Part shown: positions 1 through 64,000 of the stretch, piece by piece
Numbering within the stretch: the stretch's first letter is position 1
Layout: each line of letters begins with the position of its first letter
Origin: Candidatus Jettenia sp. AMX2
Lineage (GTDB): Bacteria > Planctomycetota > Brocadiia > Brocadiales > Brocadiaceae
DNA length: 64,000 bases
NCBI GenBank assembly: GCA_030583665.1
Contig: CP129469.1
Coordinates: 868,001 to 932,000 of the forward strand
Reading direction: 5' to 3'
Position numbers and translations under genes: made by a program
The notes under the pieces: generated by a model
Told to the model about the DNA's origin: nothing
Seen by the model: the letters and a program-made list of their open reading frames with translations, nothing else
Database searches by the model: none

Positions 1-312
1 TGCGGCTGCAAATCAGAATTTGACTGTATGACTAATTGCTGCTGCAGTTTTAGTGAAAATCCGAATGCCTTTCAAATTAATAACAAAAGCCTTCATGCCT
101 TTATCAGCAGCATTAACTGTAATTATGGAAATGATCCGTTTACCGGTATAACTATTGCTGCAAAATATATCAAAGAGAACGATATACATCTTGCAGGAGA
201 ATCGTTCTTCTGTTTTCTCTCCTATACTACCCAGCTATATCCTTCCCAAATTATTGCATCCCGTCCGGAAAAACCACCCCGGTATTTCCTGAAAAAACAC
301 CTTTCATCATAA
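1..312 (+). CDS. C-terminal part of a Cys-rich protein (5' end outside window)
   Basis: Frame 1 is open from the first base to a TAA at 310-312. The visible part begins CGCKSEFDCMTNCCCSF, an unusually dense cysteine cluster, followed by about 85 ordinary residues. An internal ATG at 28 exists, but the open frame and the cysteine pattern run through it, so the gene probably starts before the window. I do not recognise the family. The cysteines could bind a metal or form disulfides. The next gene, an outer-membrane barrel with a Met-rich stretch and its own CC pair, may be functionally linked, but the 322-base gap gives no proof of an operon. Confidence 0.5.
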   Translation, partial: CGCKSEFDCMTNCCCSFSENPNAFQINNKSLHAFISSINCNYGNDPFTGITIAAKYIKENDIHLAGESFFCFLSYTTQLYPSQIIASRPEKPPRYFLKKHLSS

Positions 313-634
313 TTTTATACAACAGCATACATTTACCCTTGCTAGTCATTCCGTGCCTGATTTTCATCATGAACGCCCTGTTGAATGAACAGAAATTCCA
401 TGTATTTTCCGGATTTCTGCTCAGCACCTTGCGCGCCCCGGTTCCTGTTTTTCACTTTTGCGAAGGCAGGTTTTTAGCGGGTAAGTTTTGTGATGGCTTC
501 GCCTGAATGGCAATCATGACCTCATGTGGTATGTCATTATGGTGACATATACAAAGAGGTATTGTTTCTGCTTCTATGCTGTTGACCTTAAGCATTATTC
601 TGCCTGAAATCTGTATAAACAGAGGAGATATAAA
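313..634. other. Intergenic region without a recognisable gene
   Basis: This 322-base gap separates the Cys-rich fragment from the barrel gene. Short frames here have no convincing ribosome binding site or recognisable protein. It may hold the promoter of the barrel gene, but I see no clear -35/-10 pair and no strong terminator hairpin. Confidence 0.4.
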
Positions 635-1669
635 ATGAAAATCGTGGTTGCAATATTTCTGATTCTGGTATGTATTCCGAAGATTATTTATGCTCATGGT
701 GAATGTTGTTTATCGAAGACTATTTCAGAGGCGACGATATCGGGTATTACCCTTGCGCCAAATTTTGGGATTTCTTTTCAGTATGAATTTACGAGCATGA
801 AAACGATACTGGATGGTGACAGCAAAATTGGCCGCAACGAAGTACTGACGAGAGAATTGGAAAAAAGGCCCGGAACGGATAGATTTTCCATTCCTACCAG
901 GATGACTATGCAGAAATATTCCCTGGTCGGTTTGTATTCTGTTACAGAAAGAGTCCAGTTTCTTGCCGCAGTTCCCTATGTCGTCAATAACATGAATATG
1001 AGATCGATAAGAAGGAATACCATGGGCATGGACATGATTATGGACATGAAGATGGATACGGTAGAAGGCCTTGGAGATGTGACTCTTATGGGACTCTATA
1101 CGTTATATGCCGATAAATTAACCCCTCCGGCAAAAAAGCTTACTTTAGGTTTGGGGGTAAAAACACCCACAGGAAAAAACGATGAAAGGACAGCCTCCGG
1201 GAATCTTGTCCATGCCATGATGCAACCGGGAACCGGTTCATGGGACCCCCTGTTTTTTGTCAGCTATATGCGTGCGTATTATCCATGGGTATTTCAAACA
1301 AACTTTTTATACCAACTGAGTACCGAAGGAGATAAGGGGTATGAATTTGGGGACAAGATGTCATGGGATTTTATCACCAGGTATCAGATTGCTGATTTTA
1401 TCAGTCCCGGTATAGAACTCAATGTATTCTACTCAGGAAAGGATACCGATCACGATGGGAAATATTCAAGACCGGATACATCGCTTATAGACAACCTCGA
1501 CAACACAGGTTTGTTTTCTTTCTCCATTACCCCTTCTGTTCAGATCAGGATACCCAATACCGGTGGCAATCTTGATTTCAGGTTTCAAAAACCGATCTAT
1601 CAGAATGTCAGGGGTATTCAGCAAGTGACAGACTGGAGGGCAATAGCAGCAGTTGTATGGACTTTTTAA
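635..1669 (+). CDS. Outer-membrane beta-barrel protein (transporter-like), Met-rich
   Basis: A 344-residue exported protein. Residues 1-20 form a signal peptide (hydrophobic core, cleavage probably after IIYA) and the mature protein starts HGECC. The rest has alternating amphipathic strands and ends in Phe (VVWTF), the usual signal for outer-membrane barrel insertion. It resembles the large family annotated as transporter or MetA-pathway outer-membrane proteins, which are barrels of unclear substrate. A loop around residues 117-140 is very rich in Met and Asp (MGMDMIMDMKMD), and another carries DTDHDG; both suggest metal contact, possibly copper, but this is inference. The ATG at 635 follows a good GAGGAG ribosome site. 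Probably monocistronic. Confidence 0.75.
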   Translation: MKIVVAIFLILVCIPKIIYAHGECCLSKTISEATISGITLAPNFGISFQYEFTSMKTILDGDSKIGRNEVLTRELEKRPGTDRFSIPTRMTMQKYSLVGLYSVTERVQFLAAVPYVVNNMNMRSIRRNTMGMDMIMDMKMDTVEGLGDVTLMGLYTLYADKLTPPAKKLTLGLGVKTPTGKNDERTASGNLVHAMMQPGTGSWDPLFFVSYMRAYYPWVFQTNFLYQLSTEGDKGYEFGDKMSWDFITRYQIADFISPGIELNVFYSGKDTDHDGKYSRPDTSLIDNLDNTGLFSFSITPSVQIRIPNTGGNLDFRFQKPIYQNVRGIQQVTDWRAIAAVVWTF

Positions 1670-1886
1670 AATTACGTGGTGTTTAATTTTGTTGATTGAA
1701 TGAGGTATTTTAGATAGAATCAATGCAACCTGCAACCCGTCAGTGGTAAAATGACTACAACCAACGCCTTCAATCCGGCGACAAAGGAAGAGATTGGTTT
1801 TTTTGTCACCTGTAATGATATTTTTCAACGGTTATTGCACGAAGCAATCTTGTTTTTGATTATCGTATATACAGACACCACTACGT

Positions 1887-1920
1887 CATTGCGAGGCGAA
1901 GCCGGAGTAATCCGGCTTCG
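1887..1920. repeat. Dispersed REP-like hairpin (CATTGCGAGG family)
   Basis: A CATTGCGAGGCG head is followed by a perfect 10-bp stem, 1897-1906 with 1911-1920, and a GTAA loop. The same CATTGCGAGG head recurs at about 4027, 4089, 12730 and 29325. It lies just upstream of cbiA but has no T run, so it reads as a mobile intergenic palindrome and not a terminator. Confidence 0.75.
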
Positions 1921-1949
1921 CCCGGATTGACAGCAAGAGGAATTTTAAG

Positions 1950-3338
1950 GTGAAAAATACTCCAGTAACATTTCCCCGCATAGTGATTGCCGGCACACAC
2001 AGCGGTGTTGGCAAAACATCTGTTACCCTTGGTTTCATGTCTGCCCTGATAGAAAAGGGATATACGGTTCAGGGCTTTAAAGTAGGACCTGACTATATAG
2101 ACCCTTCCCATCATACGGCTGTTACAGGGCGTTTTTCCCGTAATCTGGATACATGGCTCATGAAGGAGGATGTATGTCTTGAATTATTTGACCATGCAAT
2201 GACAGATGCAGACATGGCAGTGATTGAAGGGGTGATGGGGCTCTATGACGGCTGCCTGGACGGCTCGGAATCCGGCAGTACTGCACATCTTGCCAGGATT
2301 CTGAATGCTCCGGTAATTCTGGTAATGGATGCAAAGGGGATGTCCCGCAGTGCAGGTGCACTGGTAATGGGATATATGAATTTTGATAAAGAGGTGAAGA
2401 TTTCAGGGATAATCCTGAACAGGGTGAAAAGCGACCGCCACTACAACGCCATCAGGAAATCTGTTGAGGAAAATTGCAGGGTTCCTGTGTTAGGATACCT
2501 GCCTTTTCATGAAGAAATCATATTGCCCGAACGCCATTTGGGTTTGGTACCTTCAGCGGAGCAGGAGTTCTCAAAATCAGTATACAAAATAATTGGCAAT
2601 TTGTTGTCAGCCACAGTCGATATTGACAAGGTGATAAGTATCGCACAGTCCTCAAACAGTCTCCCCACATTTGAAAAAACACTATTTACCGGTATGAAAG
2701 AACGCTTTCATTTCAGGATTGCTGTTGCTTCAGATGAGGCATTTAATTTTTATTATCAGGATAATCTTGATCTCCTGGAAGCATATGGGGTAGAACTTAC
2801 ATACTTTAGCCCTCTGTATGATAAATTTGTGCCTGCTGATATTAATGCGATTTACATAGGCGGGGGGTTCCCGGAACTCTATGCAGGTATGCTCGCTTCG
2901 AACACGACCATGAAGGAGTCTCTGCGGAAGGCTTACAACAGAGGGGTTGTTATCTATGGGGAGTGCGGGGGGATGATGTATCTGCTTGAACATTTAACAG
3001 ATCATAAAAAGAAGACGCACGAAATGTGCGGGATACTCAAAGGGACAACAAGAATGGAGGAGAAGAGGCAGGGGCTGGGTTACATTACTGTTGAAGCAGT
3101 GCAGGATACTATTTTCTGTAAAAAAGGAAAGAGGTTCAGAGCGCATGAATTCCATTGGTCATCACGGTATGTGCCTGAGGGAACACCTTACGCATATTTG
3201 GTTTCTAAGTGTGATGAAAAAGAAGCACGGCCGGACGGCATCTCAGATGGTCGTGCATTAGGCTCATACGCCCATATACATTTTGCGACCGATCCGGACC
3301 TGGTAAAACATTTTTTACAAACAATAGGAAAAAAGTGA
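1950..3338 (+). CDS. cbiA: Cobyrinate/hydrogenobyrinate a,c-diamide synthase
   Basis: This enzyme amidates the a and c side chains of the corrin ring using ATP and glutamine. At 462 residues it has the family's usual length. The N-terminal synthetase half carries the P-loop GTHSGVGKT at residues 15-23 and the corrin-enzyme signature VGPDYIDP. The C-terminal half is a class I glutamine amidotransferase with GGGFPELY, the nucleophile Cys in YGECGG, and a late His in AHIHF. The start is a GTG with AGAGG nine bases upstream. It fits the cluster further on that needs adenosylcobalamin for methylmalonyl-CoA mutase. No cobalamin riboswitch was recognised upstream. Four bases after its stop begins the next gene, so the two are probably co-transcribed. 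Confidence 0.92.
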   Translation: MKNTPVTFPRIVIAGTHSGVGKTSVTLGFMSALIEKGYTVQGFKVGPDYIDPSHHTAVTGRFSRNLDTWLMKEDVCLELFDHAMTDADMAVIEGVMGLYDGCLDGSESGSTAHLARILNAPVILVMDAKGMSRSAGALVMGYMNFDKEVKISGIILNRVKSDRHYNAIRKSVEENCRVPVLGYLPFHEEIILPERHLGLVPSAEQEFSKSVYKIIGNLLSATVDIDKVISIAQSSNSLPTFEKTLFTGMKERFHFRIAVASDEAFNFYYQDNLDLLEAYGVELTYFSPLYDKFVPADINAIYIGGGFPELYAGMLASNTTMKESLRKAYNRGVVIYGECGGMMYLLEHLTDHKKKTHEMCGILKGTTRMEEKRQGLGYITVEAVQDTIFCKKGKRFRAHEFHWSSRYVPEGTPYAYLVSKCDEKEARPDGISDGRALGSYAHIHFATDPDLVKHFLQTIGKK

Positions 3339-3341
3339 AGA

Positions 3342-3977
3342 GTGATGGATTGGATTGATGTATCGGTTACGATACATAGTGGTATGGTTTCCTGGCCTGG
3401 TGATCCTGACGTGTGCGTCAGACGTGTCTCCGATATGGAAACAGGGGATATGGTGAATTTAACCAGACTGGATATGAGTGTACATAGCGGTACACACGTT
3501 GATGCGCCTCTGCATTTCCTCAGAAAAGGCAAAGGAATTACGGATATGCCGCTGGGGGCTATGATAGGAGAAGCACGGGTAATAGAGATAACGGATCCGG
3601 AATCCATTAAGACCGACTTGCTCTTGCCGTATGCCATTGAGAAGGATGACCGGATTCTTTTTAAAACAAAAAATTCACAACGCGATTGGACTCAAGAGCC
3701 TTTCATTGAGGATTTTGTTTATATCACTACAGAAGCAGGACGTTATCTGGTTGAATGCGGTATCCAGACTGTTGGCATCGATTATCTTTCGGTGGCAGGC
3801 TACAAGAAAAATGAGGTTGAGCTTCACCGCCTGCTTCTTGGCGCGGATATCTGGATTATCGAAGGTTTGAATTTATCACACGTGAAAGCAGGGCGTTATG
3901 AACTGATCTGCCTGCCGATCAGGATTGCTGACAGTGACGGTGCACCCGCACGGGTGCTGTTGCGGCCGATGGCGTAA
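3342..3977 (+). CDS. Cyclase-family metal-dependent hydrolase (kynurenine formamidase-like)
   Basis: About 210 residues, typical of the Cyclase family (PF04199), which includes kynurenine formamidase and isatin hydrolase. The metal-binding signature HSGTHVDAPLHF is near residue 48, and an early DVSVTIHSGMVSWPGDP matches the substrate-side motif. Later residues include GIDYLS and EGLNLSHV, also family-typical. Either the GTG at 3342 or the ATG at 3345 could start it; the difference is one residue. It follows cbiA by three bases, but a corrin role is not implied by the family and the pairing may be incidental. The physiological substrate cannot be told from sequence. No other tryptophan-catabolism gene is visible nearby. 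Confidence 0.85.
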   Translation: MMDWIDVSVTIHSGMVSWPGDPDVCVRRVSDMETGDMVNLTRLDMSVHSGTHVDAPLHFLRKGKGITDMPLGAMIGEARVIEITDPESIKTDLLLPYAIEKDDRILFKTKNSQRDWTQEPFIEDFVYITTEAGRYLVECGIQTVGIDYLSVAGYKKNEVELHRLLLGADIWIIEGLNLSHVKAGRYELICLPIRIADSDGAPARVLLRPMA

Positions 3978-4026
3978 AAAGAGTTTCTAGTACAACGTTT
4001 CATAAAAACCTATACAAAAACGAATG

Positions 4027-4209
4027 TCATTGCGAGGAGTGGAGATTCCTCGCAATGACATTGTAAGGTCGCTGAGATTTTTCGTCTGTCATTGCGAGGA
4101 GCGAAAGCGACGAAGCAAACTCGGAGACTGCTTCGCTAACGCTCGCAGCAGGCTCCGCAATCTCTTGTTCTATAAAGCCTTAAGATTGCTTCGCTGTCGC
4201 TCGCAATGA
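4027..4209. repeat. Cluster of CATTGCGAGG dispersed palindromes
   Basis: Several units stand in tandem: CATTGCGAGGAGTGGAG with an inverted CTCGCAATGAC at about 4027-4061, then CATTGCGAGGAGCGAAAGCG from about 4089, ending in inverted GCTCGCAATGAC near 4199-4210. The units pair with each other. An open frame through this block is made only of the repeat and is not a gene. Confidence 0.75.
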
Positions 4210-4274
4210 CAATACATATGTAAACATATTTGCAGTACGATACACTAGCGGGAATGATGTCCTGACCTTCCTGA

Positions 4275-4805
4275 TTAATAGTTACCGCTCTCAAGCAGTG
4301 TTTTCCAGCGGTTTATGTGACCGTCTTCGTCGTTTTGATCCTTCTCGATCATTTGGCGCACATCTGCGTCCCACTCAACATCTTCGAGTAATTTTGCGTA
4401 ATGGTGAACCGCTTTTGTCTCAACCCAGATGCCCGTCCGCAGAATCTGCCGTTTGCCAAGAAGCCGGCTCAGGAAGCCGAAACAGAAGCCGATAATCCAA
4501 TACCCCATACGCATGACGCTCGGCCGTGCTCCGTATTCATAGAGTTTTACCTGAAAGTCCTGATGGTGCGTCATTTCGTTGCACATTGCCGTAATCAACT
4601 GACGGTTTAACTCCGATGCTTCTTTGGTAATCTGAAACCGGTAAATAGTAACTGCCATGGTTTCAAGATTGTGGAATACACGCAGCGCTTTAATAATAGC
4701 ACGCCGCCGCGCCCGGGGCATCGGCTCCCTGCGCAGCCTGAAATCCTCTTCACGCATCTGAGGGCAAATGATTTTGATATCATACCTGTTGTGATCAATT
4801 ACCAT
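4275..4805 (-). CDS. COQ7/demethoxyubiquinone-hydroxylase-like di-iron protein
   Basis: A 176-residue ferritin-like four-helix protein. The di-iron ligand pattern is complete and well spaced: Glu48, Glu77-x-x-His80, Glu129, Glu160-x-x-His163. That pattern and the length fit the COQ7/UbiF hydroxylase family, which hydroxylates a quinone precursor on the membrane. The segment around residues 100-116 is hydrophobic and could lie on the membrane. If the organism is an anammox planctomycete it would use menaquinone, so the true substrate may differ; that part is inference. The gene stands alone. The exported-protein gene at 4903-5496 lies upstream on the same strand, about 97 bases away. Confidence 0.7.
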   Translation of the reverse strand: MVIDHNRYDIKIICPQMREEDFRLRREPMPRARRRAIIKALRVFHNLETMAVTIYRFQITKEASELNRQLITAMCNEMTHHQDFQVKLYEYGARPSVMRMGYWIIGFCFGFLSRLLGKRQILRTGIWVETKAVHHYAKLLEDVEWDADVRQMIEKDQNDEDGHINRWKTLLESGNY

Positions 4806-4902
4806 AAAGACTCCCTTCCTTTCTCAGCAATTGATAGTTATGATTAAGGAAATGCAAACTTTCTTTTAACATCAACCGGCCACTCTTGGGCGGCCAGTCG
4901 GA

Positions 4903-5496
4903 TTAAGTGCCTTTTTCCTGCCGCTTTATAAATGCGTTGATTTTTTCATTTATTTCTTCAGCCTCATCCCTGCCCAGAATGAGTTCTGCAAAGTCAGTGG
5001 CTATATCTGCTGCCTGGTCAGAAGAAACACCTTTAACCCTCGAAATCTTCCATTCCCCATCTTCCACTATGAGGGTAAACTCCCCTGATTTATCTTTTAC
5101 AGGGAATGCACGATGTTCGAAAAGGAATTGTATCTCTTCCGGATCCTGGGTAATCCTGAGGGTTTCTTCCATATCCGGAACTACGGAATGGATTTTCACG
5201 ATTGCTGTGTTACTGCCTGCCGATGTATCTCCTATCTCCTGCCGGGCTGCATTATGGGCAAGATCAATAATCCTCGTTAACCTTGACGGGGTTATTTCCT
5301 TTACATATTTGATCAGTTCCAGCCACCTGATAATTGTGGTATCGGTTTTTGAGATGAAGGAATATGCCTTATCGTATTCGTTATTCCTTACGGCATCAAG
5401 ATATTTCTCCACTACTGTAACAGGAGAATCATGGGCATGGCTAACTCCGGTGAAGGCGGTCATCGTGATGAAAAGTATTGAAATTAATTTTCTCAT
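4903..5496 (-). CDS. Exported protein of unknown function (NTF2-like, lipocalin-size)
   Basis: A 197-residue protein with a clear signal peptide (residues 1-21, cleavage after SHA). The mature part starts with SPVTVVEKYLDAVRNNEYDKAYSF, the opening helix seen in NTF2-like/DUF4878 proteins, and contains a predicted strand stretch ending VEDGEWKISRVKG, also typical of that fold. These proteins are usually periplasmic and their ligands are unknown. The C-terminal 35 residues are charged and helical. I cannot name a substrate. The start ATG at 5496 is the only one that gives a whole signal peptide. Confidence 0.6.
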   Translation of the reverse strand: MRKLISILFITMTAFTGVSHAHDSPVTVVEKYLDAVRNNEYDKAYSFISKTDTTIIRWLELIKYVKEITPSRLTRIIDLAHNAARQEIGDTSAGSNTAIVKIHSVVPDMEETLRITQDPEEIQFLFEHRAFPVKDKSGEFTLIVEDGEWKISRVKGVSSDQAADIATDFAELILGRDEAEEINEKINAFIKRQEKGT

Positions 5497-5599
5497 ATTT
5501 TGTACCTCACAAAAAATACCATATAAAATGATTTATAAATTTATTGTAACAATTTAGTTTCTTGAAAAATGCCAATAATAGCGATGTTTACCGCACAGT

Positions 5600-5671
5600 G
5601 TAGGGGCGAAGCATTTGCAACAGATTGGTATAATGCGTTTATATCCAAACCGGCAAATGCTTTGCCCCTAC
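5600..5671. repeat. Long imperfect inverted repeat (GTAGGGGCGAAGCATTTGC)
   Basis: Arms at 5600-5618 and 5653-5671 are complementary over 19 bases with one mismatch and are separated by 34 bases. Such GTAGGGGC-AAGCATTTGC units are common dispersed palindromes in environmental bacterial genomes. No T run follows directly, so terminator function is not supported. Confidence 0.75.
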
Positions 5672-5838
5672 TTTTTCAAAAAACTAAATTGCTTAAATTT
5701 ATTATAATTCATTTTAGCATCATTAACCAGCTTTAATGACAATTATCGAAAATATTGCTTGACAAGCATGCGAAAAAGATGTTTAGTAAATATAAAATGT
5801 TAATTATACATAAAGGCGTAATATTTTAAAATCTAACA

Positions 5839-5985
5839 GAAAATACATCACGATAAGGGTAAACCCTGAGTGATCAGGGGGCGCAAAGAAAAGGGTCTTT
5901 AAGTATGTTGTTATGATTTTTCTCAGGAATGCAGAAAATATGGGGCCATGAGTCATAACTGAACCAGTTACCATACCGGTTCAAT
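5839..5985 (+). promoter_or_regulatory. Candidate GEMM-I (cyclic di-GMP class I) riboswitch
   Basis: The order of conserved pieces matches the GEMM-I aptamer. CACGATAAGGGTAAACC (5849-5865) aligns without gaps to the Vibrio Vc2 segment. It is followed by a six-bp hairpin (5864-5869 with 5874-5879) capped by a GTGA tetraloop, then GGCGCAAAG (5880-5888) and AGGGTC (5892-5897). A distal arm forms from GTTATGA 5910-5916 with TCATAAC 5953-5959, stacked on CTCA/TGAG. CAGTTACC (5965-5972) matches the 3' conserved part. The base equivalent to Vc2 G20 is G (5858), and A47 is kept (5885), which favours c-di-GMP over cGAMP. A TTGACA at 5759-5764 may be its -35 box. A strong terminator follows, then a nucleotide cyclase gene. 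Confidence 0.72.
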
Positions 5986-6014
5986 ACATAACTAAAGGAG
6001 TACAGAAAAGACAG

Positions 6015-6064
6015 CCTTACTGCCGAAGAGTGTTTTTCAGGCATCTTCGCAGTAAGGTTTTTTT
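6015..6064 (+). terminator. Intrinsic terminator, probable riboswitch expression platform
   Basis: Stem 6015-6029 pairs with 6044-6057 (14 bp with one bulged C) and is followed at once by seven T residues. It lies about 40 bases after the candidate aptamer and about 150 bases before the cyclase start codon, the usual place for ligand-controlled attenuation. The sense of control (on or off) cannot be read from the sequence. Confidence 0.85.
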
Positions 6065-6214
6065 ATTGAATGATATCATAAAAACATTTTAATCCGTGAC
6101 GACAATACAACACTTTCAATGCTTACGGACCGCCAAACCTGTTAAAATATTTTTCTTCATTTTATGAAAAATATTTCATTGAAAAATTAAAGAATCTATG
6201 CAAAGAGGTATTCA

Positions 6215-8476
6215 ATGATGCTCCATTTACGCAGGGCAATACTCTTAGGGTTATTTACTGGTCTGTTAGGAATAATGATCGGTTTTTTCCCTTTCGTGAG
6301 CGGTCTTGAAGAAAAAGCAGATCTTGATTTGTTATTTAGGTTGAGAGGTCCCCGTCAGGTGCCGCCGGATGTCGTTATTGTCAGCATAGATAAACATTCC
6401 GCCCAAAAACTCAATATCACCGGCGACCTTAAGGAATGGCCCCGGTCTCTTCATGCTTCACTTATTGAAAGTCTGACCAATTTAGGCGCTGGAGTTATTG
6501 CGTTTGACCTTCTTTTTCACGAACCTGCCACATCAGAGGATGACGATGCATTTGCCAGGGCAATCAGCAAGACGTCCAATGTTATACTCTGTGAATCACT
6601 GAGAAAGGAAACAATTCCTTTGCCTGACAAAAGGGGTCCTCCCGCCGGGGATATTCATATGGTGAAACTGGTACAACCAATTCCTCTCTTTACACAATCG
6701 GCTCTGGCAACAGCGCCGTTTCCCCTGCCTAAAGTTCCTGTCCGAGTAAGTCAGTATTGGACGTTTAAAACATCTGCCGGAGAGAGGCCGACCTTTCCGG
6801 TTGTTGCCTTCTATATCTTTGCATTACCGCAGTACAATAAATTCATACAGTTGCTGGAAAAGCATGATCCTTCGGTAGCCGGTAGATTACCCAGCGACAT
6901 GAATGAAGTAATTCATTCAAAATCTATGATAAGGGTTATTGAGGTAATCCGGGATATTTTCAGAAAAAACCCCTGGATTGCAAAGAAAATGCTAAAAGAG
7001 CTTGAAGCGTTACCGTCAATATCTGCGGATGCCAGAGAAAAACAGATTCTCAGGTCGTTGATACGGATTAACCACTACCAGGACTGCCGGTATTTGAATT
7101 TTTACGGACCTCCTGGCACCATTCCTACGATTTCCTATTATCAGGTATTGCAATTTGCGGATAAATTGAAAATTGAACAAAAGCCGGCCTATTTTAGTAA
7201 CAAGGTTGTATTTATCGGGTCTTCCGGAGATTTATACTCTTTCCAGAGGGATAGCTTTTATACGGTTTTTTCACAGCCGGACGGATTGGACCTCAGTGGA
7301 GTTGAAATTGCCGCAACTGCATTTGCAAACACCCTCGAGGATATGCCAGTGCTTCCTCTTTACGGGTATTCCTACTTGGGGACTATCTTTTTCTGGGGTT
7401 TTACCGTAGGCATTATTTGTTATCTCTTCTCTACGGGTATTTCAGCAGCCGGTGTTACGGGAATAAACGGTGTGTATTTGCTCTTTGCACTGTATCAGTT
7501 TGAGAAGGCAGGTGTATGGTATCCGCTGACTATCCCTCTTTTTATACAATCACCTCTTGCTTTTTTTACCGCTATAATAGGAAGATATGTTGAGGTAAGC
7601 AAAGAACGGAAAAATATCAAAATGGCTTTCAGACATTACATACCGGATGATGTTGTTGACCAGTTGTCAAAAAACCTTGCAGGGTTAAGAACACACAATC
7701 AGTTAGTTTACGGAACATGTTTATCAACAGACGCTGAACAATATACCTCCCTGTCTGAGACCCTTGATCCGAAAGAGCTGAGAAGTTTTATCAATACATA
7801 CTATGAAGCTATCTTTGAATCGATAAAACGGCATGGCGGGCTGGTGGCAAATGTAATTGGCGATTCTGCGCTTGCGCTATGGGTCATGACACATCCGGAT
7901 GAAGAACGCAGGGTACAGGCGTGCCTTTCGGCTCTCGATATACAATGGGGAATCAGGCGGTTCAATCAATCTTCCCCTTTTATGCAGCTTCCTACCCGTA
8001 TCGGATTACATTCCGGACATATGCTGCTTGGAAATATTGGCGCTGCAGATCATTACGAGTACCGTCCGATAGGCGATATAGTCAATACGGCAACAAGGAT
8101 AGAGGGATTGAATAAATACCTCGGCACCAGAATCCTGGTTTCTGAAGAAGTGATTACCAATGTTGATGATTTTCTGACAAGGGAGATCGGGAAATTTCTC
8201 CTGGCAGGGAAATCAAGACCTCTTGCAATCTTCGAATTATTGTGTCTGAAAGAAGAATCCAATCAACGGCAGAGGGATCTTTGTTTATGGTATGCTGAAG
8301 CGCTCGATGCATTTAAAAGGCAGTTGTGGTATGAGTCGATGGAAAAATTTTATAAAATCATCAGAATATACGGAGATGACGGACCTTCAGTATTTTATAC
8401 AAAATTGTGCAAAAAATACAGAAACAAACAGTATGGAGAATCGTGGAACGGGGTGATTTGCATGCGGAAGAAATAG
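6215..8476 (+). CDS. CHASE2-domain class III adenylate/guanylate cyclase
   Basis: A 753-residue membrane receptor. Residues 8-28 form a first membrane helix, residues 30-380 an extracytoplasmic CHASE2 sensor (IDKHSAQKL, ALPSISADAREK), then three helices at about 385-460. The cytoplasmic cyclase domain (about 490-670) keeps both metal Asp (STDAEQYT and IGDSALALW) and the transition-state Asn/Arg (IVNTATRIEGLNK). At the two base-specifying positions, usually Lys and Asp, it has Asn (NVIGD) and Glu (YEYRPIGD), so substrate is not predictable. A helical tail of about 70 residues, TPR-like, ends it. Start at the first of two ATGs, with AGAGG in front. A candidate c-di-GMP riboswitch and terminator lie upstream. 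The FecR protein gene follows after 96 bases. Confidence 0.9.
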   Translation: MMLHLRRAILLGLFTGLLGIMIGFFPFVSGLEEKADLDLLFRLRGPRQVPPDVVIVSIDKHSAQKLNITGDLKEWPRSLHASLIESLTNLGAGVIAFDLLFHEPATSEDDDAFARAISKTSNVILCESLRKETIPLPDKRGPPAGDIHMVKLVQPIPLFTQSALATAPFPLPKVPVRVSQYWTFKTSAGERPTFPVVAFYIFALPQYNKFIQLLEKHDPSVAGRLPSDMNEVIHSKSMIRVIEVIRDIFRKNPWIAKKMLKELEALPSISADAREKQILRSLIRINHYQDCRYLNFYGPPGTIPTISYYQVLQFADKLKIEQKPAYFSNKVVFIGSSGDLYSFQRDSFYTVFSQPDGLDLSGVEIAATAFANTLEDMPVLPLYGYSYLGTIFFWGFTVGIICYLFSTGISAAGVTGINGVYLLFALYQFEKAGVWYPLTIPLFIQSPLAFFTAIIGRYVEVSKERKNIKMAFRHYIPDDVVDQLSKNLAGLRTHNQLVYGTCLSTDAEQYTSLSETLDPKELRSFINTYYEAIFESIKRHGGLVANVIGDSALALWVMTHPDEERRVQACLSALDIQWGIRRFNQSSPFMQLPTRIGLHSGHMLLGNIGAADHYEYRPIGDIVNTATRIEGLNKYLGTRILVSEEVITNVDDFLTREIGKFLLAGKSRPLAIFELLCLKEESNQRQRDLCLWYAEALDAFKRQLWYESMEKFYKIIRIYGDDGPSVFYTKLCKKYRNKQYGESWNGVICMRKK

Positions 8477-8572
8477 GAGTGAACCTTATCTTTATGCTTT
8501 GTATAGTATACAGGGAGCAGGAATAAAAATGAGAGGGGTATAATCACTCTGGCTGCCTTAGGAGGTGCAGGC

Positions 8573-11500
8573 ATGAAGTTAATTCAAACTTTTTGTTTAA
8601 GCACAGTCATATTCTTAATTATACAAACGGAGGTCATATTCACGAAGCCTGTTTTCGCAAATGCCGATGAGGAATGGCTCGCTAAAATCGTGTCGGTGCA
8701 GGGAGATGTACAAGCCAGAAAAAAAGATACCATGCAGTGGGAGCCTGTTACCTTATCTGATGCCTACTATTCCGGTGATACAATCCGGGTACTGGAAAAC
8801 AGCCGGGCCTGTATTGTTCTGAGTAACGAGTCAGTTATCCGCCTTGATCAAAATACTACCGTAACCTTTATCGGCATAGAAGAGAAACAAACCTCTTTCC
8901 TGGACATGCTCACCGGGGTATTATACTTCATCAGCCGTACACCCCGTGCTTTAAAAGTCACGACACCTTTCGTAGATGGTACCGTAAAAGGTACGGAATT
9001 CCTGATTGTAGTTACAGAAGATGAAACCATACTTACCCTGTTTGAAGGTCAGGTATTAACGGAAAATCAGACAGGCTCCCTCTTACTGAGCAGTGGTCAG
9101 TCGGCAATTGCCAGGGACGGGCAGGCGCCTGTGCCGTATGTTATCGTACGTCCCGGAGATGCAGTACAATGGGCGCTGTATTATCCGCCAATTATCGATT
9201 TCCGGCCGGAAGACTTTCCGGGTGACGAGGATTGGCAGGTAATGGTTCGGGAGTCCATTCAGCATTATTGGAAGGGGGATTTGTTAAAGGCATTTTCCAG
9301 CATCGAAAGAATACCAGAAGATGTCCGTGATACAAGTTTTTTTAACTATCGGGCGGCATTACTGCTTTCTGTTGGAAGGGTGCATGAAGCGCTTTCGTAT
9401 ATCGAAAAGACATTGAACCTCGATCCGGAAGACGGTCATGCAATTGCCCTTCAGTCAATTATCGCTCTTGTGCAGAACGAGAAAGAGAGGGGTCTGGAAC
9501 TTGCGCAGAAAGCCGCAGATGCAGATCCCGTTTCTGCTGTGCCAATGGTTGCCCTTTCTTACGCCCACCAGGCAGGTTTTAACCTTGAAGAAGCTGTGGC
9601 AAACGTACGGAAGGCTGTTGAGATTGATCCTGAAAACGGATTGGCATGGGCACGGCTCGCTGAACTCCTGCTGTCACTGCGGTATACCGGTAAGGCCATT
9701 GAAGCTGCAAACAAGGCTGTGGCATTGAATCCTGATCTGGCAGGCACCCATATTGTTTCAGGATTCGTTTCCCTGATTCAGGTTAAGATGCAGGAGTCTT
9801 TTCAATCTTTTGAAAAGGCGATTGAACTGGATCAGGCAAACCCTCTTGCACGGCTGGGTCTGGGTCTTGCAAAGATACGGCGGGGGAAGATAAAAGAAGG
9901 ACGCAGGGAGGTTGAGATAGCAGTTGGTCTTGATCCTCATCAGTCAATTATCAGGAGTTACCTGGGGAAGTCCTACTATGAGGAAAAACGCAGTAAGCTG
10001 GCAGGGGATCAGTTTACGATAGCGAAAGAGCTTGACCCCCTTGACCCCACACCCTTTTTTTATGATGCAATCCGGAAACAAACCGAAAACCGTCCGGTTG
10101 AGGCACTGCAGGATTTGCAAAAATCGATCGAATTAAACGACAACCGGGCCTTGTACCGGTCCCGCCTGCTGCTTGATAGTGATCTGGCAGCGCGAAGCGC
10201 AAGCCTTGCCCGGATTTATACAGACCTGGGATATCAGCAACTTGCCTTGGTAGAAGGCTGGAAATCAGTTAATATTGATCCAGGCAACTATTCTGCTCAC
10301 CGGTTCCTTGCCGATTCTTACTCTGCGCTGCCGCGCCATGAGATTGCAAGGGTAAGCCAGCTCCTGCAGTCTCAGTTATTACAACCTGTTAACATAACCC
10401 CCGTTCAGCCTCAGCTTGCAGAAAGTAATCTGTTTATCCTTGAAGGGTCCGGTCCGACTGACCTTTCTTTTACCGAGTTCAACCCCCTTTTTCTCAGAAA
10501 CCGGTTTGGATTGCAGGCGAGTGGTGTTGCGGGTGGGAACGCCACCCTGGGATCTGAGATTATCCATTCAGGCGTATACGACAGACTGTCTTACAGTGTT
10601 GGTCATTTTCATTATGAGACTGACGGATTTCGGGAGAATAATGATCAGGAAATTGATATTTACAATCTTTTTACCCAGTTTAGCATTTCACACAAGACGA
10701 GTATTCAGGCAGAGTTTCGTTATCTTGACAGAGAAAGGGGTGATCTGCCGCTCAGGTTTAATCCGGACAATTTTATAAGTACCTTCAGGCAGGAGGAAAT
10801 AACACGGTCTGCCCGTTTCGGCTTGCATTACGCCTTCACACCCCATTCCAGTCTTATTACCTCTTTTACTTACCAGAAGAAGGATTTTACCACAAGATTT
10901 TCAGAGGTTATTGACTTTGAATCCGACGAGGAAGCGAAAGGTTTTACCGGCGAGATCCAACATATATTCCGCACGGATCAATTCAGCATTATCAGCGGGG
11001 CAGGGCACCATAACGCAGATGTTGAAGAGGTACAAACCATCACGTTTCCACCATTTCTTCTCATTCCACCGATTTCTACAGAAAGAGACATCGATACCCG
11101 TCATACCAACCTTTATGTGTATTCGCAACTTTATTATCCCGATACGGTGACCTGGACACTTGGGGGAAGCGCTGATTTTTTTAATACAAACTTTGATCCC
11201 GGAGAGATAGATCGTGATCAGTTTAATCCAAAGTTTGGGGTGATATGGAATGTATTTTCTAAAACAACCGTGCGTGCTGCCTTGTTCAGGACCTTAAAAA
11301 GGTCGCTGATATCGAATCAGACCATAGAACCCACCCAGGTAGCGGGTTTTAATCAATTCTTTGATGACCCTACAGGGACGGATGCCTGGCGTTATGGAGT
11401 TGCTGCCGATCAAAAATTTTCCCAAACCCTGTATGGAGGAGTAGAATATTCCAGAAGAAAACTGGATGTGCCTTTTAGGGCAATAGATACCATTGATAGT

Positions 11501-11944
11501 GCTGACTGGAAGGAGCGCCTGTCCCGGGCCTACCTTTACTGGACACCGCATCCATGGCTGGTAACAAGCGCAGAGTTTTTCTATGAGCGGTTTGAACGGG
11601 ATGAAGAAGCTGTGGGCGTGGAACGGTTAACCAGGAGCAGAATCTTCCGGTTTCCTTTAGGGGTCAGTTTCTTTCACCCTTCTGGTTTTACTACGAGATT
11701 GAAGGCGACCTTTGTAGACCAGGAGGGGAAATTTGTAGAATTTCCAGATGAGGTACCGGGGGAAGATCAGTTTTGGTTATTTGATGCCGCCGTTGGTTAC
11801 CGCTTACCCAGACGATGGGGATTTATCTCTGTTGAGGCGAAAAACCTGTTCGATAAAAAATTCAGATTCCAGGATACGGATCCTGCAAGCCCTTTGATCA
11901 TTCCGGAACGCCTGATACTTGCCAGGGTCACCTTGTCATTCTAG
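8573..11944 (+). CDS. FecR-domain, TPR and TonB-dependent-receptor-like beta-barrel fusion
   Basis: A 1123-residue envelope protein. Signal peptide about 1-30 (cleavage near FANA). Residues about 40-195 are a FecR domain (IVSVQGDVQARKKD, GDTIRVLENSRACIVL, VDGTVKGTEF). Residues about 215-600 are TPR repeats with repeated NLDPEDGHAIAL, EIDPENGLAWARL and ALNPDLAGTHIV units. Residues about 620-1123 are a beta-barrel similar to the C-terminal part of TonB-dependent receptors (EAKNLFDKKF near the end, terminal Phe), without a recognisable plug domain. It would be anchored in the outer membrane with FecR and TPR parts in the periplasm. The ATG has GGAGG eight bases upstream. FecR-type proteins next to CHASE2 cyclases recur in bacteria, so a shared envelope signalling role is likely (inference). 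Confidence 0.85.
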   Translation: MKLIQTFCLSTVIFLIIQTEVIFTKPVFANADEEWLAKIVSVQGDVQARKKDTMQWEPVTLSDAYYSGDTIRVLENSRACIVLSNESVIRLDQNTTVTFIGIEEKQTSFLDMLTGVLYFISRTPRALKVTTPFVDGTVKGTEFLIVVTEDETILTLFEGQVLTENQTGSLLLSSGQSAIARDGQAPVPYVIVRPGDAVQWALYYPPIIDFRPEDFPGDEDWQVMVRESIQHYWKGDLLKAFSSIERIPEDVRDTSFFNYRAALLLSVGRVHEALSYIEKTLNLDPEDGHAIALQSIIALVQNEKERGLELAQKAADADPVSAVPMVALSYAHQAGFNLEEAVANVRKAVEIDPENGLAWARLAELLLSLRYTGKAIEAANKAVALNPDLAGTHIVSGFVSLIQVKMQESFQSFEKAIELDQANPLARLGLGLAKIRRGKIKEGRREVEIAVGLDPHQSIIRSYLGKSYYEEKRSKLAGDQFTIAKELDPLDPTPFFYDAIRKQTENRPVEALQDLQKSIELNDNRALYRSRLLLDSDLAARSASLARIYTDLGYQQLALVEGWKSVNIDPGNYSAHRFLADSYSALPRHEIARVSQLLQSQLLQPVNITPVQPQLAESNLFILEGSGPTDLSFTEFNPLFLRNRFGLQASGVAGGNATLGSEIIHSGVYDRLSYSVGHFHYETDGFRENNDQEIDIYNLFTQFSISHKTSIQAEFRYLDRERGDLPLRFNPDNFISTFRQEEITRSARFGLHYAFTPHSSLITSFTYQKKDFTTRFSEVIDFESDEEAKGFTGEIQHIFRTDQFSIISGAGHHNADVEEVQTITFPPFLLIPPISTERDIDTRHTNLYVYSQLYYPDTVTWTLGGSADFFNTNFDPGEIDRDQFNPKFGVIWNVFSKTTVRAALFRTLKRSLISNQTIEPTQVAGFNQFFDDPTGTDAWRYGVAADQKFSQTLYGGVEYSRRKLDVPFRAIDTIDSADWKERLSRAYLYWTPHPWLVTSAEFFYERFERDEEAVGVERLTRSRIFRFPLGVSFFHPSGFTTRLKATFVDQEGKFVEFPDEVPGEDQFWLFDAAVGYRLPRRWGFISVEAKNLFDKKFRFQDTDPASPLIIPERLILARVTLSF

Positions 11945-12058
11945 GTGTTTTTATTTTTCATAACTTTTGTAAAGGAGGTGATTGTTATAGGTTTCTGGAT
12001 AAACAGTAAAGATGTTTTTAAACGAAATTATTTTTGTTTATAAAGAAAGGAGAAAAAA

Positions 12059-12319
12059 ATGCCTGATATCATGAGAATTAATATAAGTGAAAATGGCGCT
12101 GCAAGAAGATTAGATGAATTCAGAATATCAGTAGTAGGTAACGGTCTTCAACAAATATATAATAATAGGGAGGAATTTTTCAGGGATGTTGATAGCGATA
12201 GGAATCAACCAAATGCTACAGTAAGAGAATATTCTATGAATCTTATTTACATCAGCCATAGTCCCGGGTGTATTTATTATTATGATAGCCAGGGGATTCT
12301 TCGTAAGATTTGTTCATAA
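12059..12319 (+). CDS. Small protein of unknown function (86 aa)
   Basis: An 86-residue protein with a strong ribosome site (AAAGGAGAA seven bases before ATG). It begins MPDIMRINISENGAARRLDEF, is rich in charged and aromatic residues, and ends with a Cys-Ser pair. It has no membrane helix or signal peptide, so it should be cytoplasmic. I do not recognise the family. It follows the FecR-barrel gene by 114 bases; an unattached GGAGG at 11974-11978 lies in between. A hairpin at 12377-12415 stands just downstream and may end its transcript. Confidence 0.55.
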   Translation: MPDIMRINISENGAARRLDEFRISVVGNGLQQIYNNREEFFRDVDSDRNQPNATVREYSMNLIYISHSPGCIYYYDSQGILRKICS

Positions 12320-12376
12320 CTATTCTCCTAATATCCAAAACTCAGAATTAGTAAGATTTGCTGGTATTTAAGATCA

Positions 12377-12415
12377 CCTCTCTTTCCCCTCCTTGCGCAG
12401 GAGGGGAAAGAGAGG
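12377..12415. repeat. Perfect 16-bp hairpin of the CCTCTCTTTCCCCTCC family
   Basis: Arms 12377-12392 and 12400-12415 are fully complementary with a seven-base loop. A variant lies at 24763-24802 behind mmdB, also followed by GTCCGG, and a similar GC-rich palindrome at about 37393. The shared sequence suggests a dispersed element. It may serve as a rho-independent-like stop, but it has no T run. Confidence 0.75.
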
Positions 12416-12727
12416 TCCGGAATGTGTGAATAATATGATACATAGCGACTTAAATAATGCCACATAATATCCGTAAGGTATCGTTCGGTTTTTCATAATG
12501 TCAAAGATTTTAGGCATTATGTATGTCGTTCTGTATAATGCCCAACATCCTCAAAATTCCTGAAACCGGAACAACTTCTTAAACAAAAATCCTCCGCCTT
12601 GTTCAGGTAATAGTATTCCAAGGATAAAACCAACATATCCTCAATGATGAAAGACAACTCCCACCAGTCATTGTGAGGACCTTTCCCGAAACACCTTCCT
12701 GCCGCGATCCCTCTCACATGACCGTGA

Positions 12728-12837
12728 GATTGCTTCGTCGCTTCGCTCCCCGCAATGACAGATACGGTTTTATTTGATGGGCAGTGCCCATCCTATCATT
12801 GAAATTATTTTTAACACGAAGAACATGAAGAAAGACT
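12728..12837. repeat. Dispersed repeat, second copy at 29305-29427
   Basis: The block runs from GATTGCTTCG through the CGCAATGACA head, a GGGCAGTGCCCA palindrome and CTATCATTGAAATTATTTTT to AACATGAAGAAAGAC. The same order recurs at 29305-29427 with one 15-17 base insertion (CACACGAAGTTTACGAAG-like). It looks like a composite intergenic repeat with no coding content. Confidence 0.7.
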
Positions 12838-12891
12838 GAATTTTATAGACTTGCTTTCTAATCTTTTTCTTCGTGTTCCTTTTTCGTTTCG

Positions 12892-13353
12892 TACTACTAT
12901 CCATCAATTTCATGTTTTTTTTGCGTGTTTTTCAAAATACATAACCGTAAGGCAAAGGCAATGACCAGATAAGGCTTACGTAAAGTTTTTGGCATTGAGT
13001 TTTTTGTCATTTGAAATTGTTTCGTATTTCGATATTCGTATTTCGAATTTGGTTGCGCCAAAGGCTGCACCAAGCCCGAAGGGCTGACATGATTATAGTA
13101 AATGAACAAGCAAAAACCAACAACCCCGAAGGGGTGGCATGATGGTAAGATGATTATGGGTTTCCTATGTCACCCCTTCGGGGTTAGAAATCTTTTGTAT
13201 GACTTTTGCTATAATCATGACATCCCTTCGGGATTAGAAAACAAAAAATAGATCGTAATAGTTCATCGCAAAGGTGCAAAGAACGCATTTGAAATTGTTT
13301 CGTATTTCGAAATTCAAATTTCGAATTTGGTTGCGGCCAAAGGCTGCACCAGG
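12892..13353. repeat. 462-bp direct repeat, copy A
   Basis: This block begins TACTACTATCCATC and ends GGCTGCACCAGG. It is almost identical to 16300-16741, which differs mainly by a 6-bp and a 14-bp deletion. Inside are CCCCGAAGGGGTG/CACCCCTTCGGGG palindromes, and its two ends share a 60-base direct repeat (TTGAAATTGTTTCGTATTTCG and on). No real gene is visible in it. With copy B it brackets the integron remnant and an IS fragment. Confidence 0.85.
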
Positions 13354-13601
13354 AAATCTTTGGTTTCAATTCTTGTTGTCTATTTCAAAAACTCACAAGT
13401 ACAACTAATAACAGGAGCAAAGAGATAAATCAAGGATAAAAAGTATTACAAGGTATTGCTATACAAGGATTTTGTTGAATTCTTAAAAAGAAGATTGTTA
13501 GTACATATCGCAAGAGCAGCTCAGGGCATAACATTGCTACATTTTCTCAAGGATGTGACGTCAGTACCAACCGAAGGCATTCCATCTTTTCTCAAAGGCT
13601 A

Positions 13602-14563
13602 TCATAAATCATCCAGAGGACTTCGTACACCTTTTCCTCCTTTATTGAGGACATGGGTATAGATCATCGTGGTAGAAACATCTTTGTGGCTGGGCAATTC
13701 CTGTACGGTACGGATATCGTAGCCATCTTCAAGTAAGTGAGTAGCAAAACTATACCAAAACGTATGGCAACTTGCAGGCTTATTGATTCCAGATGCACGA
13801 ACCGCAGCCTTTACTGCCTTTTGTAAGACTGTTTCATAAATATGGTGTCTCCGTTCTATCCCTGATCTTGGGTCAATAGAACGATTGGAAGCAGGGAATA
13901 CCTATTGCCAGGCAAATTCTCTTTCAGCATTTGGATATTTTTTTGCAAGTGCAAAAGGCAGGTAAACTTTGCCAAAACCTTCTTTCAAATCCTGTTTACG
14001 TAAGATCTTACCTTTTCTAAATGCTTCTTTAACGGTTCTTTCAAAGACTCGGGCAACATTGTTAACCGATCTTTGTCACCCTTCCCATCCCTGACCACAA
14101 TCTGATTATACGAAAAATCTATATCCTTAACCCTGAGTCCCAGACATTCCATCAACCTGAGACCAGCGCCGTATAAAAGACTGGTCATGAGCCATTTCGT
14201 TCCCTCCAGCCTGAGCAATACTGCCTTTGCTTCCTCCTTGGTAAAAACAACCGGTAAATGAGAGGGCTTTTTTGCCCTCTTTACGTTATTTATCCAGCCA
14301 AGTTCTTGCTTGAGCACTTCTTGATAGAGAAACAAAATAGCGCTTAATGCCTGATTCTGCGTAGAAGCAGATACCTTTCCCTCAACGGCAAGATGAGAAA
14401 GAAATTTACTGACTTCAGCCTCTCCCATCTGTAATGGATGCCTTTTTTCGTGAAAAAAGATAAATCGTTTAATCCAATGAACATACGCCTCTTCGGTTCT
14501 CATGCTGTAGTGCTTTACCCGGATTGCATCACGCACCTGATCTAATAATTTTGGTTTTGGCAT
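13602..14563 (-). pseudogene. intI: Integron integrase (tyrosine recombinase), inactivated
   Basis: The intact N-terminal 185 or so residues match integron integrases (MRTEEAYVHWIKRFIFFH, LLYGAGLRLMECLGLRVKDIDF). The frame then breaks near 13990. The remainder continues in another frame as [20 protein letters not shown], the extra segment that distinguishes IntI from other tyrosine recombinases, and runs to [12 protein letters not shown]. An in-frame TAG follows EFAWQ, at about 13900. The box II motif HxxR has become HTFWYSF, so the catalytic Arg is lost, and the usual LGHKD is PSHKD. The nucleophile region STTMIYTHV is kept. With a frameshift, a stop and a lost catalytic residue, it is dead. 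It reads away from the cassette side, as in normal integrons. Confidence 0.9.
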
Positions 14564-14700
14564 AAGAGTTCCTTTTCTTTATGAAAAATAAAATGTATTG
14601 CGATATTTTGTAATTTAAGATATATTACCGGCAAACTATTCGTGAACTTTATTATATACCCAAATAGCCGTATAATAAGTCACCAGTAAACGTATTATAT

Positions 14701-14736
14701 GTACTAATAGCCGTAAAATAAGACGGCTATTAGTAC
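14701..14736. repeat. Perfect 14-bp inverted repeat between intI and the cassette
   Basis: GTACTAATAGCCGT at 14701-14714 pairs fully with 14723-14736 across an eight-base spacer. A related half-site (AATAGCCGTATAATAAG) lies about 35 bases earlier. It lies where attI or integron promoters would be expected, but it does not match a known attI. Confidence 0.7.
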
Positions 14737-14747
14737 GGCTAATTCAT

Positions 14748-14903
14748 GATGGCGCGGACGCTTCGCGCCGCGCCATCGGGCTGCGGATAGCCATCCGCTT
14801 TCTGTCCGGCGCGAAGCGTCGGCCATCAAGCGGCTGCAGCGGACGGTCGTCTAGGCGAGTAAGCTCACCTGTCCTCCCGCCGCTGATCCGCAGCCCGTTA
14901 GGT
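14748..14903. other. GC-rich palindromic block ending in an integron core site (attI/attC candidate)
   Basis: The block is much richer in GC than its surroundings and folds in several ways. GATGGC-GACGCTTCGCGCC at about 14750-14771 pairs with 14805-14826. GGGCTGCGGAT at 14779-14789 pairs perfectly with ATCCGCAGCCC at 14886-14896. It ends in GTTAGGT (14897-14903), which fits the core-site consensus GTTRRRY. No matching inverse core RYYYAAC was found at the left, so it is either a degenerate large attC of a lost cassette or an unusual attI. Confidence 0.45.
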
Positions 14904-14922
14904 TCTCCGGGAGGTAACGCGT

Positions 14923-15531
14923 ATGTTATGGATAGCTCTAATAATCGCGGTGGTTGTTCTCGCGTATTACTTTTTGCGCCGTAAACCACAAAAGGCCGAC
15001 ATATCGCTCTTACCTGAACATTTTGTTGTTGTAGACATTGAAACAACTGGCTTAGATCCAGATAAACACGAAATCATTGAAATAGGTGCGGTCAAAGTCA
15101 ACCGTGACTCTAATGTTCATACAACCCTATCTGCTCTCGTCAAACCGAACAAGAAGGTTTCAAAGAAAATTACCGAATTAACGGGCATCACCGATGAAAT
15201 GTTAGACCGAGATGGTGAGGGAATAGAATCCGCTATGAATGGATTTCTGGAATTCATCGGTGATCATCGCTTGGTTTACCACAACGCGCCATTTGACCAT
15301 ACCTTTCTCACAAAGGCTGCGAGTCTCGTCGGAAGAAAGATCGAAAACCCAGTCTCTTGTGCCCTAGATATGTCGCGCCGTGCCTGGCCAGGGCTAAAGA
15401 GTTACAAGTTGGCAAGTCTTGCCGGAATGGGCGGGCTAGATACAAATGGAAATCACCGGGCGCTCAAAGACTGCGAGCTTACGATGACCGTCTATGCTGC
15501 GGCAGCCACAAAGCTAGGGCGCATTAGCTAA
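14923..15531 (+). CDS. Gene-cassette DnaQ-like 3'-5' exonuclease with N-terminal membrane helix
   Basis: A 202-residue protein. Residues 2-18 form a single membrane helix followed by RRK, so the domain would sit on the cytoplasmic side. Residues about 33-195 are a DEDDh exonuclease: Exo I VDIETTGLD, Exo II HNAPFDHTFL, Exo III HRALKDCELT with the catalytic His and Asp. Family members trim or proofread DNA or RNA ends. The ATG has GGGAGG about ten bases upstream. The gene lies between a core site GTTAGGT at 14897 and a complete attC at 15549-15615, so it is an integron cassette. Its higher GC and different codon choice fit acquisition. A stand-alone membrane-tethered exonuclease cassette is of unknown role. 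Confidence 0.85.
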   Translation: MLWIALIIAVVVLAYYFLRRKPQKADISLLPEHFVVVDIETTGLDPDKHEIIEIGAVKVNRDSNVHTTLSALVKPNKKVSKKITELTGITDEMLDRDGEGIESAMNGFLEFIGDHRLVYHNAPFDHTFLTKAASLVGRKIENPVSCALDMSRRAWPGLKSYKLASLAGMGGLDTNGNHRALKDCELTMTVYAAAATKLGRIS

Positions 15532-15548
15532 ACCATGAAACAAGTCGA

Positions 15549-15615
15549 ACCTAACCACCGCTTCCACGGGACGGCGTCGCTAACGCGCCGGCGCCCGTGA
15601 AGCGGAGCGTTAGCT
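15549..15615 (+). other. attC recombination site of the exonuclease cassette
   Basis: The inverse core ACCTAAC (15549-15555) fits RYYYAAC. The arms CCGCTTCCACGGG and CCCGTGAAGCGG pair with one extra unpaired C, the extrahelical base typical of attC. The right core is GTTAGCT (15609-15615), one base off GTTRRRY. The length is 67 bp, and it begins 18 bases after the gene's stop codon, as expected of a cassette. Confidence 0.85.
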
Positions 15616-15643
15616 GGTTAAGAATATCGTAAGGAGCTTGCCC

Positions 15644-15718
15644 ATGGTGACACTCCGGGATTGGATAACTCCGTTCATAGTAGTAGCAATATTCGTACTA
15701 CATTCGCACTACTTGTAG
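15644..15718 (+). CDS. Tiny membrane peptide, possible second cassette gene
   Basis: A 24-codon frame starts right after the attC site with AAGGAG eight bases before the ATG (MVTLRDWITPFIVVAIFVLHSHYL). The peptide is one short hydrophobic helix. Small membrane-protein genes beginning TLRDWITP-like are common in integron cassettes, where they run longer, so this may be a truncated or mutated one. The following sequence to 15785 has no attC and abuts an IS fragment. Real expression is uncertain. Confidence 0.35.
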   Translation: MVTLRDWITPFIVVAIFVLHSHYL

Positions 15719-15784
15719 TTGTTTTATCCTATAACGAATGTTCACCCCGAATCATGAGGTATAACACACCAGGAAACCTTATAG

Positions 15785-16280
15785 ATTTATGTACCGCACA
15801 TTACCGTCTTTTACCTCACATACTTCCTTATCAAAGAGTTCTCGTTGTATGACCCCTTGTGTTACGAGTGACTTTATTTGTGGTTTTGTTATTGCCGTAA
15901 TGTAATGAAATCCTTCTGGTAATTTTACTGACTCTTTCAGCGATCCAAGCTCACCGAGATTACCCTTATACTTAAAGGCAAGTTTGATTGCCTCGACTTC
16001 TTCCGGAGTACAATGGGAGATATTGGCAACGGTACGTTTTCTAACCTTTCCGTTTTCCCTATAGGACTCACGCAAAAGGGTGGAATTATAAATCTTTTTA
16101 CCTTTTTTGGATGTATTCTCAACAACATACATAACTACGGCAGTATACCTTTGTATACTTATATTGTGAAGAACATGATATGATTTACTACAAAATATTA
16201 GTGACTACTTTTGGACGTTAAAACACTTCTATCTCTAACTTCAAAAGCAACTTACTACTTTTTCAAGAGGTGAAGATCCA
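15785..16280 (-). mobile_element. Internally deleted IS1634-like element
   Basis: On the minus strand the element starts with TGGATCTTCACC (16269-16280) and shares its promoter region and first 70 or so codons with the longer copy at 28078-29303. It then jumps to a C-terminal part of the same transposase and stops. The 117-residue fused frame (15779-16132) joins residues ending ESVKL to PEGFHYITAITKPQ. In the long copy both break points carry AATTAC followed by (C)AGAAGG-like bases, so the deletion of about 620 bases probably used this microhomology. The right part of the transposase is missing beyond VRYI. It cannot make active transposase. Confidence 0.8.
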
Positions 16281-16299
16281 TTAAAATCTGTGAAATCTG

Positions 16300-16741
16300 T
16301 ACTACTATCCATCAATTTCATGTTTTTTTTGCGTGTTTTTCAAAATACATAACCGTAAGGCAATGACCAGATAAGGCTTACGTAAAGTTTTTGGCATTGA
16401 GTTTTTTGTCATTTGAAACTGTTTCGTATTTCGATATTCGTATTTCGAATTTGGTTGCGCCAAAGGCTGCGCCAAGCCCGAAGGGCTGACATGATTATAG
16501 TAAATGAACAAACAAAAACCAACAACCCCGAAGGGGTGGCATGATGGTAAGATGATTATGGGTTTCCTATGTCACCCCTTCGGGGTTAGAAATCTTTTGT
16601 ATGACTTTTGCTATAATCATGACATCCCTTCGGGATTAGAAAACAAAAAATAAATCGTAATAGTTCATCACAAAGGTGCAAAGAACGCATTTGAAATTGT
16701 TTCGTATTTCGAATTTGGTTGCGGCCAAAGGCTGCACCAGG
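16300..16741. repeat. 442-bp direct repeat, copy B
   Basis: This is the second copy of 12892-13353 in the same orientation, from TACTACTATCC to GGCTGCACCAGG. It lacks one GGCAAA unit and 14 bases near the right end. Copies A and B bracket intI, the cassette and the IS1634 fragment. Recombination between them would delete the whole 3.4-kb island. Confidence 0.85.
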
Positions 16742-17042
16742 TTCTTCATGGTGTTAAGACGTATTTTTTCTGCATGGCAGGCATTCAAGCAGAGAAAACA
16801 AATGTATCAGTTTTTCTTTAAATCTGTGTAATCTGTGAAATCTGTGGTTTCAGTTTTGTCAGGATTTCTTACGTCCCATATACCGGTATACAAACCAAAG
16901 AAACAAGGTTAACCATATCCTGTCCGGTCTCATCTGTTAGATACGATACTATGAAAATAACTCTTGCACAAGTTACTGCATATATGGTTGAATAGTTATA
17001 CGATAGATAAATTTATTCTCTACCAAATAAAAAACTACTCAT
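16742..17042. other. Intergenic region before the mutase cluster
   Basis: About 300 bases with no recognisable gene, T- and A-rich. A phrase AATCTGTGTAATCTGTGAAATCTGTGG is a short tandem of TCTGTGNAA units, also seen at about 16285. The promoter of the mutase genes may lie here, but I cannot point to one. No Shine-Dalgarno match lies close to the ATG at 17043. Confidence 0.4.
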
Positions 17043-17474
17043 ATGGAAATACAGCAATGCAGGGGCAGGGTTCTGATTGGTAAACTGGGATTGGACGGGC
17101 ATGACCGGGGGGCCAAGATTATTGCAAGAAGCCTGCGTGATGATGGATTTGAAGTCATTTATACCGGGATACGGAGAACCCCCGAAGAGATTGTATCAAT
17201 TGCAATTCAGGAAGATGTGGATGTTATTGGTTTATCGCTTCTTTCGGGTTCACATAATGAGCTTTTCCCGGCAGTCTTAAAAGCGCTGCATCAGGCAAAG
17301 GGTGGGGATATTCCGGTGGTCGGTGGTGGCGTTATTCCGCATGGGGACATTCTTTATTTAAAAGAAGCAGGCATTTACGAGATATTTACTCCTGGCACAC
17401 CTATCCAGACAATCCTTAACGTATTTAGAAAGCTTGCTGAAGAGCATCGCCAAAAAAAGCATACTATTGCATGA
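17043..17474 (+). CDS. mcmA2: Methylmalonyl-CoA mutase, cobalamin-binding small subunit
   Basis: A 143-residue B12-binding domain. The base-off/His-on motif DGHDRG is at residues 19-24 (GKLGLDGHDRGAKIIARSL), and the later GLSLLSGSH and VVGGGVIPH loops clamp the cofactor. Length and motifs fit the small subunit of split acyl-CoA mutases, where the catalytic TIM barrel is a separate gene (here at 19052). Together they interconvert succinyl-CoA and methylmalonyl-CoA. The gene overlaps meaB by four bases (ATGA), so the two are translationally coupled. The exact acyl-CoA specificity cannot be told from this domain; the epimerase and decarboxylase genes downstream argue for methylmalonyl-CoA. Confidence 0.9.
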   Translation: MEIQQCRGRVLIGKLGLDGHDRGAKIIARSLRDDGFEVIYTGIRRTPEEIVSIAIQEDVDVIGLSLLSGSHNELFPAVLKALHQAKGGDIPVVGGGVIPHGDILYLKEAGIYEIFTPGTPIQTILNVFRKLAEEHRQKKHTIA

Positions 17475-18382
17475 ATGAGATTCATGAGATTTTACAGGGA
17501 ATCTGTGCCAAAGACCCGCGTGCACTCGGACGGGCCATTTCCATTATAGAAGAGGGAGACCGGAGGGCTGAAGCGCTCTTACAAGGTATCGATGAAAAAA
17601 GTGTTCTGTCAACGACTATTATAGGGGTAACCGGCTCACCGGGTGTTGGAAAATCAACCTTGATTAACCAGTTGATCTCATATTACCGCAAACAGAAATG
17701 CCGTATCGGAATTGTGGCCATTGATCCCTCCTCTCCGGTAACAAGAGGCGCTTTTTTAGGAGACCGCATCCGGATGATGGGACATGTCCTGGACCAGGAT
17801 GTTGTGATACGTTCGATGGCGGCACGGGGAAGATTAGGAGGATTATGCGCTGCTGCGGGTGCTGCCGTGAGAATTATGGCGTATTCAGGATGTAATCCGG
17901 TTATTGTTGAAACGGCTGGCGTTGGACAGGCAGAGGCCGAGATTGTAAATCTTGCTGACGTCACTGTTCTTGTCCTGGCTCCCGGGATGGGGGATGACAT
18001 CCAGGTAATGAAGGCAGGGTTGATCGAAATTGCAGATATTATTGTTATTAATAAAGCCGATCTTCCCGGAGTTGATGCCCTGATGATGGAAATAGAATCC
18101 GTTACCCGTGAACGGGACTGCCTGGTCTGCCGGACGATCGCTACTGATGCAACTGGAATTGAGCAACTGGCAATAATTATCAGGAATATCGATCAAAAGA
18201 AACGGCGAGACGGACAATTTGTCCTGCACCGTCAGAAGGTATGGGAATCAGAGGTATTGAATTGGGCTATGGAAATGATGAGAGGAAGATTGATGGAATG
18301 TATACGGTCTCAAACGGAAAAGATCAAAGGGGACCCAAGAGTTATAGCCCGTACGTTAATTGAAGAAATATGGCCTTCGTAA
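17471..18382 (+). CDS. meaB: Methylmalonyl-CoA mutase-associated GTPase MeaB
   Basis: A 303-residue G3E-family GTPase that loads and protects the B12 cofactor of the mutase. It has the P-loop GSPGVGKST at about residues 55-63, the Mg-binding IDPSSP, a switch region ETAGVGQAE, and the guanine motif NKAD. These are all diagnostic of MeaB/ArgK. It starts inside the stop of the small mutase subunit, which supports a joint product. The large mutase subunit gene lies 670 bases further on, beyond a block of repeats, an unusual gap in what should be one operon. Confidence 0.93.
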   Translation: MNEIHEILQGICAKDPRALGRAISIIEEGDRRAEALLQGIDEKSVLSTTIIGVTGSPGVGKSTLINQLISYYRKQKCRIGIVAIDPSSPVTRGAFLGDRIRMMGHVLDQDVVIRSMAARGRLGGLCAAAGAAVRIMAYSGCNPVIVETAGVGQAEAEIVNLADVTVLVLAPGMGDDIQVMKAGLIEIADIIVINKADLPGVDALMMEIESVTRERDCLVCRTIATDATGIEQLAIIIRNIDQKKRRDGQFVLHRQKVWESEVLNWAMEMMRGRLMECIRSQTEKIKGDPRVIARTLIEEIWPS

Positions 18383-18624
18383 GTTGGATAATGCAAAAAC
18401 AGAAATTTTCATGTACTTATGTATATTTTTATGAATAATACCGAACCCGAACGAGCCGGAAGAGCGCTAAAAGTTGGGCAGTATGAAAGCCTTCTCCAAA
18501 GTCTTACGTAAAGCGGAATTCCAAACTCTTAAAAAGTATTTTTGCTGAAAATGTAAAAATGTATCTCTGATGGTACTATACAATTACATGAGGCTTCTTC
18601 GGCAGCATAATGTAATTTTTATCT

Positions 18625-18812
18625 ATTAGCCCCAAAGGGAAACGATGATTATGGTTTTAACTTTTTTTAATCCCGAAGGGATGTCATGATTATAGTAAAA
18701 GATACAATACATAGGTTAAACCCCGAAGGGGTGACAGAGAATACAGATTCTTCATGCTATCCCTTTGGAATTATCGTTGTTTTATGCCACCCCTTCGGGG
18801 TTACCTCATATT
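18625..18812. repeat. Dispersed CCCCGAAGGGGTG palindrome block, inverted copy at 26096-26290
   Basis: Several palindromic units: AATCCCGAAGGGAT at about 18669, CCCCGAAGGGGTGACAG at 18721, then CACCCCTTCGGGGTT at about 18788. The 140-base core from GATTATAGTAAAAGATACAA to GTTTTATGCCACCCCTTCG recurs, inverted and about 90% alike by eye, at 26170-26280. The two copies bracket the mcmA1-mmdB gene group. No gene is seen between 18383 and 19051. Confidence 0.75.
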
Positions 18813-19051
18813 TACCCGCAGGTCAGGAGTGGGATTTGATAAGTTGCTACAAACATATGACTTATAGTTCTTAAGACTTTTAAAACTCAATTTTATAACA
18901 GTTATACACAAAAAAGCCTTATCGGCAAAAATTGTCGATGTTTAGGCGCTAAGCGCTTAATAAATCTGTTTAAACAGTTCAAACGGTTTGAACGGTCTTA
19001 GTAAAATTACTTAATCCATTTAACCTGTTGATTGTATCTTGAGGTGATTTT

Positions 19052-20710
19052 GTGGACAAACATCCTGCATTGGTAAAATGGGAGGAAACGGTTCTGAAAA
19101 ATTTTTCGGAACGCACCCCTGAGCGGGCAAAGGAATTCAGGACATCTTCCGGCCTTCTGACGGAGCGTCTTGCCTTACCGGAGGTCATTGATGATAAATA
19201 TCTTGATGAAAGTAATTTTCCGGGACAATATCCCTTTACCCGGGGTGTTTATCCTACCATGTATCGCGGCCGTCTCTGGACGATGAGGCAATATGCAGGT
19301 TTCGCTACCGCTGAAGATTCCAACAAAAGATACCGTTATTTGCTGGAACAGGGAACAACAGGTCTTTCTGTGGCCTTTGATCTGCCGACACAAGTTGGAT
19401 ATGATTCGGATCATAGAATGAGCCGTGGAGAAGCAGGCAGATCGGGTGTGGCTATCGATACTCTGGCAGACATGGAATGCCTGTTTACAAGCATTCCGCT
19501 GGATAAAGTATCCACCTCTATGACAATCAATGCCCCTGCGGCTGTACTTCTTGCAATGTATGTTGCCGTAGCAGAAAAGCAGGGCATTAATTACGATCAG
19601 CTGAAGGGGACAATTCAAAACGATATCCTCAAAGAGTATATTGCACGCGGGACATATATCTTCCCTCCAAGGCCAAGTTTGCGGTTAACAACGGATATTA
19701 TCGAATGGTGCAGCAAAGAAACCCCGCAATTCAATACAATATCAATTTCCGGTTACCATATACGTGAAGCCGGTTCAACAGCGGTTCAGGAAGTTGCTTT
19801 TACCCTGGCAAACGGATGCGCCTATGTACAGGCTGTTATTGATGCTGGTTTGGATGTTGATACCTTTGCTCCACGCATGGCATTTTTCTTTGCCTCATCT
19901 TCTGATTTTTTAGAAGAGATAGCAAAGTTCCGGGCAGCCCGGCGACTCTGGGCTAAGTTAATGAAAGAACGGTTCCGGGCCAGGAAACCTCAAAGCCAGA
20001 TGCTCCGTTTCCATACCCAGACATCCGGCTCGACACTGACTGCACAGCAGACTGACAATAATATTGTCCGGGTTGCGTTGCAAGCGCTTGCTGCAGTATT
20101 TGGAGGGACACAATCATTACATACCAATTCCTGTGATGAAGCGCTCTCTCTTCCCACAGAGGATTCTGTCCGTTTGGCCTTGCGTACCCAGCAGATTATT
20201 GCATATGAATCAGGTGTGTGCAATACCGTTGATCCGCTCGGGGGGTCTTATTATATTGAAGATCTTACGGAACGCATCGAGCGTGAAGCCGTTGCGTTAA
20301 TCGGGAAAATAGATCAGGCAGGGGGTATGGTTGCGGCAATAGAATCAGGCATGGTTCAACATCAGATTGCAGATGCGGCATACGAATATCAACGGCAGAT
20401 TGAGACGGGAGAACGTTTTATTGTGGGTGTTAACCGTTTCCAAACCCAGGAACCGGCTCCCCCGCCTGCCTTTCGAATTGATATGTCCGGAGAAGAAAAC
20501 CAGATAAAAAGGTTAATTGAAGTAAGGACAAAGCGGGATAATCTGAAGGTGAAGAAGACACTGACTGACCTGAAAGAAGCGGCACAGGGAGAAGAAAACC
20601 TGATGCCTTTTATCCTGGAGTCCGTCCGCAGTTATGCGTCTCTGGGAGAGATTTGTGATGTGCTGCGCGGTGTGTTTGGTGTGTATGAAGAAAGAAGAGG
20701 TATGGTATGA
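19052..20710 (+). CDS. mcmA1: Methylmalonyl-CoA mutase, catalytic large subunit
   Basis: A 552-residue TIM-barrel acyl-CoA mutase without its own B12 domain, the length expected for the split type. Signature parts: [24 protein letters not shown] near residue 62, [34 protein letters not shown], and [11 protein letters not shown] with the catalytic Tyr-His pair. It catalyses the carbon-skeleton rearrangement of succinyl-CoA and methylmalonyl-CoA by a radical mechanism. Related isobutyryl-CoA mutases share much of this, so specificity rests on context. The start is a GTG with GAGGTGA seven bases upstream. The epimerase gene overlaps its stop by four bases. Confidence 0.9.
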
Positions 20711-21129
20711 TCCGGAAAATTGATCATTTTGGGATTGCTGTGCATTCACTTAAAGAGGCGATTGATTATTATGAAAAGGTTTTGGGGTTGATATGCAGTG
20801 GCAGGGAGGAAATACCATCCCAAAAGGTGCGGACAGCTTTTTTTCCGGTAGGCGATATCCATCTTGAACTCCTTGAGCCGACCTCCGCGGATAGTCCTGT
20901 TGCGAAATTCCTTGAGAAAAGAGGAGAGGGGCTGCATCATATTGCCTTTGAGACAGACGACATTACAGGGCAGTTGCAGAAGGCAAGTGAGGCGGGTTGC
21001 CATCTGCTGAACGAAATCCCTTTTGAAGGGGCGCGTGGAAAACTGTCTGCTTTTCTTCATCCGAAATCAACCCACGGTGTTCTTACGGAACTGTGTATGA
21101 TAAAAAATAAAAATTCCCATACAATGTGA
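20707..21129 (+). CDS. mce: Methylmalonyl-CoA epimerase
   Basis: A 140-residue VOC-fold metalloenzyme that interconverts (R)- and (S)-methylmalonyl-CoA. Metal ligands are visible: His in KIDHFGIAV, His in GLHHIAFE, and Glu in [28 protein letters not shown] and LELLEPT are also typical. ATG overlaps the mutase stop (ATGA). It links the S-epimer made by the decarboxylase or carboxylase side to the R-epimer used by the mutase. Confidence 0.93.
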
Positions 21130-21138
21130 ATTACTTTC

Positions 21139-22689
21139 ATGACCATATCACAAAAGCTCATCGAAGAATATGAAGAACGCCGGAATAAAATTTTAACCGG
21201 TTTGGACGACAAAATCAGGGAACGGCATGAGAAGGGTTTGATGACGGCACGCGAGCGTATCACAAATCTTTTCGATGAAAACACGTTCCAGGAAATGGGA
21301 ATGCACGCCCGGCATGCATGTCGTGAGTTCGGTATGGAAAAGAAATTTCTCCCCGGTGACGGGGTAGTGACAGGAACAGGATATATTGACGGAAAACCTG
21401 CAGTTGCTTTCAGCCAGGACTTTATGGTGGGGGGCGGCGCCCTTGGGGCGATCCATGCCAGGAAGATATGCAATATCATGGATTATGCGATAAAAACAGG
21501 CATACCGGTAATTGGCTTCAACGATTCAGGGGGAGCAAGAATACAGGAAGGGGTAGATTCATTATCAGGATATGGGCAGGTTTTTTACAAAAATGTAATG
21601 CTCTCGGGGGTGGTGCCACAAATTGCCGTTATTGCCGGTCACTGTGCCGGAGGGGCAGCATACTCTCCTGCTTTGATGGATTTTATTATCATGATTCAAA
21701 AAAATGCCCATATGTTTATCTGCGGGCCTGATGTTATTAAGGCAGCCACCGGGCAGGCTGCTACGATGGATGAGATTGGAGGTGCGGCTACCCATGCTGC
21801 GGTCAGCGGGAATATCCATTTTATAGCAGAAGACGAGAGGCACGCTATCGGGATTATCCGCCAGCTTCTTTCTTATTTACCCCCCAATAATGTTTTGGAT
21901 CCACCACATCAGACTACAACGACTATTCCGATGGTTGAAGATCATGAAATGAACGACCTTATCCCTTCCGGTAATAAAGAACCATATGATGTGCTGGAAA
22001 TTGTTCGACGGCTGGTTGACAAGGGAATTTTTCTGGAAATACAAAAAGACTGGGCAAAAAATATAGTCATTGGCCTGGCCAGGATTGAGGGGGTTGTAAC
22101 GGGAATTGTCGCCAATCAATCTATGGTCAAGGCCGGCACCATTGATATTGATGCCTCGGATAAGGCAAGCAGGTTTGTCCGTTTTTGCAATGCGTTTAAT
22201 ATTCCCTTATTAACGCTGGCAGATGTACCGGGGTTTTTACCGGGTATTGCCCAGGAACACGGTGGTATTATCCGCCACGGGGCGAAGATGCTCTTTGCCT
22301 ATGCTGAAGCGACTGTTCCGAAAATTACCGTAATTCTCCGGAAAGCTTATGGAGGGGCGTATCTGGCTATGTGCAGTTCTGATATGGGTGCAGATGCGGT
22401 CTTTGCGTGGCCGACGGCAGAAATTGCCGTGATGGGGGCTGAGGGTGCTGTTAAAATACTGTATCGCCGTGAGATTGAAGCTGCTCAAAACCCAAAGGCA
22501 AAAGAGGCTGAATTTGTTTCAGAATATCAAAAACAGTTTGCTTCCCCGTACCCGGCTGCAGCACATGCATACATAACTGATGTGATCATGCCTTCACGTA
22601 CACGAAGTATGGTTGCGCTTGCATTGCGTACTGCACTTTCAAAACGGGAAACCCGTCCACCCAAAAAACATGGAAATATTCCCTTATGA
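21139..22689 (+). CDS. mmdA: Methylmalonyl-CoA decarboxylase alpha subunit (carboxyltransferase)
   Basis: A 516-residue carboxyltransferase of the acyl-CoA carboxylase beta family. Two crotonase-like halves are visible: GFNDSGGARIQEGVDSL and GHCAGGAAYSPAL in the first, and DVPGFLPG and RKAYGGAYLAM in the second. In carboxylases it adds CO2 to propionyl-CoA; in the sodium pump it moves CO2 from methylmalonyl-CoA to biotin. Three following genes are pump subunits, so the decarboxylase role is the better call. No biotin carboxylase gene is present. Its stop overlaps the ATG of the next gene. Confidence 0.9.
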   Translation: MTISQKLIEEYEERRNKILTGLDDKIRERHEKGLMTARERITNLFDENTFQEMGMHARHACREFGMEKKFLPGDGVVTGTGYIDGKPAVAFSQDFMVGGGALGAIHARKICNIMDYAIKTGIPVIGFNDSGGARIQEGVDSLSGYGQVFYKNVMLSGVVPQIAVIAGHCAGGAAYSPALMDFIIMIQKNAHMFICGPDVIKAATGQAATMDEIGGAATHAAVSGNIHFIAEDERHAIGIIRQLLSYLPPNNVLDPPHQTTTTIPMVEDHEMNDLIPSGNKEPYDVLEIVRRLVDKGIFLEIQKDWAKNIVIGLARIEGVVTGIVANQSMVKAGTIDIDASDKASRFVRFCNAFNIPLLTLADVPGFLPGIAQEHGGIIRHGAKMLFAYAEATVPKITVILRKAYGGAYLAMCSSDMGADAVFAWPTAEIAVMGAEGAVKILYRREIEAAQNPKAKEAEFVSEYQKQFASPYPAAAHAYITDVIMPSRTRSMVALALRTALSKRETRPPKKHGNIPL

Positions 22690-23087
22690 TGACTATTTAT
22701 GAAAACCTGGTTTTTATCGTCCTGCCGGCATATCCGTCATTTTGGGAAAATTTCCATTTTAAATTAACGGGATTATTTGTTGTTCTGGCGACTTTAGGCC
22801 TTATAGCGTTAATTCTGAGTGCAATGGGATGGTTTTTTAAAACATTCGGCGACAGGGGAAAGCATAAAGCCAGCAAGATGATTCCCGATGCATTGATTAC
22901 CCCGGTCAGTGAAATAGACCCGGAGATTGTGGCAGTCATTACGGCTGCTGTTTATTCTGAGATACGTGATTCTCACCGGATTATTTCCATACGCCCTGCA
23001 GTTAGTCAGACACTTGCAGATATTTACCGTCAGGTATGGTCTCTTGAGGGAAGACGCCAATTATTTGATTCTCACAAGGTACGTTAA
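22686..23087 (+). CDS. mmdD: Sodium-pump decarboxylase OadG/delta-type subunit
   Basis: A 133-residue protein with one membrane helix at about residues 27-52 (LTGLFVVLATLGLIALILSAMGWFF), followed by a cytoplasmic charged part ending in WSLEGRRQLFDSHKVR. This layout and position fit the OadG/MmdD subunit, which holds the soluble carboxyltransferase to the membrane beta subunit. The helix plus linker EIDPEIVAVITAAV is family-typical. Two ATGs stand in a row at the start (22686 and 22689), overlapping the stop of mmdA. Confidence 0.8.
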   Translation: MMTIYENLVFIVLPAYPSFWENFHFKLTGLFVVLATLGLIALILSAMGWFFKTFGDRGKHKASKMIPDALITPVSEIDPEIVAVITAAVYSEIRDSHRIISIRPAVSQTLADIYRQVWSLEGRRQLFDSHKVR

Positions 23088-23111
23088 ACAGAACCATGAG
23101 GTATTTTTAAG

Positions 23112-23498
23112 ATGAAAAAACTAAGAGTGACGGTAAATGGAAAGGTATATGACGTCATCGTTGAAGTCCTTGAAGAGAACGGAAAAGAGGTTTCACACGC
23201 AATCAGGCATACTGCTCCATCTCCTGCTCATGGAACTTTTACACCCGTTCCGCCTTCGTCACCTAGCCATGCAGTGCCAAAGGGTCCCGGAAACATTGAG
23301 AGCCCTTTTGCAGGAAGGGTTATTTCTATTTCTGTGCAGGCAGGGCAGACGGTAACGGAAGGGGAACAGCTTATGTTGCTTGAGGCAATGAAAATGAATA
23401 ATTATATTTATGCTCCCCGCAGCGGCCGGATTTCAGCTATTCATGTAAAACCCGGAGATGCAGTGGAAGAAGGACAGTTGCTTTTAACCCTTTCTTAG
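23112..23498 (+). CDS. mmdC: Biotin carrier subunit of methylmalonyl-CoA decarboxylase
   Basis: A 128-residue biotin carrier. An N-terminal region (residues 1-28) is followed by a Pro/Ser/Ala-rich flexible linker at about 35-60, then a biotinyl domain with the biotin site Lys in EAMKMN at about residue 94. The linker lets the biotin swing between carboxyltransferase and membrane subunit. It lies 24 bases behind mmdD and 10 before mmdB, clearly in the same operon. Confidence 0.92.
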
Positions 23499-23508
23499 TT
23501 TTCCCCCT

Positions 23509-24645
23509 ATGCTTCAGTATCTTATCAATTTTTTTCATGTATCAGCATTTCATCACGTAACCTGGCAAATGGTAGTGATGTGGGCAGTGGTATTTGTACT
23601 TTTGTATCTTGCGGTTTTCAAAGGTTTTGAGCCTTTACTTCTCGTGCCAATTGCTTTCGGGGCACTGATAGCAAATTTGCCGACAGAAGGTATTATGAAC
23701 CTGCCCGGATATGATGAACCCGGCGGCCTTTATTATTACATTTCAAAGGGTATAACCCTGGAACTGTTCCCTCCGTTGATTTTTTTAGGAGTTGGAGCGC
23801 TAACAGATTTTGGTCCTTTAATTGCCAATCCCCGTACCTTGATGCTGGGTATGGCAGCCCAGTTAGGGGTATTCGCTACATTCCTGGGAGCATCCTTTCT
23901 CGGTTTTACCGCTTCACAGGCAGCTTCTATCGGAATTATCGGCGGAGCAGATGGACCGACAGCAATTTTTACCAGCAACAAACTTGCCCCGGAACTCCTT
24001 GCCCCTGTTACTATTGCCGCTTATAGCTATATGTCTCTGGTCCCTATAATTCAACCTCCCATTATGAGGTTACTAACAACGAGGTATGAACGAAGAATCC
24101 GCATGGGAACGTTGCGCAAGGTATCAAAATTAGAAAAGCTCCTTTTTGCCTTACTTGTTACGATCATCTGTGTCCTGCTGGTTCCGGCGATTTCACCGTT
24201 AATTATGATGTTGATGCTGGGAAATTTTCTCCGCGAATGTGCCGTGACTGAACGCCTCTCAAAAGCGGCTCAGAATGAGATTATCAACATCGTCACGATC
24301 TTTCTTGGTACCAGTGTTGGCATTACGATGACCGGTGAGCGTTTTCTCAAAGCGGAAACGTTAAAAATATTTTTTCTGGGAGTAATGGCTTTTGCGATTT
24401 CGACAGCAGGGGGTGTCCTCATGGGTAAGTTAATGAACCTCATGAGTCCAAAAAACCCGATCAATCCTTTAATTGGCGCTGCAGGCGTTTCAGCAGTGCC
24501 CATGGCTGCGCGGGTTGCTCATCGCGAAGGACAAAGAGAAGATCCAAACAATTACCTTCTTATGCATGCGATGGGACCGAACGTTGCCGGAGTTATCGGT
24601 ACTGCTGTTGTAGCAGGCTATTTTCTCAGCAGTTTAGGCAGGTGA
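23509..24645 (+). CDS. mmdB: Na+-translocating decarboxylase beta subunit
   Basis: A 378-residue polytopic membrane protein of the OadB/MmdB/GcdB family. Motifs: [38 protein letters not shown] with the Asp that binds Na+, and the second half [20 protein letters not shown] and [13 protein letters not shown]. It decarboxylates carboxybiotin and exports sodium ions. ATG at 23509 has weak Shine-Dalgarno help but lies in a tight operon. This completes a four-subunit pump (alpha, delta, gamma, beta). A hairpin lies 118 bases downstream at 24763-24802. Confidence 0.95.
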
Positions 24646-24762
24646 ATACTATGTGGGGACAGTTTTAGTTAATTGCCATTTTAGCAGTTTTCTATTTTTT
24701 GTAGCTTTCATGTTGTTATCCAGAACTCAAAACTAACAAGGCTTGTGTGTAATTTATAGTTG

Positions 24763-24802
24763 CCCCTCTTTCCCTCCTTGCGACAAATGAGGGAAAGAGG
24801 GG
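24763..24802. repeat. 14-bp hairpin behind mmdB (CCCCTCTTTCCCTC family)
   Basis: Arms 24763-24776 and 24789-24802 are complementary with a 12-base loop and share sequence with the hairpin at 12377-12415, including the following GTCCGG. It stands where the mmd operon should end, but no T run follows. Another complex palindrome (GTTCATCC...GGATGAAC) spans 24831-24883. Confidence 0.65.
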
Positions 24803-24912
24803 TCCGGGCGGGATATTCAACGTAATTTACCGTTCATCCCCCATCGTGCTCTGGATGAAGGGGGAGAAGAGCTCAGGATGAACGAAAGATTTAGCAGTGT
24901 ACCAAACAAGGC

Positions 24913-25380
24913 CTATCTGGAATGAATGTGGCGGCCCTTATGGAGATATTCTCCTTCGTGTAATCCTCCCATATATTTTTCAGGGGCTTCTACATCCCGG
25001 ACGTGCTGATGGCAATGTATACAGGTCATAACAATATGACTATACTTGCTTTGTAAACCCTCGATGTTTTGCGTTTCAGCTAAGATTACAAGGTCTTCGG
25101 CAAGATGGTGAAATTCTGTATCATAATCTTTGAACTTGCCTGCAGTCTTTTTTTCTGTCCAACCAACAGTGTCGCACATGGTAACTAAATTTTTGGCCGC
25201 TTTCGTTGTTTTATCGAAGTCTTCTAAAACGAGTCCTTCCAGTACATCCTGAAAATTGCGTAATTTGAGTTGCATCTGTTCCTTCAATTCTATCTTCCCA
25301 AATTCATTAGCAAATCCAATTGTGCTGATACAAAAACAAAAAATACCTGATAAAGCCAGTATGCCCGTATTTCTCTTCAT
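24913..25380 (-). CDS. Periplasmic c-type cytochrome, one haem (cytochrome c'-like)
   Basis: A 155-residue protein with a signal peptide (residues 1-24, ending GFA) and one haem motif CIHCH at about residue 121, followed by QHVR. The 95 residues before the haem site are helical, as in the four-helix cytochrome c' and b562 relatives, in which the CXXCH lies near the C-terminus. The last 20 residues are rich in His (HKGRHIHSR) and may add metal ligands. It would be exported and matured in the periplasm. It stands alone; mmdB is on the other strand. A role in nitrogen-compound or electron transfer is plausible but not shown by the sequence. Confidence 0.8.
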   Translation of the reverse strand: MKRNTGILALSGIFCFCISTIGFANEFGKIELKEQMQLKLRNFQDVLEGLVLEDFDKTTKAAKNLVTMCDTVGWTEKKTAGKFKDYDTEFHHLAEDLVILAETQNIEGLQSKYSHIVMTCIHCHQHVRDVEAPEKYMGGLHEGEYLHKGRHIHSR

Positions 25381-25892
25381 AACAATATCCTCCTTTTCGT
25401 TATAAAAAATTTAATATTGAAATTAACGGTTTACAAAACCGTTTTTTACCTTGGCAACAGAAGGTAAACGTATTTTCATAGTTTGCCATGCTGCACTGCA
25501 AATCAATAAAATCAATTTTTATACCAAAGCCACAATTTTTGAAAATGATACATAACTATATCCTAATTCAATTAATATCAAATTGTTACAGAAATAAATA
25601 CGATAAAAATGTTTTTATTATCTTGCATTATTGCATACTATTGTCAAAAATCTTATATCAGGAATCCAGATATTTAGATTTCCGGTGTAGTTGACAGGTA
25701 AACAGGCCGCTCCTATGGAGCTAACTGTTCATCCCTGTCTTTCTACAAACAGGTCGCCCCTAATGGGGCTACATTATTTTTATATATTTCCTGGATTTTC
25801 AAAAAACTAAATTGTTGCAAATTTGCATTCCCGGACATGCTGATTCTTTCTCATTCACCTCCCGTTAATGGATAATTTTATTTTTGATTTAT

Positions 25893-25994
25893 CTTGATTG
25901 TATAGGAATTTTCATTTTAATGAAGCGGGTTTGCTGGGAGGTGTAGTTATAAGGTTGGTGATGGTAATATGATACGATAGTGTTTGTCCCAGTT
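25893..25994. repeat. 102-bp direct repeat, solo copy
   Basis: From CTTGATTGTATAGG to GTCCCAGTT this is identical, but for one base, to 26318-26419, which leads into the IS91-like transposase gene. A third, diverged form of its first 35 bases (TATAGGAATTTTCA...AAGCGG) lies at 37594-37622. It looks like an isolated terminus of the IS91-like element. A 12-bp hairpin (AACACTGTCAGG/CCTGACAGTGTT) follows at about 26005-26037. Confidence 0.8.
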
Positions 25995-26095
25995 CATGAT
26001 CAGAACACTGTCAGGGTTGAGATTCCTGACAGTGTTAATTTCCATTCGACCCTACGTGTGGCTACAAACAAAGTAGCCGAAGGCCTAATAAATAT

Positions 26096-26290
26096 GAGGT
26101 AGCCCCGAAGGGGTGAGATGATTATAGCCAATACATAACCATAGATTAACAACCTCGAAGGGGTGGCATAAAACAACGATAATTCCGAAGGGATAGTATG
26201 AAGAATCTGTATTCTCTGTCACCCCTTCGGGGTTTAACCTATGTTTTGTATCTTTTACTATAATCATAACATCCCTTCGGGATTAAAAAA
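26096..26290. repeat. Dispersed CACCCCTTCGGGG palindrome block (inverted copy of 18625-18812)
   Basis: Units CCCCGAAGGGGTG at about 26102 and TCGAAGGGGTGGCAT at 26155, then CACCCCTTCGGGGTTT at 26220 and CATCCCTTCGGGATT at 26270. Read on the other strand it matches the block at 18660-18800 almost base for base. Open frames through it are repeat artefacts. Confidence 0.75.
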
Positions 26291-26317
26291 GTGGCAACTT
26301 ATCAAATCCCACCCTAA

Positions 26318-26419
26318 CTTGATTGTATAGGAATTTTCATTTTAATGAAGCGGGTTTGCGGGGAGGTGTAGTTATAAGGTTGGTGATGGTAATATGATAC
26401 GATAGTGTTTGTCCCAGTT
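26318..26419. repeat. 102-bp direct repeat, copy next to the IS91-like transposase
   Basis: The copy of 25893-25994 that ends 24 bases before the transposase ATG. It likely forms the left terminus and promoter region of the IS91-like element. Confidence 0.75.
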
Positions 26420-26443
26420 AAAGAGTAGAAGTATAATAGGTAT

Positions 26444-27744
26444 ATGAAGGCAAAAGAGGTGAAGGGGTGGAATGTATTCAAGCAGATATTTGCAGACCAT
26501 TGGGAAGGGTTTAAGAGGAAGTATCCAAGGTATAATCAGAGGCGATATGAAGAGCAGGTGAAGAAGATGTTGAGTTGTGGCAACCCGGGAGAGATGGGAT
26601 ATATAGGATATTTGTGTATGAGTTGTGGTCGGGGTAGTAGGGTAGTATCGATGAGTTGCAAGAGTACAATGTGTTTGAGATGTGGGAAGGTGTATGTGGA
26701 TGAGTGGGTAGGTCAGGTAAGCAAGATATTGCATGATGGAGTGATATATAGACATATCGTATTGACGGTACCGGAGAAATTAAGGAAGACGTTTTATGAT
26801 CATGGTGAGGAGTTATTGGGGAGATTCATGGTAAGTGGAGTAAGGTGTATGGATGATTTTTTTAGCAGAGTCAGTAGAAAGGAGATAGAGGGGGGTACAT
26901 AGTAGTATTACAGACGCATGGAAGAAATGGGCAGTATAATCCGCATCTTCATATCATAGCAACGAGCGGTGGAATAGATAAAAATACAGGGAAGTGGGAA
27001 CATTTGGAATATTTGCCGTATCCGATGTTACATAAGAAGTGGCAGTGGTATTTACTGGAGATGATAAGAGAGGAAATGGATACGGAAGAGATAGAGAGGC
27101 TAGTAGATAGTTGTTATAGGAGCTATCCGAAAGGATTTGTAGCGAATGTACAAAAGGGAGAAGTACCGGGTCGATATGAGAGTTTAGCGAGATATTTGGC
27201 GAAATACGTGGTGAGTCCGCCGATATCGCTAAAGAGAATAGATGAATATGATGGAGAGAGAGTAAGGTATCATTATCGTTCGCATAAGACAGAGCGGGTA
27301 GAGCAAGAAGAAGTGGATGTGTATACGTTTATAGGGAGGATGATCCAGCATATACTTCCCAAAGGGTTTAAGAGGATAAGATATTATGGAGTGCAGGCGA
27401 CAAGGACATTTGAAAAGGTTAAGGGAGTTATTCAAAAAGCCTTGTCCAAGGTCAGCAGAGTAGTGAAGGGTGCGATAAAGATAATAGAGGAGAAGAGGTA
27501 CAGAGGTAGATACAAGGATGGCACTGGTAAAGACCCATTTATCTGTGAGCATTGTGGTCAAGAGATGGAAGTTTGTACAATATGGCATCCTCGGTATGGA
27601 GTGATTTATGACGAGTTGGATGAGATAAGAAGGGGTAAGTATGAGCAAAAGGCGAAAGAAGCCATTGGAGAGGGAGGTAATAGAAGAGCCGTTCGGTCCT
27701 CCACCGAAGGAGTACAAATATCGTTGTTCAGTATGTGGAACTGA
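26444..27744 (+). pseudogene. IS91/IS801-family HUH transposase, frame broken at a G run
   Basis: The first frame (26444-26902) carries the zinc-binding N-terminus with paired cysteines (CMSCGRGSR, MSCKSTMCLRCG) and LTVPEKLR. It breaks at GAGGGGGGTAC (about 26886-26899). In the other frame the protein continues at once as YIVVLQTHGRNGQYNPHLHIIATSGG, where HLH at about 26944-26952 is the HUH motif, and then runs to 27744. One extra G would restore a full protein of about 430 residues. So either a single-base deletion has killed it, or the G6 run serves as a slippery site. C-terminal CEHCGQEMEVC is a zinc pair typical of the family. Confidence 0.82.
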
Positions 27745-27877
27745 GCTTTTGGTTAATGAAGCAATCATTGATGCAGGGATAGGGATGGCCAAATTCAATA
27801 AGGAGTATTACGAAGGATATATGCCAAAAGTAGGATGTCCAGGGTGTAATAACTATACCATGGAGTGTGTTGAATAA
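27641..27877 (+). CDS. Small zinc-ribbon protein nested in the IS91-like element
   Basis: A 78-residue frame that starts inside the last 35 codons of the transposase and ends 133 bases after it. It is highly charged at first (MSKRRKKPLEREVIEE), then has two Cys pairs, CSVCG and CPGC, about 41 residues apart, as in zinc ribbons. AGGGGT lies seven bases before the ATG. It could be an accessory protein of the element or a passenger gene. The clean cysteine pairs argue that it is real. No function can be assigned. Confidence 0.5.
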   Translation: MSKRRKKPLEREVIEEPFGPPPKEYKYRCSVCGTELLVNEAIIDAGIGMAKFNKEYYEGYMPKVGCPGCNNYTMECVE

Positions 27878-28077
27878 AAGTCCGCCGAAGGCGTTAAGTT
27901 CATTTATTCTGTGAGTAAGTGTGTTTTTACCAAATAAAAGTGAGAAGTATACTCTTTTTGATCATACATCATGAATGCCCGAGTTTTCAGTAATATTTCT
28001 GTAAGAACATGATTATCACCTCAATGATTGACAAATAGCAATTACAGAGGTAAGGCAGCACGTTTCTTTTGTTAAAA
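27878..28077. other. Gap between the IS91-like and IS1634-like elements
   Basis: About 200 bases with no recognised gene. It begins AAGTCCGCCGAAGGCG, a short palindrome that may be the 3' terminus of the IS91-like element. Confidence 0.35.
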
Positions 28078-29303
28078 CGGATCTTCACCCCTTGGAAAAG
28101 TAGTAAGATGCATACTATATTGGAGATAGGACGTATTGGCGTCCAAAATGTAGTCACTAATAATTTGTAGTATTTCATATTATATTCTTGACATTATAGG
28201 TATACAAAGCTATAGTGCTGTAGTTATGCGTGTTGTCGAGAATACATCCAAAAAAGGTAAAAAGATTTATAATTCCACCCTTTTGCGTGAGTCCTATAGG
28301 GAAAACGGAAAGGTTAGGAAACGTACCGTTGCCAATATTTCCCATTGTACTCCGGAAGAAGTCGAGGCAATCAAACTTGCCTTTCAGTATAAGGGTAATC
28401 TCTGCGAGCTTGGATCGCTGAAAGAGTCAGTAAAATTACAGGAAGGGCTTTCCATGGGTGCGGTCTGGGCTGTCTACCAGTAGCCAGAAAGCTGGAGATA
28501 GAGAAGGCATTAGGGGCAAAGTTTGAGGGTAAGCTCGCGCTCTGGCAGGTTATATCAAGGGTGATTGATCAGGGATCAAGGCTTTCTGCGGTTAGGCTGG
28601 CACAGACCCATGCAGCATGTGATGTTTTAGATATACGCCGGGGGTTTGATGAAAATGATCTGTACGAGAACCTGGCATGGTTGTCAGATAATCAGTTGGG
28701 AATTGAGAGGCGCTTATTTTCAGCGAGACGTGGGAAGGATATCCCCCGTCTTTTTCTCTATGATGTAACGAGCAGTTATCTGGAGGGCAGGAAGAGTTAT
28801 TTTGGTGAGTATGGTTACAACCGTGATAATAAGAAGGGGAAAAAACAGATAGTAATTGGACTTTTGTGCGATGAAAGCGGAGAGGCGGTTTCTACGGAAG
28901 TATTTGCAGGGAACACCCATGACCCACAAACCTTTGCCTCACAGGTAAGGAAAGTAGCAGAGCGCTTTGGGTGTAAAGAGGTGACCTTTGTAGGTGATCG
29001 CCTGACTGCGAGCATCGCTCAGGCAGGCGGGATGATAAAAAACGCCCAAATAAAGGAATTACCAGAAGGATTTCATTCCATTACGGCAATAACAAAACCA
29101 CAAATAAAGTCGCTCGTAACACAATGGGTCATACAACGAGAACTCTTTGATAAGGAAGTATGTGAGGTAAAAGACGGTGATGTGCGGTACATAGTAAGGC
29201 GAAATCCGTATCGTGCAGAAGAAGTTTCCCATACAAGAAGATCGAAAGGTGCATGTGTAGAAAGGCTTTTGGAGAAGAAAAACGTCTATCTTCATGTCAT
29301 GAG
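28078..29303 (+). mobile_element. IS1634-like element, frameshifted and 3'-truncated
   Basis: Transposase codons start at 28226. The frame shifts at about 28480, where GTCTACCAGTAGCC should read CAGGTAGCC, a one-base loss, and goes on as KLEIEKALGAKF and IDQGSRLSAVRLAQ. The DDE pieces FLYDVTSSYLEG and FVGDRL are present. Near 29295 the frame runs into a dispersed repeat (CATGAGAGATTGCTTCG), so the last catalytic part is lost. The region before the gene (from GGATCTTCACC at 28078) matches the deleted copy at 15785-16280. It is inactive, but it is the template from which that copy can be understood. Confidence 0.85.
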
Positions 29304-29304
29304 A

Positions 29305-29427
29305 GATTGCTTCGCTTACGCTCGCAATGACAAAAACAGTCTTATTTGGTGGGCAGTGCCCACCCTATCATTGAAATTATTTTTAACACGAAGCACACGA
29401 AGTTTACGAAGAACATGAAGAAAGACA
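29305..29427. repeat. Dispersed repeat, second copy of 12728-12837
   Basis: Same order of parts as at 12728-12837: GATTGCTTCG, CGCAATGACA, GTGGGCAGTGCCCAC, ATCATTGAAATTATTTTTAAC, then AACATGAAGAAAGACAGG. It truncates the IS1634-like transposase. A further palindrome AACCCTGACAGGGTT lies just after at about 29461. Confidence 0.7.
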
Positions 29428-29540
29428 GGATTTAGATTTGCCTTGTAATTTCTTAGTAATAACCCTGACAGGGTTCTCAACCCTGTCAGAGTTTTCGGTA
29501 TTTTCTCTTCGTGTCCTTCGTTTGTGCCGTGAAGATAAAG

Positions 29541-29660
29541 AATCGCAGAACAACCTTGGAAGATATTATAGAAGAGGTTGTGGGAGATATTTATGACGAA
29601 GACGATGATGGGATAGTGAAAAAGATTTGGAGACAGCGAGTCAAAAAAAGAAGACATTAG
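29541..29660 (+). pseudogene. C-terminal relic of a CorC/HlyC (CBS-domain) family protein
   Basis: Forty codons (29541-29660) read RRTTLEDIIEEVVGDIYDEDD and end RRH. This is the CBS-domain end typical of CorC/TlyC 'hemolysin family' transporters (TLEDIIEEIVGDI). No N-terminal part is present; an IS and a repeat lie in front. It is a fragment, probably left by insertion or rearrangement. Confidence 0.65.
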
Positions 29661-29904
29661 TTCATAATCGAGCAGTAATTATATACCTAAGCCGAATAAA
29701 TCGGAATGTGTAGCGCAGGTGGTTTACCCCCTCCTCGTGCCGCCACAAGGGATAGGCGCGCTACAATCTTTGCCGAACATACAAAAATATTTTTTGTAAA
29801 GTACTAATAGGGAAAATCTCCTACACCACCAACTAATATTTTCTAGATGTATCTATTTCCTAAATATGGGTACAATCCTAAAAGTTAACCAATAATAAGT
29901 ATCA

Positions 29905-32900
29905 TCATTTTTCATTTTTGATATTTGAAATGTAGTAAACAGTAGGAATAATAAATATATTTAAGAGGGTAGAACTGAGTAATCCTCCCAATATCACTAT
30001 TGCCATTGGGCTTTGTATTTCATTTCCAGGAAAGTCACCTGTTATTGCTAAGGGAATTAATGCCAAAACGGTAGTTAAAGCAGTCATGAGAATCGGGTTT
30101 AGTCTGCCTAAAGAGCCTTTAATAACAGTTTCATACAAAGCAACACCCTGACTTTGCAATGCCTGGTAGTGTGAAACCAATAATATGCCATTACGCGTTG
30201 CTATTCCGAAAAGTGTAATAAATCCAATGATGGAGGGAATACTCATGATTCCTCCTGTAAACCAAATGCTTAAGACACCGCCTATCAGGGCCAACGGTAA
30301 ATTGAGAAAAACAATTCCTGCAAGCTTGATATTTTTAAATTCTTGATAAAGCAAAAGGAATATGATGAATAAAGACATCAAAGAGGTGAAGAATAATATT
30401 TTCGATGCCTTTGCTTCGCTTTCAAATTGTCCTCCGTATTGAATGTGGTAGTTTTCCGGCATCTGAATGGTATCATTTATTTTTTCTTTGATTTGGTTTA
30501 CTACGCTTTTTAAATCACGCCCGGCAACATTGGCTGAAACCACAATTTTTCGCTGCACATTTTCACGGTTAATAGTGCTGGGACCTGTTGACGAAACAAT
30601 ATCAGCTACATAATGTAAGGGCACTTTGGATGTTGAGTGTCGAGCTTCTAACTGTGTCGGTTTGATATTGGTATCAATTAAAACGTTACGGATATTTTCT
30701 ATTTTGCCCCTGTTCTCATCATTAAATCGTAATACCAAATCAAAACTTTTGTTGCTTTCAAAAACCTGAGATACTTTTTCGCCCGCAAAGGCAACATCAA
30801 TAAATTCGGTAAATTGACCTATTGAAATACCATATTTGGCCAGCATATTCCGTTTCGCTTTTATTTGTATTTGCGGAATTTCAATTTGCTGCTCCACGCT
30901 AATATCCACAAGCCCTTCTATACCTTCAATGTTGCGTTGTATTTGATTGGCAAGAGAAAACATTTTCGATAAATCTGTCCCGAAAAGTTTAATGGCAATG
31001 TTGGCTCTTGTGCCTGAGAGCATATGATCAATACGATGTCCTATGGGCTGCCCGATGGTGATGTTCGCTTCAGAAACTGCGCTTAATTTTTCCCGAACGT
31101 CCTTCATGAATTCTTCCTTGCTTCTTCCTGTTAAAACGAAGGGGGCATCAATTTCAGCGGCATTTACACCCTGTGCATGTTCGTCTAATTCGGCTCTTCC
31201 TGTTCTGCGTGAAGTAATTGAGATTTCGGGCACCGACAGCAGGATATTTTCAATCCTGTTTCCGATTTTATTTGATTCTTCGAGCGATATGCCCGGCATA
31301 CTGACAGCGCTTATCGTTAAAGTACCTTCGTTAAATTCGGGCAAGAAACTCCGCCCTAAACCAAGCATTGAGAAAATCGCCACAATAAGCAACAAGATGG
31401 ATATCCCAAGTACTGTCTTTTTAATTTTCATTACTTTTTCCAATGCGGAATTATAATATCGGTGAAGCCATCTTTGTGTCCAACTACCTTTTGCTTGTTT
31501 TAAAAGCATTTTGTCGCTGGTGAGCATAAAACTGCAAAGCACCGGGGTAAGTGTTACCGCAACAATGAGAGATGCAAACAGAGAAATGATAAAGGAGATG
31601 CCCAGGGGCTGCAACATTCTCCCCTCCATCCCGCCAAGGAAAAACAAGGGAATAAAAGCAACGATGACGATAAGGGTTGCATTAAGGATTGGAGACCGAA
31701 TCTCTTTGGAAGCATCGTAAACTATAACAAGTGTACTTTTTCGACTTTCAATACTTTTTTGTGCATTTTCCTTGAGGCGCTTAAAAACGTTTTCCACATC
31801 AATAACGGCATCATCTACCAATGAACCAATAGCAATCGCCATTCCTCCGAGAGACATGGTATTGATGGTTAACCCCAGAAATTTAAGGGAAATAATGGAA
31901 ACGATGAGAGAAAGGGGGATCGCAGTCAGGGAAATAACGGTGGTTCTGAAATTCATTAAGAACAAGAACATAGTTATAACGACAAAGAGAGAACCCTCCA
32001 TGAGAGCTTTTTTAATATTGCTTATAGAAGCCTGAATAAAATCTGCCTGACGGAATATTTTGGTGTTAATTTTGATGTCAGAAGGCAAGGTTTTGGCAAT
32101 CTCTGCAATAGCATTATCAATTTTTTCTGTAAGTTCCAGGGTGTTAGCGCCTGGTTGTTTTGCTATGGTCATAATAACTGCCGGACTTGCTTTCAGTGAA
32201 CCGTCACCGATTTTAGGGATTGCTCCGCCTATTTTAATCTCTGCAATATCCTCTATTTTTATCGGAACATTGGCAACAACCTTAATTACGGCATTGCCAA
32301 TTTCTGCTACGTTGTTTGTTCTTCCAACGCCTCTTATAATGTATTCATTACCAAATTCGTTCATGAAACCACCTGAAGCATTAAGATTGCATTCTTTGCT
32401 TGCTTTCAGCAATTCGTTTAAAGAAATGTTGTAATGTTTCATTTTTTGAGGTGATGCAAGTATTTGGTATTGCTTGTATTCTCCGCCAATTACAATTACC
32501 TGTGATACTCCTCCTGTCGCTAATAACCTCGGTCGGATATTCCAGTCTGCAATGGTTCTTAAATCCATCGGAGATATGCTATCTGATGATAAACCAATAA
32601 GCATAATTTCCCCCATGATGGATGATTGAGGCGCAAGCGTAGGATTTCCAAGTCCCAGCGGGAGCTTTTCGGCAATGGTTGTTAGTTTTTCGCTAACTAT
32701 TTGTCGTGCCTTAAAAATATCCGTTCCCCACTCGAATTCTATCCAAACGATTGATATTCCTGCAGCAGATGATGATCTTACCCGGCGCACATTGGTGGCG
32801 CCATTGACTGCCGTTTCAATCTGAAAGGTTACTAATTTTTCGACTTCTTCCGGAGCCATTCCGTGCGCTTCGGTTAACACTACTGCTGTTGGGGCAGTAA

Positions 32901-33024
32901 GTTCAGGAAATACATCGACTTCCATTTTGGATGTCGTATAAATGCCCGCTATCAAAAGCAGCGCTGATGCCACTATAATCACCAATCGATTATTTAAGGA
33001 GTATTCTATAATCTTATTTAACAT
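29905..33024 (-). CDS. czcA: Heavy-metal RND efflux pump, CzcA/CusA family
   Basis: A full-length 1039-residue inner-membrane proton/metal antiporter. It starts MLNKIIEYSLNNRLVIIVAS (first helix) and ends IIPTVYYISNIKNEK, both as usual. The HME-RND signature GSLVDDAVIDVENVFKRLKE lies near residue 405. Two large periplasmic loops (about 35-330 and 560-860) and twelve helices can be seen. Metal type (Zn/Co/Cd or Cu/Ag) is not decided by what I can read. It needs an outer-membrane TolC-type channel and a periplasmic adaptor. The channel gene is cut at 34898 and no adaptor gene is present in this window, so the pump may be orphaned. Confidence 0.93.
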   Translation of the reverse strand: MLNKIIEYSLNNRLVIIVASALLLIAGIYTTSKMEVDVFPELTAPTAVVLTEAHGMAPEEVEKLVTFQIETAVNGATNVRRVRSSSAAGISIVWIEFEWGTDIFKARQIVSEKLTTIAEKLPLGLGNPTLAPQSSIMGEIMLIGLSSDSISPMDLRTIADWNIRPRLLATGGVSQVIVIGGEYKQYQILASPQKMKHYNISLNELLKASKECNLNASGGFMNEFGNEYIIRGVGRTNNVAEIGNAVIKVVANVPIKIEDIAEIKIGGAIPKIGDGSLKASPAVIMTIAKQPGANTLELTEKIDNAIAEIAKTLPSDIKINTKIFRQADFIQASISNIKKALMEGSLFVVITMFLFLMNFRTTVISLTAIPLSLIVSIISLKFLGLTINTMSLGGMAIAIGSLVDDAVIDVENVFKRLKENAQKSIESRKSTLVIVYDASKEIRSPILNATLIVIVAFIPLFFLGGMEGRMLQPLGISFIISLFASLIVAVTLTPVLCSFMLTSDKMLLKQAKGSWTQRWLHRYYNSALEKVMKIKKTVLGISILLLIVAIFSMLGLGRSFLPEFNEGTLTISAVSMPGISLEESNKIGNRIENILLSVPEISITSRRTGRAELDEHAQGVNAAEIDAPFVLTGRSKEEFMKDVREKLSAVSEANITIGQPIGHRIDHMLSGTRANIAIKLFGTDLSKMFSLANQIQRNIEGIEGLVDISVEQQIEIPQIQIKAKRNMLAKYGISIGQFTEFIDVAFAGEKVSQVFESNKSFDLVLRFNDENRGKIENIRNVLIDTNIKPTQLEARHSTSKVPLHYVADIVSSTGPSTINRENVQRKIVVSANVAGRDLKSVVNQIKEKINDTIQMPENYHIQYGGQFESEAKASKILFFTSLMSLFIIFLLLYQEFKNIKLAGIVFLNLPLALIGGVLSIWFTGGIMSIPSIIGFITLFGIATRNGILLVSHYQALQSQGVALYETVIKGSLGRLNPILMTALTTVLALIPLAITGDFPGNEIQSPMAIVILGGLLSSTLLNIFIIPTVYYISNIKNEK

Positions 33025-33093
33025 AGTAGAAATTCTGGATTTTGAATTTTAGATTTTAAATTTACTGACTATTTTTTATTTAAAATTTAACAT

Positions 33094-33318
33094 TCATAAT
33101 TTCCCTTGAGTTGTTTTTACAATAGCAGTAATAATGTTGATTATGGTTTCAATATCATTTAATTGAATTGTAAATTCCAATGTAACCAACTGGCTTTTTT
33201 GAAGTAACCTTAACCGGTATCGGGTCTCTCTTGCTTCCTTTGATGCAAGTATCATTTTAGCTGCAAAATATTTTCTTGAATGCGCTGCAATAGCTTCTTC
33301 AATATTGGAATGTGTCAA
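33094..33318 (-). pseudogene. C-terminal fragment of a four-helix-bundle protein (23S rRNA intervening-sequence type)
   Basis: The 74 codons SRKYFAAKMILASKEARET, then RYRLRLLQKS, match the last helices of the small four-helix-bundle proteins often found as stray genes in environmental bacteria (family first seen in 23S rRNA intervening sequences). The usual N-terminal half is missing. Its 5' side runs straight into the terminus of the IS3 element at 33313, and the ATG at 33318 is supplied by the IS end. So the gene was truncated by the insertion or by an adjacent deletion. Confidence 0.6.
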
Positions 33319-33353
33319 TGAAAATTAGACATTTTTTTAAAGAATTTAGACTC

Positions 33354-34349
33354 TCACGATAGTGTATTTTCCCGTTTTGGTTGATTAATCCATGCAGCCT
33401 GTGGTAAACGTGGAGGTTCAGGTACTTTTCCCTTGAACCGTTCCGGATGTTTTTCAAAAGCGGTCTTTAACACACGGCTTCGTTCTTTCACAATATGATC
33501 TGTACGTCCATAATGAACAGATTCGGGAGTAAAGAGTCCGATGCCTGAATGATAGTGTTCCGTATTGTACCAGAGAAAGAAATTCTTACAGAATATTCTG
33601 GAAGATTCAATAGAGGTAAAAAATCCAGGGAATTCAGGATGATACTTAAGGGTTTTAAACTGTGATTCAGAATAGGGATTATCATTACTGACGTAAGGCC
33701 TGGAGTGGCTTTTTGTAATCCCCAGGTCAGAGAGCAGAAAGGCAACTGGTTTAGAAGTCATACTTGATCCCCGGTCAGCATGAATAATCAGTTGTCCAGG
33801 TTGAATACCCTGTTTGTTGGCAGTCTCACGTATCAACCTTTCAGCCAGAGCCGCTTGTTCCCTGTGTGCAACCATCCAGCCGACCACATAGCGACTGAAG
33901 ATGTCAAGGATCACATAGAGATAAAAATAACTCCATTTTGTTGGCCCTTTCAGTTTTGTGATATCCCAGGACCATACCTGATTGGGAGCAGTTGCCAGGA
34001 GTTCAGGTTTCTGATATACGGGGTGACGTAACAGGTTTCTTCGTTCCCTTACCTCGTGGTGTTTTTCCAGGAGACGATACAGAGTTCTTACAGAACACAG
34101 ATAGACCCCTTCATCCAGGAGGGTTGTATATACTTGCCGGGGAGACTTATCACAAAAACGCTCAGAGTGTAAGGTATCAAGTATGATGTGTTCCTCCGTG
34201 GGAGACAATGCCAGAGGTGGTTTTACCGTGATACGCCTTTGCTGAATATTTTTCTGGTAGTAGTAATAACTTGCCCGTGGGATGCCCAACGTTTCACAGG
34301 CATTTTTCATACGAATCTCTTTGGCAAGTGATTCAACGGCAAGCATCAT
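33354..34349 (-). CDS. IS3-family transposase OrfB (DDE integrase)
   Basis: A 331-residue integrase. Residues 1-95 hold a helix-rich N-terminal part, then the rve core with the DDE triad: Asp in VWSWDITKL, Asp in IHADRGSS, Glu in NPYSESQFKTLKYHP. It starts inside the stop of orfA (ATGA), which is the usual arrangement, though the frames meet at a start codon and not at a slippery site. It looks intact. Confidence 0.92.
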   Translation of the reverse strand: MMLAVESLAKEIRMKNACETLGIPRASYYYYQKNIQQRRITVKPPLALSPTEEHIILDTLHSERFCDKSPRQVYTTLLDEGVYLCSVRTLYRLLEKHHEVRERRNLLRHPVYQKPELLATAPNQVWSWDITKLKGPTKWSYFYLYVILDIFSRYVVGWMVAHREQAALAERLIRETANKQGIQPGQLIIHADRGSSMTSKPVAFLLSDLGITKSHSRPYVSNDNPYSESQFKTLKYHPEFPGFFTSIESSRIFCKNFFLWYNTEHYHSGIGLFTPESVHYGRTDHIVKERSRVLKTAFEKHPERFKGKVPEPPRLPQAAWINQPKRENTLS

Positions 34350-34834
34350 CTGTTTTCTCCTATCAGAGTGGAATGGATATTCAACATTTCTGAGATTTTT
34401 TTTTGAATCTCGATAATGGTTTCAGCCTGTTTGAGCCTTTGCTGAAGAGAATTAATTTCGCATTCAAGTTCTTTGATACGTCGTGCTGCCGGATCAGATT
34501 TTTTCTCCTTTGGTCCGCGTCGTTTTGGAGAAAGCGCCTCCAGGGTGCCACGTTCCAGTTGACGGCGCCAGGTAGTGAGATTAGACGAATAAAGACCTTC
34601 CCTTCTCAAGAGTGCTCCAATCTGCCCGAGATTTGTGCAGGCATCGGCCTCCCGAAGGATGCGAATCTTATACTGTGCAGTAAACTTACGTCTTGCTGCT
34701 TTTTCTGACACCTCTGGGTCGGGGACACAATTGCCAGCAGGAGCGTTGGTGGAACCTCCGTTCGCCCTACGGGCTCTCTCCGGTTCCACCAACGCTTGTA
34801 AAGTATTTTCTTTGCTTTTCTCATTATTTTTCAT
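34346..34834 (-). CDS. IS3-family transposase OrfA
   Basis: A 162-residue DNA-binding partner with a helix-turn-helix (ARRKFTAQYKIRILREADAC, then LLRREGLYSSNLTTWRRQ) and a C-terminal leucine-rich coiled coil (IKELECEINSLQQRLKQAE). Its first 45 codons overlap a perfect 15-bp inverted repeat (34742-34756 with 34782-34796), unusual in a transposase gene. It encodes EPERARRANGGSTNAPAG and may be an inserted palindrome that stayed in frame. Confidence 0.88.
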   Translation of the reverse strand: MKNNEKSKENTLQALVEPERARRANGGSTNAPAGNCVPDPEVSEKAARRKFTAQYKIRILREADACTNLGQIGALLRREGLYSSNLTTWRRQLERGTLEALSPKRRGPKEKKSDPAARRIKELECEINSLQQRLKQAETIIEIQKKISEMLNIHSTLIGENR

Positions 34835-34853
34835 AGTTGTTTTCCTCCTCGCC

Positions 34854-35618
34854 CTACACTAAACTATTACAAGGAAAATGTCCAACTATTATAGACACTG
34901 AGGGGGTAACAGGAACGGGAACAAGCTTTTGTAAAGGTATTCCTGTTGTTCCCATAACAGTTTGCAATCTCTTAGTTGCATTAAACATATTTCTTTCAGC
35001 CTCAACTACATTTGTTTTTGCATTAGATAATTCAACTTCCGCCTTAAGAACTCCTAACTTTGATATATCACCAGCTTTAAACTTTTTGTCTGACAGGTTT
35101 TTCGAGTTCATTGCTATTTCAACGGTTTTTTTTGCAAGATTTAATTCGTCCTGCGCAGTGAGAAGATCAAAGAATGCCTTTTTCGCCTGTGCTGTGATAT
35201 TCCAGATGGCAGTTTGTACCTCTAAGCTTAGGATATTTTTTTCCTTTTTGGCCACATCTGTTCTTAACCTTCTTTTGCCGCCGATCTCTAATTTCTGTGA
35301 TAATGAAACCATATTTTGGCTTTGATTTAACCCTATTTCTCCTGTCGGTATTTCTTCTGTTAACAGATTAATCTCTGGATTTGGCATTAATTTAGCTTGT
35401 TTTATTTTCCCTTTGGCTGCTTCTGCATTGTGTTTCTTTGATAAAATGATTGGATTATTGTTTATAGCAATATTTACCGCATTTTCTATGGTTAAAGAAC
35501 CCTCTTTATTTTGTAATTCCAAATCAGAAGCAATTACAAAGACGTGGCAAGAAGATACTATAAAAAACGTAAATATAAGTATGCGATTTACCGTGTCTAA
35601 TATTTTGCGGAAATTCAT
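34854..35618 (-). pseudogene. TolC-family outer-membrane efflux protein, N-terminal half
   Basis: A 254-codon frame with an N-terminal hydrophobic signal and the opening of a TolC/CzcC protein (TIENAVNIAINNNPIILSKK, QAKLMPNPEINLLTEEIP, SLSQKLEIGGKRRLRTDVAKKE, AKKAFFDLLTAQDELNLAKK). Native sequence ends near LVPVPVTPS; the last residues are coded by the IS3 end (junction at 34897/34898). Relatives have 400-460 residues, so the second repeat half is lost. It probably was the channel of the pump encoded at 29905-33024. Confidence 0.85.
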
Positions 35619-35914
35619 CTCATACTCCTATTTATATTATGATGTCTTTTTTGTTTTTTAGACAGGAAGCATGTTTGAACAGAAAATTAAATAGGCACAA
35701 CTATCCCTATACCTTTTCTGTAGCACGAATACGTAAATGTCGTAGGCGATCTAGTTAAAACACCTTTTCTCTACGATAAATACCGATGAATTTTTTTAAA
35801 TTTTCAAAAAGTAGTGGGCATTTACTTCCATAAGAAAAATAGAGGCAAAAAAGACGCTATTTTCCGAAAGAAAACAAATTTGCAAACAAAGGGAAATGTA
35901 GTAATACGATTGGT

Positions 35915-36322
35915 TTAGATAAGATAGGAAGAATTGAGTTGATATAATCTAGTGGAATAATATCGATCTGGAGGTAAATGATGGAAGATTTTTGAAGTAA
36001 ACCAGGGAATCTGATTATTCTGACGAAGTGAAAAACATAGGGGTAAATGGTGTTTTAGGGTAAGACTGATATTTTGAGAAACTGATGTATTTACTGATAA
36101 ATAATCGAAAGACAAAATATTCTTTACGTCTCTATGTTCCGTTTCTCCTAATCCATGCCCTCCTAACACATGGTCTCCATTAGTGTGATGGACATGAACA
36201 GTATTATGTTCAAAATGGACTTTATGTTCATGTTCCAAAAGCTCTCCCATTGTTGCATTTGACAGACAAAATGCAAGGGCTACTAACATTAAGTGAAATT
36301 TGATTAGTCTTATTTTTATCAT
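35915..36322 (-). CDS. His-rich exported protein upstream of the metal-efflux genes
   Basis: A 135-residue protein with a hydrophobic signal (residues 8-24) and then a stretch with many histidines (LLEHEHKVHFEHNTVHVHHTNGDHVLGGHGLGETEH). The density of His-x-His pairs indicates binding of Zn, Cu or Ni in the periplasm. The second half is unremarkable and has aromatic residues. Small His-rich proteins are often first in heavy-metal RND operons, which fits its place ahead of tolC and czcA on the same strand. I do not recognise a named family. A sensor or buffer role is inference. Confidence 0.6.
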   Translation of the reverse strand: MIKIRLIKFHLMLVALAFCLSNATMGELLEHEHKVHFEHNTVHVHHTNGDHVLGGHGLGETEHRDVKNILSFDYLSVNTSVSQNISLTLKHHLPLCFSLRQNNQIPWFTSKIFHHLPPDRYYSTRLYQLNSSYLI

Positions 36323-36591
36323 AAAGGATTTGGAGAATAAAGCACTATAAAGATCTATAAATCATACTATGATCATAAATATATTGCAATGTCAACAAAT
36401 TTCTATACAGTACATCTACAGATTGAGTATTAGCCCGACTTTCGCAATTCACGCTCAAAAAAGGTTATTTTTGGGCAAACATTACCCTAAAACCCTTGAT
36501 TTTACAGGAGTCAATTTTCGAAATGGCTTGTAGTGCCGACCTATCATGTGGTATTTGCGCAGTACTATGGGGTACACCACAAAAACACTAT
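36323..36591. other. Gene-free region upstream of the His-rich gene
   Basis: No real gene is seen. This stretch must hold the promoter of the His-rich/tolC genes. AT-rich runs are present, but I cannot identify a single box with confidence. Confidence 0.35.
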
Positions 36592-36638
36592 GATGAGAGT
36601 CTAAATTCTTTTAAAAAAATGTCTAATTATCATTGACA
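36592..36638 (-). repeat. Solo terminus of the IS3 element
   Basis: Read on the minus strand these 47 bases match the left end of the IS3 element at 33313 with few changes (TGTCAATGATAATTAGACAT and on to GACTCTCATC). No transposase gene adjoins it. After it an open frame of about 37 codons (36661-36774, TQQIKKNLEEYIRASKWFNY) may be the tail of another broken gene that I cannot name. Confidence 0.7.
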
Positions 36639-36816
36639 TATTCCGCATAACTGGATTTAGCTTCGCTCTCTGAGAACACAACAAATTAAGAAAAATCTCG
36701 AAGAATATATCAGAGCCAGCAAATGGTTCAATTATCAGCAGTGCGGTGTAAAACGGATACTCACTCTCTCATAAATATACTAAGCCATTGAAAGGAACGA
36801 TGTTATTTTATCCAGC

Positions 36817-37305
36817 TTACTCACCTAACAATCTGCTGATTTCGTTATCAAATTCCCTTTCCGATACGAAACCAATGTGTTTGTTAACCTCTTTACCATT
36901 TTTTCCGTAGATGATTGTGGTAGGGTATGCGCGCAGACCGTATGCCTCCGCAATCCCGGTTACGCTTAGGTAAATAGGATAATTAATTCCTGTTTTTTTT
37001 ACAAAACCAGGAACTACTTTCTCTCCGTTTTCGTCAAATGCGATACCAATAATTTCAACACCCTTCTTCTGATACTTATTATAAAGATTGATGAATCCCG
37101 GAATCTCTTTTCTGCAAGGCGGGCACCAGGTAGCCCATAGATTGACGATAACTACTTTACCTTTGTTTTTTTCTAAAAGCTCTTCCAGTTCTGTAATATT
37201 TATTTTCCTGCTCCCGTCTTCAGCAAAAGAAAGTGTAGGAAGGATTAACAAGGCTAACGACAAGAGGAAGGTTAAGCAGGTAAACCGGATTTTATATTTG
37301 TTCAT
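36817..37305 (-). CDS. TlpA/ResA-like periplasmic thiol-disulfide oxidoreductase
   Basis: From the ATG at 37305 (GGAGC five bases upstream) the protein has 162 residues: a signal peptide or anchor (residues 1-28, TLSFAED at the end) and a thioredoxin domain with active site WCPPC (NLWATWCPPCRKEIP), the cis-Pro in AYPTTIIYG, and the GIAFDE loop. These are typical of TlpA/ResA proteins that keep cytochrome c haem-site cysteines reduced. The frame extends 28 codons upstream to 37389, but that part looks like non-coding sequence. It is encoded alone, near the broken efflux operon. Confidence 0.88.
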   Translation of the reverse strand: MNKYKIRFTCLTFLLSLALLILPTLSFAEDGSRKINITELEELLEKNKGKVVIVNLWATWCPPCRKEIPGFINLYNKYQKKGVEIIGIAFDENGEKVVPGFVKKTGINYPIYLSVTGIAEAYGLRAYPTTIIYGKNGKEVNKHIGFVSEREFDNEISRLLGE

Positions 37306-37389
37306 GATTGCTCCGTTTCCAAGTGGTTGACTATAAAGAAATAAGTCTCCATAGAGAAATAAATTAGGCCTTCGGCGACTAAAAAACAC

Positions 37390-37670
37390 ATTTTCCCTCC
37401 CTTGACGGGAGGGATTAAGGGAGGGTGATCACAGATTATTCCTTTCACCCCCACCTAACCTCCCCCATCAAGGGGGAGGAACTAACAGTTTGAAATTCCT
37501 ATACATATACATAAATTATTTCATTCCTTTTTGCGTTGCGTGGTCTTCTAAGCTAAACTGCAATATTTCATAATAAATATTATAAGTTCATAGTATAGGA
37601 ATTTTCAGTTTATTTAAGCGGTTTTTCCAACAACCTCATAAATCCCCTTTTTTAAAGGGACTTTGAGGAA
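37390..37670. repeat. Dispersed palindromes and a diverged copy of the 102-bp repeat head
   Basis: CCCTCCCTTGACGGGAGGGATTAAGGG at about 37395 forms nested stems with the following CACCCCCACC and CCCCATCAAGGGGG. At 37594-37622 TATAGGAATTTTCAGTTTATTTAAGCGG resembles the head of the 102-bp repeats at 25893 and 26318. No gene is visible. A CCCC(T)nAAAGGG stem near 37645 may terminate clpB transcription. Confidence 0.6.
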
Positions 37671-37679
37671 TTAATTTAT

Positions 37680-40298
37680 TTACACGGCTAGCATTGGCGT
37701 CTGATCTTCCTGGGTAAATATGATATTTCCGTTATTCGTGTCTGCCACAATTTTTGTACCCTCCAGAAATCTTCCTTTCAGAATCTCTGTTGAAAGGGGG
37801 TTTTCAATCAGTTGTTGAATTGTTCGTTTCAATGGTCTGGCGCCGAAGTGCGGGTCGTAACCTTCCTGTACCAGTTTTTCCTTAACCCGGTCGGTTACCA
37901 CGAACTGGAGATTATGCTTCATTAAACGCTTTTGAAGCTCTTTTAATTGGATATCGGCAATTTCCTTTATTCGTTCTAATGGTAAACGATGGAAGATTAT
38001 GGTTTCATCAATACGGTTAAGAAATTCCGGTCTGAATACTTCTTTTAAAGCCTGTTTTATCTGTCTTCTTAATTCCTCTTCATCTCCGGTCTCTGCCAGG
38101 TCTTGTATCCACTGACTACCGATGTTTGAAGTCATTACAATAATGGTATTTTTAAAATCTACCGTTCTGCCATGGCTGTCCGTCAGCCGGCCATCATCAA
38201 AGACCTGCAGAAGTATATTAAATACGTCCCTGTGTGCCTTTTCTATTTCATCAAACAGGATTACGGAATATGGTCTTCTTCTGATAGCCTCGGTTAAACG
38301 ACCGCCTTCTTCATAGCCTACATATCCCGGAGGTGCGCCGATAAGCCGGGCAACAGAATGAGCTTCCATAAATTCAGACATATCAATACGTACCATGGCG
38401 TTTTCGGTATCAAACAGGAAAGCTGCAAGGGCCTTGCTGAGTTCCGTTTTACCAACGCCTGTAGGACCAAGGAACAGGAATACACCCATTGGGCGGTTGG
38501 GGTCCTGAAGCCCTGCACGGGCACGTCTGATGCAATTGGAGATAGACCTGATTGCTTCATCCTGTCCCACGACCCTTTCCATAAGCCGGTCTTCCATCTT
38601 TAAGAGTTTTTCTTTTTCACCCTCCATCATACGGGTTACGGGAATTCCGGTCCATTTTGCGACAACCACGGCTATATCATCGGCATCAACCTCTTCCTTC
38701 AGGAGTAATTTTGTTTTTTGCATCTCCTGCAATTCCTGATTTTTTTCTTTGAGCTTTTGTTCGCATTCTCTGATGATCCCATAACGTATTTCTGCTACTT
38801 TTCCTAAATTTCCTTCCCTTTGTGCAGCCTGCTCTTCATTACGTGCCTGATCTATTTTTGCTTTTAGTTCCTGCAATTCCTTAATAATCTTTTTTTCATT
38901 TTCCCATTGCGCACGGAAAACCCCCGACTCTTCTCTTAAATCCGATAATTGTTTTTCAATTTTTTCCATCCGCTGTTTTGAAGCAGGATCTACTTCTTTT
39001 TTCAGGGCTTCTTTTTCGATCTCCAGCTGCATGATTTTGCGTTCGATTTCGTCCAGTTCGCTGGGCATGCTATCCATTTCAATTCTCAGTTTTGAAGCTG
39101 CCTCATCAATCAGATCAATGGCCTTATCTGGTAAAAATCTGTCAGAAATATACCGGTGGGAAAGGGTTGCTGCGGCAACAATTGCTGAATCTTTAATGCG
39201 TACTCCATGGTGGACTTCGTACCGTTCCTTCAGTCCTCTCAGGATAGCAATGGTGTCCTCTCCTGAAGGTTCACCAACATAGACAGGCTGAAACCGTCTT
39301 TCGAGAGCAGCGTCTTTTTCAATATGCTTTCTGTATTCATCAAGGGTGGTAGCTCCGATACAGCGTAATTCGCCACGGGCTAACGCTGGCTTTAATAAAT
39401 TCGATGCATCAACAGCACCTTCTGCTGCTCCGGCTCCCACAACGGTATGCAGCTCATCAATAAAGAGTATGATCTGGCCTTCTTTTTCTGTTACCTCTTT
39501 AATAACCGCTTTCAGACGGTCTTCAAATTCACCCCGGTATTTTGTACCGGCAATCAGTGATCCCATATCCAGAGCCATTACGCGTTTGTTTTTCAGTCCT
39601 TCAGGCACATCGCCGTTAACAATACGCTGGGCTAAGCCTTCAACAATAGCCGTCTTTCCGACACCTGGTTCACCGATCAGTACCGGATTATTTTTTGTTC
39701 TGCGGGATAAGACCTGTATAACCCTTCGTATTTCATCGTCACGGCCAATAACAGGATCCAGTTTCCCCTTTCTGGCCAATTCAATTAAATCTTTACTATA
39801 TCGTTCAAGGGCCTGGTATTTTTCTTCAGGGTTTTGGTCGGTGACCCTTTGGCTGCCTCTGATCTCCTTCATTGCCTGATAAAGATTCTCTTTTTTGACG
39901 CCTGATTCCTGCAATATCCTGCCGGCACCCGTATTTTTTTGGATGGCCAGTGCCAATAACAGATGTTCCGTACTGAGATATTCATCCTTAAGCTTACTGG
40001 CTTCCTCCCAGGCTATATTAAAAGTGTCCCGGAGTTCTGCACTAACATATGCCTGTCCGGGTGCTCCTGTTCCGGTAACCTGCGGTAATTTATTTACAGC
40101 ATCTACTGTTTTCTTAAAAATGGCATCTGTATTAACGCCTAATTTCTTCAATAGTGGAGAAACAATACCTTGTTCCTGTGTTAACAAGACCTCCAATAAG
40201 TGGACAGTTACTATTTGTTGTTGCCTTTTTGATTCAGCCAGCTCCTGTGCCTCCTGAACTGCTTCCTGTGCTTTAATAGTAAATTTATCGAATCTCAT
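37680..40298 (-). CDS. clpB: ClpB disaggregase chaperone
   Basis: An 872-residue AAA+ hexamer that pulls polypeptides out of aggregates together with DnaK. Domains in order: N-domain (1-145), first nucleotide-binding domain with [14 protein letters not shown] and [19 protein letters not shown], long coiled-coil middle domain (about 400-530), and second NBD with [15 protein letters not shown] and [13 protein letters not shown]. The middle domain separates it from ClpA/ClpC. It overlaps the stop of dapB by four bases (ATGA), an uncommon operon partner. No CIRCE-like inverted repeat was noticed upstream. Confidence 0.96.
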
Positions 40299-41092
40299 AA
40301 TCTCACCTGTAAAACATCTGACATTGAATATATCCCCGGAGGTTTATGCGCCAGAAACTTTGCCGCACGTATAGCGCCACGTACAAAGGTGTCTCTTGTG
40401 TGTGCTTTATGGGTAATTTCTATGCGTTCCCCTAAACCACCAAAAATAACCGTATGATCCCCAATGACATCCCCGCTTCGGATCGCATGTATTCCTATCT
40501 GGTCTATGGGACGTTCCCCGGAAATGCCATGACGGCCGTAAATAACATCCCCATCCGCTTTTCTGTCAGTTGCATCACAAATTCTTTCTGCAAGCCGCAA
40601 AGCAGTTCCGCTTGGCGCATCTTTCTTAAACCTGTGATGTGTTTCAATGATTTCTATATCAAAATCCTTGCCTAACATCTTTGCGGTTTTTGCCACAAGA
40701 TCAAACAGGATATTTACGCCTATACTCATATTGGGAGAGACCAAACAAGGTATAAATTTTGAGGCCTGTTGTATTTTTTCGTACTGTTGTGCATTCAGTC
40801 CCGTTGTGCCGGCAACAAGAGCTATCTTCTTTTTTGCGCACAATTCTGCAATAGTAACGGTAGACTCCGGCGATGTAAAGTCTATGAGGACATCGGTGTT
40901 TGTGTCCAGTGACGTGGTAATTTTGACACCGGTTTCTCCACATCCGGCAGTTATGCCTGCATCCTTCCCTATCGAAGGATGATCCGCTTTCTCTAAAGCT
41001 GCAACTAATCTGAATTCAGGGTCTGTAAGGATAAGAGCCGCAATTCTTGTTCCCATCCTGCCACAGGCGCCGTGTATTGCAATGTTAATCAT
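40295..41092 (-). CDS. dapB: 4-hydroxy-tetrahydrodipicolinate reductase
   Basis: A 265-residue NAD(P)H enzyme of lysine and diaminopimelate synthesis. The N-terminal Rossmann motif [11 protein letters not shown] is at residues 7-17. The catalytic His/Lys region is [20 protein letters not shown], and [11 protein letters not shown] is family-typical. Length is normal. It lies 13 bases behind the rhomboid gene and overlaps clpB. Confidence 0.95.
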
Positions 41093-41105
41093 AGACGTAT
41101 TTGGT

Positions 41106-41996
41106 TTATTTCCGGTTTTTTTTATATCTTTTACTTGCGTTTTTGAGGAAATTCCTTTCCTTCCACGTCAGGTTCTGCAAACCTTCACGGTTTACTTTCT
41201 CGAGTATCTTATCTACTTTTTCGCGCAATTCCTGTTCTTTCATGAATTCTTTCTCATGGTGGTAAATCTGCCATTTCATAAGGGACTTTTCCACACGGTA
41301 TGAATACCGAACAAACAAGAACCCGAAAAGAAGTCCGCTCAAATGTGCAATATATGCAATGGTGTCATTTTTCGGCGTTATACACTGAAAGATGGTAATG
41401 CCGGTAAAGATCATGACGAGATACATTGCTTTGATCGGGAAGAAATAGAAAACAACCGTGCTGTTGGGAAAATGCATTCCAAAGACCACCATAATGGCCA
41501 GGATAGCAGCTGATGCTCCGACAATGGGGGACTGTGGTGTAAACAGGCTGCTGCATAGGCCGGCAAAGATACCTGCCGTGAGATACAGTGTTAAGAAGCG
41601 GCGCGAACCCAGTATCCGCTCAATTTCTCCTCCGAACATCCAGAGTGCAATTACATTGAATATTAAATGCCATGGGTCTGTTGTGCTGTGCAGGAACATA
41701 TAGGTGAAAAACTGCCACAACCACAGTTGTCCTAATGCATGTGGAGGATAAAGCCAAAATAATTTTGTAAATTTGTCAAATTCCGGGAAAAACCCGTATT
41801 GCTCAGGAAAATGCTGAAGGTGTTCAGGTTGCTCATTTGGTAAAAGCGGGAGAGATTGTGGCGGCCACGGTGTGCTTACCGATGAGAATAGTAATTGAAA
41901 CATAAACACACTGACGTTCACGATGATTAAGATGGTCACGATTTGTGTCCACTTACTTCCAAGATTTATTCCAAAAGTGAGCTTGTTATTATTCAT
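41106..41996 (-). CDS. Rhomboid-family intramembrane serine protease
   Basis: A 296-residue membrane protein. First helix at about residues 17-36, then a loop with a Pro-rich stretch, and the rhomboid core of about six helices: FTYMFLHST and FNVIALWMFGGEIERILGSRRF, then the serine motif GASAA (catalytic Ser) and IAHLSGLLFGFLF (catalytic His). Both members of the dyad are present. The usual GxSG is GASA here, as in many bacterial members. C-terminal about 80 residues are basic and helical. Substrates are unknown. It is the first gene of a short minus-strand operon. Confidence 0.88.
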   Translation of the reverse strand: MNNNKLTFGINLGSKWTQIVTILIIVNVSVFMFQLLFSSVSTPWPPQSLPLLPNEQPEHLQHFPEQYGFFPEFDKFTKLFWLYPPHALGQLWLWQFFTYMFLHSTTDPWHLIFNVIALWMFGGEIERILGSRRFLTLYLTAGIFAGLCSSLFTPQSPIVGASAAILAIMVVFGMHFPNSTVVFYFFPIKAMYLVMIFTGITIFQCITPKNDTIAYIAHLSGLLFGFLFVRYSYRVEKSLMKWQIYHHEKEFMKEQELREKVDKILEKVNREGLQNLTWKERNFLKNASKRYKKNRK

Positions 41997-42207
41997 TCTT
42001 TAACCTTTTGTGTCAAGAAAGGCGGGAGGCATTGGCCTGGATTGGCAGAAAATACCTTACTCCACAGAGAGCAGTTACTTTGCTTCTGCACCGGCCGGAA
42101 ATCCCAATCTTTGAAGAGGATGTTCAAAAATTCCTGATTATTAAAAAATTTCTATAAATTATAGTAACCCATTTTCAATAAAAGTCAAGGATGTTATATG
42201 GTCAGTT

Positions 42208-43800
42208 TCATTTGGTGCTGAGTTTTCTGAAAACAAGTATTCCACCAACAAAAAATATGATATTTGCCCCCCAGATGGCAGGTATTACAGGCAGTAATGT
42301 ATCCTTTGATAGAGTAATTCCTGTTATCGCCAGCGGATAATACAAGAACAGTATGATCATGAAACTTATACCAAATCCGACCATAATGTGTTTACTACGG
42401 ATTCTGATACCAAGTGGGATGCCAATAAGAGTAAAGATAAAGGCGGAGACTCCTTGTGATAATCTTCTGTGTATGGAAATAACATAATTCCGTAAGGAAT
42501 TTTCCTTATTTTTGATATTTAAACCATATTCAAGGGCGGTAATTTCCTTTTGCAAATCATTCCGATGCACTTCGATTCCGGAGATAGATTGAGAGAGGGA
42601 AGCGATTCTGCCTGCTTCTTCATTTTTTATCTTCTCTGCAGTTGTTATTTTCTGATTAAGGTCATGAATTCTTTGCCTTTCTTTTTCAAGCGTTTCTTGT
42701 ATTTGTTTGACTTTTTTATCCCTGTCTTCACTTAAAGACGGGCTTATGATTTTTTGTCTTTTGAGTTGTATCAGGTTTTGAGTTGAAACCAGGATATAGT
42801 TCTTTGCAAGTTGAATTTCATTTTGAAATCCATCAATCTTAGACTTCTGGAGTGTCAGGGTTTCGTTCGCCTGCTTTAATTCCATAAGGAGCATTCTGTA
42901 CCTTTTTGAAACATTATTAAACTCTTCGCGACAAGCAGCTAGCTCTTTGGTTAAGGCATCCCTGTCCTTTTTGGGATTAAATGAATTTCTTTTATTTTTT
43001 ATCATATTTTTAAGTCCTATGGCTTCCTTATAGAGCTGGGGTATTGTCAAATATTTTTCTGAAAAATCCCTCCCCTTTTCGCTCAATGAAATCTCGAAGA
43101 CGGTTTCTCTGAATGCACCCAAACGGGGGGTCCCTTCAAATTTTCTGTAATCAGGTTGTATAAATTCCCCACGATGTAAGGTAAAGAACATCTTACCTTC
43201 CGGTTCATCCATTGTGATGTATCCCTCTTCTGCAAGGATAACGTTTGTTACATAATCCTCTACATATTCAATGATTACAATATCTTTATTCATACCATTC
43301 TCTACATTTCCAATATAAATTTGGTAGGGGTGAAGACTGAACTTTTTTTGAAAACTGGTGAGGCGGCTGGCTAAAACAGTATTTATAGCACGTTCCTGCA
43401 ATAATTTAACCCGGTAAATGGAGCGGGGTAAAATCTCCGAACAAAGGGCTAATGTTATGGCACTAAAAACTATTCCTATGAATAAAACGGGCATAGTTAT
43501 CGTATTTATCTTAATGCCGCTTGTCTGGATTGCGAGGATTTCTGAATCTGCACTCATTCTTCCATAACTAATCGTGGTAGCAGCAAGGAGGGCGGATGGT
43601 ATAGAATAAGGAAGGGCCTGAATGAAAAGATGAAGAACGAGTTCCCTCAGGGCAATAATATCAATCCCTTTATGCAGCAGTTGGAGGGTTAATCCCAGAA
43701 ATATCATTAATTCAAAACAGACGAGGGATGGTACAAATGTTCTGAACCATTCTTTGACAATGTACCATTGTAATGTTTTATGACGAAAAAAATAAGGCAT
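42208..43800 (-). CDS. LptF/LptG-family permease with large coiled-coil insertion
   Basis: A 530-residue membrane protein. Residues about 15-110 hold three helices of the YjgP/YjgQ type (KEWFRTFVPSLVCFELMIFLG; SILPRS-like ALCSEILPRS), residues about 120-240 a periplasmic jelly-roll, and the last 110 residues three helices with HRRLSQGVSAFIFTLIGIPLGIR, a family hallmark. These proteins extract lipopolysaccharide from the inner membrane with LptB. Ordinary members have about 360 residues. Here an insertion at about 245-420 is a long coiled coil rich in Lys, Gln and Glu. Only one member is present instead of an F/G pair. It follows ppcA by one base. Confidence 0.85.
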   Translation of the reverse strand: MPYFFRHKTLQWYIVKEWFRTFVPSLVCFELMIFLGLTLQLLHKGIDIIALRELVLHLFIQALPYSIPSALLAATTISYGRMSADSEILAIQTSGIKINTITMPVLFIGIVFSAITLALCSEILPRSIYRVKLLQERAINTVLASRLTSFQKKFSLHPYQIYIGNVENGMNKDIVIIEYVEDYVTNVILAEEGYITMDEPEGKMFFTLHRGEFIQPDYRKFEGTPRLGAFRETVFEISLSEKGRDFSEKYLTIPQLYKEAIGLKNMIKNKRNSFNPKKDRDALTKELAACREEFNNVSKRYRMLLMELKQANETLTLQKSKIDGFQNEIQLAKNYILVSTQNLIQLKRQKIISPSLSEDRDKKVKQIQETLEKERQRIHDLNQKITTAEKIKNEEAGRIASLSQSISGIEVHRNDLQKEITALEYGLNIKNKENSLRNYVISIHRRLSQGVSAFIFTLIGIPLGIRIRSKHIMVGFGISFMIILFLYYPLAITGITLSKDTLLPVIPAIWGANIIFFVGGILVFRKLSTK

Positions 43801-43801
43801 T

Positions 43802-45283
43802 TTACCCTAAAAATCTTCTGATTTTTCCTGCGGCAATGATCTCCTCGGTAATCCCCGCTTCTTTTTTTGAAAGAAGGGATTGGATAATCCTTGCGGTATA
43901 TTCGCTGTGAAGTATGTTCTCTGTATATTTTACCATGCCAAGTACTTTTTCAATATCCTTTGCGATTTTTGGAGAAATAAGTTTTATTACATCTTTATTA
44001 TAGTACGATGCAGCAAGGGATATGTCATCAAAAAACGACGGATATGTATGTTTCAGGAACAAGAGGTCTTTTTCTGTGAGGCAATGTAATCCCAGAATTT
44101 CTGCCGGCAATCCTATTGAATATAATGATGCACAGAAAGAAATTACTCGTGGCAAGGTAATTCCTTCCATATTTCTTGAGTAGCCGAAAAGTCCAATGTG
44201 GAGTTTCCGCATCCTGCGCCGCGGAATTAACCTGGCTATTTCGTTAATAAGGGGGGCAAGTTCTTTGATTTGTTCCCTGTATGCTGATGCCAGCCTTTCA
44301 ATAATATCAAGGGCCTTTTCTTCATCGATAGGGGTAGGTGCCATCCTCTTGTTCGTGTTAATTCTCTCAATGGCATTTCTTGCCAGCTCTTCATCGTAGT
44401 CATATTTAAACGCCGATTGAATAGTAAAGGTCTGGACACTTGGATACTCTTTCAGACATTCTTCAACGGTAAGTGGTGTCAGATTACCACGGAAAGGATT
44501 GCCCCCCAATCCAAGGATTGGATAAATCGGGATGCCAATTCTTTCCTGCAGTGCATGTAATCTTTGCAATGTAATTTTTACTACCAGTATGGCCGGGACC
44601 ATACCATAGTTCAGTGCAGGGTCAGAGCGGCCAATAAATACCCTCTGGTAAGGGAAATGTTTGTCTTTCAGATAGTTTTCCACCATGGTATCGGCAGAGA
44701 GCATATAAGGTATATCCTCAAACAATGGGATAACATCAATGGACTCTGGTTTAAACTCGCCAATCCATTCCTTTATATTAATGTCATTTTCAAAACATTT
44801 TTTATGCTGCTTGCCAACTACAAAATGGCGATAATAATAGTACACCCGGTTTAAGGATTCCGTATTTGTAGTCATCGGCAGGATAACCTCAAAAATCGGA
44901 GGGATATTATCGTCTCCGTAAAACATACTTGCAGTGTCATATGAACGCGGTGCACTCTCGAGGGTTTCCAAAAGGATTTTTGCCTCACTTTTTTCTACCA
45001 TCGGGTTAGGCACTCGTAAAGTAATAAAGACATCCTTTCCGATTCTGTGGTCTTTAAAAAAGTTGTCATACCTGGTCAGCAATTTCTTGATGACGAACTC
45101 ATCAACCTCCTTTCCCTCGCAGTCCCACATTTGTTCATCACACAAGAGATGAGAGAATACGTAATATGCCTCTTTTATCTCGTCTTCGCCACTAAACGGT
45201 GTCCCTTCTGTAAAGAATGGCATCGTCACGTTGTCGGGATGTTGTGTGCTCATTGTTCTTGGTATTTTTCTCATATCTGCCAT
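43802..45283 (-). CDS. ppcA: Phosphoenolpyruvate carboxylase, archaeal type
   Basis: A 493-residue enzyme that adds bicarbonate to PEP to give oxaloacetate. It matches the short archaeal-type PEPC (PpcA), not the 900-residue bacterial form: STQHPDN at residue 13, FEVILPMTT, FIGRSDPALNYG, GLGGNPFRG, and RRRMRKLHIGLFGYSRN. This type is rare among bacteria (for example Clostridium and Leuconostoc). It would feed oxaloacetate into biosynthesis. It is probably the first gene of an operon with the LptF/G-like gene, since only one base separates them. Confidence 0.93.
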   Translation of the reverse strand: MADMRKIPRTMSTQHPDNVTMPFFTEGTPFSGEDEIKEAYYVFSHLLCDEQMWDCEGKEVDEFVIKKLLTRYDNFFKDHRIGKDVFITLRVPNPMVEKSEAKILLETLESAPRSYDTASMFYGDDNIPPIFEVILPMTTNTESLNRVYYYYRHFVVGKQHKKCFENDINIKEWIGEFKPESIDVIPLFEDIPYMLSADTMVENYLKDKHFPYQRVFIGRSDPALNYGMVPAILVVKITLQRLHALQERIGIPIYPILGLGGNPFRGNLTPLTVEECLKEYPSVQTFTIQSAFKYDYDEELARNAIERINTNKRMAPTPIDEEKALDIIERLASAYREQIKELAPLINEIARLIPRRRMRKLHIGLFGYSRNMEGITLPRVISFCASLYSIGLPAEILGLHCLTEKDLLFLKHTYPSFFDDISLAASYYNKDVIKLISPKIAKDIEKVLGMVKYTENILHSEYTARIIQSLLSKKEAGITEEIIAAGKIRRFLG

Positions 45284-45547
45284 GTATTAAAATATTATTA
45301 ATATTTATAATGTTAATGTTAAGGAATTTCTATCCTTGCAGGGGCAATTTATGGATTGCCTCGCATACACAATAAAAAGCGCCGAAAGCTTAATGTAACG
45401 TTCACGTTCAGGAATTTCAAACTGTCAAAAGTTGAGATGCTTCACTCCGTTTAGCATGACAGCAAAGTTATTTTGAGTGAAGCGAAAAATCTAATTTAAA
45501 AACTATAAACTCCTTATTATACAAAAAAATACTCTGTTTTCATTAAA

Positions 45548-46879
45548 TTATTTTATAAGCAATATGAGTATATCCATTACGTTTGTTTTTGTTGGACCGG
45601 TAATAATGTGGTCGTTCAGTTGTTTAAAAAAAGCGTATGAGTTATTGTCCGCAAGGTATATTTCCGGGTCCATCATTTTTTGCCTTGCACGTGATACGGT
45701 TGAATTATCAGCGAAGGCGCCTGCAGCATCGGTATTTCCGTCTGTACCATCTGTACCAGCGCTTAAAATAATGGTATTCATTAACGTATCAATTTCCACT
45801 GCGGCTGATAAGGCAAACTCCTGGCTTCTTCCGCCAACCCCGTTTCCTTTTACCGTGACGGTTGTTTCACCTCCGGCAATAATACAGGCAGGCCGTTTTA
45901 CAGGGTTTCCCGATACATGGATTTCTTTTGCAATAGCGCCGAATACCTTTGCCACCTCTCTTGCTTCACCTTTTATGTTTGAGGTAAGTATCGACGTATG
46001 ATATCCCAATTCTTTTGCCTTTTTATAGGATTCATAGAGTGCTATACGGTTATTTCCTATGATAACATTATGAACCCTGTTGAATACAGGGTTGTCTGTC
46101 TTTGGTGTTTCTTCTGTAATACCATCTAACCCTTTTTGAATATGCTTACTGATGGAGACGGGGATTTTTTGAAGCAAACCGTATTTTGATAAAATCTTTT
46201 TGCAATCTAAAAAAGTGCTGTAATCCGGTGAAGTTGGTCCTGATGCAATAGTATCCGGTGAATCATTTTCCACATCAGACAGGATGAGAGACGTGATCCT
46301 ACCCTTACACACCCTTGCCAGTTGGCCTCCTTTTACTTTTGAGACATGTTTTCGTATTGCATTTATTTCCTGAATTTTTGCTCCGCTCTTAAGCAGTAAT
46401 TCATTGAGCGTTTGTATATCCTCTAAAGTAATACCTTCACAAGGTGATTCGAATAATGCCGAACCTCCACCGGATATCAGGCAAAAAACAAGATCACGCT
46501 CTTTCACATTTTGTAAAAAGCGGAGAATCTCTTCGGTGCTTTTTATGCCGGTGTAATCAGGAATCGGGTGCCCGGCCTCTTGTACTTTTATTCTGTTACA
46601 TGTGGCAGTATAGCCATATCTTACGGTAACAATACCACCTGTTATTCTTTCCTGGAGTAACTTTTCCAGTGCCGATGCCATAAACCCGCTAGCCTTACCA
46701 AAGCCAATGACATAAATATTTTTGAAGGCATTCAGGTCGTAGATCGTTTCTCCTATTTTTAAAAGGTTATGTTCAAACAGGCGAATGTGTTGTTGCAGGC
46801 AACTCTCAGGTTCTACAGCTTGCAGACCTGCGTAAAATATTTCCAGGGCATTTTCCCTTAACGAATGCAATATTTTCAT
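45548..46879 (-). CDS. Glycerate 2-kinase (DUF4147/MOFRL family)
   Basis: About 443 residues from the ATG at 46879 (MKILHSLRENALEIFYAG); a TTG at 46933 would add 18 residues of doubtful value. The N-terminal DUF4147 half has VIGFGKASGFMA, GHPIPD and FCLISGGGSALFESP; the C-terminal MOFRL half has CIIAGGETTVTVKGNGVGGRSQE and LSAGTDGTDGNTDAAGAFAD. The family phosphorylates D-glycerate to 2-phosphoglycerate (or 3-, by subfamily). It stands alone on the minus strand, with greA starting divergently 220 bases away. Confidence 0.9.
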   Translation of the reverse strand: MKILHSLRENALEIFYAGLQAVEPESCLQQHIRLFEHNLLKIGETIYDLNAFKNIYVIGFGKASGFMASALEKLLQERITGGIVTVRYGYTATCNRIKVQEAGHPIPDYTGIKSTEEILRFLQNVKERDLVFCLISGGGSALFESPCEGITLEDIQTLNELLLKSGAKIQEINAIRKHVSKVKGGQLARVCKGRITSLILSDVENDSPDTIASGPTSPDYSTFLDCKKILSKYGLLQKIPVSISKHIQKGLDGITEETPKTDNPVFNRVHNVIIGNNRIALYESYKKAKELGYHTSILTSNIKGEAREVAKVFGAIAKEIHVSGNPVKRPACIIAGGETTVTVKGNGVGGRSQEFALSAAVEIDTLMNTIILSAGTDGTDGNTDAAGAFADNSTVSRARQKMMDPEIYLADNNSYAFFKQLNDHIITGPTKTNVMDILILLIK

Positions 46880-47101
46880 GTTTATATCTTCATGTCCTTG
46901 TAATTGCAAAATTATAAAACCTTTTTTCAACAAAAAGCTTATTATGGTTTTATTTTAAATTACAAATACCGATTCTCAATTAAATTCCAAATCTTATTTC
47001 TCACTTCACTTATTTACAAAATAACCTTATAATTTACCATAAGACAATTGAAATAAAAGTAAAACTCTGTCTTCCGTAAGATAATAAATAGGAGAATTTG
47101 T

Positions 47102-49330
47102 ATGTTAAATGAGTGTTTTGCAACCAGGAACGACCTGGATATCAGTGAACTGATATCATTTGTTAACACGGAACAATATGATAAGCTTGAGGATGCCTGG
47201 TTAACAATTGTTGAGTCCGGCAACAAGGATATCCAGTTCCTCCTGGATGTCGTTGATGTATTGATAAAACGAGAGGAAAAAAGACGGGCGCACGATTTGC
47301 TGACGACACTTATTCCTTATTATAAAGGCAAAGAGCAGTATTGTGATGTCTTAAAGGTACTGAAAAGAATATTAGAGCATAATCCGCATGCAAAAGGGCT
47401 GATAAGTGAAGTTACAGAGTGTTACGTAAACATTTATAAAAACAGACCCTATGCAAAGGATATTGTGGAGAGAATGTTTGGTAATGTAGAAGTAGCATCT
47501 GCTATCCATAATGCTATCAAGAAACTGGAAAGATATTTTTACCTGGATTGTGGTGATTACGTGTATCATAAAAGCTGGGGCGTTGGCAAGGTAATTTCTA
47601 TTGATACACTGGGAGAGAGGATACATATAGACTTTGAGAAAAAAAGCAATCATAGTATTGCTATGGATATTGCACCTGATATTTTGCAGAAGCTTGACAA
47701 AGACGACTTACTTGCAATGATGTATGCTCAAAAAGAAGTATTGCATGGAATGATCAGTGACGATCCGGTCGGTTTAATTAAATTAGCGTTAAAATTTTTC
47801 AGAGGAAAGGCTTCTGTTTCTCAGGTAAAAAACCGGCTTGTATCGGGTATTATACCGCCGGAAGCCTGGAGCAAATGGTGGACAAATACAAAAAAGCTGG
47901 TCAGAAAAGATCCGTATATAAAGCTCACCGATGGTACACCGGCCAATTCTTTTCTGGAACTCCGTGCATCACCGATTACCCAACATAAAGAGGTTCTTGA
48001 GAATTTAATTTATACAAAGGATGTCAGTGAAAAAGTTGAAACCGCAAGAAAGTACCTTTCTGAACTAAAGGATACCGAACAATGCATGGAAACCCTGAAC
48101 GAGATAAAAGCTATCTTTATACAGGAAGTTAATACCCTGAATCAGACGAATCCTCCTCTTGCAGCAGAGTGTCTTTTGCTTCTTAAAGGCATTCAGGGCT
48201 TTATGAAAGAAGATGCAACAGAATATGTAACTAGTGCCAAGACAGCGATTAGCACAAATGAAAATCTGCCTGAGTTTATTCATACAATGAATATTCTGGA
48301 ATACAGAAAGCAAATTCTTTGTTTCCTGAAAGAGGCTAAGCCGGAAAAATGGCAGGAGGAATTTGTTTCTATATTTTTTACCAACGATGGTAATTTGTGG
48401 GAATTTATTGTGAAGGAGCTTATTGCCGAAAATAAACAGAACTCCCTCGAAGAACTTTCCTTAAAAATATTTAATCACTTCAATGCATATCCGGAACACT
48501 ACATTTGGTTCTGTAAAAATGGTATGTGTGGCCGGTATCCGGAGCTTTATAAAAACATAGATATTGCCATCATGTTTAATCGGTTAATTGAGCTTTCGGA
48601 TAATATCTATTTTAAAATTCAAAAGGGGCGTGATGGAAATTTAAAGACCATTGCGAATAAAATCAAAAACCTCCTGGAGAACAGGGGGGTTGATTATGTC
48701 AGTGGTGTTCTTGATGATGCTAATGCGGAAAGCATTTTTAACGTTGTTTCCAGCAGTAAGGGTTTAGAGGACTGGTTTAAGGTCGCGGTTGAAAATATTA
48801 TCCAGGACCGTTTCCCTGATATGTTTGAAAAACCTGGCTTGCCGGAACTCGACGAGAATAAAATCTATGTTACGAAAGAAGGGTTTGAGAAAAGAAAAAA
48901 GGAATTCGACCATCTTATGAATGTAGAATTTGCAGAAAATGCACGTGATCTCGGAGAAGCTATTAGCAGGGGTGATCTGCGGGAAAATGCTGAGTACAAA
49001 GCAGCACGGGAAAAACAGGCTTTGCTGGTTGAAAAGGGTGAGCGTATGAAGGCTGAATTGCAAAAAGTCGTTATTATTGAACCGTCTTCGGTCCATTCCG
49101 ATACGGTATCTCCTGGCGTAAAAGTTACGATAAAAAACAAGGAAAAAGCAGCATTGGAAATATATACTTTATTAGGACCCTGGGATACCAATATAGAAGA
49201 AGGCATTATTTCGTATCTGTCTCCTATTGGGAAGGGGCTGATTAATAAACAGGCAGGGGATATCGTGACGATTAAACTGCCCGAAGGAGAGTGTACCTAC
49301 GAAATCGTAAAGATTGAAAAGGCGATATAA
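47102..49330 (+). CDS. greA: GreA-family transcript cleavage factor with long N-terminal extension
   Basis: A 742-residue protein. The last 155 residues are a normal GreA: a coiled coil with the tip motif GDLRENAEYKAAREKQ, carrying the Asp and Glu that rescue backtracked polymerase, and the C-terminal FKBP-like part (EIYTLLGPWDTNIEEGIISYLSPIGKGL). Ahead of it lie about 585 residues, helical at first (TPR-like), then a small barrel-like piece (YVYHKSWGVGKVISIDTLGERI, KOW/CarD-like). Usual GreA has 158 residues. The chlamydial GreA is similarly extended. GGAG stands eight bases before the ATG. Mfd follows nine bases later, so two RNA-polymerase rescue factors share an operon. Confidence 0.9.
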   Translation: MLNECFATRNDLDISELISFVNTEQYDKLEDAWLTIVESGNKDIQFLLDVVDVLIKREEKRRAHDLLTTLIPYYKGKEQYCDVLKVLKRILEHNPHAKGLISEVTECYVNIYKNRPYAKDIVERMFGNVEVASAIHNAIKKLERYFYLDCGDYVYHKSWGVGKVISIDTLGERIHIDFEKKSNHSIAMDIAPDILQKLDKDDLLAMMYAQKEVLHGMISDDPVGLIKLALKFFRGKASVSQVKNRLVSGIIPPEAWSKWWTNTKKLVRKDPYIKLTDGTPANSFLELRASPITQHKEVLENLIYTKDVSEKVETARKYLSELKDTEQCMETLNEIKAIFIQEVNTLNQTNPPLAAECLLLLKGIQGFMKEDATEYVTSAKTAISTNENLPEFIHTMNILEYRKQILCFLKEAKPEKWQEEFVSIFFTNDGNLWEFIVKELIAENKQNSLEELSLKIFNHFNAYPEHYIWFCKNGMCGRYPELYKNIDIAIMFNRLIELSDNIYFKIQKGRDGNLKTIANKIKNLLENRGVDYVSGVLDDANAESIFNVVSSSKGLEDWFKVAVENIIQDRFPDMFEKPGLPELDENKIYVTKEGFEKRKKEFDHLMNVEFAENARDLGEAISRGDLRENAEYKAAREKQALLVEKGERMKAELQKVVIIEPSSVHSDTVSPGVKVTIKNKEKAALEIYTLLGPWDTNIEEGIISYLSPIGKGLINKQAGDIVTIKLPEGECTYEIVKIEKAI

Positions 49331-49339
49331 ATAATTTAT

Positions 49340-52300
49340 GTGAAAAATGTTATTTCCTTATTAAAGCAAAACAGGCAATACAAGAGGATTCTTTCCCATC
49401 TCTCGGCAGGAAAAGATTGTTTTATCAACGGGCTTTGGGGGTCGTCTGCAAACTTTGTTATCGCTGCCCTTGCCAGCGAACGTTTCAAAAGGGTAAAGAA
49501 ATGCCCCGGAATCCTTCTTGTTGTAGCCAGCATTGAGGAAGCCCTGGATGATTATGAAGACCTTACAACCTTTATCGGGGGGCATGCCAGCCTGTTCCCG
49601 GCCACCGAGAGTTTCATCATGGAGGATGAATATGACAGCATAGCACAGAAGGTACTCATCCTGAAACAGATATTTTATCGCGATACCAATCTGCAAAACA
49701 AACCGGATATTGTTGTTGTGCCTGTTCAGGCACTTTTACAGCCGGTACCATCCCCCGCAAGTATTTCTGAAAATAGTTTACATATCAGGAAGAATCAGGA
49801 ATATCCCCGTGAAGAACTTATAGCCTGGCTACAGGATCATCAGTATAGGATGTCCACCCAGGTTGAAGATGCCGGGGAATATGCTTTACGGGGAGGCATT
49901 GTCGATATTTTCCCGTATGCTTCAGAATTTCCTTACCGTATCGAGTATTTTGGTGATGAAGTAGAGTCTATCCGCAAGTTTGATATTGAATCCCAATTAT
50001 CAGAAAAGGATTTAGATACCTGTCAGATACTATCCCTGGATAGAATCTTTGGTTCAACTCAGCCCCTCGTTGGTAGTTCTCCTGATTCTTCGCATTCCAG
50101 AGGGAAGGCAGCGAAGATTAACAATAACCCAAAAGTATCTGCCTGTCCTTCAGAACCACAAAAAACATCTCTTTTACGTTATTTACCTGCCGGTACCTGG
50201 ATTGTTCTGAAAGAACCTGCATGCATAGAAGAACGGGCAAAGAAGGTATTGAGCAATTTCGGTACAAACGATGCATTGTTTACTGTTGATGAGATTTTTG
50301 AGCAGTTTGCCACATTTACAAAAATAAATATATCCAGACTTCCTGTTACTTTTAACAACGGCGATTATACATTTCATGTCAAATCTGCAGACGGCTTTCC
50401 CCAGAATATTGAGGGAATTGTAACTGAACTCGGTAAGATAACCGAAACCAACGGTAATACAGTTGTTGTCTGCAATAATGTTGCAGAGAAACAACGCTTT
50501 CATGAAATTATTGACGATTCTCCTCTTAAAGATCACGAACGTTTAAAACTGTGTACCGGACACCTGCATAAAGGGTTTCAATTTTCTGATATCAATATTG
50601 CTATCCTTGCACACCATGAAATCTTTCACCGTTATCAACAGCGTCGTGAGGTAAAAAAACCTGTCCAAGCAAGGGCAATTGATTCATTCCTTGAATTAAA
50701 AAAGGGGGATTATGTAGTACATATCGCTCATGGTATCGGGCGTTTCCTGGGTATGGAAACGCTGGAGGATGAGGGGCATAAACGTGAATACCTCGTTCTG
50801 GAATTTGATGAAGGCACGAAGGTGTATGTTCCTGCTGCAAAGATCGAATTAGTCCAGAAGTATATTGGCAGTTCAGATTCCAGGCCTGTGCTGGATAAGA
50901 TCGGTTCCAGATATTGGGAGGTAAGGAAGAAACGGGTAGAAAATGCGGTTAAGGATGTTGCAAGTGATTTACTTCATATTCAGGCATTACGGAATGTAAA
51001 GGATGGCATTGCTTATCCCCCGGATACCGAATGGCAGAAAGAGTTTGAAGCATCATTTCTTTATGAGGAGACAGCCGATCAGCTTCAAATTATAGAGGAC
51101 GTAAAGCGGGATATGGAATCTAAAAGGCCAATGGACCGGCTTATTTGCGGAGATGTCGGATACGGGAAGACTGAGATTGCCATGAGGGCGGCTTTCAAGG
51201 CCGTGATACATGGAAAACAGGTAGCGGTACTCGTGCCCACAACAATCCTTGCACAGCAGCATTATAATACATTTTCAGAGCGTATGGCCGATTATCCGGT
51301 AAAAACCGAGGTGTTAAGCAGGTTTAAATCGAAGAAAGAGCAAAAAGATATCCTGGAGAAAACATCTGCAGGTCTTGTCGATATCCTGATTGGTACCCAC
51401 CGTCTTTTACAGAAAGATGTCTATTTTAAAGATATTGGTCTGATTATCATCGACGAAGAACAGCGGTTCGGTGTTGAACATAAGGAGCGTCTTAAGAGAT
51501 TACGGCAAACAGTAGACGTCCTTACCTTAACCGCCACACCAATTCCACGAACACTCCATATGTCACTGATGGGGATAAAGGATATTTCTTCACTGAATAC
51601 GCCTCCTTTAGGGCGGCAGGCGATTCATACCAGGATTATACGGTTTAATCCACAGCAGATACGGCAGGCCATTTTGTATGAGCTTAACCGGGAGGGGCAG
51701 GTGTATTTTGTTCACAATCGTGTATATAATATCGAGCAAATCGCCAAGACCCTGTCTGGAATTGTACCAGAGGCACGAATCGCGATCGTTCACGGGCAGA
51801 TGGATGAGAAACTTATGGAGCAGAGGATGAGAGGGTTCATAAATCATCAGGCAGATATCCTTGTATGCACAACAATTATCGAGTCAGGATTGGATATTCC
51901 GAATGTGAACACGATAGTAATCAACGGTGCGGATACCTTTGGTCTTGCTGACCTGCATCAGTTACGCGGAAGGGTAGGCCGGTACAAACACCGTGCTTAT
52001 GCTTATATTCTATTACCGGATGACCGTCCTGTTACCCCGGAGGCCGAAAGAAGGATAAAGGCCATTGAGGAATTTGCTGAATTGGGTGCGGGTTTTCGGA
52101 TCGCTATGCGTGACCTTGAAATCAGGGGTGCAGGGAGTATTCTGGGAACAGAACAGCATGGTCATATTGCGGCTGTAGGTTATGAAATGTACTGCCGGTT
52201 GCTGGAAATCGCAGTGCGTAAGGCAAAGCATGAGCAGTATGAAGAGCCGCCGGAAGTTACGATTGACCTGAAACTTGAATCGTTTATTCCCGGAAACTAC

Positions 52301-52660
52301 ATTCGGGAAGATGCATTGAAAATGGATATTTATCGCAGACTGAACCGTTCTGTTACTCTGGAAGAAATAAGGGCAATTGCCGGAGAGATAACAGACCGTT
52401 TTGGTGGCCTTCCTTATCCTGTAAGAAATCTCCTTTCAGAAAGCGAATTAAGGGTTATTGCGAGGCACTCGAAAATACGCTCTCTCGTGCGGGTGGATAA
52501 TCTCTTAATAATAAAGGTTACCGATTTAAAAAAGGCGGAAAAATGCCTGGGTAATTTTGAAAAATATATCCGTATCATTAACGAAAACACCTTGCATATG
52601 CGATTGCCGAAAAAAGCAATACATTCTTCCGAAGATTTACTGGATTTTCTCAGGTTATAA
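49340..52660 (+). CDS. mfd: Transcription-repair coupling factor Mfd
   Basis: An 1106-residue DNA translocase that removes stalled RNA polymerase and recruits nucleotide-excision repair. Parts in order: UvrB-like N-terminal (1-320), RNA-polymerase-interaction domain with KKGDYVVHIAHGIGRF, helicase domains with GDVGYGKTEIAMRAA, DEEQRFGVEHKERLK and TATPIPRTLHMSLMG, the LRGRVGR helicase motif, and the C-terminal TRCF domain. The start is a GTG; an ATG two bases earlier is out of frame. Residues about 240-280 hold a Ser- and Pro-rich linker that may be lineage-specific. Cotranscribed with greA. Confidence 0.95.
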   Translation: MKNVISLLKQNRQYKRILSHLSAGKDCFINGLWGSSANFVIAALASERFKRVKKCPGILLVVASIEEALDDYEDLTTFIGGHASLFPATESFIMEDEYDSIAQKVLILKQIFYRDTNLQNKPDIVVVPVQALLQPVPSPASISENSLHIRKNQEYPREELIAWLQDHQYRMSTQVEDAGEYALRGGIVDIFPYASEFPYRIEYFGDEVESIRKFDIESQLSEKDLDTCQILSLDRIFGSTQPLVGSSPDSSHSRGKAAKINNNPKVSACPSEPQKTSLLRYLPAGTWIVLKEPACIEERAKKVLSNFGTNDALFTVDEIFEQFATFTKINISRLPVTFNNGDYTFHVKSADGFPQNIEGIVTELGKITETNGNTVVVCNNVAEKQRFHEIIDDSPLKDHERLKLCTGHLHKGFQFSDINIAILAHHEIFHRYQQRREVKKPVQARAIDSFLELKKGDYVVHIAHGIGRFLGMETLEDEGHKREYLVLEFDEGTKVYVPAAKIELVQKYIGSSDSRPVLDKIGSRYWEVRKKRVENAVKDVASDLLHIQALRNVKDGIAYPPDTEWQKEFEASFLYEETADQLQIIEDVKRDMESKRPMDRLICGDVGYGKTEIAMRAAFKAVIHGKQVAVLVPTTILAQQHYNTFSERMADYPVKTEVLSRFKSKKEQKDILEKTSAGLVDILIGTHRLLQKDVYFKDIGLIIIDEEQRFGVEHKERLKRLRQTVDVLTLTATPIPRTLHMSLMGIKDISSLNTPPLGRQAIHTRIIRFNPQQIRQAILYELNREGQVYFVHNRVYNIEQIAKTLSGIVPEARIAIVHGQMDEKLMEQRMRGFINHQADILVCTTIIESGLDIPNVNTIVINGADTFGLADLHQLRGRVGRYKHRAYAYILLPDDRPVTPEAERRIKAIEEFAELGAGFRIAMRDLEIRGAGSILGTEQHGHIAAVGYEMYCRLLEIAVRKAKHEQYEEPPEVTIDLKLESFIPGNYIREDALKMDIYRRLNRSVTLEEIRAIAGEITDRFGGLPYPVRNLLSESELRVIARHSKIRSLVRVDNLLIIKVTDLKKAEKCLGNFEKYIRIINENTLHMRLPKKAIHSSEDLLDFLRL

Positions 52661-52885
52661 GCGAAATAAAACAGCATGAAAGCCTGACTCCTTAGAGAAG
52701 GTGACAAGAAAATGTCATGACGGCCTGGCCGACCCGGAGAACCCTGGAATTTCAGGTAAAGTTGTAACCTGAAAGAGTTTGAGAATCCGGAGAGCCAGAA
52801 GACTTACCATAAATCTTACCGGTGCAATAGTTACATTTTTTCTGCCTTCATGATTAAGCGCCCGGATGATTTAACATGAAGCTTG
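52661..52885. other. Gap behind mfd with one short hairpin
   Basis: A perfect eight-bp stem TTTCAGGT (52750-52757) with ACCTGAAA (52767-52774) lies here without a T run. No gene is visible. Confidence 0.35.
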
Positions 52886-53062
52886 AGGGGGATATCCATA
52901 CCCCCTATAAATGGCTATGCGGCCTGCATATCAATTAGATTGCCTGAATCACTTATTGAGAGGCTAAAGGTTTTGGCAAACGAAAGAGACGTTCCGTATC
53001 AGTCACTATTAAAGATATTTTTGACCGAACGGGTAGAAAAAGAAATGGCGCAGAAAGAGTAA
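52886..53062 (+). pseudogene. CopG/BrnA-type ribbon-helix-helix antitoxin relic
   Basis: In one frame the sequence reads ISIRLPESLIERLKVLANE, then RDVPYQSLLKIFLTERVEKE and a TAA at 53060. This is the ribbon-helix-helix end of CopG-like or BrnA-like antitoxins. No ATG or ribosome site stands in front in that frame, and the expected acidic N-terminal half is missing. A toxin partner is not found next to it. It appears to be a remnant, although a TTG at about 52886 is a possible start. Confidence 0.55.
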
Positions 53063-53167
53063 TCAGTTACGGCATAAACCAAATAGTTCAGTTTGGCATG
53101 ATACAGGATTCATCATAACCGGAATCATCATCTGCCACTCTGTATAGATTCTCCTGATACAATCGCG

Positions 53168-53320
53168 CTATTGTTTTGAAGGGATGCGCCGTGGTTGGTA
53201 TGCAGATACGCCTCTTATTTCGATAACCTCATCAGCAGTATCTGTCATTTGATTACCCGTGGTAAGGGTATCCTGTTTGTTCTTATCGGAATCCGGTGGT
53301 AAGTACATTTTTTGTTTCAT
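53168..53320 (-). CDS. Possible small ORF (50 aa) of unknown function
   Basis: An ATG with GAGAG shortly before it opens a 50-codon frame beginning MKQKMYLPPDSDKNKQ and ending PRRIPSKQ. It is hydrophilic with no recognisable family. It is listed because the ribosome site and hydrophilic composition look coding-like; it may still be chance. Confidence 0.3.
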   Translation of the reverse strand: MKQKMYLPPDSDKNKQDTLTTGNQMTDTADEVIEIRGVSAYQPRRIPSKQ

Positions 53321-53406
53321 AGTCTCTCATTCAAAATCCTTCTTAGCCGTTGCAAACCTAACACCTAAGATCATCGGTGGCTGAAAGCATCCGCTGGATA
53401 TACTTG

Positions 53407-53667
53407 TTAGCCCATCTCTTTAATCATTTTTTCATATTCATCATGAGTGCCTGTTCATATCCAAGTGAAATCATTCCCTTCTGCAACTGCGAGTGCTCTG
53501 TGATTCATTCCAACTCGTACCGACCAAAACTTACCAACTTTTTTAAAATGAAGAGATGGATGAGTAGGGTTAATTTTAAGTAGCTCGAAGTTCTTTTTCG
53601 ATATCTTCTGGACAGGTTCTGGTAGATTCTCAAAGCATTTACGGAAACGGGCTGTTTTCCGATGCAT
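53407..53667 (-). pseudogene. RelE/ParE-superfamily toxin with a premature stop
   Basis: The first 70 codons encode a toxin-like fold (ENLPEPVQKISKKNFELLK, HFKKVGKFWSVRVGMNHRAL, EGNDFTWI). A TGA follows at about 53455; the next codons go on in the same frame as TGTHDEYEKMIKEMG and a true stop at 53407-53409. The family typically reads WIWIGTHDEYE here, so a TGG to TGA change has truncated it. Losing the last 15 residues should disable most RelE-type toxins. Its ATG follows the stop of the antitoxin gene directly. Confidence 0.7.
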
Positions 53668-53868
53668 TTAAAGTTCCTTGAGCTTTCCCTTAGCTTTTTC
53701 ATTAAGGGCTTCCCTGGTCAGAAAATCCAACTTCCCTGATTCCGAGTCGGATTCAATCTGTTTATCCCATTTTTCCCAATCCTTTTCAGAAAACCACTTT
53801 CTAAGACGGATATATTCCTCTTCTGAGAGAGATTCAATTGCTGCCTCGATTTCTTCTAATTTTGACAT
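53668..53868 (-). CDS. Antitoxin of the broken RelE-like pair
   Basis: The best start is the ATG at 53868 (MSKLEEIEAAIESLSEEEY), preceded by GGAGGA ten bases away; an upstream ATG at 53895 would add nine residues with no good site. The 66-residue protein is acidic and helical, with the frequent antitoxin stretch LSEEEYIRLRKWFSEKDWEKWDKQIESD. It should neutralise the downstream toxin, which is itself truncated. The antitoxin looks intact. Confidence 0.75.
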   Translation of the reverse strand: MSKLEEIEAAIESLSEEEYIRLRKWFSEKDWEKWDKQIESDSESGKLDFLTREALNEKAKGKLKEL

Positions 53869-54029
53869 ATCTAAATCTTCCTCCTTTCTATACATCCTTT
53901 AAATTTGTTCCAATAGCATAAGCTTTTTTTAAATATTTTGGCTTTTTTAATACAGTTCTTCTGTCTATATATGTCACTAAAAAGAAAATACTGCTATGTG
54001 AAAGCTGATCAGCTCGTTATTACCAACCA

Positions 54030-54390
54030 ACTCACCGCCTTTACAAAGACGGTTATAACCAACTATTGCTTCGTTGGAGAATCGAACTGTGTTTCAGGGA
54101 ATTAAAGGACACATTCTATTTTGATCACTACCAGGTCAGGGACATTGAGAAAATTGAAAGATACTGGAATCTCTGCCTTATTACATGGACATTTGTTTAC
54201 TGGGATCAAACAGAATGCTTATCTTGATAAAATCTTTGAGACAAAGCCAACTACCTTCAACGAATTCAAGCTTGCTATCAATTCCCTGCTTGAATTTGCC
54301 TCAACAAGTACATTATCAAAGAACGAAAATCTTGCTTCCGACTATTTTAAAATAGAATCAAAACGACTTAAGAAAAAATTAGCCGCTTAA
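54030..54390 (+). pseudogene. Transposase relic (IS4-like DDE, C-terminal part)
   Basis: One frame reads LLRWRIELCFRELKDTFYF, then DHYQVRDIEKIERYWNLC to a TGA at 54225, which resembles the Y-x-x-R-W-x-I-E...F-x-x-L-K region around the catalytic Glu of IS4-type transposases. From about 54200 another frame continues as IKQNAYLDKIFETKPTTF and on to KLAA at 54390, the plausible C-terminus. So the gene is frameshifted and lacks its N-terminal two thirds. Confidence 0.6.
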
Positions 54391-54452
54391 TTTTCAACAA
54401 AGTACTGCTGGTAAAATATTATATTCTGCTTTTATTCTACAATTATGTTTGT

Positions 54453-54719
54453 TTAATACTTTTTCCCGAAATCCTGGCGGGAAAGAATTCTTACAATGTT
54501 AATTTGTGATCCTTTCCATTCAAAGATGATCCGATAATCACCGATTCTTAAGCGGTAGAGGTCTTCATAACCTTTGAGCTTCTTGATATGTTTACCATCA
54601 GGAAATGGATTGTCTTCAAGCCGTTTACATCCGTTTACTATGCGGTTAAAGTCGTCGTCTGACAAGGTATCTGTATCCTTTTCTGCCTTATCAGAAAAGA
54701 CGACTTTAAACTTCTCCAC
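54453..54719 (-). CDS. RelE/ParE-family mRNA-interferase-type toxin
   Basis: An 88-residue protein with the RelE fold. The LKGYEDLYRLRIGDYRIIFEW stretch and the ending IVRILSRQDFGKKY are typical of the YafQ/RelE group that cleaves mRNA on the ribosome. The length is normal and the frame intact. Its start overlaps the antitoxin gene by 14 bases, as usual in such pairs. Of the toxin-like genes in this stretch it is the one that seems whole. Confidence 0.85.
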   Translation of the reverse strand: MEKFKVVFSDKAEKDTDTLSDDDFNRIVNGCKRLEDNPFPDGKHIKKLKGYEDLYRLRIGDYRIIFEWKGSQINIVRILSRQDFGKKY

Positions 54720-54909
54720 GTCTAGTTTTCCGCCTGGCTACGAGGTCATTTGGGGATATAACTTTGCCTTCCCTGATATCCCTTATTCCTTCCTCAATCT
54801 TTGCCTTTATAGTAGGGTCTAACATGATGTAGAGGTCTTCGATTTCATCCTCTATTGTTTTACGAAGTAGATCTTCAAACTCTTCAATCGTTAAATCGGC
54901 TACTTTCAT
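54706..54909 (-). CDS. Antitoxin partner of the RelE-type toxin
   Basis: From ATG 54909 (AGGAGA six bases upstream) 67 residues: MKVADLTIEEFEDLLRKTIE, then IEDLYIMLDPTIKAKIEEGIRD and a basic tail ARRKTRRGEV. Acidic and helical, typical of small antitoxins paired with RelE toxins. The frame runs upstream to 54978, but that start has no good site. Intact and coupled with the toxin by overlap. Confidence 0.75.
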   Translation of the reverse strand: MKVADLTIEEFEDLLRKTIEDEIEDLYIMLDPTIKAKIEEGIRDIREGKVISPNDLVARRKTRRGEV

Positions 54910-55207
54910 ACTGAAATCTCCTAACAGGTAAAAATGCTGGATGGGGGACAAGTTCTTTCCCTCACGTTTGCTTTTCATAGTCGTCCTTTTCGTGATGATA
55001 ATTTATGTATAGATAGATTACTAAAATTATGAATATAAATCCAATTAATATTAACGTTTCCAACTATGATGAAAACCGAATATCTCAAATGGATGACCCC
55101 TTTATTGCTTCTTGTATTCTCCGATTGCTTTATGATACTATTTAACTCCTGCTGTTGCGGAATGTTTGCATTGGCACATCTGAGAATGCCAAAACAAAGG
55201 ATTCTTT

Positions 55208-55474
55208 ATGCAAAATAGCAAAAAGAGCAGCCATGATTCTGCTTTAAAAAAGGTAAAGGAAGGTATTATCTGTAATGCGCCAAAATCCTGTTTCCGGGAG
55301 TTATTTTCCATTGGTATTATAAACGGGGAAGAAACGATGAAACTGCTTGAGATGACCGATGACAGGAACATGACACCACATACCTATAAAGAAGAATTAG
55401 CTCAGGTTATCTATGGAAAGTTAAAAGAGTACAGTATATTGATAGAAAATGTCTTAAAACGTTTGCATAGTTAA
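55208..55474 (+). CDS. HI0074/HepT-like nucleotidyltransferase-binding protein, N-terminally shortened
   Basis: Residues 23-88 match the C-terminal helices of the HI0074 family (CFRELFSIGIINGEETMKLL, MTDDRNMTPHTYKEELAQVI), partners of MNT-type nucleotidyltransferases. The first 22 residues (MQNSKKSSHDSALKKVKEGI) take the place of the usual 55-residue N-terminal helices, so the gene looks truncated. Other members have about 130-140 residues. The broken nucleotidyltransferase gene at 55617-55911 runs towards it on the other strand. Confidence 0.6.
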   Translation: MQNSKKSSHDSALKKVKEGIICNAPKSCFRELFSIGIINGEETMKLLEMTDDRNMTPHTYKEELAQVIYGKLKEYSILIENVLKRLHS

Positions 55475-55616
55475 CCATGAGAAAAAATGCAATCTTATAC
55501 AAAAGCTGCGCATAAAAAGATAAAAAATCTTGCTATGAGGCTGACTGCCTGCCGGCAGACAAGTTTGTAAGGAAAGCGAAGCACTCATAGCTGAAATAAC
55601 CTGTACGGGAAATGGC

Positions 55617-55911
55617 TCAGGCATGCGATGTCTTTATTTCTCTCTTGCAGAATACAACGCCAACGCGCCGGATGTGGTCGATTACCTCAGGGTCGCTGAT
55701 TTGCCGAAAAATGGAAAGATCAACGGTGTGTGCCAGGGGCAGGCCGTCTATTTCCCAATCCATTTGAGCAAGCACAGAACCGTTCAAATCTGCTTCGCCG
55801 ATCAGTGTCAGGTACAATGTAGGAGCCATTTTTAAAGTTACCCCTGGCGCGCGAGCCGTAAAGAATCGGTTTTCTCCCTTTTGGATGGCGGCTGAGAACA
55901 GAGTAAATAAT
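55617..55911 (-). pseudogene. MNT-type nucleotidyltransferase (toxin/antitoxin partner), frameshifted
   Basis: The upstream frame gives ILYGSRARGNFKNGSYI, the nucleotidyltransferase GS motif, with Tyr where the catalytic first Asp (GSDID) should be. The frame then shifts and continues as LTLIGEADLNGSVLAQMDWE, later SIFRQISDPEVIDHIRRVG to 55617. So both a frameshift and loss of the Asp have disabled it. It is the natural partner of HepT/HI0074 proteins. Confidence 0.65.
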
Positions 55912-55932
55912 TTAGATGGCCGATTCTTTCAG

Positions 55933-56118
55933 TCAGAATTTCATGTTGATTCCGTAGAGTATTGTCCCGTTATCGATCAATTTCAACAGAACTATCACTG
56001 AAGCATTATTTAGGCTGAGTATGCAACCGATATCATATTCTTGTTCTGCTTCAGACGGAATCGGACATTTCCCTAGGTAGGATTGCTCAAGGGTTTCAGC
56101 CAGGATTTCTGCTTGCAT
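55933..56118 (-). CDS. Possible small protein of unknown function (61 aa)
   Basis: A 61-codon frame (MQAEILAETLEQSYLGKCPI and on to ILYGINMKF), hydrophilic then hydrophobic. No family is recognised and no strong ribosome site is seen. Its last codons touch the start of the broken nucleotidyltransferase region, so it may belong to that module. Weakly supported. Confidence 0.3.
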   Translation of the reverse strand: MQAEILAETLEQSYLGKCPIPSEAEQEYDIGCILSLNNASVIVLLKLIDNGTILYGINMKF

Positions 56119-56207
56119 TAATGGGTATGTTTGCTCTTACGTTCCTGGTATAGCCAAAAGCTTCTGCTTTTCGAAATATATCGGCTAAATCTCTGGTCTT
56201 TATTGAA

Positions 56208-56309
56208 TTAAGCACAGAAAACCTGACTTGTTTGGCTATAGTACAAAATGCCTGAACCGATAAGCGTTATGGCTGCCACTAAAACAAATAATAAGGTAAC
56301 AGTATCCAT
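56208..56309 (-). CDS. Tandem small membrane peptide 2 (33 aa)
   Basis: A 33-residue peptide starting one base after the stop of peptide 1. It has one hydrophobic helix (TLLFVLVAAITLIGSGILYY) and then SQTSQVFCA. Its ILYYSQ end mirrors the LIYYTQ end of peptide 1, so the two look like duplicated sisters. With no ribosome site of its own it should be translated by coupling. Function unknown. Confidence 0.5.
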   Translation of the reverse strand: MDTVTLLFVLVAAITLIGSGILYYSQTSQVFCA

Positions 56310-56310
56310 A

Positions 56311-56412
56311 TCAGGATGAATGCTTATGCGGTCTCTGTGTATAATAAATCAAACCTAGAACGATAAGGCTTATTATCAAGGTTGTTAGGAAAACAAGTGC
56401 TATATTACTCAT
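56311..56412 (-). CDS. Tandem small membrane peptide 1 (33 aa)
   Basis: A 33-residue peptide: MSNIALVFLTTLIISLIVLG, then LIYYTQRPHKHSS. One membrane helix and a short basic tail. Its ATG overlaps the stop region of the gene before it (ATGAG), so it should be translated with it. Same length and end motif as peptide 2. These tiny genes would be missed by automatic calling. Confidence 0.5.
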   Translation of the reverse strand: MSNIALVFLTTLIISLIVLGLIYYTQRPHKHSS

Positions 56413-56596
56413 TGTTGGTATTCCTTTCGAGAAGATATGCTCCAATAAAAAACATGATAGAGGTTGAGACACCAAAAATTAAACTTAGAATATCCCATTT
56501 ACCTTGTACCAGATTACCCACAACGGCTAATAAGGCTATTCCCTTACTTATATCATACAAATATTTCGCTGTGTTTTCTCTTTGTTTCTTATTCAT
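56405..56596 (-). CDS. Small membrane protein (63 aa)
   Basis: From ATG 56596 (MNKKQRENTAKYLYDISKGI) 63 residues with two membrane helices (IALLAVVGNLV and LIFGVSTSIMFFIGAYLLE) and a hydrophilic tail ERNTNNE. Similar short two-helix proteins beginning KQREN are common as hypothetical genes in many bacteria. An upstream ATG at 56626 would add ten residues. It leads the run of three membrane peptides. Confidence 0.65.
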   Translation of the reverse strand: MNKKQRENTAKYLYDISKGIALLAVVGNLVQGKWDILSLIFGVSTSIMFFIGAYLLERNTNNE

Positions 56597-56753
56597 ACAG
56601 GTAGAGATATTATACATTACATACAAGCAAATAGCAAAAGATAAGGATATATCAAAAGAGATGAAAAATAATTTTTGGAATCTTTAGTATCCTTAAGTTT
56701 CAGGTTGAACGGCAAAATACCTTATTCAGGTACTCCTTATCATCACCACGAAC

Positions 56754-57101
56754 TTACCCTCTGGCACGCCAGGGCCAGCATCCTTCTACCTCTATCTCCA
56801 GGGCCATACTCAGGAAGGTTCTGATCAATACGATTATTCCCAAGACAAATACACCTTGCAGCGTTGGAGTAACCGCAACTGTTCGGATAATATCAGCAGC
56901 CACCAGAAACTCTAATCCAAGCAGTATCCCACGTCCCAGATCCTGTCGATATCGCTTGTATCCATTCTGAGCCTTCCTCCCGCCAGAAAGATATTTAACG
57001 GAAGCGGACACCAATCCCACGGCTATTATGAGGACACCTAAAACATCTGCAAAAATACTGATGCTTTGGGCTATTTCCCTGAAATTTATCAAAGTTGTCA
57101 T
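56754..57101 (-). CDS. DUF1622 family membrane protein
   Basis: From ATG 57101 (GGAGG five bases upstream) 115 residues with about three helices: a first at about 10-35 (ISIFADVLGVLIIAVGLVSA), then RQDLGRGILLGLEFLVAADIIRT, and LGIIVLIRTFLSMALEIEVEG with the closing CWPWRARG. The R-Q-D-L-G-R-G...E-F...A-D-I-I-R motif is the hallmark of DUF1622. Its function is unknown. The gene stands by itself on the minus strand. Confidence 0.85.
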   Translation of the reverse strand: MTTLINFREIAQSISIFADVLGVLIIAVGLVSASVKYLSGGRKAQNGYKRYRQDLGRGILLGLEFLVAADIIRTVAVTPTLQGVFVLGIIVLIRTFLSMALEIEVEGCWPWRARG

Positions 57102-57689
57102 GTCTACCTCCATTGCTGACGTATGTTGGTTCGATAAGATAAAATCATTATTTCAACCGGGACAGTTGACCTACTATAAAAACATTTCCCTTGCAGGGCA
57201 GCCATCCCGTTTGTCTTCATGAACAATTTCCCTGTTGAACGGGGTGGATTATGTGAAGTGAATCCACCAACATATATTATTAAGTCCGAAATCAGAATTT
57301 CTAAAATTATGAAACAAATTTAAAATTTCAAATATTCAAAAGATGTTTTTTAATTGGGATTTTGTATTTAGGAATTTATTTCGGGTTTCAAAAGAAATTG
57401 AATACGACGAGAGAAGACCATCGTCTTTATCAACCCGATGTGGCTGATGAAGGTTGATTCATATGATATTGCAGCATAAAGGGATATTTTTTAACCGGGA
57501 AGCATACTGAGAAAAATTATGAGGTTACTATTTATTCGGTGGTTCCATCTTCTTCGTGTCATTCACGTATTTTGCGGTGGAAAGGAATATTTTTACACGA
57601 TAATATATATTAAACCCGAAACCACGCTCTCCTTTGCATTTTCTGCGCGGTGGACTGCGCTGTTATATTTTACTTTTGTACCACCCTTT
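57102..57689. other. Gene-free region between DUF1622 and aquaporin genes
   Basis: About 590 bases. Short frames on both strands have neither a good ribosome site nor a recognisable sequence. No palindromic repeat of the dispersed families was noticed. It may be decayed DNA. Confidence 0.4.
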
Positions 57690-58379
57690 TTATTTCTTCT
57701 CTCCGTTTTCTGCCAGGACGGCATCGTATAAGAGTGCGGCTGCGATACTGCCAATAATGGGGCCAATCCACCAGATATAATGATGGGTAAATTGTCCTGA
57801 TGCAATAGCAGGCCCAAAGGCGCGTGCAGGGTTCATAATGCCCCCGCTGATTGGCCCTCCGACTAAGGCCCCAAATAATACAACAAGACCTATTGCCAGT
57901 CCTGCAAAACCGTTATATGCCCTCTTGTCAAGGGTGCCATAAATTGTTAAGGCAAGCAGGAAGGAGATAATGAATTCCATAATAATACCCTGATGGGTAG
58001 AAACTTCGTCTCCAAGAGAGCTTGAACCCAGATAAATTGTATACAATGCCTCCGGAAATAACATTTTTAAGGTAAACCCTGCCAGGGAAGCGCCGAGGAG
58101 CTGTGACAGGATATACTTGATTGCTGTGTTCGGATTGATCCTTTGCGTTATCCAGTGAGCGATAGTAATTGCCGGATTAATATGAGCACCTGAAATGTGG
58201 CTGATGGCGTAAATGACTGAAGCTGTAGCTAAACCAAAGGCGAGCGATGTTCCTATAATACCAAATCCCTGTCCGGTTGTTTTTCTCAGATAGTAATCAG
58301 CGCATACCGCACCTGCTGCTATGAAAACAAGGGTAAATGTACCCAGGAATTCTGCACTATACTTTCTTAATGCATTCAT
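57690..58379 (-). CDS. aqpZ: MIP-family aquaporin
   Basis: A 229-residue channel with six helices and the two NPA half-helices, SGAHINPAIT and GGIMNPARAFGP. The N-terminus KYSAEFLGTFTLVF is the usual Glu-bearing first helix. The second NPA is followed by Arg (the selectivity-filter Arg). The lengths of loops are nearer to aquaporins than to glycerol facilitators, so water is the likely substrate, but ammonia or other small solutes cannot be excluded. Alone on the minus strand. Confidence 0.9.
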   Translation of the reverse strand: MNALRKYSAEFLGTFTLVFIAAGAVCADYYLRKTTGQGFGIIGTSLAFGLATASVIYAISHISGAHINPAITIAHWITQRINPNTAIKYILSQLLGASLAGFTLKMLFPEALYTIYLGSSSLGDEVSTHQGIIMEFIISFLLALTIYGTLDKRAYNGFAGLAIGLVVLFGALVGGPISGGIMNPARAFGPAIASGQFTHHYIWWIGPIIGSIAAALLYDAVLAENGEKK

Positions 58380-58498
58380 TGGTTTCTCCTATACTTTATC
58401 GGGTATTTAATGCCGGTTGGTTTCTCTATAATTTTAATACATTTTCAATTTCTATAATGCCAAAGCTTATACATTGTATGGAAAAATTTGTCAAGCAT

Positions 58499-59812
58499 TT
58501 ATTTTTGAGAAATAAGTGCTTTGACCATTGCAAGGGCTTCTTCTCTTGTCGTTATGTTGCCGTCGAGTTGTTCGTCCTGTATTTTCGTAAGAATATTCCG
58601 AAACAGGGGACCCGGTTTGAGTCCCATTGCGATCAAATCATGACCAGTGACAAAGGGTTTAGGTTTAACTTCTTCACGGGACAGTTTTGTGTACATCTCC
58701 TGACAAAAGTAATAATCTGAAAGGTCTCCGGTACTGGCAAGGGCATCGGCCCTGCACAGTTCTGCGAGCTCGGTATACCCCTCTTCTGCAAACAATCTCT
58801 TCAGTTTATGGAGTCTCATCTTTTTTGCATCTTTAAAATAGAGGTGTTTCAGTACCAGCCACGTAATGCGTTCCTTTTCAGCATTCGAGGTTTTCAGGCG
58901 GTCACAAATTTTTGTGGCCATATCCGCTCCGGCTTTCTCATGTAAATTGAACCGTATCCGGTCTGTAACGCTGAAGGTGACTGTTTTGCCAATATCGTGG
59001 AACAAAACCCCTGCCGCAAGTGTCCATGACGGGTTTTTTAGTTTCGATAACGCCAGCAGGGTGTGGGTAAAAACATCCCCTTCGGGATGAAAGTTCTCTG
59101 GCTGTGGCACACCCTTCATATTGGATACTTCCGGAAGTATTTCCTGTAAAAGATAGAGTTCTTCCAGGAGTTTAATACCGGTATGAGGATTTGGTCCTGT
59201 TAATATCTTTTCAAGTTCTTCCCGTATACGTTCTGCACTCACTACTTTGATTTGTGGTGCAAGCTGAATAATTGCCCGTCGGGTATCTCCGTGTATATGG
59301 AAACCAAAACGGCATGCAAAACGTGCAGCCCGTATCATACGCAGTTTGTCTTCGCTAAACCGCTCAAAAGGATTTCCAATGGTTCGGATAATTCCTTTTT
59401 CAATATCTTTTTCCCCTCCGACATAATCGAGTATTTCATTCTTTACCGGGTCATAGAGCAGGCCGTTGATCGTGAAATCCCTTCGTTTTACGTCATCTTC
59501 CGGAGTGCTGAATTTTACATAATCGGGATGGCGTCCGTCACTATAAGAGCCTTCTGTACGGAAGGTTGCAACCTCACAGGTGTGTCCGTTTTTTACAACA
59601 ATAATGACGCCAAACTGTATACCTACAGGGATGGTCTTTTCAAAAAGCCTCATGATGTCATTCGGAAGGGCATTGGTAGCAATATCGTAATCAACGGATT
59701 CCTTGCCCATGATCATATCGCGTACACATCCGCCTGCAAAAAAAGCCTTGTAACCACATTTCTGCAAGGTTTTTACTATTTTTACCGCATTTTGTTTTGT
59801 CGTTGCATTCAT
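58499..59812 (-). CDS. cca: CCA-adding enzyme / poly(A) polymerase family nucleotidyltransferase
   Basis: A 437-residue class II nucleotidyltransferase. N-terminal AFFAGGCVRDMIMG and DYDIATNALP (catalytic Asp pair), RRDFTINGLLYD, then the tRNA-binding core ERFSEDKLRMIRAARFACRFGF, and an HD domain FHDIGK with FNLHEKAGADMATKI. It adds or repairs the CCA end of tRNAs; the HD domain also fits a bifunctional type. Separation from poly(A) polymerase is not possible by eye. The start ATG is followed by a good length for the family. Confidence 0.9.
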   Translation of the reverse strand: MNATTKQNAVKIVKTLQKCGYKAFFAGGCVRDMIMGKESVDYDIATNALPNDIMRLFEKTIPVGIQFGVIIVVKNGHTCEVATFRTEGSYSDGRHPDYVKFSTPEDDVKRRDFTINGLLYDPVKNEILDYVGGEKDIEKGIIRTIGNPFERFSEDKLRMIRAARFACRFGFHIHGDTRRAIIQLAPQIKVVSAERIREELEKILTGPNPHTGIKLLEELYLLQEILPEVSNMKGVPQPENFHPEGDVFTHTLLALSKLKNPSWTLAAGVLFHDIGKTVTFSVTDRIRFNLHEKAGADMATKICDRLKTSNAEKERITWLVLKHLYFKDAKKMRLHKLKRLFAEEGYTELAELCRADALASTGDLSDYYFCQEMYTKLSREEVKPKPFVTGHDLIAMGLKPGPLFRNILTKIQDEQLDGNITTREEALAMVKALISQK

Positions 59813-59988
59813 AAAAAACCATCCGATATTGGGTATTTCATGTTATACGAACTGCCGGAACAAAGTAATCTGCCGTTAGAAATATTTTTTTGATGTGGGT
59901 TTTTGGTTGAAGTCCGGATGGCGGGTCGTGCAGGTAACCGGACATGCGTGTTGTGGAAAAGTATATGGAGCAAATAAAACGGGTAATA

Positions 59989-61503
59989 TTATCTGTGCAT
60001 TCGCAGTAAACCAAGATGTGGTTCTTTAAAAGAATAGAGGTTATGAACACTGCCTTCACTTTGGGCAGATTGTGACCGCATTTCAAAACGGAGCGTACCC
60101 TCAGACAGCCCCTGATGTAATTCGTGAATGTTTCTGTATCCAAGCTCCTGAAATGAATGCAACAGGCTTTGCATGAGGTATTGAACAAGATGTATAACGG
60201 AACCCTTATCAACAACAGTGCCGGATACACCCTGTGAAACCTTTACCCGGTCTTCAGAGGAAAGGTACCTCTTTCCGCCACCTTTTTCCATTGCTTCCTG
60301 TGATGCCATACCCCGGTATTTTTTGACGCGCATTCCACCTTCATAAAAATATTCTCCCGGCGATTCGGTCGTTCCGGCAAGCAGGCCACCCATCATGACA
60401 GTGCTGGCTCCAAGGGATAACGCCTTTACAATATGACCAATATGTGCTATTCCGCCGTCTGCGATAACAGGGATACCGGCGTGCTCTCTTGAGAATTTTG
60501 CAGTATGATAGACCGCTGAACCCTGGGCCCTTCCGACAGCAAGGGTATCTTGGGTAATACAGATAGAACCGCTGCCCATGCCGATGCGAAGTGCATCAAC
60601 ACCGGCATCGATCAATGAACTACATTGTCTTGCGGTTACTACATTTCCTCCTATTACATCAATATGCGGGTATTTACTTTTAATATACCGGATCATATTG
60701 ATTTGAAAGATGGAATCTCCCTGTGATGAATCAATAACAATGACATCCACACCTGCCCGGGCAAGTTCATCAAGGCGTTCCTTATCCTTTTCATGTGTTG
60801 AAAGTGCTGCACCCACAAGGAGTTGTTTATCCTTGTTTTTAGATGCAAGAGGAAAGTCCTCGTTTTTTAACAAATCGGTACGGCTCATAAGGGATACAAG
60901 CCTCCCCTGTTTATCAACAATCGGAAGTTTTCCCTTCTTGCTTTCCTTAAGGATTTTGTTGGCTTCCGCCAGAGAAATGCCAGCAGGTGCTGTAACAAGT
61001 TGTACAGTCATTACTGCCTTTAGCTTCTTGTTCCTGTCTCCCTCAAAATCGATATCCCGCTTTGTTACGATACCGATAAGTTTTGAATGTAAAGTTCCAT
61101 CTTCTGTAATTGGAATACCTGAAAAACCGTGAATGTTCTTGATATTATCAACGTCCTTAATCGTATGGTCGGGACTAAGAACAACAGGTTCCGTAATAAA
61201 TCCATTTTCAAATCTTTTGACAAGGCGTACTTCTTTTACCTGATCCTCAATTGGATTATTATAATGAATAATACCGATACCTCCCAAAAGGGCCATGCTA
61301 ATGGCCATTTTGGCCTCCGTCACGGTATCCATGGGAGAACTAACGACAGGTCTTTTGATTTTAATATTGCGTGTCAGGTTGGTTTCAAGGCTTATCTCTT
61401 CAAGAGGGAAACTGATGTGACCTGGAAGCAAAATAAAATCGTTATAGGTAATGCCTACCTGATATTTAAAAAATGCTTTTGCATCCAGTCCATTGGGTGA
61501 CAT
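59989..61503 (-). CDS. guaB: IMP dehydrogenase
   Basis: A 504-residue NAD enzyme making XMP in GTP synthesis. TIM barrel with a CBS-pair insertion at about residues 95-215 ([34 protein letters not shown]). The catalytic Cys is in [12 protein letters not shown], and the flap Arg-Tyr region [17 protein letters not shown] is present. The start [14 protein letters not shown] is typical. Length is normal. It precedes cca on the same strand, 177 bases away, and probably has its own promoter. Confidence 0.95.
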
Positions 61504-61587
61504 AAGTGTATTTTATTACCTCCGATATAAAAATTTCATAATACTTACTGGGGGATAAAATTTTGAAACAAAGATTGTTTTAAGATA

Positions 61588-63666
61588 TTATAGCATCATA
61601 TAGGGATCAATATCAACAATTGCTTGCACACTCTTTGAAGGTTTTAACATATCCTCAATATCTTTAATGATGCTATGAATGGCACCATAGTTCTGAGATT
61701 GTAAGAAAAGATGCCATCGGAACATGGTGTTGATTTTTGTGAAGGGTGCTGGCGATGGACCCAGGATTACCAGGTTATTTCCGTTTGCGTTTGTCAGTTC
61801 TTTTAAAGTATTGGCGACAGAAGATGCTTTATCTCTCACTCTGTCCTCTTTTGTGCTGCGAAAAACAATCCTTGCCAATTTTCCGAACGGCGGATATCCC
61901 AACTGTCTCCTGAACTCAAGTTCTTTTTCTGCAAAGCCTTCATAATCGTGTGCGGCAGCATATCTGATACTATAATGTTCAGGATGAAAAGACTGTACGA
62001 TAACACGGCCTCCTCCGGAACCTCTTCCTGCACGGCCGGCAACTTGTGAGATTAGCTGGAATGTCCTCTCGCTTGCCCGGAAATCAGGAAAATTCAGCAT
62101 TGTATCTGCAGAGATGATGCCAACAAGGGTAACATTCGGGAAGTCCAACCCTTTTGCAATCATCTGTGTGCCGAGCAATATTTGAACTTCACCACGCTCA
62201 AATGCCTTAAGGGTTTTTTCATGTGCGTCACGTATGCGCATGGAATCACTGTCCATTCTTGCAATCCTGTGATTAGGGAACCTGGCGGCAATTTCATCTT
62301 CAATTTTTTCTGTTCCAAAACCATGATAGTTAATCCGGCTTGCCAGGCAATCGGGACATGCCTGCGGTGGCGGAGACTCCGTATGGCAATAATGGCAAAG
62401 GGTTATGTTCCGCTTTTTATGAAAGGTCATGGGGATATCGCATCGCCGGCATTTCAGTACGAATCCGCAGCGTTTACAATGGATGTATGGGGCGAATCCC
62501 CTGCGGTTTAAGAACAGGATTATCTGTTCGTTCTTTGCTAAAGCCTGGCCCATGGAATATTCCAGCTTTTGGGAAATAATATGATGCCTTTTGCGTTTCC
62601 GCATCTCTTCCCGCATATCAATAACCTCGACAGACGGAAGCCGTAGTTCACCAATTCTCCGGGAGAGAACAAGCCTTTCATAGTCTCCGGATAAAGTATG
62701 GTAATAACTTTCCAGGGAAGGAGTCGCAGACCCCAGGAGCACCAGGGCATTTTCATACGTTGCCCTTTTCAAGGCCACATCCCGCGCATGGTACCTTGGG
62801 CTATTTTCCTGTTTATAGGTGTTTTCATGTTCTTCGTCAATGACGATAAGTCCGATATTTTTCAAGGGGCAAAAGACCGAAGATCGTGTGCCAACTACAA
62901 TATCTGCCTTGTCCTCCCTAATAGTATGCCACTGTGCATGATAAAAACTCCCCAAAAGGTTGCTGTGTAATACAGCCACACGGTTAAACCGTGACCTTAT
63001 CCTTTGAATGGTTTGAGAAGTGAGGGATATTTCAGGAACAAGAAATATAGCCTTGCGGCCTTGCTCAAGCACTTTGTCAATAGCCTGGAGATAAATTTCT
63101 GTCTTCCCGCTGCCTGTAATACCATGAAGCAGGATGACACCCGGTTCCTTTCTGCTCAATTTTTCATGAATGCTATTGAAAGCATTCTGCTGTTCCCGGG
63201 TAAAGGTTAAATGTTGTTGCAACGTATTTTGGTTATCGGAAATATTTTTACAGTCCGGTAGCTTGTTTTTTTCCGCTAATTGAAGTTTTGCCCTGCAGCG
63301 TATAACCGGTGGCACAACGGCATGCATTGCCTCTCCCCATCCGCAGTGATAATGAGAAGACAGCCATCTGGTGAGTCTAAGCATGATTTCATTTGTTAAA
63401 GGTGTCTTGTCAAGTATACTAATAATATCTTTCAACGGATAGGGAGACGGTGTAGTGGTAAGCCCGACACAGAATCCAGTCGCTGTTTTATTGCCAAACG
63501 GTATCTTTACCCGCATGCCGGCACGCAGATGCTTTCTTAAACCGGAAGGAATAGCATAATGAAATACCTTTGATAAAGGAATATTCAGAACGATTTCTGC
63601 ATGGAGTTCTTCACGTTCTTCCAATTGTTGATTTGTTAATGCGACATGATTATCTGGCGTTATCAA
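61588..63666 (-). CDS. priA: Primosomal helicase PriA
   Basis: A 692-residue replication-restart helicase. N-terminal 3'-end-binding domain (VFHYAIPSGLRKHLRAGMRV), Walker A in GITGSGKTEIYLQ, DEEH box in IDEEHENTYKQ, then zinc-binding cysteines (CKRCGFVLKCRRC and CHYCH, CPDC) and helicase motifs QVAGRAGRGSGGGRV. It binds forked DNA and reloads the replicative helicase. The ATG at 63666 may be a little upstream of the true start; residues 1-20 are weakly conserved. It is transcribed in the same direction as guaB, 84 bases ahead of it. Confidence 0.94.
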   Translation of the reverse strand: MITPDNHVALTNQQLEEREELHAEIVLNIPLSKVFHYAIPSGLRKHLRAGMRVKIPFGNKTATGFCVGLTTTPSPYPLKDIISILDKTPLTNEIMLRLTRWLSSHYHCGWGEAMHAVVPPVIRCRAKLQLAEKNKLPDCKNISDNQNTLQQHLTFTREQQNAFNSIHEKLSRKEPGVILLHGITGSGKTEIYLQAIDKVLEQGRKAIFLVPEISLTSQTIQRIRSRFNRVAVLHSNLLGSFYHAQWHTIREDKADIVVGTRSSVFCPLKNIGLIVIDEEHENTYKQENSPRYHARDVALKRATYENALVLLGSATPSLESYYHTLSGDYERLVLSRRIGELRLPSVEVIDMREEMRKRKRHHIISQKLEYSMGQALAKNEQIILFLNRRGFAPYIHCKRCGFVLKCRRCDIPMTFHKKRNITLCHYCHTESPPPQACPDCLASRINYHGFGTEKIEDEIAARFPNHRIARMDSDSMRIRDAHEKTLKAFERGEVQILLGTQMIAKGLDFPNVTLVGIISADTMLNFPDFRASERTFQLISQVAGRAGRGSGGGRVIVQSFHPEHYSIRYAAAHDYEGFAEKELEFRRQLGYPPFGKLARIVFRSTKEDRVRDKASSVANTLKELTNANGNNLVILGPSPAPFTKINTMFRWHLFLQSQNYGAIHSIIKDIEDMLKPSKSVQAIVDIDPYMML

Positions 63667-63912
63667 TGGGATATTGAGAGGATATTTTTGATTTTTTTGG
63701 TATAGGGTTTTATGGAAAATGTAACAGAATATAACAGGTGGGATATTACCATAAACGGCAGAAGGATGTCAAGGCAATCGCTGAACCGGCTAATGATTTT
63801 TATACAGATAGCGTAATGTTGTATTCACTTGACATTCATTATCTTGTTTTTTATAATCGGCTTTGTAAAAGCTTATTTTTCAAAGGATTCGGAGGATTTT
63901 GGCCAAGATTTT

Positions 63913-64000
63913 ATGGAAAATTTAAAGAGAGGCCCGAATACCTGCCTTGTAGGATTGCAATGGGGCGATGAAGGTAAGGGTAAGATTGTAGACATACTTA
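63913..64000 (+). CDS. purA: Adenylosuccinate synthetase, first 29 codons
   Basis: From ATG 63913 the frame reads MENLKRGPNTCLVGLQWGDE and continues GKGKIVDIL to the window edge. WGDEGKGKIVD is the GTP-binding loop of PurA, which makes adenylosuccinate from IMP. The start is the only in-frame ATG near; a GGAGG at 63891 lies too far for a normal ribosome site. It would be in the same AMP/GMP pathway as guaB, which is on the other strand. Confidence 0.88.
   Translation, partial: MENLKRGPNTCLVGLQWGDEGKGKIVDIL

What the first reader, a model, noticed from the sequence alone, without database searches (positions are those of the whole stretch)
5839..8476. Candidate c-di-GMP riboswitch and terminator in front of a CHASE2 nucleotide cyclase
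Seen: the conserved GEMM-I pieces in correct order (CACG...AGGG-AAACC, a GNRA-capped hairpin, GCGCAAAG, AGGGTC, a distal arm, CAGTTACC), then a 14-bp terminator with seven T, then the cyclase gene. Known: GEMM-I RNAs sense c-di-GMP, or cGAMP when the G20 equivalent is changed; here it is G. Inference: one nucleotide messenger may control synthesis of the enzyme for another, a cross-talk circuit I do not know as described.
Basis: partly seen in the sequence, partly recalled or inferred. Interest (0 to 1): 0.78.

Follow-up and report, generated by a model that had tools for sequence, protein, structure and literature searches.

The report
c-di-GMP riboswitch before a nucleotide cyclase
In an anammox bacterium, an RNA switch of the type that senses the messenger c-di-GMP sits in front of the genome's only class III (cAMP/cGMP-type) cyclase gene and probably turns it on, so one cellular messenger may control production of another.

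Summary
The RNA is real. The true 3' half is 6010-6028, and it is also the 5' arm of the terminator. Aptamer and terminator therefore exclude each other, which predicts a ligand-ON transcription switch, as in Geobacter pilM. Rfam gives 49.2 bits (E 1.2e-10, below its cut-off). A model built from 22 Brocadiaceae relatives, without this copy, gives 114 bits (E about 1e-21). The ligand contacts G20, A47 and C92 are intact, pointing to c-di-GMP, not cGAMP. The target operon is a CHASE2 class III cyclase, the only one found in the genome, plus a FecR/TPR/barrel protein. A second switch of the same make precedes the genome's only CRP-type regulator, although that gene is frameshifted in this assembly. 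The combination looks genus-specific: the sole congener has the RNA at the same place before a decayed cyclase, and no ortholog checked in other genera has it. Ligand binding, the cyclase's product and the relay are all untested.

The parts
5849..5897 (+). aptamer 5' half: P1 5' strand (5849-5852), J1/2 with G20 at 5858, P2 hairpin 5864-5879 with GUGA loop 5870-5873, A47 at 5885, P3 5' strand 5887-5897
5898..6009 (+).
6010..6028 (+). aptamer 3' half: P3 3' strand (6010-6012, 6015-6021), G83 at 6014, C92 at 6023, P1 3' strand (6024, 6025, 6028)
6015..6064 (+). intrinsic terminator sharing its 5' arm (6015-6029) with the aptamer; 3' arm 6044-6057; seven T 6058-6064
6215..8476 (+). CHASE2 class III nucleotide cyclase, 753 aa; the only PF00211 match in the genome
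8573..11944 (+). FecR/TPR/outer-membrane-barrel-like protein, 1123 aa; conserved neighbour of the cyclase, no terminator found between

Best explanation
The leader at 5849-6064 is a c-di-GMP-I (GEMM-I) riboswitch that acts at transcription as a ligand-ON switch. With c-di-GMP bound, the strand 6010-6028 is held in the aptamer (P3, P1 and C92). The terminator cannot form and RNA polymerase reads into the cyclase and FecR/TPR/barrel operon. Without ligand the same strand pairs with 6044-6057 and transcription stops at 6058-6064. High c-di-GMP thus raises the level of the genome's only class III nucleotide cyclase. Shown by computation: homology, pocket residues, overlap of the two folds, target genes. 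Inferred: ligand identity, ON direction in the cell, cyclase activity and product.
For: RF03167 E 1.2e-10. Independent clade model 114.2 bits. The alignment of 24 relatives keeps 95% of aptamer pairs, with 5 pairs changed on both sides; 5 of 500 shuffles reach that count and 0 of 500 reach the covariation score. Terminator pairs are kept at 96% on the same strand. Conserved contacts listed in PMC3764141 (G20, C44, G45, A47-A49, C59, G79, G83, C92) are present at 5858, 5882, 5883, 5885-5887, 5897, 6010, 6014 and 6023. The same interlocked platform appears in seven sibling copies of this genome and in other genera. The Geobacter pilM riboswitch has this architecture and is a proven ON switch whose terminator sequesters the ligand-pairing C (PMC9262584). 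PF00211 has one hit in the genome. All ten GGDEF motifs that could be read keep the canonical Asp (nine GHxxGD, one GYQTGD) and none has the Hypr Ser (Hypr feature from PMC6456294; residue mapping from my own knowledge).
Against: Both Rfam scores lie below the curated cut-offs. C22 is U here, giving a U-G wobble, and P3 has one A-A mismatch. By secondary-structure energy alone the aptamer-length RNA prefers another fold by 9.3 kcal/mol, against 1-5 for most Brocadia-type copies but 6-14 for copies of this genome. The 112-nt insert is unusual. The congener's cyclase is a remnant, and full-length orthologs elsewhere lack the RNA. A CD-NTase in the genome leaves room for another cyclic nucleotide.
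Confidence: 0.8

Rival explanations
1. Same riboswitch architecture, but the physiological ligand is cGAMP or another cyclic dinucleotide rather than c-di-GMP.
For: The best Rfam model is a variant model, RF03167. Position 19 varies (A or G) among copies. The genome has a CD-NTase. The interlocked layout is that of a cGAMP switch, pilM.
Against: G20, A47 and C92 are the c-di-GMP set; an A20G change alone turned a Geobacter cGAMP switch into a c-di-GMP switch (PMC6456294). No Hypr-type GGDEF was found, while ordinary GGDEF proteins are many.
Confidence: 0.1
2. A decaying riboswitch: homologous to working siblings, but no longer switching because of the P3 insert, the U at 22 and competing folds. 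It would act as a constitutive terminator or a passive leader.
For: Below both Rfam cut-offs, energy gap 9.3 kcal/mol, 112-nt insert, decayed cyclase in the congener.
Against: Pocket, P2 and its loop, C44-G83 and the terminator are all intact. Siblings of the same genome have similar energy gaps. The cyclase frame is open over 753 codons with conserved catalytic residues.
Confidence: 0.12
3. One reading: aptamer closed by CAGTTACC at 5965-5972, followed by an independent terminator.
For: CAGTTACC resembles the Vc2-type 3' end; RF01051 alone scores a stretch ending at 5927.
Against: All aligned relatives end the aptamer with the strand at 6010-6028, which both RF03167 and the clade model choose.
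Confidence: 0.02

Closest known systems
c-di-GMP-I (GEMM-I) riboswitches, Rfam RF01051; Vibrio cholerae Vc2
   Same: P1/P2/P3 layout, GNRA loop, G20, A47, C92, C44 and G83 all present
   Different: U instead of C at 22, a 112-nt insert in P3, 33.9 bits against a cut-off of 35, and a class III nucleotide-cyclase operon as target
Geobacter metallireducens pilM cGAMP riboswitch (GEMM-Ib), PMC9262584
   Same: The aptamer 3' strand including the ligand-pairing C doubles as terminator strand; a ligand-ON transcription switch. A GEMM before a PilM-type gene also occurs in this genome (L088).
   Different: The cGAMP class carries A20; here G20, so c-di-GMP is expected
c-di-GMP-I-GGC, Rfam RF03167
   Same: Best-scoring Rfam model; same length and pairing pattern
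   Different: Its consensus has G where the window has A47, and the score is below the gathering cut-off
V. cholerae gbpA, regulated by c-di-GMP and by cAMP-CRP (PMC4545359)
   Same: A c-di-GMP riboswitch and cAMP signalling meet in one circuit
   Different: There both inputs converge on one target gene; here the riboswitch leads the cyclase gene itself and, at another locus, the CRP-type gene

Membership tests
c-di-GMP-I (GEMM-I) riboswitch | P1-P2-P3 aptamer fold with covariation | tested here: met
   20 of 21 pairs form in the window; 95% of cells pair across 24 relatives, 5 pairs change on both sides
c-di-GMP-I (GEMM-I) riboswitch | ligand-contact bases G20, A47, C92 and interhelical C44-G83 | tested here: met
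   5858, 5885, 6023, 5882/6014; numbering tied to PMC3764141: aptamer base n = Vc2 base n+10 in the 5' half
c-di-GMP-I (GEMM-I) riboswitch | Rfam RF01051 curated cut-off (a bookkeeping threshold, not a structural feature) | tested here: not met
   33.9 bits against 35; the window is homologous to siblings in the same genome that do pass
c-di-GMP-I (GEMM-I) riboswitch | binds c-di-GMP | not testable with these tools
   needs in-line probing or ITC
c-di-GMP-I-GGC (RF03167) | curated cut-off of 59 bits and G at the A47 position of its consensus | tested here: not met
   49.2 bits; window has A47
cGAMP GEMM-Ib riboswitch | A at position 20 | tested here: not met
   G20 at 5858
class III nucleotide cyclase | two metal-binding Asp plus the Asn/Arg catalytic pair | tested here: met
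   D506, D550, N624, R628, invariant in the three orthologs aligned
class III adenylate cyclase (ATP-specific) | Lys and Asp/Thr purine-selecting residues | tested here: not met
   N546 and R617 instead, invariant in the orthologs; the product (cAMP or cGMP) cannot be assigned
CHASE2 sensor proteins | CHASE2 domain | tested here: met
   PF05226, E 1e-31
CRP/FNR regulator under the second switch (G000:C1:1342457-1343026) | cNMP-binding domain plus Crp HTH in one intact reading frame | tested here: inconclusive
   both domains found but the frame is broken by one base in this assembly; open in relatives of other genera

The most novel reading that the evidence does not exclude
Probability: 0.3. 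Interest if true: 0.75.

Novelty: new member of a known kind. Interest (0 to 1): 0.55.

Why it matters
Riboswitch control of a class III nucleotide cyclase by c-di-GMP was not found in the papers that could be searched. If it works, it wires two second messengers in series by RNA alone. It does so in anammox bacteria, for which no riboswitch study was found, even though all 33 Brocadiaceae genomes searched carry GEMM-I RNAs, up to 58 in one genome.

Tried and rejected
My own first reading that position 20 differs between the window (G) and the congener (A): rejected after fixing the numbering; the varying base is 19 and G20 is invariant (correction noted). Rfam at gathering cut-offs: no hits, so lower thresholds and clade models were used. 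The RNA before orthologous cyclases: none before the full-length orthologs of G030 (Ca. Brocadia sp. WS118) and G056 (Brocadiaceae S225), nor in 74 loci from named genomes (Rfam cut-off scan of 18 of them). The G029 contig ends too close to judge. CRP orthologs in nine other Brocadiaceae: no GEMM in the fetched flanks. First genome-contig scan with the single protein: nothing. A shared promoter upstream of the sibling switches: no common sigma-70 pattern. Co-occurrence of cyclase and CRP across the family: only a weak trend by my count, not claimed.

Full report
What is there. The window is part of a 3.46 Mb single-contig genome (window = C1:868001-932000). At 5849-6064 lies a GEMM-I aptamer interlocked with a terminator, then a CHASE2-cyclase gene and a FecR/TPR/barrel gene.

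Check of the observation. The 5' half is as described. The conserved 3' half is GACAGCCTTACTGCCGAAG at 6010-6028, found by Rfam RF03167 (49.2 bits, E 1.2e-10, cut-off 59). It is near-identical in seven sibling copies of the genome and in many Brocadiaceae copies. RF01051 scores 33.9 against a cut-off of 35. To avoid circularity I built model R2 from 22 other copies; it finds 5845-6075 at 114.2 bits, E 9.4e-22 (E-values of these models are rough), and the congener's copy at 131.9 bits.

Pocket and ligand. Using the residue list of PMC3764141, aptamer base n in the 5' half equals Vc2 base n+10. G20 is 5858, C44 5882, G45 5883, A47 5885, C59 5897, G79 6010, G83 6014 and C92 6023. C22 is U (5860) here and in the congener; it is C in the 22 other aligned copies of this make, a shared derived mark that supports common descent of the two leaders. 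G20 and A47 are invariant in the aligned Brocadiaceae copies. In a Geobacter cGAMP switch A20G changes selectivity to c-di-GMP (PMC6456294). The genome has eleven GGDEF hits; the ten motifs that could be read all keep the canonical Asp and none has the Hypr Ser. c-di-GMP is therefore the expected ligand. A CD-NTase is present, so another cyclic dinucleotide is not excluded.

Mechanism. The terminator 5' arm (6015-6029) overlaps the aptamer's P3 and P1 3' strands and C92, so the folds exclude each other. Aptamer pairs hold in 95% of cells with covariation, terminator pairs in 96%. The terminator stem covaries no more than shuffles, being nearly invariant. The isolated terminator folds at -24.1 kcal/mol. 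This is the layout of the pilM riboswitch, a proven ON switch whose terminator sequesters the ligand-pairing C (PMC9262584). By energy alone the aptamer fold lies 9.3 kcal/mol above the best fold of the aptamer-length RNA, typical for this genome (6-14) but larger than in most copies from other genera (1-5). Ligand and tertiary contacts are not in that number.

Targets. The cyclase keeps both metal Asp and the Asn/Arg pair, but has Asn and Arg at the purine-selecting positions, so cAMP or cGMP cannot be assigned (residue roles from general knowledge of class III cyclases). It is the only PF00211 hit in the genome. The pairing with a FecR/TPR/barrel gene is conserved in G030, G029 and G056 by position and end sequences, and no terminator was found between the two genes. 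The other 13 switches precede a GGDEF-EAL protein, a subtilase, pseudopilins, a PilM-type protein and surface proteins among others, a typical GEMM regulon. One precedes a CRP-type gene that holds the genome's only HTH_Crp_2 and one of its two cNMP-binding domains. Its frame is broken by one base here, while it is open in relatives of other genera. If about 14 of roughly 3000 genes are led by such a switch, a given gene is led by chance in about 0.5% of cases; this is my estimate, and the pairing was noticed after the fact.

Conservation. In the only congener (G001) the RNA sits at the same place, but the cyclase is cut after about 92 residues and joined to the end of what looks like the downstream barrel gene; no CRP ortholog was found there. 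No GEMM precedes the full-length orthologs of G030 or G056, any of the 74 loci from named genomes, or the CRP orthologs. The wiring thus looks like a genus-level acquisition, not a general feature of the cyclase.

Verdict. A new member of a known riboswitch class with a target not described in the searchable literature (most subscription papers are not held). The anatomy supports c-di-GMP-ON control of the genome's only class III nucleotide cyclase. The relay to CRP is the attractive extension, weakened by the frameshift and by the congener's decayed locus.

Noticed in passing
G000:C1:1342148-1343026 (L017, L090): A second switch of the same kind directly precedes the genome's only CRP-type regulator; the gene is frameshifted by one base (CCC in GTTATCCCTATC) in this assembly.
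   Followed up: partly
window 5600-5671 and about 30 places in the genome: Palindromic repeat GTAGGGGCGAAGCATTTGC...GCAAATGCTTCGCCCCTAC (28 forward, 27 reverse hits, none in the reversed control); copies lie within about 300 nt upstream of three of the 14 GEMM RNAs.
   Followed up: partly
33 Brocadiaceae genomes: All carry GEMM-I RNAs, up to 58 in one genome, many with the same stereotyped aptamer-terminator sequence and some in close pairs; no paper on riboswitches in anammox bacteria was found.
   Followed up: partly
L018 (G000:C1:2760878-2760982, minus strand): A sibling riboswitch has U at position 92, the base that pairs with the ligand; possible altered specificity or decay.
   Followed up: no
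L201:2397-2858 (G000:C1:1782396-1782857): A single-domain cyclic-nucleotide-binding protein is encoded inside a hydrogenase-like operon between Fe-S and NAD-binding subunits.
   Followed up: no
L199:1378-2649 (G000:C1:1557877-1559148): A CD-NTase of the oligonucleotide-cyclase kind with an AbiGi-like neighbour, a possible source of other cyclic nucleotides.
   Followed up: no

Follow-up and report, generated by a model that had tools for sequence, protein, structure and literature searches.

The locus analyzed here raises the question of why a gene for a CHASE2 receptor cyclase should lie beside one whose product joins a FecR domain, TPR repeats, and an outer-membrane barrel. In its initial annotation of the 64,000-nucleotide stretch of Candidatus Jettenia sp. 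AMX2 DNA (hereinafter the window), the pair had been read as a two-gene module passing an envelope event to a cytoplasmic nucleotide.

Domain architecture of the gene pair

Both ORFs lie where the initial annotation had placed them, and Pfam searches and structural models recover the domains it had named (Table 1). The two genes are separated by a gap of 96 bases in which no terminator-like site was found, and together they contain the sole CHASE2, the sole Guanylate_cyc, and the sole FecR match of this genome. A second window pair of similar size (47102-49330 and 49340-52660) was set aside as unrelated, its products being by eye a GreA-like fusion followed by Mfd.

Table 1. Features of the gene pair (nucleotide positions refer to the window, residues to the respective protein)
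Feature	Location	Strand	Basis
CHASE2 receptor nucleotide cyclase, 753 aa	6215..8476	+	sequence, Pfam, model
Cyclase, N-terminal TM helix	residues 2-23		TM assigned from model helices
Cyclase, periplasmic CHASE2	residues about 26-380		Pfam, model
Cyclase, TM helices	residues 384-404, 407-432, 439-472		TM assigned from model helices
Class III cyclase domain	residues about 495-680		
Cyclase, helical C-terminus	residues 684-735		
Cyclase, active-site and base-selecting positions	7730..8098	+	cyclase alignment
Ribosome-binding site AGGAGG and spacer ahead of receptor ATG	8560..8572	+	by eye
FecR-TPR-barrel receptor-like protein, 1123 aa	8573..11944	+	sequence, Pfam, model
Signal peptide region, residues about 1-31, with helix 2-23 followed by VFANA	8573..8665	+	sequence, model helix; cleavage site by eye
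FecR domain, beta fold, residues 37-189	8681..9139	+	Pfam, model, structure match
TPR superhelix, residues 194-603	9152..10381	+	Pfam, model
Predicted plug-less 22-stranded outer-membrane barrel, residues 644-1123, last residue Phe	10502..11941	+	model, structure matches
Near-invariant loop between strands 13/14, residues 909-936, QTIEPTQVAGFNQFFDD	11297..11380	+	alignment, model

In the first protein, Pfam detects CHASE2 (residues 23-397, E = 1e-31) and Guanylate_cyc (504-667, E = 7e-13). It retains D506, D550, N624, and R628, which we take to be the two metal-binding aspartates and the transition-state asparagine and arginine of class III cyclases; in a 53-row alignment of cyclases of this branch these are conserved in 53, 53, 52, and 53 rows, respectively. 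Class III adenylate cyclases select their base with a Lys and an Asp/Thr; the corresponding positions of the window cyclase are the non-canonical N546 and R617, and across the 53 branch cyclases the first is Asp in 27, Asn in 14, and Lys in four, and the second Arg in 36. The PADLOC PycC profiles of the Pycsar anti-phage system match the window cyclase (P0001, E = 3e-16), but are not discriminating because they match rhizobial cyclases as well, and neither a PycTM nor a PycTIR effector was found among the window neighbors scanned.

The second protein is a single chain with a signal peptide, a FecR domain (Pfam: residues 69-161, E = 4e-13), TPR helices matched by many TPR families, and a C-terminal barrel. 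Its AlphaFold model (mean pLDDT 88, pTM 0.85) shows a beta FecR domain, a helical region of about 410 residues, and 22 strands between residues 644 and 1122; the TPR region claimed earlier is hence present, though longer than the approximately 380 residues given for it. The FecR part matches the PupR signaling domain (6ovk_R) with a Z-score of 17.4 over model residues 66-272. The Pfam match to TonB_dep_Rec_b-barrel (714-912, E = 1.6e-6, just above its cut-off) is too weak by itself, and it is therefore the model that settles the barrel, which aligns over 400-490 residues with FoxA, FhuA, PirA, and others among the structure matches listed. No Plug domain was detected by Pfam at E-values up to 0.1, and because the modeled linker between the TPRs and the barrel is only about 40 residues long, there is no room for one. 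On this model, we are confident that the barrel is 22-stranded, of the TonB-receptor type and without a plug, bearing out what had been proposed from the sequence.

Conservation was assessed in an alignment of this protein (P0002) with 61 sequences from 59 of 79 receptor-family loci, from which cut-off or odd sequences were excluded. The last third of the TPR region (residues 480-603) is the most conserved of the large parts of the chain (0.80), as against 0.57 for the inner and 0.43 for the outer halves of the strands, a pattern as expected for a receptor. The barrel loops are mostly short and variable, apart from the near-invariant one at 909-936, which strand parity in the model would place on the extracellular side.

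Conservation of the pairing across bacteria

Members of many bacterial phyla preserve the two-gene unit: the flanks of 64 of the 79 receptor-family loci contain a CHASE2 and/or cyclase gene, mostly directly upstream, a frequency not explained by chance. Random neighborhoods in relatives, or a barrel that does not close, had been named in advance as observations that would count against the relay; neither was found, and the reading of the pair as an envelope-to-nucleotide relay is thereby supported. The upstream same-strand partners lie within 400 bases in 45 of 53 cases, to which one further locus that the script had mis-sorted (L046) is to be added. The count includes four partners (L064, L066, L067, and L073) that score weakly for CHASE2 and belong to a different cyclase subclass. 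At L058 the receptor is paired with a CHASE2-SpoIIE protein rather than a CHASE2-cyclase; this suggests that CHASE2 is what stays constant in the partner, whereas the output can vary. Among the 15 loci lacking a partner, nine have flanks long enough to count as genuine exceptions, with no local CHASE2 or cyclase (L055, L061, L069, L070, L086, L095, L097, L098, and L107), and three of these, from Nitrosospira (L086, L097, and L107), have no CHASE2 match anywhere in the genome. Within the anammox relatives, the receptor family is found in five of 59 genomes, including the present one; the cyclase homolog adjoins the receptor in G029, G030, and G056, but is not near the remnant in G001. Conversely, CHASE2 is common without the receptor: it occurs in 29 of the 59 relatives, and just one of 20 CHASE2 loci fetched from them has a FecR-like neighbor within 1.5 kb.

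The receptor and cyclase distance matrices were compared over 42 loci that occur exactly once in each alignment (L064, L066, L067, and L073 being excluded). They correlate with r = 0.745, whereas 2000 shuffles gave at most 0.306; shared species history contributes to the correlation. Proteins with cNMP-binding domains are encoded near the receptor at 26 of the 79 loci (29 of 681 neighbor ORFs, by Pfam). The first conserved-neighbor cluster, a large one (45 of 79 loci; Pfam was run on 37 of its 51 members), proved to be a single-linkage mixture of Crp proteins, sigma-54 activators, and response regulators, and hence only its cNMP-binding-domain part was used. In the window, no Crp gene lies beside the pair; the genome encodes one Crp-type protein elsewhere (L137).

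Relationship to NsrA-CyaK and other known systems

Two reports on Sinorhizobium meliloti describe an established receptor-cyclase pathway, in which CHASE2 cyclases synthesize cAMP downstream of NsrA and the signal requires both NsrA and CyaK (PMC7529298, PMC13001267); the former adds that this system responds to an external protein signal. In rhizobia, including S. meliloti pSymB, we find a FecR-TPR-barrel protein adjoining a CHASE2 cyclase. In all likelihood, the pair on pSymB is NsrA-CyaK, given the length of the ORF, its barrel at 600-1200 as published, the location on pSymB, and the adjacent CHASE2 cyclase. In S. meliloti ml56 (L030) the cyclase is broken in frame, and strain SM11 (L139) was therefore substituted. 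Like NsrA with CyaK (and CyaD1/CyaD2), the window receptor combines FecR, TPRs, and a C-terminal outer-membrane barrel in one chain of about 1200 aa, and its gene adjoins that of a CHASE2 class III cyclase. Profile comparisons (hhalign) indicate that both halves of the receptor are homologous to the pSymB protein, with probabilities of 99.9 for the FecR/TPR half and 98.0 over 385 columns for the barrel half, as against 4.5 for ordinary TonB receptors, a thin control of three sequences. The two differ in several respects: the receptors share about 20% identity, the receptor gene comes first in S. meliloti and the cyclase gene in the window, the base-selecting position is Lys in the three NsrA-type cyclases aligned and Asn in the window cyclase, and the window CHASE2 domain contains about 100 additional residues in one stretch. 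The window pair, more widespread and only distantly related, is a variant of the known NsrA-CyaK kind and not new in kind, a kinship that the initial annotation had missed.

Comparable associations are described in two further reports. In Campylobacterota, a CHASE2 cyclase is clustered with a FecR outer-membrane protein, a TPR protein, and a phosphodiesterase, from which the authors infer one pathway; by this description it resembles the window pair in coupling a CHASE2 cyclase to a FecR-domain outer-membrane protein, but has FecR and TPR in separate genes and includes a phosphodiesterase (PMC9239204). The Burkholderia BiofilmReg operon likewise places a FecR-domain envelope protein beside a CHASE2 transducer, but with a peptidoglycan-binding LysM domain in lieu of the barrel and a histidine kinase in lieu of the cyclase (PMC5192318). 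With TonB-dependent receptors and FecA-FecR signaling the window receptor shares the 22-stranded barrel fold and the FecR-type domain; unlike them, it is plug-less, its FecR is fused to the barrel chain instead of forming a separate inner-membrane anti-sigma protein, and no sigma factor lies among the seven neighbors scanned. A FecA-type receptor was rejected on the missing plug and these neighbors. Searches of the open-licence literature turned up no account of FecR-TPR-barrel/CHASE2 proteins as a family, a negative that is weak evidence.

Proposed mechanism and alternatives

We propose, with a good measure of confidence, that the pair is a trans-envelope receptor-cyclase module working like NsrA-CyaK, in which production of a cyclic-nucleotide messenger by an inner-membrane enzyme is probably under the control of a barrel whose long arm extends into the periplasm. 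The outer-membrane barrel would encounter an external factor or an alteration of the outer membrane itself, and the resulting change would pass via the linker and the conserved periplasmic TPR/FecR arm to the CHASE2 domain of the cyclase encoded by the adjacent gene. The cyclase would then start or stop making a cyclic nucleotide to be read by Crp-type proteins, the candidate reader in Candidatus Jettenia sp. AMX2 being the Crp protein at G000:C1:1342511. The domain order, the intact catalytic residues, the conserved pairing, the frequent cNMP-binding neighbors, and the homology to the pSymB receptor are seen directly, and the plug-less barrel is predicted; from these we infer the periplasmic contact of the two proteins, the direction of control, the ligand, and the nucleotide.

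We consider it unlikely that the barrel is instead an uptake or export channel whose expression or activity the cyclase regulates, as in a transporter-regulator operon. The barrel is indeed TonB-receptor-like, polysaccharide is exported by BcsC, PgaA, and similar TPR-barrel proteins, and in three Nitrosospira genomes the barrel protein is retained without any CHASE2; however, the missing Plug and the short linker argue against TonB-type gating, no synthase or uptake gene was found among the neighbors scanned, and the receptor is usually accompanied by a CHASE2 sensor. As the barrels of BcsC and PgaA have 16 strands, versus 22 in the model, an exporter of their type was rejected on strand number and neighbors; there is also no BcsC or PgaA entry among the 50 structure matches listed, which by itself excludes nothing.

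It appears improbable that the module, with the same barrel-to-CHASE2 relay, senses the state of the envelope (outer-membrane assembly or crowding, or intermembrane distance) rather than a soluble ligand. The near-invariant loop and conserved inner half, set against short and variable other loops, would fit such a role, and the 410-residue TPR rod could span the periplasm, but the S. meliloti relative answers an external protein signal (PMC7529298). Finally, a relic of FecI/FecR/FecA-type surface signaling, with FecR contacting a distant sigma factor and the cyclase a bystander, is very improbable despite the PupR match, given that FecR follows the signal peptide in the barrel chain, the two being separated by neither a transmembrane helix nor an anti-sigma part, that no sigma factor was found among the seven neighbors scanned, in line with the initial annotation, and that CHASE2 and/or cyclase genes accompany most of the family.

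Implications

The receptor-cyclase reading has several ramifications. Signaling from an outer-membrane barrel to a cytoplasmic cNMP is established for one rhizobial case in the literature surveyed, and the present counts suggest a widespread module, with the recognizable receptor architecture reaching nitrifiers, methanotrophs, sulphate reducers, and anammox bacteria. More speculatively, and rather unlikely on present evidence, these phylum-spanning plug-less TonB-type barrels might be pure sensors wired via CHASE2 to a nucleotide other than cAMP; in some members, an outer-membrane event, for instance attack by phage or protein, may be converted to cGMP, cUMP, or cCMP and so to a defense response. 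The non-cAMP part of this idea draws on the mostly Asp/Asn and Arg residues where adenylate cyclases have Lys and Asp/Thr; PycTM-type effectors occur beside rhizobial relatives, and a uridylate cyclase is reported to use Tyr, Asp, and Arg for its base (PMC11224242). A Brocadia CRP homolog of unclear input is discussed in another report (PMC8510549); the anammox Crp regulator would gain a candidate ligand source in the product of the one gene in this genome that matches CHASE2 or Guanylate_cyc, and a plug-less barrel acting as a sensor only would widen the known roles of TonB-type barrels.

A probable receptor-cyclase module and its predicted structure

The initial annotation had joined a CHASE2 cyclase and a FecR-TPR-barrel protein into a two-gene module, and this module is real: both ORFs and their domains were found in the window (positions 868001-932000 on a single contig of 3.46 Mb), separated by 96 bases, with an AGGAGG ahead of the receptor start codon and no terminator-like site found between the two genes. 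CHASE2, Guanylate_cyc and FecR have exactly one match each in this genome, all within the pair.

Features of the gene pair, its surroundings and related loci (L-numbers, fetched loci; G-numbers, genomes of the relative set)
Feature	Location	Strand	Details
Cyclase ORF	window 6215-8476	+	753 aa; CHASE2 and class III cyclase domain
Receptor ORF	window 8573-11944	+	1123 aa; FecR, TPR, weak TonB-receptor barrel match
Signal helix	receptor N-terminus		model
FecR beta domain	receptor residues 37-189		model
TPR helices	receptor residues 194-603		model
22 barrel strands	receptor residues 644-1122		model
Small ORF	window 12059-12319	+	~86 codons, ribosome-binding site; just 3' of receptor gene; by eye
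Short phage-type integrase ORF	window 13985-14563	-	perhaps broken; downstream of pair
Receptor gene split by stop	L033:7910-11442		G056
Receptor remnant	L034:8470-9609		G001
Tandem receptor copies	L081:6965-14512		two per single cyclase
Tandem receptor copies	L094:2032-10234		two per single cyclase
CHASE2-SpoIIE phosphatase fusion	L058:4974-7190		replaces cyclase next to receptor
Regulator	L098:1738-4569		cNMP-binding, sigma-54 interaction and 4Fe-4S parts; directly upstream of receptor homologue
PycTM-type gene	L030:4202-4747		PADLOC E 2e-15
PycTM-type gene	L141:2211-2750		PADLOC E 3e-13
PycTM-type gene	L028:6186-6938		PADLOC E 1e-15

The receptor model, built with 62 sequences (mean pLDDT 88.1, pTM 0.85), finds its best solved structures in FpvA, FptA, FhuE and FecA (Foldseek; E down to 6e-17), while a second aligner matches it to PirA (Z 18.8, 407 residues, rmsd 3.1), FoxA (Z 18.3, 484 residues, rmsd 3.9) and, over residues 66-272, the PupR signalling domain (Z 17.4, rmsd 2.1, 135 aligned). 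The modelled TPR-to-barrel linker spans only ~40 residues and therefore leaves no plug domain; a domain search likewise returned no Plug in this ORF, bearing out the plug-less TonB-receptor-like barrel first described from the sequence. All the long barrel loops lie at odd positions, with short turns at even positions, which is what a barrel starting and ending in the periplasm should show. Whereas most other outer loops are variable, loop 909-936 is near-invariant (conservation 0.76; 0.85 for the motif 914-930) and may be a plug stand-in or a putative binding site. In the cyclase model (pLDDT 88.1, pTM 0.65), a single N-terminal helix is followed by a mixed domain, then by three more long helices and the cyclase fold.

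Conservation of the pairing

The receptor family is present in 5 of 59 relative genomes, our own included (E up to 1e-30), with a cyclase homologue immediately 5' in G029, G030 and G056, and only a receptor remnant, with no cyclase nearby, in G001; the split G056 gene and this remnant indicate that the receptor decays in some relatives. A collection scan with eight query sequences yielded 441 relatives, of which the best 79 loci, picked by receptor similarity and not by neighbours, span Nitrospirota, Desulfobacterota, Beta- and Gammaproteobacteria, Brocadia, Methylomirabilota, Rokubacteria, Poribacteria and Acidobacteria. The neighbourhood survey proposed in the initial annotation reveals conserved pairing: 64 of these 79 are flanked by an ORF for CHASE2 and/or a cyclase. 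This ORF is upstream on the same strand in 53 (no more than 400 bases away in 45 of them), and L046 is one further such case, placed as downstream through an ORF-start artefact. Receptor and cyclase distances correlate at 0.745 (42 pairs; maximum of 0.306 in 2000 shuffles), in part because the genomes share ancestry. The tandem receptors of two loci would allow two receptors to share one cyclase.

Of the 15 loci lacking a partner, six (L044, L068, L071, L080, L087, L109) have too little flank, leaving nine informative exceptions. Neighbours there include a sigma-54/cNMP/4Fe-4S regulator (L098), a GGDEF-EAL protein (L070), a protein kinase (L069), a BTAD regulator (L061), a peptidase (L055) and, in Nitrosospira (L086, L097, L107), sigma-54 proteins and a TIR-TPR protein downstream of the receptor-like gene (Pfam tests: TIR in L086, sigma-54 in L097 and L107). 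CHASE2 occurs elsewhere in the genome for six of the nine; the three Nitrosospira genomes have no CHASE2 match anywhere, though they keep the receptor-like protein. The reverse link from CHASE2 to the receptor is loose: CHASE2 is found in 29 of the 59 genomes, and just 1 of 20 fetched CHASE2 loci of relatives has a FecR-like neighbour within 1.5 kb.

Active site and candidate readers of the messenger

Among 53 aligned cyclases, the metal-binding Asp pair (53/53 and 53/53), Asn (52/53) and Arg (53/53) are kept. The first base-selecting position is D in 27, N in 14, K in 4 and another residue in 8, and the second is R in 36 and another residue in 17; the window cyclase has N546 and R617, whereas K and S occupy these positions in the three relatives from rhizobia and Methylocystis. 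On the canonical assignments, compared only with the alignment to 2w01 (the guanylate cyclase Cya2), these positions mostly differ from the adenylate cyclase pattern. An acidic base contact has precedent in D94, reported with Y50 and R97 for a uridylate cyclase (PMC11224242).

Of 681 neighbour ORFs, 29 match a profile built from Crp-type neighbours; they come from 26 of the 79 loci. The domain cNMP_binding was detected in 26 of 37 neighbour proteins given to Pfam. The own 3.46 Mb genome has two cNMP_binding matches, a Crp-type regulator and a stand-alone domain, which offer a rough scale for these counts and not a formal background; no cNMP_binding gene adjoins the pair in the window.

Relation to NsrA-CyaK

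Published accounts place the barrel of NsrA at residues 600-1200 (PMC7529298) and describe NsrA as an outer-membrane barrel feeding CHASE2 cyclases (PMC13001267). Rhizobial and Methylocystis plasmids encode FecR-TPR-barrel proteins of ~1220 aa adjoining a CHASE2 cyclase; the S. meliloti pSymB protein (L030, L139), which we infer to be NsrA, has FecR and TPR and matches the barrel only weakly; in strain SM11 the protein encoded next to it combines CHASE2 and cyclase domains. In profile comparisons the window receptor resembles NsrA-type relatives in both its FecR/TPR half (probability 99.9) and its barrel half (98.0), against 4.5 for a control of just three ordinary TonB receptors. Beside the rhizobial receptor gene, a divergent gene for a PycTM-type (DUF5706) membrane effector occurs in 3/3 loci tested, and L139 and L140 have a similar arrangement by eye.

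The window pair is a distant variant of the known NsrA-CyaK type, and a predicted relay from the outer membrane to a nucleotide is well supported by conservation and this studied relative. Relative to the published descriptions that we found, the new elements are the breadth of the receptor-cyclase module, the fixed FecR-TPR-barrel receptor architecture, the frequent Crp-type neighbours, the unusual base-selecting residues and the pair being the sole CHASE2 and sole Guanylate_cyc match in an anammox genome.
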